DNA of 64,000 bases. Source: Polytrichum commune. Lineage: Eukaryota; Streptophyta; Polytrichopsida; Polytrichales; Polytrichaceae. The notes beneath the pieces were generated by a model. That model did not search any database and was not told the DNA's origin. It was given only the letters and a program-made list of their open reading frames with translations. Shown piece after piece: positions 1-64,000 of this stretch (position 1 is the first letter of the stretch; every line of letters starts with the position of its first letter). Both the position numbers and the translations under genes were made by a program. Location of the stretch: the NCBI GenBank assembly GCA_950295325.1, contig OX485803.1, forward strand, positions 12,524,001 through 12,588,000, read 5' to 3'.

Positions 1-1018
1 TTATTGAGACTTAATGCATGTTACTTATGGGTAGCTAAAACATACAGATACAAAGTCAACAACCTATTAGTCTGGATTTAAGTCATAATAAAATAAGAGC
101 CCTTAGACAAAGAGTTGTTTTACACCAAGTGATATTCTTAAAACCACATAAATAAACTCCATTTCACAAAGATGAAAGTCCATTACCTTGGGCTTAAAGA
201 TAAGAATACACAAACTTTGCAAATCCCAAACCCAAGCGGACTAAGACAAACATGTTTTATTTGGAAACTTTGTCTCTACACCCACTTCTCATACAACATG
301 AAATACATAATTAGTGCAAGATAATTAGCATATCCAAATCATGCATGTATTCATTTGCCTCATAATTTTCAAAGCTTGTATGAATATCTTATTTAATATC
401 CATATAAGTCCCCCCCCCCCCCCAAAATATGTTCACTATCAAGCCTAGAATGGTTATTATAATTTGAGAAACATAATCCAATCTTGTTTAAACAAATATT
501 TTTGGTGTCCATTCTTAGATGCACAACTAACCAAACCCCATTCAAATATAGGTCAAGATTTTTTCCATGTTGGATTCAGGCATATCTGCCTTAGTCAGAA
601 AGCTTCATGGAAAGTAGTCCAGGATTAAGCATGACAGTCCTAATCTCAAGCAAAAGCAGTTCTTAACAAATAAATGTTTGAAGCTGCCACAGCTACTGAG
701 GTATTCCAGACAAGATGAGAAAAGAATCAATTCAGTCAGGTTAAGAGAAAACCTTTTTGCATGGAGCAACAAATTGCCTGCCAGAGAATATATATAAAAT
801 ATTACACCAACGCTGTCAATTTGATAGGGCGTTTTTGTGGACTCTCATTCAAGAGTAGAAAGTTGATATGAGGATGTTACACTAGAATACATGTTACTAT
901 GAATAAATATGGGGTTGCTGAATTGACCCATCTATTCTAGAAGCTAGAATGAAATACTAATGCATTGCAAGTTGATAGGGGCCTCACATGAATTTTCTAT
1001 CTTAATTCTCTTGTAATG
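1..1018. other. Downstream region of the coiled-coil gene
   Basis: I see no coding sequence here. It holds the 3' flank of the minus-strand coiled-coil gene, one copy of dispersed repeat family A (about 300-585) and a run of 14 C at 410-423. Confidence 0.5.
300..585. repeat. Dispersed repeat family A, copy 1
   Basis: This is an approximate copy of a sequence also found at about 1400-1690, 10230-10510, 11420-11690 and 51060-51560, all in the same orientation. Shared blocks are a 'tatgaatatctt' stretch, a C-rich 'gt(c)n' block, 'cataatccaatctt' and 'cattcttagatgcac'. The copies are well diverged. No terminal inverted repeat or coding potential is evident, so the class is unknown. Confidence 0.55.
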
Positions 1019-4000
1019 CTATCTTGGTAAGCTTCCAGAAAATGAACCCAATTTTCTTCTTGCAGGTATTGAAGGTGCATTAGGCTTAAGAGGAAGGGGT
1101 GTTGATCCCACCAAAAGCTGAGCTGGCAGCAGTATAGGTCCTCCTTTGTCAACCGCCTTTGTAAGCTTTCTAGTACTCCTTGGCGGCTTTCTCTTTGCCT
1201 ACAAGCACAAACCCAAAGCCATATCTTCAGTGAGTAAAAATGAGCCTTCTGGGATGGAAAAAGGTTGTGGAGATTGACCTTTATAATAGGACCATATTTG
1301 GCATCAAGCACTGAGATAAGTGGGCCTAAAACAGACACTTTCAGCTCTGCATCCGCTTCTACTAGGATATTGAACACTTGATACGTATGAGATGCTTAGC
1401 ATTTCCAAATCAAGGCTGTAGTTATTTTCCTCAAGAATTTTGGAGCTCGTACAAATATCTCACTCATTATCAAAGTGAAGATTTCGTTCTTAAATGATCA
1501 TGTAGGTCCCCCCAATTATGTTGAATACTGCACCTAATATAATTAACAGATTTTGAGCACATAGTCCAATCTCTTTAATTCATATTTTTATTTTTATTTT
1601 GGGTGTTTATTCCTAGATCCATACACTGCTCAAATATAGCTGTCTGATTAAGATAAGTAATCAAATAAGGCCCACTTACCTTACCTGTTGGATTCATTGG
1701 AAACCAAAGGTTCAGAATTGCATTACTCTTGAAACTTCAAAACTTGTTTATTAGTGTTTGCTAGGAAAAGGGTGCTTACAGGAGGTGTGCGGTCCATGGC
1801 CTCTTCTGTGGCCTTTCGTGGACGCTTCTTGGTCAACTTATTTTTAGGTGTTGGTTCGCTTACTCCACTATCATTTTCCTCTTCATCACCTGAAGTTTGA
1901 GCAGGAATTCCATCAATTGAGGTGTCCACTGCCTGCTCAAGTCGGTTTTCAAGGTTTGTTGCTCCAGACTCCTACAGTGACAATAGAAGTGAATAACTGC
2001 AGGTTGAGCTCAATATATGGGAACAAGAAAGTTACTATCAACTCATTCGAGTGCTTCACCTAGGATGTGAGAAACTTCAAGACCATGGAAGTAATACAAA
2101 CACAGAGAACAAGTTGTCGAGCAACTTCCAAGCGGAAAAAACATTATGATTCTGTATGCAAAACAACCAATGGGAAGGACCAGTTCCCAACAAAAACTCC
2201 CATTGAGCTAAAGGATAACTCTAATATCCTTACCATTGTGGATGACGTCAAGGACAAGCTTAACTAACAGCCTTACGTTATGCTAACAACCATACTAAGG
2301 AGGTAGTGTGGAGGTATGAAGGAAGAACATTCTATGTCGGTTCATTGAGGGTCAAACTTATTTTGGATGCCAAGAGGTGCTAAAATGAGTTTGGCCCTCA
2401 ATGAACCAAAATAGCTTATTCTTTATCCAAATTCAAACACTACTTCCAAGCATCCACCACAAGTGGAAAGAAGATATTATCTTTAAGCTAATAAAGATAG
2501 CTCTAATATTTTAACCTTTGTGGATGAAGTCAAGGATGAACTCAACTAACAACCTTTGGTAACTGCTTGCTCCTCCGTCTTGGAGGTGCACCTCCTTTAG
2601 ACTTTGTTGTATCCTTGCTAGGCACCTCGGCCAATGGCTTTCGAGAGCTTGCTGGGAATGCTTTTGGTTTCCCTTTATTGGTTACTGGTACATTTTCCTG
2701 TAACAACAACATTGTTAGAGTCAACCTTCAAATGATTTGCAGTGACAACAACCTTTAGGTAGACGTTAGCCACAAAACAGACAGTAGCATGGGGTAATGA
2801 AGTGGGTGGGGCACTTCGCTCTTTTTGTAAGTTTCCCTTGCTTGTGGGTCAATCTAATGGCGGGTTGGAGGGATAACTATTAGGGCTTCTGTCAAGTGTA
2901 AGATAATTATACATCCATCGCCTGGTAAATTGGGAAGCCACGCATGATATTGCACAACAAACTTGCTATCAATCTAACATGCATTTGGACACCATCTTAT
3001 TGAAACTCTAACAGTGTTAAGGAAATCAAACTTTATAGACATAATATGAAAATAATTGTGAGTCACCATCACTGTAGAATTTTGGCTTCATGTAGATTTA
3101 CAAATATGAACGAAAGGGTTGCCTAGAAATATCTGACATGTAAATACAACAGAGCAATTTACATTCAAAAAAGGAATATATGTACATAAATATACAGAGG
3201 GGTGTGATTTGTTAGAATTTTTCATATGTAAATACATACATGAGGGATGGCTCAAAGGAAAAAAATTCTTATGTACAAGGTTTGGTTCTCATAAAAAAAA
3301 TATACATACATAATTTTTTCTACAACTATGCAATTGCACATGGTAAACCACACTAATAAAGAATGGATTACTTGGGAAATTAGATTGGCTTGGTTGGATG
3401 GGCATTCTTACCACCCCAATTTCCTGTTCTGAACTTTTACATGCATGTTCCTGCTCAATAATCTGTTGTTTTAATCGCTCATTCTCCTTCTGCATATCCT
3501 CAAGCTTCTGCTTAACCTCCTTCAACAAAATTTCCTTGTCGTTTACAAGCTTTGTGCTTTCATTACACCGCTGCCCGATCTCCATCAATTTTATCTTGTT
3601 CATTTCCATCGCCTGCCCATCCTCGGTTAGTTAAAATTGATAATAAACAGCACCCGTTTTAAAGGATAAAGCATTCAAAGTTGATACAACTAGAGCCATT
3701 TTTGAAGGGAGGATAATTTTTATCACGTAGATTTCAGACCATGTCCCGACCCATGTTTGGAGGCCCAGTATCCTCCTAGGACCTCCCTTGTTCCTGGGTT
3801 AAATAATTGTTTCCAGCCTTCCTGGAATAATCAATAAGTAACCAGAACTGAGCATCATAGGTAAGGTATGGCAAACCAGAAGAATGAGCTATATGTGAAA
3901 TGCAAATGAGCTATATGTTTAAACAACCATTCATTTGATGATTCTCACCTTAGAATGTTGGTTCTCCACTGTTGCAAATGTATTCTCAGACTCTTCCAGT

Positions 4001-7000
4001 TTCTGAGTGAGTCTTTTGATCTTTTTGTCAAGTTTAGTCACCAATGTGTTGGCTACAGAATACTGTTCTTCCAGCTCCTCCACTTTCATCTTGTGAGTTG
4101 TATGTGCCTGCAATAAAGAGGTTTAGTGTGGTAAATTCCATGCAACAAGCTGTGAGTCCTACAACATAAGTACACTAAATAGTCCTATTGATGTGGGTGG
4201 ACAATCAATGTGGAAATAATCAATGTGGGCCACTCTAATTGTCTGGTCAGGGTGGAAATACTGTGGTTCCAAGACCCCAGGTCTTCCCCTAAGTCTTCCG
4301 GAAGACTTCTAACCAACACCTTACATAAAATAAAACAGCCACCCTACATCAAAAGTAGCATATAAGAAAATGATCATCCACGTCAATTTCGGGGAGGCGA
4401 ACCAGCCCATACATTGGTTCTTTGTTGGATGACTGCAGCCCTGCCAACAAGGAACCAGTGTACAGGTTGGTTCACCCCAGCCATCAATTTCCTAAATCAC
4501 AATTAATGTGGTCCTCACTGATTTTGAACTAAAGATGACATGGTTTGAAAATTATTGTGGGTTCTAGAGAATTACTGTGGCCTACGCTAATATGACTATG
4601 CAGTGTACTTGTAATACATCAAGGTGAAGACCATCAATTGGTGGCAAGGTACAAGAACTTAAGATTAATATTTTGGCACCTCAGCTAGTTGCTGCTCAAT
4701 TCCTCCTAGTTTCAAGCACTTTGATGACAGTGTTTCATTGTCCTCTTGCAAAGCTTCTAAGAGTCGCATAACTTCCTTCAGTTTTTCATCCTTCGTTTCC
4801 ACAGCCTTGGCTGCTGTTATGTACTGCTCTTCAATTATCTTGAACTTCACCTTGTCAAATTTCTCTTCCTGCGAAAAAAAGTTATCTTGCTCACTGGAAA
4901 TTGCACATGTAGTCACTACTGCCCACAAGCCAAGATTAAAATGGAAGCGAGCACACCAATGTACACATTTCTCAGTCCTGAGTTTTGTCAAGCTTCTTAC
5001 CTTTGACTGTATTTCATATTCCAGACATTGCATTCTGAGATGCTCAACCTCCTTTAAAACCTCATCGAACCGTTTCGTCAAATCCTTAAACAACTTGTTT
5101 TTCTCATCCACAAGTCTGGCAGCTTCAGTGCACTTCTCCTCCATGTCCTTCAGCAGCTTTAAATAGTTCTCCTCTACCTATGAATTGAAATGAAATGAAT
5201 TAGATTTTAAATCCTGGGAAGCCAAGAGGCTTATGGGACTAGAAGTACATCAAGATGGTGTCAAAAAGGCTCTTCCTTAGAGTAACGGAGTGCAGTGGCT
5301 TCTGTAATATAGCGGCTAACATTAACTTGATGGTCCAGTTGGAAGAGACTTGAGACTGCCTAGCACTACATTCTGAAATAGGGAGGGGAACCTATCTCTA
5401 ATGGAGTTGAGAGTGGACACTCCCATACACAGTGTGCCTCACTTTCAACTACATTGTAAGAGCAAAAGTGGCTAATTCTGTTACCTTTGGGGATTGGGAT
5501 AGTCATCCCCCAGCCAGTTTCAATGGCGAGTCTATGAAGCAGATCGAAGATTTTGAGCATTTAGGGAAAGAAAGTAAGAAAGAAAATAAAATAATAATGA
5601 AAAGCATTTCTGCAGAGTCTATCTATCCCTACTCAGACTCTCAAGGGCCAACAAATGTTGAATAACAATCTGTGACAACACTACATACCTTCTTGTTTTC
5701 AATTTTCTCTTGCAGAAGTTCCTCCAACATTTCTGTCGACTTTTGAAGAGCATGTTCCTTCTTTGTAACAAGCTTCGTGGCTGCAGTCAGTTGCTTTTCC
5801 AGCTCATTCAGGGACTTCTTGTGTCCTTTCTCTGCCTGATTGTTAAATATTGCAAGATTAGCATGATTTCTCCCTTGGTGAAAAAATGATAAGTTAATAT
5901 GGATTAAAACTGCACTGGTTATGGTAAACAGAACAGGCAGATCGTGTGACTTAGTCAGAGCAGCCCTACAGTGTGGCCCACACAATACACCATCACACAA
6001 GAAAACAGTGTGCAATCCTATTTACACTTGACTCTTCAACCGGTCACAAAATTCTCATTCTTCCACTCCTAGTTGTGTGGAAGGTTTCAATTGAAAGCTA
6101 CTAAGAATGTGAATCGAAAGAGCCTAATCTCACTTCCTAAGTCCAAGAATTGAGGGAGAAAACATCAAAAAGTGACATGAATCACAGTTGATCTTTGAAC
6201 AGATAAGAGTTAAGAGATGATCTTGGTGTCTATGAAATTAGCTTGAGAATGAGCAAGATTTGAAGGAGACATCATCATTTGAAGTGACTAGAAATGTTTC
6301 TTGTTGGTAGATTTTGGTGGTGAGCAATGCTTTTACTAGGCATGTACTCACTTCAAGGAGAGAAAGCCACTTGTCAAATAAATAGAAGTACATTGCACAC
6401 TATTTTCAATTCAATAGAAACACTATAACCTACAACGTGGACCTCTCATAAGAGTGTATCTTTTATGAGCTGAACCATTTAAAAGCACAAATCAGAGCAT
6501 ATCTTCAGCTCCATGTTAGCAATTTATTTACACAGCTTCTATTAGAGTTATCCTCTAACTCAACTTGACTTTGGACGGGGAGTTGGTTGTTTTGCATACA
6601 ACACCTTCCATGTTCAGTAAGTTTTCGATTTAAACAAAGAAACATTCTTCATCAGTCCATCGAGGTCAAACTCATTTTGGCATGCCAAGAGGTGCAAAAA
6701 TGACTTTGGCCCCCAATCAACCAAAATAGATTGCTTTTTGTTCAAATTCAAACACTACCTCCGAGTGTGCACCACAAGTAGAAATACATTATTGATATTG
6801 TCTGCAAAGCAACCAATAAATAATCATAGGGGACTACCTCCCGACAAAAAGTCCTATTGAGTTACAGGACACTCTTTTCTTGGATCAAAAGCAAAGAAGT
6901 TAACACTGGCACTTACAACAGCCGCTTCTTTTTGGTTCTTCTCAGCCAACTCTTTCCCTTCCTGCAATTCTTTCCTGGAAAGCTCAAGCTGGTCATGCAA

Positions 7001-10000
7001 TGCGACCTTTTCAGAGCTTAAGTCCTGAAAGGCACGCTCCTTAACACCAATATCCTTTGAAAGCCTTTCAATTTCAAGTTCTTTTTGCTTGACAACATCC
7101 TGCAGGATTTGCACATTTGCGATTGTAGCAGGGCTGCCATGCTCCTCAAGGGCCGCTATTTTATCTTTGAGACAACCAGCCTCCACTCTAAGCTCTGAGA
7201 GTTCCAGATTAGCAACAGTTACCTGTATTGATCCATGGATGGTATATATAGTCAATACAAGGCCCAACATCTTTAGTCTTTTTAGAGTGTTCAAAACCAC
7301 TTATGTTGATGATCATATAGGAAGCGAATCGCAAATGTCACAAGGACCCACAGCATTCAGAAATGTGAGGTCCAAATTATTCTGCTATCTCCGCCTCTAA
7401 ACCACTTTGTGGAGTTGATGTCACACATGTTTGAAATTGCCGTTCTTAACACAGAGTTCGGTGGGCCAAAGTAGAAGAATTATGGCCTTGACATGTGCCT
7501 AACCTTGGGGAGCTTCATTTCAAAGTTTTGTAAGGATCAAACCACCATTTCTAATTGGAGGTAAAAACGGACCTTTCTACCCAAAAAAATAGAGAGATCA
7601 ACCTTGAAAAGAAGCTCCTAAAGGTTAGGCACATGTCAAGGCCAAAATTCTTTTACATTGGCCTACCGGATTCCATTTCCAAAATGGGGATTTCAAACAT
7701 GAGTGACCCCCCTCCATAGCCATACCTGAATAATACTGTCGTCTCTTGTCTGAACAGACTCTTCCAGCTTCCCTTGCAATTGTTTTATGAGATATCTGGC
7801 ATTGTTCAGCTGCTCCTCTTTCTCCTGTATGTGTCCACACCATATGCAATACTAAGAACTCGTGACCATTGAAATCTAGAATCTGTCATTGGTGGAACAG
7901 CCCGAGGTTATTCCACTTCACTTTAGACTAGACGTTGAGGGCCAAAGGGACCAAGGAAGTTTGAATGGATTATGAGCTCCTACATGGCATACAATGGATA
8001 ATGTTTCATGGTCTTCTAGATTTTGCATCAACCCACCTCATAGAGGTGGACCTAACACAAAACCAGGAAACCATGACACTTCAAAATCTCACAACCCTTG
8101 ATCTACTATTAGGTCTTGCACAGAAGGGCCCACATATGTATAGGATGGTAATGAAAGAGCATCCAGTTGAGAGCCCGGTCACCTATGTCTTTACACTCTA
8201 CTTGAAGACCTGTGAACACGCAAATTCAATTTCAATTTTCCATGTTACGGCTTTTGAATGAATTATAAAAGGGCCCTCACAATTATGTGGCCACTGCCCT
8301 TGGTCCTAATCTAACACAGCAAATCAAAATCAAATTTCAGGCAGCGAAATCTTGATGGATATAAAGGAACATTGCACTGGCATGTCTGCAAAGGAAACGG
8401 CATTGGGAGCTTACCCCATTTTCAGCTCTATTTCCCAATGCATTCCAGGAACTTTATGCAAGTTCTCAAAATTCGATTTGATGGTGGTGAGGTAGAACAG
8501 CTAAACTCACCTTCACTGCATGTGTTATGCTTTGAAACCGTAAATTGCTCTCATCCATTTTTTTCTCATAATTTTCCTGCAACACCTTAATCTCCTGTTT
8601 ATGGCAAGACTCAGCTACTTCCAAGAGCTTCTGCAGCTCTTGTACTTTCTGCTGACATCGCTGATCCTGTAAATAACCAATGCACAGGAAGTTTATAAAC
8701 TTCAGTGTTGAGGTGCAGTGCGCCAAAATGTTGGGAACATGACTTAGTAAAGAAACCCAGAAACCGTCTAGTGTCATATTCTTGGGTACACTTGCAGACT
8801 TTTGAGATTTTATACTCACCGGATTTATCATTTTCAGCTCTTCAACAAAAGCAGAATATGAAATAAAAACTCAGTATGTAAACGTGTGTTGGAGACACAA
8901 AGTTTAATGTAGAGACCAGGGTGATGCTATATTGGCCAAGGATGCAACAATAACAGAGCATTTTGTTCAAAGTGGAAGTATGGAAAGGTTGCCTTTCACA
9001 GCATGAGTAAATAAGGGAGAATACAAGAAACTTTGTGTACTCACCTCCTCCTTTTGGACCACCTTTTTATAGTAAACAACCTTTTCTTGCAAGTCCTCAA
9101 TCTTAACAGTAGCATCATCTGAAAAAATCAGATAGAGAACATGGAGAATGTGAACTAAATGTGACAAGCTCAGAAAATGAAGGAATAGCACAAGAAGCTT
9201 GGATAATAGAAGCACAATAAAAAATCGGTATGTTCATCATATTTTACCTACCTAACTTGCACTCAGCTAAATAGGTACGGTGCTTCTCTGAATTCAGAGA
9301 AACATTGAGTTTTGCAAGTTCGTATGTGAGAGCATATTCAGTCTGTTTTCCTGCTCTCCTTGCCTGCAGAAAATGCATAAGAGGATAACATGAGAAGGAC
9401 TACACTCCATTTGGCATGAATTAGGCAAAGGTTGATAGTATTTCAAAGATGTTGATGCCAATCTAATCAGATGAACCCTTTTTTTTATCTCAAAGACTCA
9501 TGTTTTGGAAGGGAGTTTCACCCCACTTTTGAAAATTTTGTAGTGTTTAAGGAGCATTCAAGTGATGTCAAAACCCCCAATTTTGGTGAATTGAAGTGGA
9601 GGTGTTGACAGGCACCATTTTCAGGTGCCTTCAAAAGTTTGCCATGAAATTCAATTTTATAGAGCCATCTTTTGACCAAAGTCAAATGCCTCCCTCCATT
9701 TCACCAAAATTGGGGGGTTCCAACACCACTTGAACACTCCTTGAAACTGATAAATTGCAGCGAACACCCCTACCAAAACATGAGTTTTTGAAAGACTTTC
9801 AGGATAACTCCATTAGTGTGTATTATGAGTAGAGGAAAGATGCTTGGGAAGGCATAAAGAATACCTGAGCAATGTCATCTTCTAACTGCTCCTTTTGGAG
9901 AGTCCACAAGTCCAAACACATTTGCAACTTTTCTTTAACATCCTCGGTACCCTCCTCCACTGAAATCATTATGCCTTCACAAGCAGGCATAGCTCGCTGG

Positions 10001-10017
10001 ACTAAACCTCCTGAAGC
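1019..10017 (-). CDS. Long coiled-coil nuclear-type protein, 5' end unresolved
   Basis: I do not recognise a named family. Fourteen exons join with consistent frames: 10017-9865, 9363-9252, 9118-9045, 8666-8511, 7824-7726, 7222-6917, 5835-5689, 5177-5001, 4868-4680, 4107-3949, 3612-3412, 2697-2554, 1971-1780 and 1198-1019 (stop TAG). They encode the last 762 residues. About 590 residues are heptad-rich coiled coil. The tail of about 170 residues is Pro/Ser/Lys/Arg-rich with basic clusters (TKKRPRK, AKRKPPR) that look like nuclear localisation signals. Five consecutive exons carry an aligned repeat module. Open stretches at about 10968-10867 and 10767-10620 may be upstream exons, but their phases could not be joined, so the start codon is not assigned. 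Size, coiled-coil core and basic tail are reminiscent of chromosome-axis or synaptonemal proteins such as ZYP1, but no diagnostic motif is visible. Introns are packed with repeats. Confidence 0.8.
1400..1690. repeat. Dispersed repeat family A, copy 2 (intronic)
   Basis: It lies in the last intron of the coiled-coil gene. It shares the blocks 'gtccccccaattatgttga', 'cacatagtccaatctcttt', 'ttattcctagatccatac' and 'ctcaaatatag' with the other family A copies. Confidence 0.6.
2140..2556. repeat. Intronic repeat with a 26-bp hairpin and flanking direct repeats
   Basis: An inverted repeat pairs 2339-2364 with 2382-2407 (26 bp, two mismatches). It sits between two direct copies of a roughly 65-bp sequence (about 2210-2275 and 2488-2556). 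The second copy runs into the donor side of exon 2697-2554. A related, permuted copy lies at about 6640-6870 in another intron of the same gene. There, the hairpin-like part comes first and the 'gagttacagga' part follows, as expected for units of a former tandem array. Confidence 0.5.
4228..4585. mobile_element. Foldback MITE-like element in an intron
   Basis: The centre is a strong inverted repeat: about 4391-4429 pairs with 4443-4482, with a loop of about 13 nt. Weaker outer inverted repeats match 'gggccactctaattgtct' near 4229 against the complement of sequence ending near 4584. There is no coding capacity, and no target-site duplication could be fixed. Confidence 0.45.
5185..5375. repeat. 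Dispersed repeat family K, copy 1 (intronic)
   Basis: About 190 bp matches 39088-39280 with moderate divergence. Shared blocks include 'gaagccaa', 'acatcatgatggt' (acatcaagatggt here), 'ggagtgca' and 'gagactgccta'. It is noncoding, and I do not know its class. Confidence 0.5.
6640..6870. repeat. Second copy of the 2140-2556 repeat
   Basis: It shares 'ggtcaaactcattttgg', 'caagaggtgc', 'aaattcaaacactacct' and 'caccacaagt' with 2341-2475, followed by a match to 2148-2215. It stops close to the donor end of exon 7222-6917. Confidence 0.5.
7404..7722. mobile_element. Foldback element FB1 adjoining a splice donor
   Basis: Two arms of about 105-115 bp are inverted copies (about 7404-7535 and 7595-7722). 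Both contain the 18-mer 'ggccttgacatgtgccta' or its complement, plus matching blocks around 'acatgtttgaaat'. The spacer is about 60 bp and there is no coding capacity. The right arm ends within about 5 bp of the 5' splice site after exon 7824-7726. Confidence 0.65.
7885..8310. repeat. Diverged third relative of the AGGGCC-TIR element
   Basis: Blocks such as 'cctacatggca', 'ggatcatgtttcatgg' (ggataatgtttcatgg here), 'aacacaaaac', 'aaaccatg', 'ctcacaacc' and 'gagcccggtcac' match 28872-29366 and 32588-33097 in the same order. The terminal inverted repeats are not preserved. It lies in an intron of the coiled-coil gene. Confidence 0.55.
9490..9793. mobile_element. Foldback element FB2 in an intron
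   Basis: Arms of about 110 bp (about 9490-9610 and 9685-9793) are inverted copies, with 'ctcatgttttgg' at the outer end and 'ccccaattttggtgaa' near the inner end. The spacer contains its own short palindrome (9610-9616 with 9624-9630). It has the structure of a foldback-type MITE. It is noncoding and lies between exons 10017-9865 and 9363-9252. Confidence 0.65.
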
Positions 10018-10229
10018 CTGCAAAAGCCTTCTGTAAATAAACCAGGCACCCACATTGAAAAACTTGCATTTTGTGGAAAAAATCCACTTCAACGTTCAAA
10101 TAAACTTTTGTGTCAAATTAAGATATGTGACCCTAGTATGGGCACTTCCAACTCCACACACAGTTTTGGCTGTTGGGTTGGATTGGGAATTGTCTCATCT
10201 GGTTAGCAATTAAAAATCACAAAGATTGT

Positions 10230-10510
10230 CATTTCAAGCTTCGGAATTGGAGTAGAGATGCAGAAGTTATAAGATGACAAAATGAATATTCTTTGTCTTT
10301 ACGAGATCACGTAGACCCTCCCAATTGTGTTAAGTACTGAACCTAAAACTGTGCCTATTTTTTTAGCACATAGTTCAATCTCATCGCAACACACTTCTTT
10401 TTTGCCTCGTTTCTTAACTAGAAGCCTCTTTGACATGTACCACTCAAAAAATAGGTGTCCGATTAAGAAAAGTGACCACATAAGGCCCACACACCTTACT
10501 TCATATGTCA
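10230..10510. repeat. Dispersed repeat family A, copy 3
   Basis: It shares with copy 2 'gaccctcccaattgtgtta', 'agcacatagttcaatctc', 'gattaagaaaagt' and 'aaggcccacacacctta'. It lies in the 5' part of the coiled-coil gene. Confidence 0.6.
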
Positions 10511-11399
10511 ATCCTACTCTTTCACAAACTGCTGCAATGATTTACCTTGTGCATATTAGTCTAAAGAACAAATTTCACAGAAAGTAAAGAGCTGTACCCC
10601 ATGTATGTCTTATACTAACTGTAAGTTGAAAAGAGCAATGCATCTTCCCCCAGCTCTAAAGAACGCCATAACCTTCCATAACCTTCACACAACCAATAAT
10701 CACAAGAAACCGGAAATGAGAGTGTATCCATTGTGCGAAACCCCATAAATTCAATCCAAAAAGCTGAATAGAATATGAAGAATACCATCACTGTGGATAC
10801 TAATCCTCAGAGGAAGAAAAGAGTTGGAGTATTTTGCTGCTATTAGGCTTAATAGATTCTTTAGACAATGTATTTCCTCTCTGCAAAAGCCTTAAGAGCA
10901 AGAATTTGAGATGATGCCCCCACATCAACCAGTTTGTGCAATGGCTGTGTCAAAATAGGTGTTGAAGCCTCTCAAACCTCACTGACAAGTATGTACACCC
11001 GAAGATCATAACAAATGGATAAAAATAACAGTGAGAAGCGAGCTCAAATACAGCCGAGGGGAAAGATGGCCAGGAAGAAGAAATGCTGCAAAGAGAACGC
11101 ACCAATGTCGACGACCAATCAATCAACGAATCATGCTGTGTCTCAAGCATTCTGAGTTTTTGTTGACATCACCCAAAACCCCATCTCAACAATCTTTGAC
11201 AAGAGCACTGAAATTTTACATCGATAAAGCAGACATTTGGATTGAGAGATGCGCGGATTTGAATGCGAATGCGCGGCATTCAAAATGCGTCTTGCTGGCA
11301 GCGCCTCTCTCTGTCTCTGTCTCTCTGGTTGCTTTGCCCTCGAATGTAGGATGATGAATGCTATTCTTCATCCATTCGTCGTCTTGAACAACTATATGG

Positions 11400-13228
11400 C
11401 TCCCCTCATATATTCCAAACTTCCCTCATAATTTATGGAGCTCGTATGAATATCTTATTTAAAGTGAATATTCTCGAGCTCATAAAACGGTTGTATAGAC
11501 CCCTACTTATGTTGACAATTGAGTCTAGAATGGCAAAGAATTTCTGAACACATAGTCTAATTTCTTCTAAACATATGTTTATTTTTATGTTCATTTTTAG
11601 ATCCACACCTAATCACATAACACACATAGTGGTGTTTGGTTAAGAAAAGTAACCGAATACGACCCCCATACCTTAGTGTAGGATAGGTACACATATGGTC
11701 ATGCTTGTTCTCGAGCCACAAGGGAGCTTACCTCTAGGGGGGCCCTAGATGAGGAATCAAAAGCCATGAATCAAATGCAGCAAGAATCATAAAGTAATTA
11801 CATACAAGTTATCATTAACAAACAACTCATATGATTTCCTTGTGGCAATTTCATTACCTATCCAGTTGTTTGCCCAAAAAACTCGAAACTTAGCCACCAC
11901 AAAAAAAAACACACATCACCAAGTACATACACACTACATTCATGAACAAAATATACAATATTTACAAAGGCAACCCAACTAACTTCAAACTTTGAAAACT
12001 ATAGATCCCAACAAACATGGTAACTAGTACTCACTTTGTTGCTCAAATGAATTAGAAACACAACAATTCAACTGCACTTAACCTCTCATAAATTAGAAGC
12101 AACGCAATTTGAATACACATCATAAGTAATGATAAGTATACTAATCAATTTGCAAACAAAGAGGAGACAAAACAAAGACATACATAAAACATACACAACC
12201 ACTAACACAAATATATACATGAGATATAAGTAAAGATAAAAACTAATCGCCAAGCTAATTTCCTAAAACCAACATCACCTTCCAAATCCCCCGTGTGCCT
12301 TCCCCTCCAGCTAATTGGGCACCATACAAGCTCTTGATGTGGGCATGTGGCCCATAGTGCCAACTTCCGAACCTCAAAAGCAACTCCCCCTAACCAAAGG
12401 ACAATTGGGGGATTCTTTTAGAAGGAAATTCCATTGTGGTAGCCTTGGCTAATGTTCATGAAGAAGAACACATGGAGTTATCATTAAAACATTGGGATAA
12501 AAGGTGAAATACAAGAAAAACCTCGTGTTTCAATCATAACTTTTTTTCTTGTATATCTTGTCTCTCTTTATGTAATTAGGACCTATAAATAAACACAAGG
12601 TTGAAGATATTCTCCTCATGTACTCATCCTTGTTGAAATTTTGTCCCAAGTTTCATCATTTTCTGTTGGGAACATATAAATTGATCCTAGGAAGTTCTTA
12701 CAAACCGTGAGGTTGGTGGACCTAGCATGTCAATATCAAGAATTTCCAGCTAACATATCAAAGACAAAATGAATCTTCAAACATCAAACGATCGTTCCCA
12801 TCATCTTAAGGATAAACTCTATTAGATCGAATCTAAGTTACCCGAATTTTGAAGGGGTTTTAATTTTGTTGACTAATTTGATACCAATTTAATATGAAAC
12901 CACGATCTGGAATTATCAATCATCTCAAAGTTATTGTGTGTTATGTATCCTACGAGAAGTGGGTTGCAGAGCTAAAAGTATCCATTTAAGGCCCGCTTAC
13001 CATAAATCAAAATTAGTGTAGGTTTGTAAACCAAGCATAAACCAAGCGACACAACTTGGTTTGCAACCCGGTTCCGAGAAGGGCTTGAAAGGGAGGGGTT
13101 TAGCATTGCTGCCGCACCTCAACACTTCGAGTCCGCCATTGCATCGCTCCACGCACAGGCGGAGGCACCTTGCTTTCACACATTAACTTGTTTGCTACGA
13201 AAAAAAAAAACACAAGGAGGTGATCGCC
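11400..13228. other. Intergenic space between coiled-coil and PPR genes
   Basis: This region separates two divergently transcribed genes. It contains family A copy 4 (about 11420-11690). The rest is AT-rich, with no open frame, RNA gene or clear repeat that I can support. The final 80 bp include an A-rich run just before the PPR start codon. Confidence 0.5.
11420..11690. repeat. Dispersed repeat family A, copy 4
   Basis: It shares 'ggagctcgtatgaatatctt', 'gacccctacttatgttgac', 'gaacacatagtctaatttc', 'tttttagatccacaccta' and 'ggttaagaaaagtaacc' with the other copies. Confidence 0.6.
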
Positions 13229-16200
13229 ATGGCCATGAAGAGGGTGCTCGCGCGCATCTCCACCCGCTTTACGCACGCCTCGGCTCCCCTGTGTGCCGCA
13301 CAGCCAGCCACCACTGAGGAGGTACTGTTGATCCACCGATTCTCGCAATCGCGTTACAGGAGTATTGATTTTGAGCTTGGTTTTTGTGCAATGGACTAGT
13401 GGTTTGGAATTGTGCTTTGAGGCAGGGATGGCAGCTTTGTGCAAGGTGCTGTGGATGCCACAGCTGAAGGGCGAGGGTTTAAGGTTTAGGGTTTTAGTGA
13501 GAAGTGGGCATTCAGGAAATGTGAGTTGCAATTGTTGTTCCATCCACCAGTGGATTGGAATCAGGCACGTAAAGCGACATTTCAGCAATGATGGGAGGCG
13601 TTGTGGATACCAAAGCTGAAAAGCATTCCCATAGAGGTCGGACATCTTGACGGGTTTTAGTAGCGTGTGTGGAATTGAAAAAGTGGGGGTTGATCGAATG
13701 CATCTCGCAATCGCATTCCAGGAGCATTGATTGTGAGCTTCATTGCTGTTCAATCGAAGAGTGGTTTGGAACTGTGCATTGACGCAGGGATGACAGCTTT
13801 GTGGATAGTGCTTTGGATGCCACAGCTGAAGGGTGAGGGTTTAGGGTTTAGTGGGGAATGGGCATTTTAATACATGGGGGTTGCGAATGGTGCTTCATCG
13901 ACCAGTGGGTTGGATTCAGGCATGGAAAGAGTAATTGCAGCCCTATTGGGAGACACAGTGGATGCACAGTTGAAAGGCATCTTCGTAGGGTTTTTGCCTC
14001 TTGGAGGATTCTAGTAGCATGTGGGCAATTCAAGTAATGGGGGTGGGATTGTTCCGCAATCGACCTATGAATTGGAATTAGGCATGGAAGTAGAAATGGT
14101 GGGATGAATTGTGGATGTCACAGCTGGATAGCATATCTTTCATTCTGTTGTCCTCTTGTAGAATTGAGTATTCTAGGGCACAGGTTCTTCTGGCGGGCGA
14201 AGGATTGGCATTCTGCATGAAATAATTATTATTTGCTCTATTGAATTACCGGCACAATTTCAGTTGCCGGGGTAGTTTGGGCAGGTTCTGATGCACTGCA
14301 GTTTCTCTGTTGAAACCTGTTCGTTGGCATTGTTGAAATGAGGCAGTAATTATGATCTATCTAATGGGAATTTCTGCAAATGCAGTTGCCGAAGTCAAGT
14401 TCACAACCTGGGGTGGCGGGGAACACAGTTCTACCTAGGTTTGTGCACTGCCTTGACCACAAGTGGCATGCTTCGGAAAATGTTCAATGTAGCTGATTCA
14501 CGACATGGCATCTTTCTTGATCCCTCATGAAGCTGCGTTTGTTGTGTGTAAATATTACGTGTTTGTTGCGTGTTAGTGATGTCATTTTTCTGGAAGAGAT
14601 GGTCCACAAATTTTTGGCACTTTGTTAAGCTCTCTGTTTACATGCATCTGAGCAGGGAAAATTGGACGTTACCCAGGGCTCAACGGACCTATTCAAGTCA
14701 ATCAAACGCAGGGTATCAAGCCCGCAATTATGCAAGTAACATTAATGAGTACAACAAAGTCCTTGGTGAAATTAGCCACCGCAAGCAGTGAGTTTTGCGT
14801 GCCTTGATAAGTACTTATAATGGTTTATGACATCATTGGAGTGTCTACTTTGGCATTTTCAAATTCAAAGAGGATTAGCTGAATGCCTTAAGCTAAGGGT
14901 CGCGTGGGCCTTGTGGTTCTAGCACCAAGTCCTTGGTGGATTTTCTCAAATTTCCTGCCAGGTTTTCTGTTGGACTACAGTGGATGATTATGATGAGCTA
15001 AAACATTTCTTGTGGGAGAGTCTGCAGGCAGTACTTGATGCGGGATGTCTATGAGGATATGCAAATGGATGGAGTGCGGCCAATACGGGATACCTTTCAC
15101 ACTCTGATCACCGGTTGCATGAGGGGTGACAGGCTCCAGGATGTAATGCACTTTTTTGATGAAATGAAATCAATGGGCCTCGCTCCTGATGTAAGTGCTG
15201 GTTTGATTTGATCCTATTCATATAATTTTGCTTTGTTTGGTCTGGAATCTTTATGCCTTATTGTGTGTTTGATGTATTGGTCCTTGCTGTTGTGTTATAA
15301 GTACGAGGTGGAACTATTGTGCTGGTTCTGAAAGTAGTAGCAGGTTTTTTGTTCCTCCTATGCATGTATCTTGATTGAGTGGAAAGAGCTTGTGTGTTGT
15401 TTTTGGGTTTTGGTATTAATATTTCTCCTTTGGCAAGAAATTAACATGATTTGGATTACACAGATCGTACTCTACAACTGTGTAATCTCTTCATGTGGAA
15501 AAGCCAACCAAATTGACCGTGCTTTCCAGGTACTATAGCAGTATATGGTAATGCTTCCACTTATGGTAGTGAAATGAGTCACTTCTACACCTCTAGACAC
15601 AATTCACTGCGTTCCTGCCAAAACTTGTGTGTCATTTCACATATATCAACAGATTAGTTTTGGCTTAGTACATGTAAGTACATTTTCATTTCATGGTAGT
15701 TTCAATTTGCTTACTGTTATGGTGACCAACATTGTCAGGTAGCAGAAGAGATGGAAAAGAGCGGCCTCCAGCCAAAGCTCCGCACATTTCTGGCCCTTTT
15801 GAATGCATGTGGCAGTGCTGGTCGTGTAGAAGAAGCGTATGTATCCCAATATTAAACTTCTGTATTAGGATGTCTCTTCATGAACTTTTCTTTATTCTCA
15901 ATTGCTGGCCTATCAGGCTACTTTGTTTCAGGCCTGTTTGCTCTGATAATCAATGTGCTGTTTCTGAGAAACTAGTCTGCAATCTAAAGTGGTCTATAAC
16001 CGGTTGCTTATACTACGTGCACATTCCACCTTCAGTCTGAGTTATTCCTGTAATTTTGAGGAATGTATTTTAAGATAGTGTGCTTTTTGCTACAGTTATG
16101 GTGTGGTGCGAAGGATGGCAGCAAGTGGTCTGACTTTGAATAGTCCCTGCTACAGTGCACTTATAACTGCTCATCAAAACAGCCGGCCTGTTACCCAAGA

Positions 16201-18861
16201 AACTTTTGATAAGGTTGATAATAATTCTGATATTGTGTTGTTTATGCAATGTATTTGTACAATGTACAAGATGAGGCTTTGATATACAAGAGGGTTATTG
16301 TTGGCATAAGCCCTTGTTAGTTCTTACTATCTGATGGAAAAGGAAATGCTTCAAATCTCAGTAGTAGTATGTTATGACTTCTGATCACCATGACTATAAG
16401 CTGTTTTGTAGATTTTTGAGCTTCTGGAGCAGTCAAAAGGATGTGAAGCTGGTTCAACAGGGGTTGAAGGCCGTGGAGAATTTGAGGAAGAACTGGCCAA
16501 TCTTGTAACAGGGGGAGGCCTTCAAGCCACTCGCAGCTATGTTAGTCGTCGCCTCAATGTCTACTATTCCGCTTTGCGAGCTTGCGGGGATCTCGGCAAT
16601 ACCAAGGTCAGTTATGGGTTACCAGAAGGAACTGGTGGTTTGTTGCAAGAGTATTGACTAGGGCTACAGAATAATGAGTGCTATGTGACCTCACACAAAA
16701 ATCTGTTTTCAGGAAGCATCTGACAATCTAGTGAATTTTGGTGTGATGCTATTTAAGCGCAGATTCTAAGATTTGTATATATGGCTGTTGGTAAGTGATG
16801 AATATATTACTGGAGTATTGGTATCTCTTTAAATACCGTAGTGATAGAGAACATAATTTGATATTTCAAATGCTCTCATGTCTGTATCTATCTCTTGTAA
16901 TACTGTAGACGTGTTAGAGCCCAGTCAACTTGCAACTGCTCATGATCTATGAATTGTGCACTTTGTATCAATCAGTGTTTGTCCTAGCTACTCAGTCTAT
17001 TTGATTCTTCACAGGAAAAATTGTACTATTACCCTTTGGTAGTGTTTTACACCTGCACTTGGAACATGCTCTTCTTTCCAAGAGCTGATGGGTATGTGCT
17101 TGCAGGCAGTGGAGAAAATCATAGAAATGATGGAACAAGATGGACATCAAGTTGATGCCAGTTGCATTACGGAACTTATCAAGTAAGTGACCTCCATCTA
17201 GTGCAGTGGCGGGATTGTATCATTAGCGTCAATCAGAAAGTCTCTTGCTGCTCCTTTCCTCTGCAAGCAGCTCTATGTCTTTGTATCGAATCTGACTTTC
17301 ATTGACAGGTCATATATTGCCCAGAATGATCTGGAGAGTGTGGTGACTGTTCTGGATCGATACATTGAGGCTGGCACAAAACCATCATTGTTCCTTTACA
17401 TAGTGAGTGATTTACTTGATTCCCTACCTTCAGGGTTTGAAAATGTAGATCATTCCAAGATTTGGGGGGGGGCAGCATTTTTGTGACATGATTGTAGTAG
17501 TCAATTGAAGGCACTCTAGTGCACGTGCAATACTCCTTGAGCTCTCCTCTCTGATAGTATGTCTGGGCAAAAAACAATTTGCGTTTATGTAGAATCTTTG
17601 TCAATTAATATTCTGATTTTTCTGAAGTATCTCCTTATATTAGTATGGAAGGAAGTGTAATGAATGGTTAGATCTATTGTCTGTTGCCAGTATACTCACT
17701 TCATTCTTTGCTGGTTCAGACAGCAATTGAAGGCCTACTCCGAAAACATACCCCCTTTAGCTTGACTGCTGCCAAAAAGTTTCTGGTAAGTATCCCTACA
17801 AAGAGCTTATTCATTCTTGCATTTCTGAACTTGTCAGCTTCATTTTTCTCAAACAAGTGAAACAAACTGAATATGGGAGTCAATGTGATTTGTCTTACAG
17901 CAAGAAATGGATGAAAGGGGCTACTTCCTCAACACAAGTACTGGATCTATGTTTCTCATGTTTGCATCAATGGAATCGGTAAGAACACTCCTTCAATATG
18001 TGATGAGGTCATAAGGTAGTGATGAGGAAGTGACAAGATTCTTTGTTTTGTTTACTTTGGCCAAGCACAGGTGATGGTTGTGATTGTTGGTTGTTGAAAT
18101 TGTGTTTTTTAGGAGCAGCAGTTTGTTTTGCTTTTCAATTTCTAAGGTGAAAAGATGGTATGGGGCTTACATTCTTGGATAACTTTTAGTATCAACACGA
18201 GATTTTGAGGTCAAAATATATTACTACTGCATGCACATTTGGGAGAGGTTCAAATATTTGAGTTGTTTCTTAAGGGAGGAGACTTCTCAACGGCATGTGC
18301 AATATGGGATATGATGCTCAAGCGTGATCTGAAGCCATCACTTAGAGCTGTAAACTCATTCTGTGAGGGGTTACAGGTTCGTCTCTAAGCATTGTCTTTC
18401 CAGCTTTGCATTAACAGTGACTTCTTAGTGCATCATCTTGAGCATTTCAGTCCACTTTTTTCCATTCAGTGGTTGCAAGTGTTAAATTTGCTGTAATTAT
18501 TTATTCAGATCTGTTTGTTTGGGTTTCTATTTGCAATTTAGGTTATGTTTTTCATTACTTTATGATAAAGTGGTCCTTAACATTTGGATGTGGAATAATT
18601 GTGTGAACCTGGTGGCTACAGCGTCATGACGTACCCGGAGATGATTTTCGGCTAGCTGCTGCTAAGGAGATAATTCAGAAAGCACAGCAACGAAACAACT
18701 GGATACATGGGACCAAGAAAGGGATTGATCAGGAGCAAGAGTCAGCTGAGGATGACTCACTTCATGTCAATGAAGAAGGCAGGGTCCCAGTAGAAGACCA
18801 TGTGGAGAGTGAACCAGGTCAAGAAGAACAAGAGAATGAGCATGTAGCCACAACAATCTAG
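13229..18861 (+). CDS. Mitochondrial pentatricopeptide repeat protein, At4g35850-like
   Basis: The encoded protein is 524 aa from 14 exons: 13229-13321, 14386-14438, 14656-14787, 15028-15190, 15464-15529, 15739-15836, 16096-16213, 16412-16606, 17106-17182, 17309-17402, 17720-17785, 17901-17978, 18275-18376 and 18622-18861. All junctions keep frame, so the gene appears intact. The N-terminus (MAMKRVLARISTR...) is Arg/Ser/Ala-rich and lacks acidic residues for its first 29 residues, as in a mitochondrial transit peptide. Helical PPR repeats follow; one reads DTFHTLITGCMRGDR with the usual D-x-x-x-Y/F pattern. The stretch RDVYEDMQMDGVRPIRDTF closely resembles my memory of Arabidopsis At4g35850, a P-type PPR protein. 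The C-terminus adds an acidic Glu/Asp-rich tail of about 60 residues. The likely role is RNA binding in mitochondria; the specific target is unknown. Intron 1 carries a tandem repeat. Confidence 0.88.
13333..14165. repeat. Tandem repeat (about 155-bp subunits) in PPR intron 1
   Basis: The marker 'gtggatgccacagctgaagg' or a close variant recurs at about 13451, 13606, 13812, 13959 and 14113, and 'ctcgcaatcgc' recurs at 13342 and 13704. Two subunits together form a higher-order unit of about 360 bp. Telomere-like 'ggtttagggtttag' sequence lies inside. Copies are diverged, and short open frames across them are not real genes. Confidence 0.65.
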
Positions 18862-20685
18862 TGTTTTTGGAATCAGCTGGTGTCCTCTATTCAGGTGGGA
18901 TACAAGATTGCACTGCCTAACCAATTAGTTTTAGTTTAGTTCCTGAAAACCACAAATTCATTGTGATATACCCTACAGAAGTGGGGAAATACAATACATT
19001 TGTGGTGCTATGAAGTTTTGATCATTGGATCAATCAGAAACCATGACTCTATGGAGAGGGTACCCTGTAGACAACACAAGAGTGGCACTTTCAAAGTGGG
19101 ATCAGCCAGGTGTTTTTGCCAACTTTCAGTTATTTAAAGTGCTAGAACAATCAAACAAAGTGGGGCAGATGTGGAGAACTAGGGGTGAAAGAAGCGAAAC
19201 CATTAATAGAACCTTGTGTTGGGCACTTCAGACCAGAATAGTGAAGTCTGCAGTTGACATTAGTGTGCCTTGATCACATGTTGAGTGAAATTATGGAGTA
19301 ACTTCAAGCTCTTTCTCAAGGACTGATTGTTTTAATGTCAAAAAGATTCATGCCCAGGTTCCTGTTGTAAAATGGTTTGGTTGTTTTTTTACCTTGCGGG
19401 TATCACATTTTTGGAATTCAAATACACCGATCGTGTTATTAGCATGGGTTTACATTTGTGTGGATGAAATTGTTTTTGACCCATGCTATTTGTGACTACC
19501 CAGGTCACATATCAATTGTGTAAAAGTCAATCACAACTATGGTAAGCCATTTTATTGAGTTCAACAGGAATTAGATAATAGGTCTAGGCTCATTAGAAAG
19601 ATATTGAGATTTTCTAATATCAGGACTCCATTCACTATTCAGTAGGCATATATTGGAGAAAGAAATCACCATTTGAAGGTTAGTCTCTCAACATGTTGGG
19701 AGAGGAATGAAAATTGAATCTTAAATTTTGTGGATGGTTAAATATGATTGTAGATCTTAAAACATTGAGGCTGGACTACTTATTAGAGAGACTTTCTTAA
19801 GTCCACTTACGGATTATTCACAAGTACATTCATGCCACTAAGTTTGAATGCAGAGCCACCTTCAACCCGCACCACCACCATCTTAGTCCATCAGTGAGAC
19901 GTTTTTCTATATTCTCCAAGTAGAAAAAAAGTCAACCCTAATTCTTGTCACTGGTGAACTTATCATCACACATAATCCTGCACAATCTGAATATTATCAC
20001 CATGCATCATCTTTACCATGCTCCTGCTGTTGCTGATTGGTAGCTCGAAGCGCACTCAAAGCATTGACAACACTAGTGGAAGATTGTGCACTGGTACAAG
20101 CAGGACAGCAAGTGCACCACAGCCTCCTTGGTCATGGACGACTACTCCCTCAAGTAGAACACCATCCACCCTAACCCAATCCATGGACATCTCAAATTCA
20201 GCTATGTAGGTAGTCCTATTTGAGTCGCAGAGGATGCGTTTTTCAAACACAAAATCATATACTGCATGCAGCACACACCATGACCTAAGCATAGCACAGC
20301 ACGCTGCTACCTAAGAAAAGCAAGATACCTAAAAACCTAATTTGTGTCCAAGTTTCATAGCTGAAAGCATACTTACTGATATTGTAGCACTATTTTACAC
20401 ATACATTGGAAGGTAACCCATTCAACTTCCAATACATCTTTCTCTTCAGATTAAAATTACTCCAAAACACCGCTTTCCTATATTTATGGGTGTCATCTAT
20501 TTTTATGGCCGAGATTAACATGTTCCATGATTGCAAGGAAAGTAGCAAACGAAGTGTCTCCAACAACGGGATGGAACAACAAAAAACCAGTGAAATATTC
20601 CTCCACTTTTTAAACCAAATACATTGTAAACTATCGATCTAAGAACATCAACACGAAGCGACTTGGCTGGTTTCTCTAAAGTGAC
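18862..20685. other. Intergenic region downstream of the PPR gene
   Basis: The first part should include the PPR 3' UTR. I find no supported gene. A minus-strand open stretch at 20056-20292 reads smoothly, but it has no partner exons, recognisable motif or flanking gene signals. Confidence 0.4.
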
Positions 20686-20758
20686 GGGGATGTAGCTCAG
20701 ATGGTAGAGCGCTCGCTTAGCATGCGAGAGGTACGGGGATCGATACCCCGCATCTCCA
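20686..20758 (+). tRNA. tRNA-Ala (anticodon AGC)
   Basis: The 73-nt sequence folds into a full cloverleaf. The acceptor stem is GGGGATG/CATCTCC with discriminator A. It includes the G3-U70 wobble pair that is the main alanine identity element. The anticodon arm is CTCGC-TTAGCAT-GCGAG, so the anticodon is AGC. The T arm is CGGGG-ATCGATA-CCCCG, and the internal A and B boxes for RNA polymerase III are present (TAGCTCAGATGG and GGGGATCGATACC). CCA is not encoded, as usual for a nuclear tRNA. A TTTT terminator follows at 20769-20772. No intron is seen. Confidence 0.97.
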
Positions 20759-21485
20759 GAGGAAACATTTTAGTTCCTGATTTCGAAGATATGAACATAT
20801 TGGTAAAACATATACCCAACAATTTTGACAGCGATTACAATATCATTTGGATAGTCGTCTAGGATCTACAATAAGAGAAAAGCCAAATCATTCCCCTTAC
20901 TTTGGCCGCCACATTGGGCATGTCTAGACATCATTATGTAATGGTGTTTCCTGTCATTTGGAAGTATGCAATGGAACTGAAGTGCATGTGATGACCTGCC
21001 TTAAGCTGGCCCAACGACACCAATGTTTTAGATGAGAAGTATGGACAACATTGGAGAAAAATGAGTTTAGAGAACAAGCAGAGAGAAAGCGGTTGGGGGC
21101 TAAGGACGTGTTTGGGAAGGCAATTCACCAAGATAGCACCGTTCTGAGGAAGCCTTCAACATATATTCATCAACTTGGTACTTGATCCACATGGCTGAGA
21201 ATGCTTGGTGTACTGATACTATTGTACCAGTGCATTACTCGTGTGCTACTGGTTCACAGTTGTTCTGTATGCTCATTTAAAGAAAGGCAGCTAACACAAA
21301 GCTGACAAAATTGATTTGTGGATTTCACTTGAACTCGACCCAGATGAACACTCACATATCTTGCGAAGTGTGGACACCAAGAAATGGACGCAGAAATTGA
21401 TTTGCATTAGATGGACTCGTGTCTCAACATGCAAACTAGTTTCCTGAATGTTGGAGAATGGAGGCCTCAACATGAAAGGCAAAAT
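20759..21485. other. Spacer between tRNA-Ala and eIF3i 3' end
   Basis: I see no gene. It should contain the eIF3i 3' UTR on the minus strand. Short open frames on both strands have no recognisable content. Confidence 0.45.
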
Positions 21486-24400
21486 TTAGATCTTGATGTG
21501 GAAGTAATCGGCATCAAAGTGGTGTACACGGACATAACCATCCTCACCACCGCTGCTGAAACTGCGAGATGACAGATGAGAATCATGGTCAGAATAATCT
21601 CCATGATAATATTATGGGACGTTTGACACCAAACCACACGTTCATGCAAGGAGTACACCAAAGGCTATAAGCACTGCAAAGTAATAAGCCTCTGTAATAT
21701 CACCACAACATTGTGTGTTCATCATAAAATTCTCAACAGCACGACACACCATAACAGAAAAAAACATTGAAAGTATAGTCGCAGGAGCACCTTCTGCCAT
21801 CAGGGTTGAAAGCCAAAGCATTGATAGGTCCAAAATGTCCCTTCACACCACCAATCTCCTCCTCAAAGATCTACACACAGAATGACAAGTAGTGAGCACT
21901 TCTTTATTTCTTTTATCTAAGTACTCTATGGGAGAATATTGTGTATGGCACTGAGGTGGTGCTATAGTCAATCGGGTGTAAAGCATGGAGTCTATTTGGC
22001 CCCTCTTAGCTATATTCTCCCAAAACTGGAGAGTCTTGAGCATTGACTGTTATCCATGTGAATCAATGAGTTGCAGTCCTGGTCCTTAGAATAATGATAT
22101 CAGGCGTCTATGTTGCCCATTCAGTATTCATAAGTAGGTATATGTTTCAGACTATTATCCAATTTTAGCCCTCCCTACCCCTTCACTTCATTTCAAATAC
22201 AGCTGTATGGGGTCAAGCCAAGGCTTTCAAAATAGATAAATATGAACTCTTCTCTGTCACTTCTTTAAATATACTCTTCCAGACAACGCCCTGGTAACAA
22301 CACTGGACTTTTTGAGCATTAGGCTGTTAAAGTTCTCTTCTGTTATGAACCTAGCAAGGAATAACAATAAGCACACGCAGGAACTAATTCTGTTGGATAC
22401 GTTTAAGACAAGAGCAGCCACAAATGGAACTCACCTTGTGGAAAAACTTGGCCTCAAACTTTCCAGCTCGTCGATCACTCATTGTCACTTGAGAAGCCTC
22501 TTGACCACCACCCATGACAATCTGTACAAAAATATCAGGAAACAGTTAGCCGATTTTGACCAATCTTGACTATCTGGTTACCATCAACATTGTCATCAGA
22601 CCTAAGACAACTATCAGATATATCTCTCCTTCAAAATCAGAGCCTTAGATGTTCAACCCTCAAGACATCGGCTTCTTATGAGAAGGAAACAGTTGGATCT
22701 TAAAGTATGCAGTCCATACATGGTCAAGAAGAGGTGAAATTGCTGCTGCGTTCACAGGTCGTTCCGTTGTATAGGTCTTCAATACTGTCAAGGTCCGGAT
22801 ATCCCACAGTTTGGCTGTCTTATCATGAGAGCCAGTTATAAAATGAGATCCATCAGCAGATTTTGACATCGATGTGATGACTTTCTGGTGGCCAGTGTCA
22901 GGGTCACTCTCCTTCAACAATCTTCCTGTCTGCAAACAAGCCAGGTAAGTGATTTAGTGATGACAAACATATTGAATCTTTTATAGTTATTCTAGAATAT
23001 AAAATGTAAACCACTACACCTTAAAATAGCTCCCAAGGGTCTAATGATTAGTGAAATATGGTTATTGTGAAACTGTCATCTCATGGTCTGAGGATAAAAT
23101 CCTACACAAGAGTGCATACCAATTTTCAAATGGAAGGGCACATTCGTGACCATGAGTCCCCACAGTCCAAGAACTCACCATATTGATTTGCTTGAACCCA
23201 GCAAAAACATATCCCTGAATTCACAAAAATATTCAAGCATAATCTGCATCCAGATCACAAATAAAAGATGAGAAGGATTTCAGGAGTTTAGGAAATACCT
23301 CAGCATCCCAAATACGAACTGTAGCATCCTCACCAGCACTGATGATTGTCTTGTTAAGTGGTCCCCACATTACTCTATTTATTCTTCCTTGGGGCCCTGT
23401 GATTGTCAAGATGTCCTCACTTGATTCTGCACTCCAGAATCGAATTTCCCAATGTCAGCATATTCAAAATGAGAAGAATGAATTTATATTTATAATTTTT
23501 GTACAACCACCATCACCTCAGATTGGTTTTGAAAAGTTGATACCAATAGGACAAGTAGGCATGACTGAAAATTTTACCAATAAATAACAAAATTAATTAG
23601 TGCAATTAACCTATCCTGCCACATCATCCAGAGTGCAGGCACTGCATAAGTAGAGAATGCAAGTAATCCACATCCACCCTTGCCTCCTCAAGCCGGAACA
23701 TGCTGACAGCTGAGGCACTCTATGATTGGTAACAACCTTTGCCATCTCTATTAGACTTCACAATCAAAATGTACATTTATTATGCATCAGCTACCTATAA
23801 TCCCATTAACTTCTCGGCACTACTTGAAAGAAGGAACATAACCACCTAAGCAGACACCGTTGTCAAACCTACTAGCAAACAGATCTAAGCTATGATATTG
23901 ACTAAATTATAATACTAGAATCATATATGAGACTGCATGACAAGGAGAACATTCCGAATTACTAAATGGTTGTAGTCTAATGAGCTATGATCCAGCCGCA
24001 ACCTACACAATGTTGTTCTGCTAACTAAGATTAAGGACTCAACTTTGCATAGTATATCTCATAGAGAAGTAAGCCGCAGAAATCATGACAGCAAACTACA
24101 TGCATGTAAGCAGAATTTTCTAGAGTAACGCTTTGTTTTACTCAACCAAATCTTAGAAAGGTGAACAAGAATGTTAACTATAATTTTCATTCTCGCCCAC
24201 CCTTGTACTACAGCAGCTTGGCTAGGAGCGTTATGCCTGCTTTTGAAGGGAGCCCTGAAACACTTCATTCATTGTGGTGACTCGTTGAAGATAATCAAGC
24301 ACAAATCAGCTAAGAAGTTGTTGGAAGAGGATCTCCAGCAGAAATTTTGCGACCAGTCAATGAGGAGAAACATCACAAGGCACTACCATTGCGAATCCAG

Positions 24401-25024
24401 GAGAAAATCTGAAAGCTTCTTTGCGAGCTTTTCATTTCCACAAAATTAGCTGGACGTCACTCATAGCAAGGTGCAGGGAATTGGCCACCAATGAGAAAAA
24501 CTTACGCTTGGAACTGTCGGCTTCGACATTCTTGACATGGATGGCAGACTGCTGCTCCATGAATGGATCAGTGGTGATAACAATCATCTTGTCTCCCTCT
24601 GAAAAGCTGACAGCTCTTGCGGGTGACTCGAAGTTGAATGAGTGCAATAGGGCACCGGTCTCGCAGTCCCATAGCTTGACAGACTGGTCGGCTGAGCTGG
24701 TCACCAGGCGTGACGAGTCCCCTGAACCCCAAACACAAACTAGTTAACCAACATGTCTACATGTCTCCAAAAAACGTCCTTAAGAACCTAACCCTAACGC
24801 ATAGAGAGGGCCCAAAAATGGTGGCAACAAAAAAACTTACTGGAAACGTCACAGCACCACACAGCTCCATTGTGGCCGCGGTATGTTCCTAACCGCTCGC
24901 CGTTGTGCGCATACCATGCGGTGGGCGTGTGATCCTTGGCGCAAGAAAACAGCAAGTCTCCATCCCTGTTGTACTTGAGAAACGTAAGTGGCCTCTCATG
25001 CCCCTTCAACAAGATCGGCCTCAT
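21486..25024 (-). CDS. eIF3i (TIF3I1): Eukaryotic translation initiation factor 3 subunit I
   Basis: eIF3i is a seven-bladed WD40 subunit of the eIF3 complex, which loads mRNA and initiator tRNA on the 40S subunit. Exons on the minus strand are 25024-24841, 24721-24506, 23426-23299, 22929-22720, 22521-22435, 21870-21791 and 21561-21486. They give 326 residues, the normal family length. The start [19 protein letters not shown] and the end [21 protein letters not shown] are family hallmarks. WD40 signatures SVKLWD, VRIWD and AKLWD are visible in successive blades. All phases join. A further 36-nt candidate exon lies at 23214-23179. The gene shares a promoter region with the divergent 131-aa gene; telo-box and ACGT boxes lie upstream. 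Confidence 0.96.
23179..23214 (-). other. Candidate 36-nt cassette exon in eIF3i
   Basis: On the minus strand, a 36-nt open segment is bounded by an 'attcag' acceptor and a strong 'ATG/GTGAGT' donor. It encodes [12 protein letters not shown] and would insert in phase 0 between ...RIWDAE and TGRLLKE... . Canonical eIF3i runs directly from WD-x-E to TGRLLKES, so the constitutive form should skip it. It may be an alternative microexon or just a chance splice-like site. Confidence 0.4.
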
Positions 25025-25080
25025 CTCTCCCCTCTCTTTTCCGACTCAGCCTGCTTCTGAATTCACAAAATGTTCACCAC

Positions 25081-25090
25081 AAAACCCTAA
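25081..25090 (+). promoter_or_regulatory. Telo-box upstream of eIF3i
   Basis: The sequence AAAACCCTAA lies about 57 bp upstream of the eIF3i start codon. Telo-boxes are a known feature of plant promoters for translation-machinery genes. The role here is inferred from sequence and position only. Confidence 0.5.
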
Positions 25091-25219
25091 CAGAAACTCT
25101 CAAGTGATTCTCACGCGATGCAACACTGAGCTCCGACGGAGCAGCGGCAAGGCGTTAGGAGGGAAAGGAAGAAGGAAACGAAGCACATCATCACTTTGGG
25201 ACCTCACGGTTGGTTTTTG

Positions 25220-25251
25220 CCACGTCAGCCCTATTGGTTACCACGTCAGCC
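25220..25251. promoter_or_regulatory. Paired CCACGTCAGCC boxes with a central CCAAT box
   Basis: The 11-mer CCACGTCAGCC occurs at 25220-25230 and again at 25241-25251, with ATTGG (CCAAT on the other strand) between them at 25233-25237. The ACGT core with flanking TGACGTGG on the complement is the type bound by plant bZIP factors. It sits between two divergent genes (starts at 25024 minus and 25487 plus), so it could serve both. Binding is inferred. Confidence 0.5.
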
Positions 25252-25486
25252 CTCAAATATGCCACCTCGGATTTCACGGTCGGGTTCTTTCACTTAACTC
25301 CAAGTTTCGTTCAAGAATGACGATCAGGTCAACCCGAAATCATTACACCGGTGCGCACAAATTTCTCCAATTCTGTTTCGTGACAAAAACCTCGGAGTTC
25401 CAGTTGGGTGATTGAGCATTTGCTTACAGGGAGCTACATCTTCCCAGCTGGATTACAAAATATCAACAGGAAGCTCGAAAGTGGCT

Positions 25487-26934
25487 ATGGGAGGTCCTGT
25501 GAAGAATCCGCAAGAAACGGAACTGGACGAGCACCAGCAATTGTTTCTCTTCCTTAACGGCCTCCTTCAGCAGGTAAATAGTTTTTTCACAATTCCCAAC
25601 TTTCTAGCAGTCTCTTGAATTTTGTACAGAAGTAAGTTATGGTGGTGCTACAGATCCACTCAGTATAGCTCGGAGCACAATTTCAGGATTTGAGAGGGCA
25701 CATGATGTGCTGGTGCGATTGCGAGGTTGGACGCACTTTATCAGATCAGGAAGGCTATGGTGATGAAAATGCCACAAAACAAATTGGTTGTTTTTATGCA
25801 GAACTTTGGGATGTGTTTGTGGATTAGGTGTATCTGCAACCTGTTTTATATCGCTTTACAATGAGATTGGATTCTTGTGGCTCTTCCTGAATTTCCAGTT
25901 TTGGTTTCTATCCTACCGTTTCAGGAAAAAAAATCACAATCTCTTAAGCTGATCTCCTCAGTGGCGTTTGTAGGTTTGAAGATTTCGATTGTATGCCTCT
26001 CTCATAAGAAGTATTTGATCTTTTGCGAGGGCGGAATGTCAGCTGCTCCAACATTAGTATTGATGTTTTCTCCATTTTTTCTGGGTACTTTCTTTGTCAC
26101 AGACAGAAAGTGCACCCAAAATGTAGCTAGAGTGCACATTTTTAAGACTCTGTGATTAGGGTTTGATCGTGGAATTGTCAATTGCAGGTCGAGGCTAGCA
26201 GTGGAGTGGAAGAACCAGAGTTGAAAGCCAAAATTGCTGCCCTTCAAGCTGAAACCCGGAAAACACCAGCCGCTTCCTCGAGTCAAATGAGCGAGGTATG
26301 TATGGTGGGAATCTCACATCATCAAGTATAAGGGAAATTGAATATGTTGTCATTTTGGAGGAGCTCCAGAAAATTGCAGAAACTTTTTGTAATTCTAGTA
26401 CCCTTAAAGCCTTTTGAGCAGTTTCATACTGATTGAGTATTCTCTCTTTATACTGGATGTTTTAAAATCTTCAGCAAAGTCTTTCCAAATACTTTCAAGA
26501 AGTGTAATCTTCCAAGAGAACGAGCTATTGCTATCTACCAAAAAGTCACATAACAATGTATATTCACGTTGTACAATTTCAAAATACCGTATGTATGAGA
26601 GGTCCAAATCAGGCTCCAAAAGCATTTAGGGGTTAAGGAAGTCATGAAGAAGTAGGTTCTTTACAATTCTTGTTCCTTGCAATTGCACACCTGTTCTGCT
26701 AGTTCACACTTCTGCTTTGGAAGCTTTGTTCAGGTTGAAGTTGCAAGAGAGCTTGATCAGATGTCTGCGAAGCTTGAATCACTTGGGGCCTTGGTGGATG
26801 AGGCAGCAGCTGATCCTGAGGTTCAAAATTTGCTTGCAAACAGTGCTACTTTGTGGGAACCAGTCATCACTGCCTCGGTCGAGGACCGCAGTGCTAATGT
26901 TTCTAGCCAGGATAGTCCAGATCGTAAGCAATAA
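25487..26934 (+). CDS. Small unidentified protein, 131 aa, divergent to eIF3i
   Basis: Three exons (25487-25573, 26188-26295, 26734-26934) join in phase 0 with standard splice sites and give 131 residues ending at TAA. I do not recognise a family. The protein is acidic and helical. An N-terminal segment (ETELDEHQQLFLFLNGLLQQ) looks amphipathic. A second helix (PELKAKIAALQAET) and a third (ARELDQMSAKLESLGALVDEA) could form a short coiled coil. The tail is Ser/Asp-rich and probably disordered. There is no signal peptide or membrane segment. The start at 25487 was chosen because it opens the conserved-looking frame; an acceptor-like 'cttacag' just upstream suggests a 5' UTR intron. Its head-to-head position with eIF3i suggests shared expression. 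Confidence 0.7.
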
Positions 26935-28871
26935 TGAATGCCAATGAGGTATGATGTTGCTTATGTTTATGAAGAACTAGCTCTCTATCATGTACCAATC
27001 CTGTCACTGTATATTATATCCAGACTTAAAAACTTCGTAGCTGTGTGAATTTCCTAGTTGTAATTTTTAAAATTGCCATCACACAGCCCAGAGCTTGCAC
27101 ATGCCATATTGATTGTCAAATTGTGCTTGCTCTCATTAAATCGGTGTGTTCAACACTGACTGTGATTGCACAATGGTAAAATTGGTCTTGCTGTGATTCT
27201 TGACCTATATCCCATCACTGCTGAATCATCATGTATCAATCCTGTCAAAATGTATTGTATCCAGACTTATCCAAAACGTCCTAGTTGTGTGAATTTCCTA
27301 GGTGTACTTCACAAAAATGCCATCACACAGCTCAGCTTGCACATGCAATATTGATTTTGTCCCTTTCTCTCATGCCATCCTTTAGAGTTGGTATGTTCAA
27401 CACTTAACTCTGTTTGTGCAGAAATATTATCGGTCTTGCTGTAATTCTTGACCTATATACCACCACTGCCGAACTATCGTGAATAAGTAGGATACCTTGA
27501 CGTGTTTCTCCACTGTTGCAAAAGGGTGATACGCTTGCAAAAAGCCATTGGCAACAGACCCAATCTGCCCACATTTGCTCCTAGGTCTCAGCCGTCAGTG
27601 TGGTTGTTTGCTCATCCTTTTCACTCATGTGAGCATTTTCTCAATTGGCAAGTGGAAGTAGGATGACCCTTCAACCTACTCTTTCCAAGAGATTGTAAAG
27701 AAGCTCAAGGCAAGTAAGAGATGCTGAAGAAGCTATGATTTGTACAAGTTTGAGCTTGTTCGTGTACTGTAATCTATGGTTGTGGAGTCACAGTTTTTTA
27801 TGCAAAATGCAGTAGAGTCCATTGTACACAAGGAAACGCAAACCTTGATAACCAAGTACATGTAGTTCGCACCTGTGAAACTAACACGCATACCAGTGTC
27901 CAGGGAGCTTTTTGTGTGAACCAGTCTAATACTAGACTTTTCCCAAGCTCCGTGGCTTAGGATTCTTGTCACTCAAGTAAGGGGGTCCGCAAAAAAAAAA
28001 AACCCCTATAGGGTTTGTGGTTGATTCAACACAACTTAATCTCACTAAACTAATTTGAGGTATCAGATGTTAATTCTGGGGACAAATCTGCTGAGAGAAA
28101 TCATCTCCTAGTTATGAGAGGTTCTCAATGTTGTCACCTTCAACTTACTTGAGTAGCACAAATCTTCGGCCGAGCTCCCTTGGCATGCCTGCTGCTCCAC
28201 TTTGGTTTGAACGTTTAAACCATAAGCTCCTTAAAAAAAAAGGTAAGGAGCACAATGTCATCAACTTCATGAAGGTTCTCAACAAGATCTTTAAATGATA
28301 CCTGCTCACTCGTGTTTGAGAATTTGGCGACAGATGACAATTCATTGGATAGTTTTTAAAGAGGTCAGCAAGATAGACACGTTGTTCGCTTCATTTGAGC
28401 AAGGTTTGAACAAGAGACCAATTACCATTCATAACAATGCACATGCGAACTTTGGATTTAGGGTAGAACATGATCCTGAGATTTTGAAGACACACTCAAG
28501 TTATCCATAGAGTCCTTCAAAGAGGGATGAAACCATGGGTTTGATCCTTCTTTGAGAAAACTTTATGTTAAGAGTCTGCTACCTTGTCATTTAGCAAAGC
28601 CTATTTTAAAAGTTGGGTGAAACTTTGGGACCTCCTCTTTCCATTTGTCAAACTTTGAGAGAATTTTAGGATCTAAAATAAGGCATGCACATGGGACCCG
28701 TCTTCGTAAACCTCGGATCAACCTATGCAAGGCTAGCTTGGTCCACTCATCCTAGTAGGACACTAATCAAGTTCGAAAGCCAGTTTTTAATAGTCCAACA
28801 CCACTCTTTGTGTATGGTTATTTAAGCATTAAGAAAACTTGGGTGACTTTTATGTCAATTCTCATAAACTT
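26935..28871. other. Non-coding region, start of the repeat-rich block
   Basis: Apart from the tandem duplication at 26985-27480, I see nothing supported here. A run of A (27991-28002) and several short open frames have no recognisable content. Confidence 0.4.
26985..27480. repeat. Two-copy tandem duplication (about 240 bp)
   Basis: The sequence around 'ccaatcctgtcactgtat' (26995) is repeated at about 27234. Further shared markers are 'gtgtgaatttccta', 'gccatcacacag', 'cttgcacatg', 'tattgatt' and 'cttgacctatat'. It begins just after the stop codon of the 131-aa gene, so it probably overlaps its 3' UTR or flank. Confidence 0.7.
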
Positions 28872-29366
28872 AGGGTCACTTCACACACGAGACTGAGACC
28901 ATTACACTTCAAGCACTCTCATTGATGGAAAAGGCAGAGCCTGTCCAAGCTCGCTTCACACTACGCTTGAGGGACCAACGGAGTATGTGAATGCAAGATG
29001 GATGTAAAGTCTACATGGATTCCTACATGACATCAATTGGATCATGTTTCATGGTCACTTGGACTGTTTTCAAAAACCACCTCTTGGAGGTAAGCCCAAC
29101 ACAAAACCGGGAGACCATGGCACTCCAAACGCTCACAACCATTGATTTATTCTATTTTATCATGTTTGAAGACCCGCATGAAGAGGAAATCATTAAATGA
29201 GCATTTAGTTGAGGGCCCGGTCACATACGACTTCACACTACACTTGAGGATATGTGACCACACTAACATGGGTTTGGAAGTGCCTTGAGACGGCCTTTGG
29301 ACACTTTCTTTTGGGCTCTCACAATTTTCATAGTCACGGCTCTTGGCTCGTGTGTGACGTGGCCCT
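28872..29366. mobile_element. AGGGCC-TIR non-autonomous DNA element, copy 1
   Basis: The ends form a terminal inverted repeat of about 20 bp: AGGGTCACTTCACACACGAG at the left, and the complement of AGGGCCACGTCACACACGAG at the right. The 495-bp body is highly similar to 32588-33097 throughout. No transposase is encoded, so it is MITE-like. No clear target-site duplication is seen, and superfamily is not assigned. Confidence 0.7.
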
Positions 29367-32300
29367 CGGGGTTCGGGCTTTCATATGCTTTACTTTACGA
29401 AGAATAACTCCACTGTATACAAATGGTTGGCCAGACTTGGGCGAAGAATACATCAATACGTCGAGGCTCAAAGAGGTGTACCAAAAGCCACTCATCGGTG
29501 GCTTCATTTGAGAAAGACCGGAGCATAAAATATGAAAGTCCAAAGTTTCAAACTTGGGAGGTCGGTCCAAGTCGACAAACACATGTTTGATGTGAACACT
29601 TTCTTAGGGTTGACGTGTTTCTTGTAAAAATCTTCTCCATATCGCCTTGAAGTGGAATTAATTTCTCACATTTCCTCGAGAGCCCAACATCATCTTGTTG
29701 TTCGATTGGTTAGTTCCTCTCTTCTTTTCATTCACATGTGATAAACATTGTCAGTATTTCTCACACTTGTCTCGATAACTCAAAAAAGCATTGTATTCAA
29801 GATGAGCAAAATGTTGGTCATCTTTGTCATAAAATTTAGGCTCTTGGTACCGTGCGTGTTGCTTTAAAAAATTTATTGAGAACCCAATATCATTTTGTTG
29901 TTGAGAGCGTCGTCCATGGTTTTCATCCATCCCATCATCCAATTTATTTAAAAAAACACAAATAAATCATTAGTTGCCCCCAACATGAAAATTTCAACTT
30001 TGCAATTGTTGGATCTTATCAGAGGTTGTTGAATCGTATAAACTTTTTTTCTCTCCGTCATGGAGTTGGACTTCAAGTATTTACAAATGGCCATTGTTGG
30101 CAATAATAGACTCGAATGCTTCAATTAATAGTAAGTCCCAAGTGTGAAAGTTCCAAGTTTATTGGAATGCACCTTGCAGCAATCAACTGAGAGTTGACGA
30201 GCAACTTGGGCTTCTAGAAAGTATGATATTTACTATGACTTATGTTGTGGTCATGACACCGGAGGTTCATGTAACAATCTCAACATTCATATTCTTGTGT
30301 ATGTGCTCATATTTTGGAACAACGTTTATTATGGGTATTAAATAAGAAAATAACATCAATCAACAAGGTTTGCATTCTCCATAGTGTGATTGGTTATTCC
30401 ATGCAATATTTCAAAATATTTTTGATAGGTTGATGTTTCATGTTGAGTACTATTCATGAAGTGCACAAGTAAAGAATCTTTGGTGCTCAAGGGAGGATGC
30501 AATGATGAATATTGATTGAAGATGAACAAACACTATTATTATCATTATAATATTTGGGAAGGTTTTACTGAGATTAGAAAATAGAATGAATAGTGATTGT
30601 TTAGTAATGTTGTGAACATATTCAAAATAAATGATATTTTCAAATAAATTCTTTCTATCCCTAGTTCAATGGTCATTGCAATTGGTATACTTGGTCCATA
30701 GGTGAGTGTTGCATATGAGTTCAAAAGAATTAGATGACTCCCATGTTGCCAAAAGCATGAATATGGCGTTGCTTCCCCTTCGAGTTAGCCTAATTCTATA
30801 TATAATTCCAAAACAAGCATCATGAGAGGGGCATTGAAGAATATAGCCTCCTTTAACACATTGAATGCATGCATACATGCCACCCCATACCTAATCTTCC
30901 CCAATGTCGAGCCTAATATATAGGTGCCCACAACATTGGCTGAAATCTTCCAATTCACCACAGACTCCCACTATGAATGGGTGGACCATGTTGGTAGGGT
31001 GCACTAGAAATCAAGTGCTAAGAAAGGTCACCCATCTCAACACTATTTCGACCTTAGGCGGCTTAAGGTTGGAGGTCCCAAGGAATCCGGATTTTAAGGC
31101 CTTGGGTTGAAGCCACCCTTTACATGAGTGTATATCTCATCCATCCAACCTAAAAATAGTTCCCTATTCCACTGAATCCACTAGACCGATTTGAAATCTT
31201 TGAAGTTAATTTTAATGTCAATCAACTACAACATGTAATTTTTTAATAACATATACAATTATATTATTGTTAGAATTATTTGCACAATTATATAGCTCGT
31301 TGTATGCAATTGTTTAGACATGAGCAGTTGATAACACATTACATACCATGGCTAAATTGTAGATATATTCTTACATTTTATACTTGATTGCTATAAACCC
31401 ATGTAAGTTGGTAACAATCGAAGTGCATAATGTTGATGTTTTAGGGTGGCCTTTGTAAGGTAAATTGTGTCTATATTGAAAAATGTGTGGATCATAACAA
31501 GGGTCCAACACTTGTTTGGGGATTAGTTGTGGGGGGGTGCATGCAAACTATTGAGTAGGTTGTAGAACTTATATATATATATATATATATATTGATACCA
31601 TTGAGGATTAATGTAAATTATTGTGACACACATTCATTTATTGAATTGAGGTTATACAATAGGTATAATACACTTTGGCCAATCTAAGCAATTAAGACAC
31701 ACAAGGAGGAACACACGCTTCGTTAATATTTAATTGCATTGCAATAAAATAGGGGATTCTTATTTTTATTCACTACAATCAGTATTCATAGATTAAAGGA
31801 ACCACCTCCGACATGAGGTAGTCGCAATTATCCAATAGCCCTACTCAATAAACATGTTTTAGGTTCACATATGGGCTCACAAATATCATCAAGATGAAGT
31901 CTCTCTCTCTCTCTCTCTCTCTCTCAACTTCGTGAGTCGTGAAAGTATACTATAAATCAAATAAGTAGATTATAAAGTATGATTCAAAGACTTAATTTGG
32001 ACTTGACATGCAAGTTTTAAGGGGTGATATAAAAAAATTACGTAAATTATCGATATATATTAAGTTCGGCAACATATGCATTCTTTTTGTGTTTGAGTAC
32101 ACAATATAATTGGTAATATTCTTTTACAAAACATTTGTTAAAAGTGAACTCATGCTCATTTACCATGCATTCCAAGATGATTAATGTGTGCTCCAAGTTA
32201 TTTGTAAAGTGCATAATTTGTTTTGGTGCCCTCAAAGAAGCTTATTCTTCATCTTTTGAGTTGGCACCACTCACACTATGAGGCATCTCCTAAGACAAAG

Positions 32301-32587
32301 AAACCAAATAGAACCTACATCGAGATTTTCCGATACTTTACTCATGAAACCCGACATATTATGGTGATACTAATTTCATAGCGTAAAGAAATCTAGTATC
32401 ACCTTCACTAATTTCCCACACGCAATATCAGGTCACCCTCGATGAATGGGGAAATAAGTGTATTCAACTCCACTTTGGGTTGTTTCAAAGGCTTGAAGGG
32501 TTAAAAACAATCACATTTATGGAAAAAACCAAATCGGGGCCAATTGTTGGAATTGAACACGACAATTTTATAGATGAGCGGGAGAGA
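29367..32587. other. AT-rich gene-free stretch
   Basis: There is no supported gene. Microsatellites are (AT)n at about 31569-31593 and (CT)n at 31899-31925. The sequence around the (CT)n tract ('ggttcacatatgggctcac', 31863 on) is similar to 37455 onwards, so both may derive from one dispersed repeat. Confidence 0.45.
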
Positions 32588-33097
32588 AGGGCCACTTCAC
32601 ACATGAGACTGAGAGCCTGTGACCATTACACTTCAAGCACTCTCATTGGTGGAAAAGGCACAATCGGGCCAAGTTTGCTTCACACCACGCTTGAGGGACC
32701 AACGGAGTAGCGGAGTACGTGAATGCAAGGTGGATGTAAAATCTACATGGACTCCTACATGGCATCGAATGGATCATGTTTCACGGTCACTTGGACTATT
32801 TTTAAAAACCACCTCTTGGAAGTAGGTCTAACACAAAACTGGGAGACCATGGCACTCCAAACGCTCACAACCGTTGATTTACTCTATATTATCATGTGTG
32901 AGGACCCGCATGAATAGAAATTCATTGAAATAGCATTTAGTTGAGAGCCCGGTCACATACGACTTCACACTACACTTGAGAATATGTGACCACACTACAT
33001 GATTTTGGAAGTGCCTTGAGACGGCCTTTGGACACTTTCTTTTGGGCTCTCACAATATTCATGGTCATGGCCCTTGGCTCATGTGTGAAGTGGCCCT
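32588..33097. mobile_element. AGGGCC-TIR non-autonomous DNA element, copy 2
   Basis: It is bounded by a perfect 20-bp terminal inverted repeat, AGGGCCACTTCACACATGAG. It is 510 bp long and nearly collinear with copy 1 at 28872-29366. Short open frames inside differ between copies and are not conserved, so the element is non-coding. Confidence 0.75.
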
Positions 33098-33194
33098 CAG
33101 TACAACTGTAGCTATAAAATGATATTGAAAAAGTGGTGACCAATTGATAGAGGGACATGGCATCACAATACCAATGAATGGGGAGAACTGACAG

Positions 33195-33491
33195 CTACAC
33201 TAAATATGATATTTAGTGTTTGATACACTAAATATCACTAACCCTATGAAAGTAAGTAACATTAAATGTAAACTCAAACACTAAATATCAACTATGATAA
33301 TATGTGGAAGTTACATGCACGATGTAGTGTTAATAAGAATATGAAGAAAAAAAGCAATGATAAAAGGAGAAGGGAGGTGGTGGTAGAGAAGGTGGTGGCG
33401 CATTTATGTCTGACACTAATTATCAAAGAATTGAAAATTAGTGTTGACCAAGATAGGGTGGTAACAACACTAAATATCATATTTAGTGTAG
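33195..33491. mobile_element. MITE with palindromic terminal repeats
   Basis: The 297-bp element starts CTACACTAAATATGATATTT and ends with the complementary sequence. The 28-bp ends (33195-33222 and 33464-33491) are inverted repeats, and each is itself a near-palindrome of ACTAAATAT. Further ACTAAATATC copies lie inside. Open frames on both strands are by-products. No clear target-site duplication is visible. Confidence 0.65.
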
Positions 33492-35093
33492 TCACACATG
33501 AACTGGTTGAGTTTGAGAAACAAGCAGTTCAAGCTCTACCCTGCCAAATCATTTTACCAAACAATTCAGAATTTACGATTGGACTCGGAAACTCCAGGAC
33601 TTTGCCCAAAAATCTCCCCAGACACTGCACAGTGCTGTGGCGACTTTGACTCTGATGATACAAGTAGTACATTAGTTCTTGAAATTGAAAGCGCCACATG
33701 TAATAAGGCTATTGATCGCAACTTGTCAAAAAGTTGATGTGACACAAAAAGTAGACGAAGATTCGACATGTACAGTAAAGTGGTTATCAAAGCCCTCAGA
33801 TGGTGGTACTTAAGCAGAACTTTTTAGATGTGGAAACATAACAAACGACAAGCAGCTTGAGCTCACCTCGGTCCTCATCATATCAAATTAATTTCATCTT
33901 TCTCTTCATAACATTATTCAGATCCATAACAATGTTATGTGGGACTAACAATATCATGTGGAATATTCTTCATATACCATACTATATGCGAGGAATATTC
34001 TCTCTCTTTCTCTCTCTCTCTCTCATTCTTGACTAATGTCATGTTACAAAAATAATAAAGTTTAAACTTTTACATTAATAAACCTAGCAAAGGTCTCTTG
34101 TGTAAAACAAATGCTATAAACTCTGATAATACTATATCTACACACATGGAAAGAAGTCATACTTACCATGGTTCGGATGTAACAGAGATACAAATGAATG
34201 AAGTAAAAATAGGGTTACGATAACTTACCATACGTAAGTACTACAATATAAGCCCTTAACCCTAAAAAATACCTCTTTTTTATCATTCATGCAAGTGAGA
34301 GGTGCGGCGAGCTCTGGGTATACACATTAGGGTAATACATACATGCTTGAAGTAAGAGTAACTAGGGTTCATCACCAAGAGAGATTTTCTACTTGGAGTA
34401 ACCCAATCATGGCAAAAGAACAGGTTTGAACACCCATATGTTGTTTTACAATGAGTGTTGGAGGTTGAAATGTTTTGTTGCATTTGAAATGAACTAAGTG
34501 TGTGTGACATGGATAACAACTGGGTCCTGATGTTATTTACCTCGTGTACATAACTAATCCTCAATTGTTTGTTGGTTGGTTGCATGGGCACATGTGAGGC
34601 AGGCCCTTCACAAAGTCAAAGCAGTGATGTATTATGATTATGACATTTTATGCACATATATTGGTTGAGGTTACCAGGTACTTCTCCTTAGTAAGTACAA
34701 CATACATGTGGTGTTATCGTTAGATGTACTTGATAAGGAGGCAAGAAGGTTGGCAATTAGCTTCCAAAGCATGGGATAGTTAAAATCAAGCATTGGGAGG
34801 TGAATACCATATGATAGCAAAAAATCCAAATAAGGTATGTATTCTTGCAAGGCAAACTAGGTATGCAAAGTGTATATGTGTAGTACAACACATACTATGA
34901 GACATTAGGCAAATGACTCTGTTATGCAATGTGGCACTATACTATCAAATAGGAAAAGGCATGAAACATGTATAGATAGAGTCTTGAGGATGTTCCCACC
35001 CACCCAGCCTTGTATTGCAAAGAGGAAGAAATTGAAGGATTTGGCCTCTGAAAAGAGGAAGTTCAAACTTTGTACAAGTTTTGAAAAGCCAGC

Positions 35094-35126
<33 letters not shown>

Positions 35127-35900
35127 TACGATGGTTTATATATGATGGTCATAATTGAGTTCACAATGAATCTCTATAAAATACTTATTGTAGTATCTTT
35201 ACCACTCCAACACTATTTGTAGAACAAACCAAAAAAAAATGGGAGGTGTATTTTTTAAATATAAGAAATTAATATGGTAAATTTGGATTTCTCCATGAAT
35301 TTTGGGATTTCCTAATCTAAAATATAAAATTTACTAAACATTTTCTTATAAATAGCAATAGTGGTGAAGGTGATATGGTATTGGGACACATGTTGACGCT
35401 CTCATCTAGTTACAAATCATGTGAGCAATATTTCTAGCTATTATAATTGTGTATTGCGGCTGGAACTAGGATTTGGCCTAGTGTCATTTTGTTCATTATC
35501 ATTCATGTAACTATAATGAGGGTTTCACATTTTTTTGATACCAATGCGATATGGAAATTTTAGGACTTTTGTATTCAATACCGTTTGGGTTTATATATCA
35601 TGTAAGAGCCTTTAGCCTAGGTGAAATCATTCTAGTATCAATATGTTTTAGAATGATAATTGACCATGATATTAACTCAGGTACTCAAAGATCATCTCAT
35701 TAGGGCATATCATGGAAACACGTCTTACAAGTCAAAACAAAGGACTTCACCACCTACGCAACACACAAAATCAAATTTTCCCCAAATTTAAAAATAAAAT
35801 AAAGATGTATTCATAAATATCACCACCCCAATAGAAAAAACTTATTATCCAAAATATAAGTTACAAAACCGTAACATCAAAAGTCTATACCAACATATGG
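33492..35900. other. AT-rich non-coding stretch
   Basis: There is no supported gene. It contains a half-copy of the 37954 palindrome (about 33908-33966), a TC-rich microsatellite (about 33998-34024) and a (GTAT)n tract at 35099-35126. Confidence 0.45.
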
Positions 35901-35939
35901 TACATCAAAAAACCTAAATAATCAACACAGTAATAAGAT

Positions 35940-37330
35940 ATATGTCTTTTGTTATACACATACATGTTCCATACCAACAATGCCAAACGTCTTTTCATCC
36001 AATACTTTAAAAGTTCAAATATTACTAACAAACCAAGAAATACGCATCATAGCATGGAATGTATCATCCCACAACATTGCAATACCATACATATAGAATC
36101 GAACTACAAATTCTTACACTCCCCAACAATCATCTCTATACAAGAAACCAAACTTATCTATACTAAATCCACAAAATGTATACATGACCTATTCCCACAT
36201 TACAAAGTAATTCACACAAAGTATTCAACAACAATTGAACTATAGAGGCCATCGAGTAGGACTACTGACACTTATACACTTCAAATATGCATTCTCAGGC
36301 AACCCATCTAAAATACCCACTCTGATAGATATATTACCTTTCCTTCAAATAATCTATATGGCAAAACAATCACTGCAATTGTGGTTCTTGACAAACCTAT
36401 ATATGGCCTTGCATGTAGAAGATCCATCATTCTTCCCAACTATCAAAAACACCATAACAGACCAAATAAACTCCCATCCTAATGATACTTACACAATGTA
36501 CATCAATTTCAACTGGAATATAGATTTTATTGGAAGACAAAATGACCAACAAACAATGCCACTGCAAACTGAAAATCACCAACAGAGAGCATATACATAC
36601 AATCTAAACCTAACATACAATCCAACAACCACAAACTTATTAAGACATGGAGGACACGACTACTCACGAAGTAGTATGATTGGTGGTTTTTTCATTAAAA
36701 CCCCAACAACAACCACTACACCTCAACTACAACCACAAATATGAACCTCAATTCAGACCACCTTGCTATATAACTATATATCCCACCAGATACATTAATC
36801 ACCAAACTACCCCCGTCACCATCCAACCCAACACAATGCATACTTAATTTCATCCCAAAGATTAACCTTGAAACCTTCCACACATAATTCTTCAAGACGA
36901 CCTAAACTCAAATAGACGAAATCACACAACTGCTTGAAATTAATGACCAACTAACACCAAAACAATGGCAAATTGCATTTAGTGCAGTGGACACCCTTAT
37001 ATCTAACATGTCAATCACGGTCCAAAATATATGTAGTACACCACCAACCCCAATATCTCAAATCAAATTGCCAAACAAGGGAGTTGTCTCCCCAAAAAAC
37101 TTGGAAAAAACACCTTCCAACATATCACCTCATCATGAAAACAATAGATGTAATAATAGTAAAACAACAAAAATTGGGAAAATCACCCCATTATTCAGGA
37201 ATTCCGCAATCACACCCACACTCCTTTACCACCACCCTCATACCCCTGACTCCTACACACCCCATAGATAGAAGCATTACCCAGAAAATTAAAGAAACCA
37301 AAAATATAACTCACAAAATTTCCACATAAA
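35940..37330 (+). mobile_element. Decayed LINE (endonuclease region) fragment
   Basis: Frame fragments on the plus strand read as an apurinic-endonuclease-like domain of a LINE. IIAWNVSSHN lies near 36050, IISIQETKL (the catalytic Glu block) near 36130-36160, and a degraded GDFN site (INFNWNID) near 36502-36525. Downstream sequence to 37330 resembles the Pro/Thr/Asn-rich linker that precedes reverse transcriptase. Stops and frameshifts interrupt it, and no reverse transcriptase domain remains. The strand is unusually rich in A and C with few G. Confidence 0.65.
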
Positions 37331-37953
37331 ACTCACTTAAGAAGATTAAAAAAACAACTATACAATGAGAACTTTAGTGGTTATCGTATCACTTTTAGGT
37401 GAGAAAGTGACCTTCGATGTGTCATTTGTCAGTAAACATAGCATGTTCTATAAACCCGTTTTGGGTTCACATATGAGCTCACGTTTATGATCAAAGTGAT
37501 GCGTCCCTTATTCACGCCAACATATTAGTATATGGGGTTGGCATCATCGTTTCCCTCTCTCTATCTCTCTCATATATGCCGTTTATATTAAATAATTGTC
37601 AATTTTGCCTATCAATATGAAAATCAATCAATGGTTAGAACACAAAACTTGTGATTGTGTTACTTAATACGACCATGTAATTTGCATCATATTCGTGTAC
37701 ACAACATAGTTAGATTTCCAAATGCATTGTGATAAGTTCAATACACATCTTGGTAGGTACCTATAAAACTTAGGCATGTTTACGTTGGGGTACTAAGTCG
37801 AAAGGAGTTTCAAAAATTGAGGGGAAAGAGGGACCTATGAATAATACTTTTAATCTTGAGTCCAAAGGAACCAACCAAACCCAAAGTGGGGGTTGCGTGT
37901 GTTTTTGGAAGCAACCTCTAGATGTATTGAACACATGTGTTGTTGTGTGTTGT

Positions 37954-38057
37954 TATAACATTATTCAGATCCATAACAATGTTTCGTGGGACTGACAATA
38001 TTCCGTGGAATATTGTGAGTCCCACAGAACATTGTTATGGATACAAGTAATGTTATA
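37954..38057. repeat. 104-bp near-perfect palindrome (hairpin)
   Basis: Two 51-bp arms, 37954-38004 and 38007-38057, are inverted copies separated by 2 nt. Mismatches cluster at about six positions near one end, with three more inside. The left arm also occurs alone at about 33908-33966. It could be a small foldback element; a small-RNA precursor is also possible. Confidence 0.75.
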
Positions 38058-38521
38058 GTTGTTCCAAACCATCTTTGTCAATTGATTTGTAAAGAATTTA
38101 CTACGAACATTTCGTCATGGATTCGGAGGTGCTCAAAAATCATATTTATTCCTTTGATTCATAATGTACTATTACAAAGAAAGAGATGCTATGGACTTAG
38201 AATCTCTTGCCATCACCCAATCAATACACATCTCATCTAGTAAATTTGATGTTACGTAAATGGGAAAGATGAATGTTTCTAAGTAGATTTAATGATAGTA
38301 AGTTAATAGTCACCAAGTTGGTTTCAAACGTATAGATGTTGTCTACAAAACACCTTGAACAAGTACCTTTTATATGTCAGCTCCAAAGTAAATCACCAAG
38401 CCCCACTTTATAACACATCTTTGATTTCATGTAAAATTCCTCGTTGTTTATGGGTTTAAATGTCAGAGTGTCACCTGCATGAAACTACGGTTTGGTGAAT
38501 AATCGTTGATATACTCCCACC

Positions 38522-39100
38522 TTAAAGAAGAAATGCTTTGGATTGAGGAACCAAACTTCAAATAAACTCCAAAATGAAGATATGTTGAGTTAATTTGGAC
38601 ACGAAGTTCTTTGGTTTTGGATCCTAATGTAAATCTATGCAATGAAATAGTCATTAATCTAGTCTCAACTTTTAAAGAAGAAATGCATTGGATTGAGGAA
38701 CCAAACTTCAAATGAACTCCAAAAATGAAGATATGTCAAGTAATTTAGACATGAAGTTCTTTGGTTATGGATCCTAATGTAAACCTATGCAATGAAATAG
38801 TCATTAATATAGTCCCAACTTTTAAAGAAGGAATGCATTGGATCGAGGAACCAAACTTCAAATGAACTCCAAAATGAAGATATGTCGAGTTAATTTGGAC
38901 ATGAAGTTCTTTGGTTTTGGATCAAGATGTAAACCTATGCAATGAAATAATCATTAATATAGTCTCAACATTTAAAGAAGAAATGCATTGGACTGAGGTA
39001 CCAAACTTCAAATGAACTCCCAAAATGAAGATATGTCAAGTGATTTAGACATAAAGTTCTTTGGTTATGGATCATAATGTAAACATATGCAATGAAATGA
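38522..39100. repeat. Tandem array, 150-bp unit, about 3.9 copies
   Basis: The marker 'ttaaagaagaaatgc' (variants included) starts at 38522, 38672, 38822 and 38972, an exact 150-bp period. Each unit also has 'gaggaaccaaacttca', 'gaagatatgt' and 'gaagttctttggtt'. It is satellite-like and non-coding. Confidence 0.85.
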
Positions 39101-39280
39101 AATCAATTTTAGAGTCTAGGAAGCCAAAAGTTAATGTGATAGAAAGCACATCATGATGGTTTCAAACCGGCTAATTCCCCACAGTGTTGGAGTGCAATAA
39201 CCTTTGTGAAATAAAGACCAATGTCAACTCGATGATGCGATTGAAAGAAAAACTCGAGACTGCCTAAGGCACCGAGGCTT
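39088..39280. repeat. Dispersed repeat family K, copy 2
   Basis: It matches 5185-5375, as described for copy 1, and directly abuts the end of the 150-bp tandem array. Confidence 0.5.
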
Positions 39281-41696
39281 AAAGTAACACCTTCCTTTTG
39301 GCGACACCTTAGTTTCATCCTTAAGCCATCGACAAGTGAGTGCAATGGTGCCATCGAACAAGTCATTGTTAAAAGCGGTTAATCACATGCATCATCAAGT
39401 ACAAAATAACATCACTTTGGTCATTCATAATAGTGGTATAAAAAAGGACGCAAAGAATGCTTTTAGAAGAGCACAAGCTTTGGGCAATCACAATGGCTAG
39501 TTTGGGATCTATCCACTTAAACGAGGCGGTGTAAGAAGTGATGCACAGAAGGGGGCCAAAACCTTCATTTCACATAGGGTCATCATCATTCGCAAAAGAG
39601 GTTGATTTTGCGGTGATTCTCACCTGGCAATCCAACATCAATATACCCTCTAGTGGAGAGTAAAAGACTCTTTCCTTAAGATGACTTTACAAACTTTTGT
39701 AGGTTGCATATGAATTTATCATCTTTGAAAGTTTTTGGTAGACTTAATTCCAAGCTATTCAACATGTATGAAATGGTTTTTTTTTTTTTTTTTTTTTTTT
39801 TCTCCCCTTAATGTGTCGCTTTAAAGCCTCGGTACCTTAAGGCGACTTAGATATCATGGTCATTATTATTGTAGCTAAACTCCAAAATGTTAATACGTAT
39901 AATACTGTGATATTCTAGATATTCTCGGTATACAATGTGGTGGAAAATTAGTATTAAATACACAGGCGTGTGTTAATCATGCCTCATAAAATATTCGACT
40001 TTCAACCTCACCAGGCTGGCAATGACGTTCCCCACGTTCCCCAGAGCTCCCAACACAGAAACGAATGAAAAGGAACGAGCGGCCACGGCACTTCCGTTAG
40101 GGTTCGACCCGCGCCACGTCACCCGACCCGGTTCAGCTGACATACAGTGGGGACCCCGGTTGGGACCAGTTCCAGGAGCCCGCCATTGGCCTAGCCCGGG
40201 CCACGCGGCTTGAGGGCCAATGGGGGGAGGTGTCGGGGGCCCAACCTGGGTGCAAAGGCAGATCTCAAATGAGGTCCCAAGTGGAGTCCTGAGGGACCTT
40301 CGTCTTCGTCTAGCCAGGACCAAGAGGAGAGGGAGCAAGGGTTAGGCTAGCGTTGCCGCAGGAGAGCTTCATCGTTTGGGACGAGCCACATGCGGTCGCC
40401 GTGCAACCACTTTAGTGCAAAACTGTGTGCCTAATCTCTATCTTGAAGCTTCTCGAAGTTGAACGGCGAAAATCGGTGGAGCAGAGCGACAGGACTTCAT
40501 TTTCGGTGCAGGATGGGCGGGTTTCCAAGAGTGGGGGGAGGTGTTGGGTGATGACAGGATTGGTATCGAGGTCTCGAACTGCTAGAAGTTCCCTTGGTTC
40601 GCATGTTTTGTGAAAAGAACGGCGGAATTCTGGTTTCAAACTCGCGTCGGTAGGTGTTTTCCGGTGGAGGATTGGAGCAGTGCGGGAGGTCTTTTGGCGA
40701 GGCTGTTGTAAAAGTCGTGGTCGAATTGGCTGTGCTGGTTTGCTGGTTTGCGAGCTTCGGGTGAATTGTGAATGCAGTGGTTAGCGAATTATAATAGGCT
40801 ATTGAGCTTGCGTGATACATCTGCGGTATTATTATTTAAGGTTGCTGAACTCTTGTGCATTCAAAAATCGTCAAGTGATCAGATACGAGGTACTTCGAGA
40901 TCGTCTTATCACCTTATCCAAGCTTTGCTGAGATCTTAGCGTTTCTTGACGTCTCTTTGCGTTTGATTCTTCTTACTAGCACGTCGTTTGGATCAAGTCA
41001 GTTCTTCGGAATATATGTTTCAGTGGTGTGCTCTATATATTGGAAATAAGTCCTAGCTGGTGTAGAATTAGAATTGTTACTAGTAGCAATTGCGGCGCTC
41101 CATTTCCTGGTGTGGATAAAATATCACTTCGTATTATGTTTATGTTTTCTTTTTATGGAAAGAGCTCTAGTGACCTGATAAATGGCTTTCTGATCCTTTC
41201 CCAGGCAAGGAGCATAGTTTCCAACTTATTACAAGCTATTTAGCGGATCGTGAGATATATGAGTGTTACAAGCGGTCTTTACGCATTAGGGTTTACGAAA
41301 TCTTCGTGAGACAGCTTCGAAATTCTGAAATTTTCATGAGGATCTCACTTGCAGTCTTTGGAAATGAGAAATTGAGGGTACACAGGCAAGGTAGGCCTTG
41401 GCAAGAGGGTCATATGAACCTTCCCTCATTATGTTCCTGGATTTCCGTGCTATCAAGATTAATTTTCCCAAATTAGGTTTCCTGCTGGATTGAAGATATA
41501 TATATATATATATATTTATCACATACATGTAGCAGGAGATGTAACACTTGGAGAGTGTAGGATTAGTGTACAGCCTCTGTTGTTCAAACACAAAATCATT
41601 ATGAGCCATGGATTGAGCAGGAATATGCGAATCATGTTTAAAGTATAGGTTCAAGGAATTTCATTTTTTTCTTTAGTTTTGAATTAGGTCAGAGAC
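39281..41696. other. Upstream region and 5' leader of the RING-PUF gene
   Basis: A run of 25 T lies at 39777-39801. From about 40020 to 40700 the sequence becomes GC-rich with CpG, like a promoter or 5' UTR. Open frames there occur on both strands and look accidental. An acceptor 'gaattag' just before the start codon at 41697 indicates an intron in the 5' UTR. An (AT)n tract lies at about 41496-41514. Confidence 0.5.
40114..40121. promoter_or_regulatory. ACGT-core box CCACGTCA upstream of the RING-PUF gene
   Basis: CCACGTCA, the same core as in the eIF3i divergent promoter, lies in the GC-rich upstream block. 'ttagggtt' occurs nearby at about 40097. The function is inferred. Confidence 0.35.
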
Positions 41697-44600
41697 ATGT
41701 CATCAGTTTGGAGAAACGCAGGGGCTCCTGGGGCTCTTGATTTGTCAGGGATAAGATCAGCTCAAGTAGACATGATTCCAGATGACGATTCTTGTGATAT
41801 ATGTATGGGCGAGGATGGTGCATGTGACGTTTGGTTTAGTCCATGTGGACACAAAGCATGTGCCTCCTGTGTTCAGAAGATGCGTATTGCAAATGTTTAT
41901 AAGGTGGGACCTCAATTCCGTCTCAAGATTTGATCTAATTGTCTGATTGTTATGGTGATCAAGCTTTATATCTGCTGGTGAATGTATCAGCGGAAAGAAT
42001 AGAATAATCATGACTGCTTTACTGATGGGAAGTTGGGGGAACATGTGGCCATGTCTTATCTGAATTCTGTAGAGGTTGGCATGTGGAATTATTAATGATT
42101 TTAGAATATTGGGGAGCTCAATGTACTACATATCTAAAGTTGGGTCTTATATAAAACTATAAAAATGTGTTAAAACTCTGTCCTATGCATAAGGGTTAAC
42201 GATTCCTATTCAGTTTGTTTTTTTGTTCAACCCTGATTTTGAATCTTGTCAAAATTGTGTGAGTTTGTTAAACATTCTTTAGTTAGGTTTTCATGGGGGT
42301 CTTAATAACAAGCACCTGACTCACATGGATTTAGTAGAATTTGCATGAAATTCACTTCTGAGTGTTTGAATTGCAGGCTGACAAAGGTGTTCGGTGTCCA
42401 TTCTGTCGACAAGTAATAGAGACATACCTAGATGCTCCTCCACCACGCCGGCCAGTGAATTCTCCCTTTCCTCCAGAATCAGCTTCCTTTACACTTGTTA
42501 TGGGAGGTAATGTAGAAGCAGGTTCCAAAGCAGTACCAGAAATAAAGAAGCCATACGGTCGAGGGGGAATTGTGTCGATTGGTGGTGGAAATGATTACAT
42601 TCCTCCTAAAGGTGTTACTGGAAGTGATGGGGGAGGTTTGCGGTCAAATACACGTATGGATGATCTTTTGCCTGGTTATGTTGTACCACCTTTGAAAGAT
42701 ACAGATGATATAGTCAGTATGGCCATGGATCGGACGGTAAGCTGCAGTCCCTACTATATTTGTGTCTTCCATATTTCCCTTTCTGGGTTCAGTTTGACTT
42801 GTGAATATTCCTTGCAATTAGTTTCCTATTGCTGGTCTAAGTAGCTTTGATGATATGTTTGTAATAATAGGATGTGCAATGTATGTGCAGGGTGCCCGAC
42901 ATTTAGATTTTATGTTAAGAGATGCGTATACAAAGCGGCATAAAGTTGCGAAGCTTTGTAGAGAGATGCTTACACCTTTTGCTGCCAAATTAGCTGTCCA
43001 TGGTAAGCTGGGCATCTTTCCTGGGTACTTCCCTCTCTTCATGAAATTATAAGGATGTGGAGTTAGAGCGACAATGGCACCTGCTGATTTTCGTACTTAG
43101 ATTCAATCTCTGAAAGTCGTCTTGTGTGTTTGATACTAAAACTTCCTAGATATCAGGTAATGTAGCAGTACAACAGAGGAGTTGTATGAGTCAAATAACT
43201 CCTAATAATCTGGTTGCTTTGGCAGCATCTGGAAATTATGTGTTGCAGCGAATGTTAGAGTATGCTGCCACTCATAGGGGTGAAGGTGGCAATACTGAGA
43301 GCTTCTTCACAGCCATAGTCCGTTCTTTTGCTCAAGATAAAGGATTGGTGATGGCTGCCCAAGACCACCGGGGCACCTTTTCTGTTCAAAAAATGGTCAT
43401 TGTCCACTATCCTGGTTTTCATTTCATGAGATAAACCTGTATAATGCTGCTGCATATCAGTGAACATATAAGTTGAATGATTTGTGAGTTTGACCCCCAC
43501 TCCAGTAGAAAGTCTGAAGATATGTTTGTCCATTCCAGTTTGTTCAATTGAGACACTCGTGATACTTTGGAATGGGTATTAATTGCATGTCAAATTATCA
43601 TTATAAGATGTGCCTATATTTTGTCAATATCTGCCTTGTCATCTCTGTTGTCTATGGGGTTTTAAAAAATGCAGGATCTTTGTGAAGTTGTGCATTAAGT
43701 TGATCTATCCTGAAGCAAAGAGAATCTTTTATGCAGCTTGTATCTTTGAAAGGAGCTGAAGAAGCAACTTTGGTAGCTCAATGTATTCGAGGCTCTGTGG
43801 TGAGTGCTGCTGTCAGATTCCAACTTTATTGGGAGCAGGTTATGTGCATACTGTAGGAGGAAATCTGACGTAAATTGTTTTTAGCTCTATCCATATCAAA
43901 TCTTAAACTTTAGTTTGTTATGCTCATGAGGAGTTTATCTTGGCATTGTTAAGTTCTTTGCTGTAATAACCTGCTATCACCAAAGACTTTTCTCATGTTA
44001 GTGAGAAAATTGGAACATTTGTATGCAGGTACAACTAGCGCTAGATCAATTTGGAGTTTATGTATTGGAGCGGTTGGTGAGTCTCAGAAAACATTGACAT
44101 GATCTTTGTGCATGGTGTAGTTGTGTATTTGGAGTTTTCTATTTCTGTCCGCTTACAACTCTTCCTTCATTGTGACTTACTCCATTAGTGATTGCTTGAT
44201 TCTTAGGACATGGACTTTAATACACAGCTAATAATGTCAATTACGTAGCAGTTACGTATCAACTGCATGGGACTAGAACTAAATCCCATCAAGCTGTTGG
44301 TTTATGATCTTTATGAGTTTTCCAGAGAATCATTTGGATCATTGGTGGTTTGATCTACCATGGGTACCACACTTCCCCTGCCCAAGTCACTCTATATTTG
44401 ATTGGATGGTGACAGGTAGAGGCCCTTATCACTTCCCTGAATCCAGCACCGGGGAAGAAAGGTCGAGTTCCTTCAAAGGTTGCCACAAAAATATTGGCTC
44501 AGATTTGTGAAGAAATGCAAGCCGACTCAAAAGCCTTAGCCAGCATTGCCAAGCACCAGGTCAACATCGACAGTAATGTGTCTGTGTGTGGAGTTAAGCA

Positions 44601-47600
44601 GCTTGACTTTTGATTTTCTGTGCAACTCTGTGTATGATTTTATTATACATTCTTTGATCAACTTGTCCTTGAAGAATCTCAGGTTGTTAGTGATCATCCA
44701 TGTCTGCAGGCGATGTAAAGTCACTCTAAAAGCACAATTACATTATTATTTAACTGATTGGCTTCTGTATCAAGGTTAAAGGTACGGAGTAGGTTAGGTC
44801 ATTATGTCAGAGATATCTGGGTATACTTGCTCAGACAAGATCTGGCCTTGTGTGGCTGCAGGTGAGTGGCATTATGCTTGTGGAGTGCATACGATGGGCA
44901 TTACCACAATCAGAGGCAATGACAGCAGCAATTGGTATAGCTGATATGTCTGGCGATCTTGTTGGTTCCAAGCTTTCTCACCGCACACTGCAGGGTATTC
45001 TTAGGTTTGTTCTACTTTGATCCATCTCCATTGTGTCATCCTGGTCCATCTTATGTCCTCAAATTTGTGCAGAGATCAGAGCTCATAGTTCTATTTGGTG
45101 CCATCAGAAATCTATGGCAAGGACATTTTAGGAAATCTACTTGTAGGGGCATTTGTTACCTGTTGAGTTGTTTTCTTGTCATACCAGATTTACAAATGAT
45201 GTTTGTTAGTAAAATTAGTGTGTGTTGGGTCGAACAGTGGTAATGTTGATCTGCAAGTCATGAGCTGGTTATGTTATAAAACCTGAGATTCTTTTTGAGG
45301 TTTAATAATTTCTGTTTTCTATGTATCCAATTAGTCTGGAGGTAAAGGATGTGGCAGAGCGAGTCATTCAAGGTCTTCAAGGACACTATGTAGAATTGGC
45401 TGCTGATACAACTGGATGTGGTTTTAAGCTAGTCCGAGCTTGCCTTGCAACACCTTGCGGTATGTTATTTGGGCGCCTCTTTGAGTAGTCCATGGGATGT
45501 ATTTAGGATGAGCAAATAGAAGACTCGTCCTGGCTAATGAACACTTCCCCTGGAGAGCATCATTTTAGATTGACAGTAGTCTTGATTAAGTGAATATGAA
45601 TCCATGGTATGTACCAGCCATTGTTACCTGGAGACCAGTATGGTGGCCTTGTTCTGTCAGTTGCTTGTTTATCTCCATGGTAGATAGGATTACATTGTTG
45701 TAGAGGCCATTGCACTGGAAACATTGTGTACTTTTCATTTGCATTCAAAATTTCAATGTCATTTGGTGTGGTCAAAAGTGATGTTGGTGGTGCTGGGGGG
45801 TTTACAGTTGGAGAAAACATGAGGCTTCTCATAGTGGATGAACTTCTTGGTGCTGTAAAATATCCATCTGGACATCACTCCTGGTTTGACACAACAGCTG
45901 GCATTGACACATTTGCATTTGGGCTGTGCCTTCTTACCCGCAGGTCTGTTGCTTGTTGCAATGTGTCTTGTCTCTCTTTGAAGTGTGAAGTGGCGAGTTG
46001 TATTCTGCCACCTACAATTTTAGGATTATACTTTAACTGGCAATAGCTGAACCAAATGCTGATTCCATCTCTATCATTAGTGAGACTGTTTGCTGGTTAA
46101 TAAATGACCTCGTTTTGTTTCAGAGAGACCGCTCTTGACGAGGCCCTGTGTTTACTGATTGTGTTCTATCTATGCAGGGTACTGGATGAAAGAATGGATT
46201 CACTGATTATGCACCTTGAACGTGACAAGTATTCGGTATTTAGGGATCGAGTAGAAAATTTGCGTAAGCATTTTTTCAATGAAACCCCACAGCCCAGTAT
46301 TCCTCATCTTATTTCTTCTGCACCTTCTACACCGGCAGCCTCTCAAGTAACCAGAGCCCGTTCTCTTGACCACAACAGTGCCACTTCAGTTAACTCAAGG
46401 GTTGATTTAACTTCCAATTCTATGTCTGGATTTCTGCGTTTTCCACATGGACAGGTCATCTCAGATCCATGGTCTGAAGAGGGACCATCAGGAGGACTAT
46501 TTTCAACAGACCACATAGAAAAATCTTTAACTAGAGTAATCTCTCTTCCAAATTCTCGTCCTTCTACACCTAGTACACGACTAATGCCACTAGAATCTGC
46601 TTCATCTGGAGAATCACCTAGTCTTGTAGAACAAATGAGTACCCAGGCAGTGACATCCTCCAGTAGTGGTACTTTAGGGGCACGAATGAGTTCTAATCCT
46701 GTTGGCAGTTCCACATATACACCACCACATCTAAGGGACAAAAAAGTTCCTCTCGCTTTGGCTCAGAGTGGTTTAGGGCCATCTCAAGCTCAGCTCCCAG
46801 GTTCTGAAGCAAGATCTAGCTCCTACGCCCCTCCTCATATGCGTCAGCTAAGTCCATCTAGTTCAATGTCAGCAACTGGATTTTCAGACTTTAGGTGTGA
46901 AACAGAATCATCTGCTAATGGATCCTTCGGAAATGGGCATGTCACTGGAAATTCCCCTACTGGTGGTTCTAATGGGCAAAGTTTACACCCATATGGAAGT
47001 TTAGACTTCTTAGACTTCAATTCAGAGACTGTTGATCCTCCTGCATTAAAAAAGAATAGTGATGATGGAGGTGCAGCAGAAGCAGTAAAGCCATCAGGGA
47101 ATAACAGGCAGCCTGGTTTCAAAGCCTGTGCTGTTTGTAATCGAGATGCAGCAAATACGGTATGTGCAAGTTATTCTGTTGTAAGAACTTTGTGGGAAAG
47201 AAAACTCAGGGCAACTACCTGTCTGGTATCCAAATAGATGGATCTGTTTATTCTTCACAAAGACTTGTTGTTCCTGTTAGCAATAGATGCAATTTCATGC
47301 TTATGTTTACTTTCCTGGGGATTAGTGAACATTGGAACTAGAGAATGATTTAATATTCTGCCCTAATTTATTTATTGCACATGTGACACAGTTTGTTGAC
47401 ATTGTACTAAGATACGGTTGTGTGGATCGCTTGATGCAGGTGCTTTTGGCCTGCTCGCATATGTGTTGCTGCACTGCATGCTCTCGTGTTGTCACGGTAT
47501 GTCCAATCTGCCATAACAAGGTTTCAAGTGTAATAGATATTCGACCTGTGGGCATGCCACCCAGCCCCTCATCTTCTCTTCAACCACAGCCTAATAGCAC

Positions 47601-48249
47601 TTCAAATGCATGGGACATGTCTTCAGTGTCCAATGCAGCTTCAGCAATCACCACTCGGTTGATAGAAGCCTCTAGTGGGGGAAATTTAAGCAGGGAAATT
47701 CTGTCTCGGCATTCACCAGCAAGCTCTCAGTTTCAGAGCAGCGAATCACCTTTTGAGAGCAACACTGTAACTTCAGGAACTTCATTGTACTCCATCCGAC
47801 ATTTACCATCAGATCATCCTCCTCCTGGAATTCCAGCTTTGAAGCCAACTAGTTCGACTCGTAGCATGAGCTCCCAGAGCGCAAATAGCCTCACAGCTAC
47901 CCCTCAAGTCTCCTCCAGCATGGGTAGGCCACTTTATATCCCTTCAGATTTTTTCCCAACTGCCATGAGTGGAAACCAAGCACCTGGTTCTAATGTGTCG
48001 ATTACAACAGCTTCAAGTTTTGCCCAACATACCATTCAGCCGAGCCCAGTGAACAACTCGTTTACAAACATGCAATCAAGTGTTGTGAATCCTCCCACAC
48101 GACGCCCTCCTGCTCCTTATCGACCTCCAGGGCTTTACCGCCCCCCTGACCTTTATGCACGACCTGCACCCCCTGTGGTTTCTTCACAAGCACCATTCTC
48201 TAATTCTGACTTTACATCTATGGCTGCAGCTCAATGGAGGACATATTAG
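41697..48249 (+). CDS. RING-PUF-RING protein, putative RNA-binding E3 ubiquitin ligase
   Basis: Twelve coding exons give 1099 aa, all in frame: 41697-41903, 42377-42736, 42891-43002, 43226-43395, 43737-43799, 44029-44076, 44416-44559, 44862-45004, 45335-45459, 45808-45943, 46178-47159 and 47440-48249. An N-terminal C3HC4 RING uses C33, C36, C50, H52, C55, C58, C76 and C79. Residues about 190-500 hold degenerate Pumilio-type repeats (SGNYVLQRMLE, RGTFSVQKM, FGVYVLERL, TGCGFKLVRACL). A Ser/Pro-rich linker of about 300 residues contains two Y-x-P-P-H-[LM]-R motifs (Y683, Y719). A second RING of the IAP/MULAN spacing lies at about 820-854 (CAVC, CSHMCCCTAC, CPIC). The tail is Pro/Ser-rich. From known families, it should bind RNA and act as a ubiquitin ligase, as MEX-3 proteins do with KH domains; this is inference. 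I know of no characterised protein with this order of domains. Confidence 0.9.
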
Positions 48250-50174
48250 TAGATTTCATTTCTTCTGTTAGGACAGTACATCTTTAAACGCCTTTGTTTT
48301 TGTAGGTGGTGAGTGTATCAAAGAGGCATCTCTTGTTCTGGAGTCTTCTGCTCATTGTGAGTCTCTTTCCTGTATTCTGATAATAATCAAAGCTATCTCT
48401 CTTTGTAGTCTTTGTGTAGCAAGGCAGGAACTGCTCTTGTAAGAACTGATACTTGTGAGTGGAAATGAAACAAATCTCTCATGCTTGACTGCCATGGGTG
48501 CAGACACATCATTACTTAGTTCACAGTTCACAAATTTACTGATTAGCTCAGCAATCACAGCCTGCAATGCAAGGCATGGAATGCTCGTTCGTATTGACCT
48601 TCTGTTTCGTCCCTAAATGCGAATTGAAATTGAATAGTTACAAATTCAGCTTCTTTGCTGGTTACAGCCCTGTCAACAAGCAATGTTTTCCATCTAATCC
48701 TTAGAATCGGTTAGTACTTGTTCATATTTTGCTAGCAGATTTTGAGCAGTTGTTAGAAGTATGAGACCCATTCTTGAATATTGTACAATGGTTGTGCAGC
48801 TATTCTATGCAGTCCTATCTGCACCTGTGTTTGAGTTATATTTGGATTGAATATAAAAGACAACTGCCATACAGTTACTGAGTCGATGGCATTGTTTATG
48901 GATTCCCTTTGCTTGATATCCAAGTATCAAGTTTTTAATGCTTGAAAAGGTTTCAGTTAATTCTGTGATGTAAAAAAGTGAATCACTAAAACAGAATCAT
49001 CCCAGTCTCTAATCTGCACAAAAGAGTTGATGCCACCCCTGTTGATCTACAGTTATGGCATCAATATGTTAACCTTTAAGTGCCGGTGACCTGAGAAATC
49101 ATCCCTTGGAGGATACTCCTATTACTGTACCTAGGTTTGGCCACCTCATTGATTTTCAGGAAGTGCTTTTGCAAGCACTGGAGGTGATGAATCTAACAAG
49201 CATATTCTGAGTTGAAACTTGTGTTTGAAATTTGTTAAATTGTCAACATCGCCTTCAATTTTTGCATGATGTGTCTTAATATGCTTCAAAATTGTGTTAT
49301 GCAACTTCATAACTAAGTTGGACAAATATCTTAGTACTTGAATCACCCCATCCTCAAAATATATACATTTTGACCACACTTCAGGACCAATTTTTTTTCA
49401 AAACAAAGGAACTGAATTCCAATAATATTATATCATGAAATGATACAGGTATTAGACCACAGAGATCATGAATGAGATCTAAAAATTATAAAATTTCCAC
49501 AAATTATTCAACACATATATCACAATACTAATTATGATAAGGTCAAATTTAGGTATAGTATCTAAATATGGAACGTTGAAAGAAAAACATGCAATACAGT
49601 GTAATTGAATTCCTCAACTTACAAAACTTGCAAACTCAATAAAAATCTCCAATTTTGATTTTTTTCAGAGTTGCAATGTGGAATAGAAAGTTGATTCCAA
49701 TAATTTCATTTTATTGGTTGAGCTATAAATTAGTTGAAACCATCTTCAAGGGGGAGTTCAAATTTTGAAAAACAAAAAGTCCTGAGGGGATTCCTCAAGC
49801 TTTGAGTTGGTTTACATTAGGGTCCAACGTCAATTAGATGTTGAGCTCAAGCGATCTTATTGGTTGAGAGGAAAAAATGAAGACCCAAAGAGTTCCACTA
49901 TTGTCCAACTTCAAAGGATGAAAGAATGAATTAACACCACTTTCTTGCAAAAGCTTGTCATTCTCAACTCAAAAATTACACCACCCGATTTTGCAAACCT
50001 AACCTCAAGCTTGGGTGCAAAAGTAAGGTCCATGAAGGGGTTTCTTGCATCCCCAGTTTCTTGGACCTAGACCCTAATGCAAGCCCATGTTTTACTTGTG
50101 GTGATGGCTTGACCTAACTGCCACGTCGGATTTGAAGCTTGCGCCAGCTTGACAGAATACGGCACCTCAACATG

Positions 50175-50182
50175 CCACGTGG
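50175..50182. promoter_or_regulatory. G-box CCACGTGG upstream of the REI1-like gene
   Basis: The palindrome CCACGTGG is a perfect plant G-box, about 290 bp upstream of the start codon. A second ACGT box (CCACGTCGG) lies at 50121. bZIP or bHLH binding is inferred. Confidence 0.5.
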
Positions 50183-50265
50183 CGTTCTGGTTGCTTCTGA
50201 TGCTCCTCCCTGTCGCCGCCCTTCGAAAGCCCCTCCTCACATTCTAACAAAGAGGCGTTCGTGAA

Positions 50266-50274
50266 TTAGGGTTT
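50266..50274 (-). promoter_or_regulatory. Telo-box upstream of the REI1-like gene
   Basis: TTAGGGTTT (AAACCCTAA on the minus strand) lies about 195 bp before the start codon. The same element precedes eIF3i in this window. Confidence 0.5.
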
Positions 50275-50467
50275 GAGGCTGGGGTTATGTTCGCCATCGC
50301 TGGCAGCAGTCTTGTATCGCAAGTAACGGACGTTTACATTAGATTGGACCTACACCTTTGTGGAAAAGGTTTTGTATCGTGGCAGTGAAATTGGGTAGGG
50401 AGATATCTTCATTGATTTGCGTTGGAGAAGAAGGAAGGAAGAAAGGAAGTTGAGGACTCACGTTGCG

Positions 50468-52530
50468 ATGCGAGGACTCACGTGCAATGCTTGTAATGTG
50501 GAGCTTGCGGACGAGGATGCACAGAAGGCGCACTACAAGACCGAATGGCACCGGTACAACCTGCGGCGCAAGGTGGCCGGTGTGCCCGGTATCACCGAGG
50601 CGTTTTTCAATTTAAGGCTTGAGGCTTTGGCGGAGGAGAAGAGGAAGAAAGAAGGTGAGAAGCTGTTGTATAAGTGTGCTCTGTGCAACAAGGAGTACAC
50701 CACTTTGAAGGCACATGCAAATCACCTCCAGTCCAAGCTCCATATCTCCAAAGCGGCCAACCCTGATGCTCCTGCTGATGCAGGTCATGATGCCTTCTTT
50801 TTCTGGATGTAGTGAGTAGGTTATCTGTGATTAGGGTTTTCCAATTTTGTCTGTGTTTTTGGTTTTCGTATAAGGTGGATGTGTCTTAAATGGTTACTTT
50901 CTCCTGTTCCCTATGGAATAAAACTCCGATTCTTGAACTCTAATTTTGGCTGATCCACTAATGTGGACGGAGAAGCCAGGTTCAATCGGAGGGAAATTTG
51001 GAGCCCGCCCTGAATTGACTGAATTGATACGAATTTCCAAAGGTGATGGTGAGGGAGTCATAACTCGGTCACAGAGGGCCCCCCAATATTGTTGACTATT
51101 CGAGTTAACCTGTATGAATTAACTGTCGTGATTTGGACTTTAAATCCTCAAGTGGTGCCTTGTTCGAGTGTAACTAGAAAGTCTTGTGAGGGTTTCTTTG
51201 AGTTTTATGTGCCCACATGTTTCATCTTTATATAACTAAGAACCTTCATTTTTTGACACCTATATGCACATGCACCACTTTGCTCCTCTCACCACTTAAA
51301 ATCAAACTCATGAAAAGAACACCAAAATTTTTTAGGTCGCCGACACCAGTGTTGGAAGTGGCAAATGTGGGAGATTCCTCCAAATTTGTTCAGTTGCTCC
51401 CCACTTTTTGGTGACTTTATGGTTGACTCTATTGAAGTGAACACTTAGTCCAATCTCTTTCAAGCACATGTCTTCTTAGTGTTCATTCTTAGATCCACAC
51501 CTAATTACACACCACTCAAATATAGGTTTCCATCTTCGACAAGTAATGGCCACCTTACTGGAATATTAATATTTTGCTTGGCAATGTGTTGCTGTTTTTC
51601 TTGGCAGGTGTTGCAGGAACTCGACCTGCGCCAATGAAGCCATCGGCAGTGAGTCAGGAGGAAAGCAAGTCACAGAACTCTAAGGCAGTCCTGGAGGATG
51701 AAGAAGATGATAGCGATGATGAATGGGAAGAAGTGGATGGAGATGACACTGCTGCTGATGATGATGAGGATACAATTGCTGAGATGGACGAAGCTGGTCC
51801 TAGTGATGATGGCGTGTTGTCCGGAGATTGGGATGCAAGCGACTGTCTCTTCTGCGGCAAGAATCAATCTGATTTTGAGAGATGCATAGAGCATATGCAC
51901 AAAGTTCATGGGTTCTTTATTCCTGATGTAGAGTATTTGAAGGACCCAATTGGACTATTGAGGTACTTAGGACTGAAGATCACGAAAGGTCATATGTGTC
52001 TTTATTGTGATGAACAAGGAAAACAATTCCATAGTGTGGAGGCCGTTCGCAAGCACATGGATAACAAGAGCCACTGTAAGTTGCGGTATGGTGATGGTGA
52101 AGGGGCAGAAGACGAGAACATTGATGATTATTACGATTTTAGTAGCAGTTACAAAACCTCTGAGAATACTGATATGGTATTGCACAATGGTGGGAGTCCT
52201 ACAGTATCCTTAAGTGCTGGAGGTCATGAACTAGTCATTAAGGGGTCAGGTGGCGATGAGAACAGTGTGAAGAGGATTGGGTCGAGGGATATGGCTCGTT
52301 ACTTCCGCCAGAAACCTGCTCCTACAGAGAATCGTGATGGTTTTGCTGCTAATGCACTGATTGCAAAGTATAGGAGCATGGGGTTGGCAACTCAAGACCA
52401 GAAGTGGAGGCTGCGTAACAAGCCAGAGGAGCAGCAGAGGAAGGCTTCACAAAGAGCTGAGTACATTCGATCAAAGATCGCTCTGAAGAATAACGTTATT
52501 CGGAACTTACCCAGGAATTGTGAGTTTTAG
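50468..52530 (+). CDS. REIL: REI1-like cytoplasmic 60S biogenesis factor (zinc finger)
   Basis: REI1 (ZNF622 in animals, REIL in plants) acts in late cytoplasmic maturation of the 60S ribosomal subunit. Two exons, 50468-50783 and 51608-52530, join in phase 1 to give 412 residues, close to yeast and plant family members. Two U1-type zinc fingers with C-x2-C-x12-H-x5-H spacing lie at C6/C9/H22/H28 and C70/C73/H86/H92. After an acidic Asp/Glu stretch, two more fingers start at C185/C188 and C236/C239. The motif VEYLKDPIGLLRYLGLK between them is typical of the family. The start was chosen because MRGLTCNAC is the conserved N-terminus. The intron holds a copy of dispersed repeat family A. Confidence 0.94.
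51060..51560. repeat. Dispersed repeat family A, copy 5, interrupted, in the REI1 intron
   Basis: Left part 51060-51110 ('gggccccccaatattgttga') and right part about 51440-51560 ('agtccaatctctttcaagc', 'cattcttagatccacacc', 'ccactcaaatatagg') match the other family A copies. About 330 bp of other sequence lies between them. That insert includes a block (51217-51310, 'aaaatcaaactcatgaaaag') similar to 59085-59220 and 61210-61345. Confidence 0.55.
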
Positions 52531-53139
52531 AGCTGGAAGGAAATCTTGGGTCATCTCTTGGATGGTTGGGATGGTCAATCAACTCTACAATTTTGCCTTC
52601 TCAACTCTGGCAGCTTGTGTCAATTTATGACCTACTGTCAAGGATACATTCACTTTGTAGCAAGGACTCTGTGGAAGCTTTAGTCTTCGGCAGTGTTGGG
52701 GCAAAGGGTAGACAGTAGTTAATTTCTCAAGCATTTTGCAGTCTGTGCAAGCATTGCAATTCATCGAGATCTAGAAGATCTTGGATTATGAGTACCTTAT
52801 CTCTGGATATTGAGAGCCTGAAGCTAGGCCTCTGGGTGTTAGTAAGTCTTCAAATTAGGATCTGGACCAGTAACATTGTCAAATTTCTGGTTGCATTTTG
52901 AGTGTGCAGACTGAGTCAAAAAGTTTTGGAACATTTTTTTACCAATGAACTTTATGGGCCCCACTCAAATGTCCTTGACCTAACAGTGTTTGAAGCATAT
53001 GTGGATTATTGCACGTGATTATTGTACATGATTGTTAAGGAGCTGATGTGAACGGTCCGTTGGTGACTGGAATTGCCGTGAGTACTGATAAAGGCAATGA
53101 TAGGCACTTAGTTGGTGGCTGATTACTGGTTATCTCTTG
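52531..53139. other. 3' flank of the REI1-like gene
   Basis: This is presumably the 3' UTR plus spacer before the converging GIL1-like pseudogene. No separate gene is seen. Confidence 0.45.
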
Positions 53140-54625
53140 TTTTCTTGGAAGCCTTGCAAATCAGGTGACTATCTGACTCATGTGGATGCTTGTGACCGAG
53201 TGACATACATGAGACTCTTCACGATGCACTTGCATACAGAGAGGCCAGGGAGAACAACCAGAGCAACTCGTGGGGGCATCATGTCTTCGTCAACCAAATC
53301 CTCGTTAATCACGTCCACCATATACTCGCTGTTGAAATCCGAGCCTCGTCCAACTCTGATAACTCTTGCATTTGGCTTGAAGGAGAAAGCAAGTCTGCAA
53401 CGTCCACACAATTCTAGCCACCTGAAAGAAAGTGGTGAGTAGCTTAAGGTCGGATTCATTGGCCTTCAGATCCTTCCTGCCCACTTGCTGGCTGTATTGG
53501 AGTATGCTCTCTTCTAGGTCTAGCTCCTTGTGGAAAACTCCTAGACATTTTTGACAGCAAAAGGCACTGAAAGCTTCTGTGTACTTGGATGGCAACACAT
53601 TTGAGACTGAAAAATCAGCAGCGTTTGAGAATACCTCAATACTCTTTAAAAAATGTGGTGAGGTGTTGATGCGGAAGTGAAAGATTGGCGAGCTGAGCAT
53701 CGTCCCCGGAGTCTTCACGTTCGAAGTCGGAGATGAAGATGGCAGAGAGATGTGCTTGGTGAGCGTACTTCACATGGCTACGCCAGAAGAATTAAATCTC
53801 TGCAAACAGCTTGTCGGCGCTCGTATTTGCGTGGACATTCGTCCTGAGGAATGCCTTTGTGAAATTCCGAGGAGCCATATGCAACCCTCGCACAACTGTT
53901 TCGAGGAGCACAGGGGTAGCAGAAGAATCCACGCATAAGCCGTTCTTGTGCTATCCTTCGTCGGCCCGCTCCCTTTCAAGGTATTGAATCTGCAACTGAA
54001 GCTTTCTTTCGTTGGCTTTTAGCGTCAGACGGTTGTCTTGGAGCCTTTGTACTTTGTACAACGATGCACCTTGTTTATAATGCATTTGTCGCTGATGATC
54101 AAGTTCAGAAATCCGACTGCACAAGTGCGAAATGTGACACTGCTTGGCTCACGTTCTCCGAAAGTGCATTGTTGTGAGTCAAGAGATCATTGATCTCTTC
54201 GACCGCAGGTTCCATCTCCTTCTCCTTCTGAGTGAAGAGCTTTTTGAAGTTTTCTTTCGCAGCTGGCATCTCCGTGGATGTAATTCTCGCAATTTTAACA
54301 CATCCGTACTCCTTGAGTCTTCATCATCCTTGTGCTTGTGTCCTCCATTGTCAAAACGCCTAGTAAAAGCTCCGAACAAGGAATCCACGTTGCAAAGGAG
54401 AGGCCGCAAACCCCTTCTGGGAATCCAGTCGACTGGAATCTGTGGTGCTCTGCACCGCCGGTGAATTCTCAAGGGCATCATACTTCAAGGGCGGTTCAAC
54501 CTCGCCAATTCTCCTTTTCTCAGGTCTCACAGGTGACACACACGGTTTTTAGTACTCATCTCTTCGGTGCGAGACGTGAACATCTCCTTCAAGCATATTG
54601 CACAGTGCTCAAACTAATGTGCAGT
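53140..54625 (-). pseudogene. Decayed GIL1-like (DUF641) copy
   Basis: It is a direct paralogue of the intact gene at 62486-63865, similar along its whole length and into its upstream region (to about 54625). Compared with that copy, it lacks about 20 bp within the acidic stretch near 53300. A 2-nt deletion near 53397 breaks the frame just before the conserved VWMLHRLAFSF-type segment. An extra base near 53638 and further shifts in the N-terminal half also break it. No long open frame survives. A GA microsatellite replaces the proximal upstream sequence. Confidence 0.85.
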
Positions 54626-54631
54626 CGTTTG

Positions 54632-54638
<7 letters not shown>

Positions 54639-54719
<81 letters not shown>
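54639..54719. repeat. (GA)n microsatellite, about 80 bp
   Basis: An uninterrupted GA dinucleotide tract. It produces spurious Arg-Glu repeat open frames. It lies immediately upstream of the decayed GIL1-like copy. Confidence 0.95.
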
Positions 54720-54720
<1 letters not shown>

Positions 54721-55152
54721 CTCTTCATCCGACCTCAGGAAAGGAAGTCACATAAGTTGATGATCTTCCTCTCAATTCAGAACATCTTTTATTCATGTGT
54801 AGATTACACTTGTAGTGTCTTGACACTTCGTGTCAAGATACTAGAACACCAGACAATTGGTTGTTCATATACATTAAAGCCTATAGACTCTTTGAATTCC
54901 AACACACATTGTTAAAGTCCGTACTGAGAGGGTAAAGTAAATCACCACAACAGCTTTCTTTCTTTTTATATGTCGATTTTCTTCTCCGACTCGACTACGG
55001 TGGTTAAAGTTCTCATATGGCTGCATTCTCCGAAACAGTGGTGGATATATAGTTTCAATAATTTAGACACACCTTTGAAGTGGTTTGATTTGTTCAAGCA
55101 TTGAGGTGGACCTCGGGTGAGCATTCCGACCTAATTTGAGGTTAATGTTCAG

Positions 55153-57220
55153 GTGGAACTGAAATTATCAAGAAGCATGGAGAATAGTTCAAGAGCATTT
55201 TCTGGTGGTCCAAGAGTGGCGGTGGGATTGAATTTGGCACCACGTTTTTTGGATTTGCTTATGCCCACATTTCAGAGTCTTCCAATGTTTTCACATTCTA
55301 TTGCAAGACGCAAACGTCTCTCAACTACTCCAAGGATGACAACAATGTGCTTAAGCTCGAGAGTTGGGGCTGGCCTGCTTTGGTTGAATATAGGAAGGCA
55401 CTCCCCACCTTGAGATCGAAACGTCTTAGAGGACCGCCTTTGAAAGTTGGGGTGTTTCAAAATTTAAGCTTCAACTTGCAAGCTATGAGGATGGACGACT
55501 TTCAGCAGAAGCATTGCCAGACAAGTTGACAGTAAGAATGATAAATGCTGATTATCTGCGAGAGATTTCCCAATTCATTATGAAGCATCTGAAGAATCGA
55601 TTTGGAGAGCACTTTGACATGCATGAAGTGCAATGGTGCTCGACTATGCCTGCGGTATGGCATGATCATGCAAAGCAGTTGATGAAATCATATCCTGAGC
55701 AGGCAGGTTTGATACAAAGTGAAATGCAAATTCTGGTAGCACTGCAAGCCCGCATCCTCTACTGATTGTGTTGGAGCCAGAGGCAATAGCTGTATACTGT
55801 CTTCGAAAGATGAAATCCCTTTCTTTTGAGATCCAAGACAAATTTCTGACTGCAGATGTTGGTGGTGGCACAGTGGACATTGTCATTCAGGAGAAGCTGG
55901 AAACTGGTGAAGACGTGGATGTTCAGGTCAGTTTTAATATTTTAATATGTTGACTCATGTCATCTTGAACAATTGGCAAGATGTGTTAGCCTGTGTTTAT
56001 GACGAGAATTGGCTAGTTGGAAGTTTACCCTAACTTGAAGTACAGAAGAAAAGCATATCTTGTTGGTTGCAAGAAAGTAACCTTCTCATGCCTTGTTGTG
56101 CAATTTAATTGGTATTGCAGTTGAAAGAGGTGGCATGCAGCACAGGAGATTTATGTGGGGGAACTTATGTTGACATGCACTTCATACATCATCTTTCTCA
56201 GCGCATTGGATGTTTGCACTCGTTTCTTGACAAGAATCCTTTGTCGCTATTGTCAATTCATAGATGGTGGGAAGGAGTGAAAAGCACATTCAATGGAACG
56301 ACTTCTGCAACTTTCGACATACCATCGAAGCTTGCTAGAGCGTGGGAGGCCTACGAGAGCCAGCATAAATCTTTACAAAAGTGTGATAGTGAACTTGCAG
56401 GTTGGGAGTTGTGTGAACGTGAACAACAATCAACAGAGATGTCAGATAGCGAAGTTGATGGTAATTTTGATGAGGTTGAGTTCACTGCACAGGCTTTAAT
56501 GCGCATATTTGACAAAGTTAACCAGATTATTGAGATTATTGGAAAGGTACTGCGTCCATTTTCTAAGGGGGAGGTGAAGGCAATGATGGCTGTTGGGGGT
56601 TTCTCTGGAAGTCTTTACTTGATGAAAAGATTACGTGAGGAGTTTTCAGGCATTGTGGGGGAGATTGTGAGTCCCCTGTTCCTGGCAGTGCTGTTTGACA
56701 AGGTGCAGCAATGTGGGGGATTTCCAAACAAGACATCATGATTTCTCGGATCTGCAGGAAGACGTATGGCGTTTGCTATGGAAGAGAATTTGAGATCGGA
56801 GATCCATTGGGCTACAAGTGGGTTGATGATGATGGTGAAGCAAAGTGTCGGGATGCTTCCTGTGTATTTGTCCGAATTGGGGATGCCATACTTGTCCATT
56901 ACACTGTAACTGAAGTATTTACTCCGTGTGTTCATTTCCAAATGTCCATGTCAATTGAGAATTTCAGCTCTACCAAGAGTGATCCGAAGTATACAATGGA
57001 AGACAAGAGCAGAGGAGGAAGGGTCTTTTGTGCTTGGCATGTCCTCTGGGATGGAGTTAGACAAGGAGAGAGAAGTGGAGGTGACAATGTTTTTTGGTCG
57101 ATCCAGTATTGAAGTTACAGCTGAAGGTAAGAACTTTTCAAGTGGCAAAAGAGATTATATTATTCCAGTCACCTACAAACGAGATTCTACGAAGTCCATG
57201 AACAGATTACACCTTTGAAC
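55153..57220 (+). pseudogene. HSPA12-like (atypical HSP70) pseudogene
   Basis: Fragments in all three frames line up in order with the HSPA12 branch of the HSP70 ATPase family. They are a phosphate-1 loop (IEFGTTFFGFAYA, near 55225), the phosphate-2 loop (TADVGGGTVDIV, near 55855), a GGTYVD segment in a second exon (from about 56121), the adenosine-type motif AVGGFSGS (near 56590) and the TYGVCYG strand. An intron from about 55927 to 56120 is retained with good splice sites. Frameshifts lie near 55222, 55455, 55735, 56680 and 57030, plus an in-frame stop near 56697, so no functional protein is expected unless the assembly is wrong here. HSPA12 proteins are best known from animals and fungi. 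Confidence 0.75.
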
Positions 57221-58089
57221 AAGATGTATCTAAGATTCATACAACGCAGTGGGCGTTTTTAGTTCATCATGGATGAGTGGCAGTTAGATCTAATAATCTG
57301 AAATTGCTTCTTGTCATTGGATGGAGGAGTATATGAGTTTCAAGAACTCTTTATGGGGGTGTCTGAGAACATTGCAAGCGCACACCTTGATTGCGATAGT
57401 TGGATAGTGGGGTGTTCCTGTCACCAGAGCCAGTATTGAGATTTACATTGGAAAGTCTTTGAAGCCAAACGTACCTTAATTTTGGCAAGAACATTTGTGT
57501 TGTGCAGTCAAAGTTCTGCTAAATATTCACTTTATGTCTGGGTTCTCAAACACACGTTTTACACATCTCATTTTCTGCAATTTGTGTTTGTTGACTAGTA
57601 CGATTAGGGTAGCCTTAAATTTTTTTTTTATTCAACTTTGTTCTTGACAATGTTGTTGCACACGAAATTCAGCATGTGACCATGTTGTTCAGATGTTTCG
57701 ATGCTTGGGCGAAACTAGCATCCATCTTGTTGTATGTATGTTGAAGTATTTGTTGATGTGTACTTCTGAAAAAGAGGTCTCAAAGAGGTATTGACACCAG
57801 CAAAGGTCACATGCCACTGAAGTGCGTCGGTCTTCTCGTTCTGGTTTTGCACATGATGAATAGGTATCTTTGATTTTGGAGCCCATTTGGGGCTGCATTT
57901 GTGAAATCTATGGGTGATAAATTAGAGCTCTTTTGGATCTCTGTAGACTTAGAGCTCATGCGTATTGTAATTGTATCTACTTACATTGTATGGGTGCTTT
58001 CAGTCACAATAATGGGGGTGCATTTTACACTCTTTTTGCAAATGGAGGCCAAAGAGAGTAATCAGCTTTCCTGGTCGACAATCTTGTAG
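57221..58089. other. 3' flank of the HSPA12-like pseudogene
   Basis: There is no gene. About 57221-57560 and 57950-58090 recur at 59640-59920 and 60149-60290, showing a segmental duplication that includes the pseudogene 3' end. The middle part (57560-57950) is not in the second copy. Confidence 0.55.
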
Positions 58090-58092
58090 TTA

Positions 58093-58488
58093 GGGTGAGT
58101 TTCCATGTAGGCCATTCGCCCACCAGATTCTAGTGGGAATTTGGACAAATCCGTCCAAATGTAGATGGAATTTGGTGGGGTAGGATTTGTATATGCCAAC
58201 TAATTATTCTTATCATTTCAAATTCGGGCCCAACTACTAACTTCCTTCTCTAGGTTAAACTATTTCCTCCTAAAACTAGTCTTCAATCCTTCACGGCTTG
58301 TACTTGTAGGTTAAAAAGTGCTTTAGTGGGTGCATGGAAGTCTAGCAACCCATGTCCACGGCCCTCAGCATTCTAGTAGGCTATCAGAATGTGGTTGGTT
58401 GGTAGAATATGCTTCTCTACATGTCCACACCTCCAACCCACTATTATCTAGAATCTAGGGGGCAAGTGGCTTACATGGAAATTTACCC
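58093..58488. mobile_element. Tourist-like MITE with TTA target-site duplication
   Basis: The 396-bp element starts GGGTGAGTTTCCATGTAGGC and ends with a diverged complement (GGGTAAATTTCCATGTAAGC). A further paired block, 'agattcta', lies inside both ends. It is flanked by TTA at 58090-58092 and 58489-58491. The TTA duplication and GG-start ends fit the PIF/Harbinger (Tourist) type. No transposase is present. The empty site survives in the duplicated segment at 60291. Confidence 0.8.
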
Positions 58489-59344
58489 TTAGCCAACCAC
58501 ATCTATCTTTGCTCTTGTAATAAATTATATATGTAAGGGCGTATTTTTTTAAATGAATGAGAGGTAACCTTGGATGCAATAATTCCCTCTTGTTTGTTTC
58601 CGTTGCTTTCCAATCCTGCCACTTACAATGTGCATATCCCTACAAAATATAAGGACTCAAATCAAGGCCGCCTAAGCCTCAACCTAGATTATTATCCAAT
58701 ATTGGGCTATTGGTGTTCGGGTTGAAGTTAGCGTGTCTCGCACTAAATTATTAGTTTGGGTGCATCACATTTGAACGACTTGAACTTACAACCATATAAG
58801 ACTATAAAGACATCCCCTTCTAGCTCATCTCTTCACTTATGATGTACTCATCCATACATTGTACCCTCACACCTTCTACATAATATCTCATGCCTACTCC
58901 TACTCCAACTTCAACCGAGTGAAACACCCCTCCAACTGTAAGATGCCATTGCAATACAATCCACAAAGGTTACTCAACCCCCATATACTACCAGTATGTA
59001 CCTTGTTGCCATGTAGATTGCCACATAATGGGGTGCAAACCTTGTCAAAAGAATAGGTAGTGACCCATTTTAGGCTTGTGAAGGGGTTAATTTGGATTAA
59101 CTTGGGCCAATGCAACTTAAGTTGCACACAATCACAACACTCTCCACAAGACAATCAATTAACCCAATATCAAACTCATGAGAAACCTCCAGCTCATAAT
59201 CCGTCTACAACTGATGGATAGAAATTCTGTCCACTAATCACTTTGCCTTCTATCCCCTAAATTAGTGTGCCCCCCCCCTCCCAACCCCCTATAATACTAG
59301 ACAAAATAGTTGTTAGACTAGTGGAGTCTTCCACAATCGGTCAT
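58489..59344. other. Repeat-derived spacer
   Basis: About 58770-58985 is similar to 59945-60150 ('tccatacattgtacc', 'tctcatgcctac'). About 59085-59220 is similar to 61210-61345 and to part of the REI1 intron. No gene is seen. Confidence 0.5.
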
Positions 59345-59640
59345 TTTGACAAGTCCATGTCAATTGAGATTTTCAACTCTACCAAGAGTAATCTGAAGCA
59401 TACAAAGGAAGATGGAGCAAAGGAGGAAGGGTCTTTTTGAACTTGACATGTCCTTTGGGATGAAGTTAGACAAGGAGAGAGAAGTGGAGGTGACAATGTT
59501 TTTTAGCCGATCCAATATTGAAGTTATAGCTGAAGGTAAGAACTTTTCAAGTGGCAAGAGACAACATATTATTCCAATCACCTTCAAACGAGATTTTGCA
59601 TAGTCCATGAATAAATTGCACCTATGACCAATATCTTAGA
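59345..59640 (+). pseudogene. Partial duplicate of the HSPA12-like 3' end
   Basis: It matches about 56935-57240 of the pseudogene upstream, including the frame KLDKEREVEVTMFF and SSGKR. Only the C-terminal fragment is present; no ATPase motifs are included. It is the 5' part of a duplicated segment that continues to about 60340. Confidence 0.75.
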
Positions 59641-60290
59641 TTTGTAGAACGCATTGGCGTTTTGTACTTCATCATGGATATACAATATTTAGATGCGGTA
59701 ATCATAAAATGGCTCTTGACAATTTATGAAGGATATTAGTTTCAAGAATTGTTTATGGTGGGATTTGTCAACATTGTAATTATGCACTTTCATTGCAATT
59801 GTTGGTTATTAGCTTGTTATTCTCACCAAAGTCAATATTGTGCTTTACATTGAAAAGGCTATGAAGTAGAAAGTAGCTTAGTTTGACAAGAGCAACTATG
59901 TTTGTAGTCAAGTTTTGTTATATATTCAAGAATGTCAACCATATGACTAGTCTTGAACTTACAACTGCATACAAATGCAATCTCGACATCCACTTCCAAC
60001 TCATCTATGCACCCATGAGATACCATCCATACATTGTACCCCCCACCCTCTACACAATGTCCCATGCCTATGTCCATTCCAATTGAGTGAAATATACCTC
60101 CAATAGTAACACATCGTCGTAAAACATTTCACAAAGTTTACCCAACACCCTTAGAGCTCGTGTGTATTGCAATTGTATCTACTTAGCATTGTAAGGATTG
60201 TTTTAGTGATAATAATGGGGTGCATTTTACACTTTTTGCAAATGCAAGCCAAAGATAGCGATCAACTTTGTGTATTTGAGATTCTTGAGC

Positions 60291-60293
60291 TTA
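60291..60293. other. Paralogous empty site of the TTA MITE
   Basis: The single TTA is followed by 'gccaaccacaccaatctttg', matching the right flank of the MITE (58492 on, 'gccaaccacatctatctttg'). It is preceded by sequence matching the left flank ('attcttgagc' against 'aatcttgtag'). Confidence 0.75.
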
Positions 60294-60339
60294 GCCAACC
60301 ACACCAATCTTTGAACCTGTTAAAAATTATCCTTGATTC

Positions 60340-61353
60340 AACACCCACAAATTGAGCCAAGAGTTTGGGCATGCCATGAATTCATGCATAGCAAGCCTCA
60401 CTCAAACATGTTTTCAAAGATGTTAAGAAACTGCTTCTTTGCATTAATTTAGGGTGAAATTGAAGAGATTAAACTTTCAAGGAAAGTATCAACAACTTTT
60501 TATTGCCCCAATCCTCTAAAATGGAAGAATCGGTTGCATCGTATATGATATTCACACTCCCAACTTGCCATAGGCAAAGGCAATGTCCCAAAGATGCCAA
60601 ATCAATGCATATCCTCCAAAATGTCCTCTAGGTACCAAACCTTTAAAATTGTAAATTAAGCTGCCTGATTATCTTCAACAACTATATCAATTAGGGAATT
60701 AAATGATTATTCAAGATGTTTGTTGTTGTGTTTTCAAAAGTAAACTAAATATTTGTTTTTTATGTATAAATTTTGTAAATACTATGAATTAGTTATGAGT
60801 GTTCAAAGTGTTTTGCTAGGGTGGTGCATGATTTCAAATTGGGTAACTTCAATTTAGAGGAAAGACATCCTTCTTTAAGTTCCACACATTCACTCTATAA
60901 AATCATTCTAAGTTGTGGATCCCACGATGAAAAGTAACTTATTAACATAGTTCTACATGAAAAGAGTTGAGATCAAGATTTTTGTTTGACCAAAGATTTT
61001 GAGATGTTGATAATCAATTCCATGGTAGAGGTGTTGAAACTCTCCCTTTAAAAGTTGCATATTTAAAGGGACGGTAAGACCACCTCTAAATTGGTGACAA
61101 TGAGATGCACCTCTAAATGTGTGGATGCCTACATTGCTTAAATCCACCTCCTTTGTTTAAACTTGTTTAGAGGTGTCCTTAATGGGAATGTGTGGTCTTG
61201 CTCTTCGTTGGATAAACATGGGCCGATGCAGGTCTTATACGCACACAAACACGACACCCTCCGACGACTTACTCCAAAATCAAACTCATAAGAAGAACCT
61301 CTGAACCGTTATGGGAGAGACCTTCTGCTCAGATCGGTGTGGAAGTTATGAGC
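60340..61353. other. Gene-free spacer
   Basis: I see no gene. It ends with a block (61210-61345) shared with 59085-59220. Confidence 0.45.
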
Positions 61354-61355
61354 TA

Positions 61356-61954
61356 CAGTCTACCCTCTATAAATGTTAACCCTCGGGAGTGGATCAAAGT
61401 TAACATTTATAGAGGTGTTAACAGTTAACAATTATAAAATTACTTTTTTGAGCAATATACAAATCTTAACATTTATAAATATAAGCAATTGTGAAGAGTC
61501 CTTGTGAGAGAATACCATTCATAAAATTGCAAACCCAATCAAAACTTTATTCAATATCAAGTTTACAAATCACAGGTGAAGTATGAATCAATGGTTCTTT
61601 GGTGAGATTCATCTGCATGCACAACTTGCAAATATTTCTCAATCTGCACCAACAAACCCACATACTTGGACACATCACATGAACGTGATTCCATGTACCT
61701 TCTAATGGTACCAAAACTAGATTGCAAGTCACTATAAGAGGAATGTAATTAGATGTGTAGTTTTTATCATCCATATTATGGTTGTATTTCATTCGTTAAC
61801 ATTTATAGGGTCAAATTTACAAAGAAGGGAGTACCATTTTGTTAACAGTTAACACGTTTAACATTTATAGTGTGCAATATGTGGGGAGTAGAAGAAAGTT
61901 AACATTTAGAGAGGGTTAACACTTATAGGTGTAACATTTATAGAGGGTGGACTG
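61356..61954. mobile_element. Pogo/Tigger-type MITE with TA target-site duplication
   Basis: The ends are near-perfect inverted repeats: left CAGTCTACCCTCTATAAATG, right the complement of CAGTCCACCCTCTATAAATG. TA flanks both sides (61354-61355 and 61955-61956). The CAGT start and TA duplication fit the pogo/Tigger branch of Tc1/mariner. Sub-terminal copies of 'ttaacatttatag' recur in both orientations. The interior has no recognisable transposase, only a short minus-strand open frame at 61547-61792. Confidence 0.82.
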
Positions 61955-61956
61955 TA

Positions 61957-62485
61957 CTGCGTATTAGAAGTTAGAATCATTCGCATCACGTACTTCACTT
62001 CCCTGCAATGCTGCGAAATGCTACAAGCGTACCTATCACTGGAGGCATACAACACCATCCAATGTGTTTTCGAAGCACACAAAATCTGCAGTATGTTTGG
62101 TCGATTGCGCCGCTTGCTCTGAATTCTGCAACATTTGTCTCACCAATTTGTGTCTCTTTAATAAGGAAAGAAGAACCTGTACTTTCGAAACAGAGGGACG
62201 TTCGTGTATCATCGAGAGAACTAGAAAGTAAACCATACTTCGGGAGAATGAGACAGACTGCTACCATTGTTGTCTATAATAACAATCTCAAGTATCCAAA
62301 AACAGAAATACTACGCGAGTTACTCCACATTGCCGTCTCTTGCTGCAGCTGCTTTCTGTGCGCTAGGGTTACACGTCAACGATCGATATGGAAGGTGCGA
62401 CATCTAAATAAAGGTTACTGTGCACATATGGCGACGAGCCATTAAAGGTTCTCTTCGTCTCTTGAAACCCTTGCAAACCACAGGA
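61957..62485. other. Spacer downstream of the intact GIL1-like gene
   Basis: A minus-strand open frame at 62267-61995 begins with ATG and ends near a possible donor (GTACGC at about 62034). It could be a first exon, but no following exon was found. Otherwise nothing is supported. Confidence 0.3.
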
Positions 62486-63865
62486 CTATGTGACTCGTGT
62501 CTTGGATACTTGTGGCTGGGTGACATATACGAGACTCTTCACGATGCACTTGCATACAGAGAAGCCAGGGAGAACAACCAGAGCAACTCGTCGAGGCATC
62601 GTATCTTCGTTAAGCGAGTCATCTTCCTCGCTCGTCGAATCCTCAACAACGCCTGCCATATAATCTCCGTTGAACGCCGCACCTCTTCCAACTCTGATAA
62701 CTCTTGCATTCGGCTCGAAGGAGAAAGCAAGTCTGTGCAACATCCACACTATTCTAGCCAACTGAAAGAAAGTGGTGAGTAGCTGAAGGTCGGATCCATT
62801 GGCCTTCTGATCCTTCCCGTCCATTTGCTGGCCGCATTGGAGCATGCTCTTGTCTAGGTCTAGCTCCTTGTGGAAAATTCCTAGATACTTTCGACAGCAA
62901 AAGGCACTGAAAGCTTCTGTGTACTTGGCTGGCAACACGTTTGAGACTGGAAAATCAGCAGCGTTTGAGAATGCCTCATACTCTTCAAAAAATGAGGTGG
63001 GGTGTTGATGCGGAAGTGAAAGATTGGCGAGTTGAGCATCGTCCCCGAAGTCTTCACGTTCGAAGTCGGAGAAGAAGATGGCAGAGAGATGTGCTTGGTG
63101 AGCGTACTTCACATGGCTACGCCTGGAGAATGGAATCTCTGCGAACAGCTTGTCGGCGCTTTTATTTCCGTGCACATTCGTCCTGATGTATTCCTTTGTG
63201 AAATTCCGAGAAGCCATATCCAGCCCTCGCACAACTGTTTCGAGAAGCACAGGGGTAGCAGAAGAATCCACATATGAGCCGTTTTTGTGCTTTCCTTCGT
63301 TGGCCCGCTCCCTTTCAAGAGATTGAATTTGCAAGTGAAGCTTCCCTTCGTTGGCTTCTAGCCTCAAAAGGTTCTCTTGGAGCCTTTGCACTTCGTGCTG
63401 CATCGATTCTCTTTCCTGATAACATCTGCGCACCTCCTGTTCACGTTGAGAAATTCGATACTGCAACTGCGAATTGCAACAATCTGATTGGCTCACGCTC
63501 TCCAAGAGCTCATCCTTCTCAGTCCGGAGATCATTTATCACTTTGGCTGCAGCTTCCATCTCCTTCTCCTTCTGAGAGAGGAGCTTTCTAATATATTCTT
63601 CCGCAGCTGGCATCTCCATGGGATGTGATTCTCGAAACTCCAATACATCCGTACTGCTTGAGTCTTCGCCATCCGTACGATTGTGTCCTCCACCGCCGAA
63701 GAGCTTCCTAATACATCGGAAAGTGGTCCTCAAACCCAGGATAGGAGAGGCCCCAACCCCTTCCTTAGAATCTATCCGTCCGGAACCTCTGGTGCTCTGC
63801 ATCGGTGATGAAATTGTAACGGCACCAAACCTCAAGGAAAGCTCTTCCTCTCCAGAATTATCCAT
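62486..63865 (-). CDS. GIL1-like protein (DUF641 family), intronless
   Basis: The family includes Arabidopsis GIL1 (gravitropic in the light 1), a plant-specific protein in light control of gravitropism. The single open frame encodes 459 residues, close to GIL1 length. Residues about 90-200 form a coiled coil (KEKEMEAAAKVINDLRTEKDEL and onward). The C-terminal half shows family features: an AHQAHLSAIFF segment, FCCRKYLGIFHKELD, ARIVWMLHRLAFSFEPNA, and a final VALVVLPGFSVCKCIVKSLVYV strand. An acidic insert (STSEEDDSLNED) precedes that strand. The N-terminus is Ser/Gly-rich. A decayed paralogue lies 9.3 kb away in the same orientation. Assignment rests on C-terminal pattern similarity; the function in this species is inferred. 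Confidence 0.82.
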   Translation of the reverse strand: MDNSGEEELSLRFGAVTISSPMQSTRGSGRIDSKEGVGASPILGLRTTFRCIRKLFGGGGHNRTDGEDSSSTDVLEFRESHPMEMPAAEEYIRKLLSQKEKEMEAAAKVINDLRTEKDELLESVSQSDCCNSQLQYRISQREQEVRRCYQERESMQHEVQRLQENLLRLEANEGKLHLQIQSLERERANEGKHKNGSYVDSSATPVLLETVVRGLDMASRNFTKEYIRTNVHGNKSADKLFAEIPFSRRSHVKYAHQAHLSAIFFSDFEREDFGDDAQLANLSLPHQHPTSFFEEYEAFSNAADFPVSNVLPAKYTEAFSAFCCRKYLGIFHKELDLDKSMLQCGQQMDGKDQKANGSDLQLLTTFFQLARIVWMLHRLAFSFEPNARVIRVGRGAAFNGDYMAGVVEDSTSEEDDSLNEDTMPRRVALVVLPGFSVCKCIVKSLVYVTQPQVSKTRVT

Positions 63866-64000
63866 CCTCCTGATTTCGCAGGCCTTATCTATAACAACAC
63901 ACGATTCCTAGCACCCTCCTCTTCATTGCGAGACGGCAAAATCTCCTCACAGTTTGTCGCACACGGTGGTGCGACTCTCTCGCTGCTGTGCTCACACTAA
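63866..64000. promoter_or_regulatory. Upstream region of the GIL1-like gene, cut by window end
   Basis: The 135 bp before the start codon are partly conserved with 54500-54625 upstream of the decayed copy (shared 'gcgagacg' and 'catctcct'-like blocks), so the duplication included promoter sequence. No TATA box is identifiable within the window. Confidence 0.4.

Follow-up and report, generated by a model that had tools for sequence, protein, structure and literature searches.

A Polytrichum commune gene with a divergent PUF-like region between two RING fingers, a candidate RNA-binding ubiquitin ligase

INTRODUCTION

RNA-binding ubiquitin ligases link the control of messages with the control of proteins, and the well-known ones use KH, ROQ or CCCH domains. 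A gene of Polytrichum commune that places a PUF-like region between two RING fingers raises the question whether a PUF that has degenerated remains able to read RNA. If it does so, and if the RINGs are active, the best-understood RNA-reading scaffold would stand in one chain with ubiquitin transfer, in a plant. The gene lies in a window of 64,000 nt (assembly GCA_950295325.1, contig OX485803.1, positions 12,524,001 to 12,588,000, forward strand), and positions below are those of the window unless a contig is named. A first-pass annotation, made from the letters of the window, had described a single in-frame gene of 12 exons with a complete C3HC4 set at each end and a run of degenerate PUF repeats between them, and had found no characterised protein to match it.

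RESULTS AND DISCUSSION

Gene structure

The gene occupies 41697-48249 of the plus strand in 12 exons, with a spliced coding length of 1122 amino acids plus stop. An in-frame stop lies upstream of its first ATG.

41697..48249, plus strand: coding region, 1122 aa; exons 1-6 at 41697-41903, 42377-42736, 42891-43002, 43157-43395, 43737-43799 and 44029-44076
Plus strand: coding region, exons 7-12, at 44416-44559, 44862-45004, 45335-45459, 45808-45943, 46178-47159 and 47440-48249

The exons splice in frame as first annotated: each of the 11 introns has GT-AG borders, and phase is kept throughout. Exon 4 has a possible second acceptor, read from the sequence, 12 nt downstream with phase unchanged, so the four residues at its start are uncertain. 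It is highly improbable that two neighbouring genes, or wrongly joined exons, have been taken for one. In addition to the intron borders and phase, exon 11 by itself runs from the solenoid's terminal helical stretch through the linker and into the opening part of RING 2; intron 2, which separates RING 1 from the solenoid, is just 154 bp; and each RING is complete only across its own intron.

RING fingers

41793..42406, plus strand: RING 1 (residues 33-79), a C3HC4 finger interrupted by intron 1; full ligand set, Pfam matches under cut-off
47127..47511, plus strand: RING 2 (residues 843-877), a C3HC4 finger of the MULAN/IAP/MGRN1 kind interrupted by intron 11; Pfam and PDB matches

Both fingers hold eight zinc ligands in the cross-brace order of C3HC4 proteins: C33, C36, C50, H52, C55, C58, C76 and C79 in RING 1 (spacing C-x2-C-x13-C-x-H-x2-C-x2-C-x17-C-x2-C), and C843, C846, C858, H860, C864, C867, C874 and C877 in RING 2. 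The protein has two matches to the C3HC4 pattern and no more, at residues 33 and 843; none of 20000 shuffles has one. The set that had been placed at C33-C79 is complete and N-terminal. The second set is likewise complete, as had been claimed, but its true position is about 23 residues higher than the approximate 820-854 originally given, and it is not terminal, since 245 residues follow it.

RING 2 is a clear zf-C3HC4_3 (Pfam E 3e-15, 56.2 bits, cut-off 27), and its nearest matches in the PDB are CGRRF1 (2ea5, E 2.9e-6), MGRN1 (9qru, E 1.2e-5), MULAN (6k2k, E 0.0021) and XIAP. The best Pfam match of RING 1 is RING_XB3-XBAT31 (E 7.9e-6, 26.3 bits against a cut-off of 50), and zf-RING_2 matches at E 0.0021, also under its cut-off. 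Since all of its scores are under the curated cut-offs (26.3/50, 18.8/27.3, 18.4/27.9 and 16.9/21 bits), the naming of RING 1 rests on its complete ligand set. By the linchpin rule, Arg rather than His after the last RING Cys bears on ligase activity; this residue is Arg in RING 1 and His in RING 2.

The PUF-like region

42891..46190, plus strand: PUF-like alpha-solenoid region, from exon 3 into the start of exon 11 (residues about 190-530); Pfam, PDB and own-genome repeat profile
43231..43248, plus strand: GNYVLQ, residues 252-257, the repeat retaining the N-Y-Q triad; own-genome repeat profile and sequence inspection

The degenerate PUF run of the first-pass annotation was borne out by profile searches. 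Pfam PUF (PF00806) matched the whole protein at E 2.1e-6 with 27.8 bits, and residues 190-561 with 32.5 bits, both over the cut-off of 26.3; among the RINGs, the same kind of search placed RING 2 over its cut-off and RING 1 under every one. PUF_NOP9 reached 28.2 bits on residues 190-561 (cut-off 27) and 23.9 bits, under the cut-off, on the whole protein; its match covers residues 236-401 and only profile positions 180-334 of 514. When residues 190-561 were compared by phmmer with all PDB chains at E up to 10, the 15 distinct sequences found were all PUF proteins, led by PUF4 (E 3.4e-6) and PUM1/2; every one was of the PUM/PUF3/4/5/7 kind, and none was NOP9 or Puf-A. A repeat profile of 16 rows, built from the PUF repeats of the P. 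commune genes on contigs C2 and C4 described below, scored residues 190-560 at 23.2 bits, whereas none of 1000 shuffles scored above 6.6. Judged by these matches, the middle region of the protein (about 190-530) is a divergent PUF homologue. An NCBIfam search returned one match only (E 0.081), which we take as chance, and searches with residues 190-561 gave 22 pattern matches in a prokaryotic set (genome_contigs) and 2 in viral_contigs, none of them confirmed; these sets, of prokaryotes and viruses, have no bearing on plants.

Single repeats score weakly with the own-genome profile: 5.5, 9.3 and -2.3 bits in the whole protein, and 7.2, 11.1 and -0.6 bits on residues 190-560. The profile picks out repeats at G252 and G336 and, weakly, at G466; alignment to PUF4 shows another at G299. 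Further positions near 394, 431 and 505 were placed by eye from the spacing, and we estimate roughly seven repeats in all. The triads at the recognisable repeats are N253-Y254-Q257, T300-F301-Q304, V337-Y338-E341 and C467-G468-L471. NYxxQ is the uracil-reading triad of the classical PUF code, and only the first of the four repeats keeps a classical triad; the three positions placed by eye have none. The N-Y-Q, T-F-Q and V-Y-E triads noted earlier thus lie at residues 253-341 as described. The argument that had been drawn from the base code is weak, because only one repeat in four has a classical triad and the region, 340 residues long, carries a net charge of just +4. As far as is known, PUFs whose binding is not sequence-specific are strongly basic.

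A predicted fold was obtained for the 79 residues of exon 4, about one and a half repeats rather than the whole solenoid. It has three helices (15-23, 27-38 and 46-60) at low confidence, with a mean pLDDT of 66. With this low-confidence model, none of 171 Foldseek matches reached E 0.001 or better, and none of 329 chains reached Z 5 in structure alignment (34 at Z of at least 2, best 3.4); PUF chains were absent among the matches listed (50 from Foldseek and 31 aligned chains).

Linker motifs and C-terminal tail

46716..46736, plus strand: YTPPHLR motif, residues 706-712, in the low-complexity linker; like DDX3X 38-YIPPHLR-44
46824..46844, plus strand: YAPPHMR motif, residues 742-748, in the linker; sequence inspection
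47515..48246, plus strand: low-complexity Ser/Pro-rich tail, residues 879-1122; 58% S/T/P/G/N/Q over residues 891-1122

The linker (residues 531-837, 50% S/T/P/G/N/Q) holds a pair of DDX3X-like YxPPH(L/M)R motifs, a new observation beyond the first-pass annotation. Each is preceded by a short Ser-rich stretch. When residues 561-837 were shuffled 200000 times, at least one such motif arose in 2 shuffles and two or more in none, a figure that overstates the weight of the pair because the pattern was picked after being seen. The motifs, which lie in a low-complexity stretch, recall the YIPPHLR of DDX3X/Ded1; unlike those proteins, ours has no helicase family among its 9 Pfam matches. According to a review, DDX3X binds eIF4E through 38-YIPPHLR-44, although the same review reports conflicting results and the contact is disputed (PMC9642913). 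The linker motifs do not fit the stricter consensus YxxxxL(F/I/L/M), which has no match in the protein. A search of the protein for PAM2-like, GW/WG, PPxY and F(D/E)F short motifs found none.

Related loci in the genome

The P. commune assembly of 408 Mb in 64 contigs was searched with the protein. There were 13 matches: 11 inside the gene itself, one to a RING only (C1:62.78 Mb, E 2.5e-5) and one to a fragment of exon 9. The fragment (C1:70767082-70767270; L001:5103-5282, minus strand) is 91.7% identical over 180 columns to window positions 45284-45457, which take in all of exon 9 but its last two bases and, ahead of it, 51 nt of intron. Its reading frame shifts within exon 9, and we read it as a probable recent partial duplicate, isolated and broken, rather than a paralogue. 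By this search the gene appears to be single-copy.

A PF00806 search of the genome gave 14 matches, none of them in the window. The search misses the present gene because none of its exons scores high enough by itself, and other equally divergent PUF genes would escape it for the same reason. Elsewhere the genome has PUF genes on C2 and C4, and C1:6.19 Mb carries a NOP9-like locus that matches profile positions 1-64. Since PUF genes and a NOP9-like locus are thus present separately, the gene with two RINGs replaces neither.

The C4 gene (C4:14785001-14791000, L003) is of Pumilio type, and its repeats are preceded by long tracts rich in Gln. On C2, a PUF gene (L002:3057-5357, minus strand) has a CCCH zinc finger in its first large exon (PF00642, E 6.7e-7, residues 525-548), which precedes strong PUF repeats (E 1.1e-23). 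We know of no CCCH-PUF fusion in plants. Further PUF matches at C2:64.648-64.650 Mb, about 54 kb from this gene, look like a tandem copy.

Comparison with known proteins

The nearest precedents in layout are ligases of other domain composition. MEX-3 proteins have KH domains with a C-terminal RING, and MEX-3C, like the present protein, joins an RNA-binding-type domain and a C3HC4 RING in one chain; here there are two RINGs, and a PUF-like solenoid stands in place of KH. In Roquin a RING at the N terminus precedes an RNA-binding region (ROQ, CCCH), an order that the present protein shares, although its second RING lies in the C-terminal quarter. The protein has 9 Pfam matches when E values up to 10 are admitted; no KH, ROQ or CCCH family is among them, and the protein therefore belongs to neither the MEX-3 nor the Roquin family. 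Its domain types fit the RNA-binding ubiquitin ligases (RBULs), a group defined by direct binding of RNA and ligase activity in the same chain.

With the classical PUFs (Pumilio, PUF4 and plant APUM) the protein has in common repeat homology above a curated cut-off; it differs in its degenerate triads and in the RING on either side, and it is not a classical PUF with a PUM-HD of eight readable repeats. It resembles NOP9 in having divergent PUF repeats and a partial PUF_NOP9 match. A member of that family would have a full-length match with 11 repeats, and the limited profile span and the separate NOP9-like locus indicate that this gene is not NOP9. RING 2 is of the same zf-C3HC4_3 kind as the RINGs of MGRN1, CGRRF1, MULAN and IAP proteins, none of which, to our knowledge, has PUF repeats.

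The literature matches listed, from a search covering few subscription journals, name no PUF-RING protein in their titles or abstract openings, in agreement with the earlier failure to find a characterised match. In the main text of the survey of Arabidopsis, rice, moss and alga PUFs by Tam et al. 2010 (PMC2848763) the terms 'RING' and 'zinc finger' are absent, as is 'RING' from that of a plant Pumilio review (PMC8699478) and 'PUF' or 'Pumilio' from that of a plant RING survey (PMC6118397). The predicted proteomes of other plants may well contain proteins of this architecture that have not been named.

Possible function

We tentatively propose, with confidence a little short of even, that the gene product is an undescribed ubiquitin ligase of the RING type that binds RNA and acts on mRNPs. 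The first-pass annotation had likewise read it as a PUF-based RNA-binding ubiquitin ligase, a reading that the analysis supports in part. The protein would be cytoplasmic, and its PUF-derived solenoid would dock it on mRNA or an mRNP. The two linker motifs might then touch the cap-binding or translation machinery, as reported for DDX3X, while an E2 recruited by one or both RINGs would transfer ubiquitin to a component protein of the bound mRNP. Such ubiquitination could alter the translation or decay of the message, by analogy with the RNA-binding ubiquitin ligase MEX-3C, whose ubiquitination of CNOT7 is required if its target mRNA is to decay (PMC4617606).

Ligase activity is suggested by the two full C3HC4 sets, beyond what shuffling produces, and by the resemblance to ligase RINGs found in Pfam and the PDB; the sub-threshold scores of RING 1 and the His after the last Cys of RING 2 count against it. 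A link to RNA is suggested by PUF homology far above shuffled sequences, by the two curated cut-offs passed on residues 190-561, by PDB matches that are PUF proteins throughout and by the one repeat with a uracil triad. Two DDX3X-type motifs in one linker, together with the MEX-3C precedent, point towards mRNPs. Against RNA binding stand the missing triads of most repeats and the nearly neutral charge, and against an eIF4E contact the unmatched stricter consensus and the dispute over DDX3X itself.

The same weak triads make a serious rival of a solenoid that binds protein: without touching RNA, it could be the recruiting arm of an ordinary RING ubiquitin ligase. This is a substantial possibility, though we doubt it. 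The triads T-F-Q, V-Y-E and C-G-L, the near neutrality of the solenoid and the low scores of single repeats all suit it, whereas the N-Y-Q repeat and the mRNP-type linker motifs are better suited to an RNA setting. Moreover, weak triads do not exclude RNA binding, since non-classical PUFs such as Puf-A/Puf6 and NOP9 bind RNA by other means (PMC5062617). Those proteins suggest another reading, in which a PUF of the NOP9 or Puf-A/Puf6 kind, with RINGs added, binds structured or ribosomal RNA and serves ribosome quality control or biogenesis. The PUF_NOP9 score just over its cut-off on residues 190-561 argues for this, but we consider it quite unlikely in view of the short profile span, the NOP9-like match elsewhere and the absence of NOP9 and Puf-A from the PDB matches.

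The proposal of an mRNP-directed ligase can be carried further, to an undescribed land-plant class of RNA-guided ligases in which the solenoid picks an mRNA, the paired motifs bring the protein to the cap-binding complex and the two different RINGs ubiquitinate initiation or decay factors there. This extension is unlikely as a whole. Under it, RING 1 would be XBAT31-like, and RING 2, being MULAN/IAP-like, may dimerise as IAP RINGs do.

Neighbouring open frames

Other open frames of the window were also noted. The frame at 51547-52530 (plus strand) encodes two copies of a C2H2 zinc finger (PF12756, E 2.3e-31) and is presumably a REI1/ZNF622-like ribosome-biogenesis factor. That at 62486-63907 (minus strand) has the C-terminal domain of GIL1/IRKI (PF24994, E 2.5e-8), a plant-specific family. 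A stretch closely similar by eye, AFSAFCCxKxLG(V/I)FHKELDL, is found in this frame and in the one at 53305-53769 (minus strand), which may be a partial duplicate of the GIL1/IRKI-type gene.
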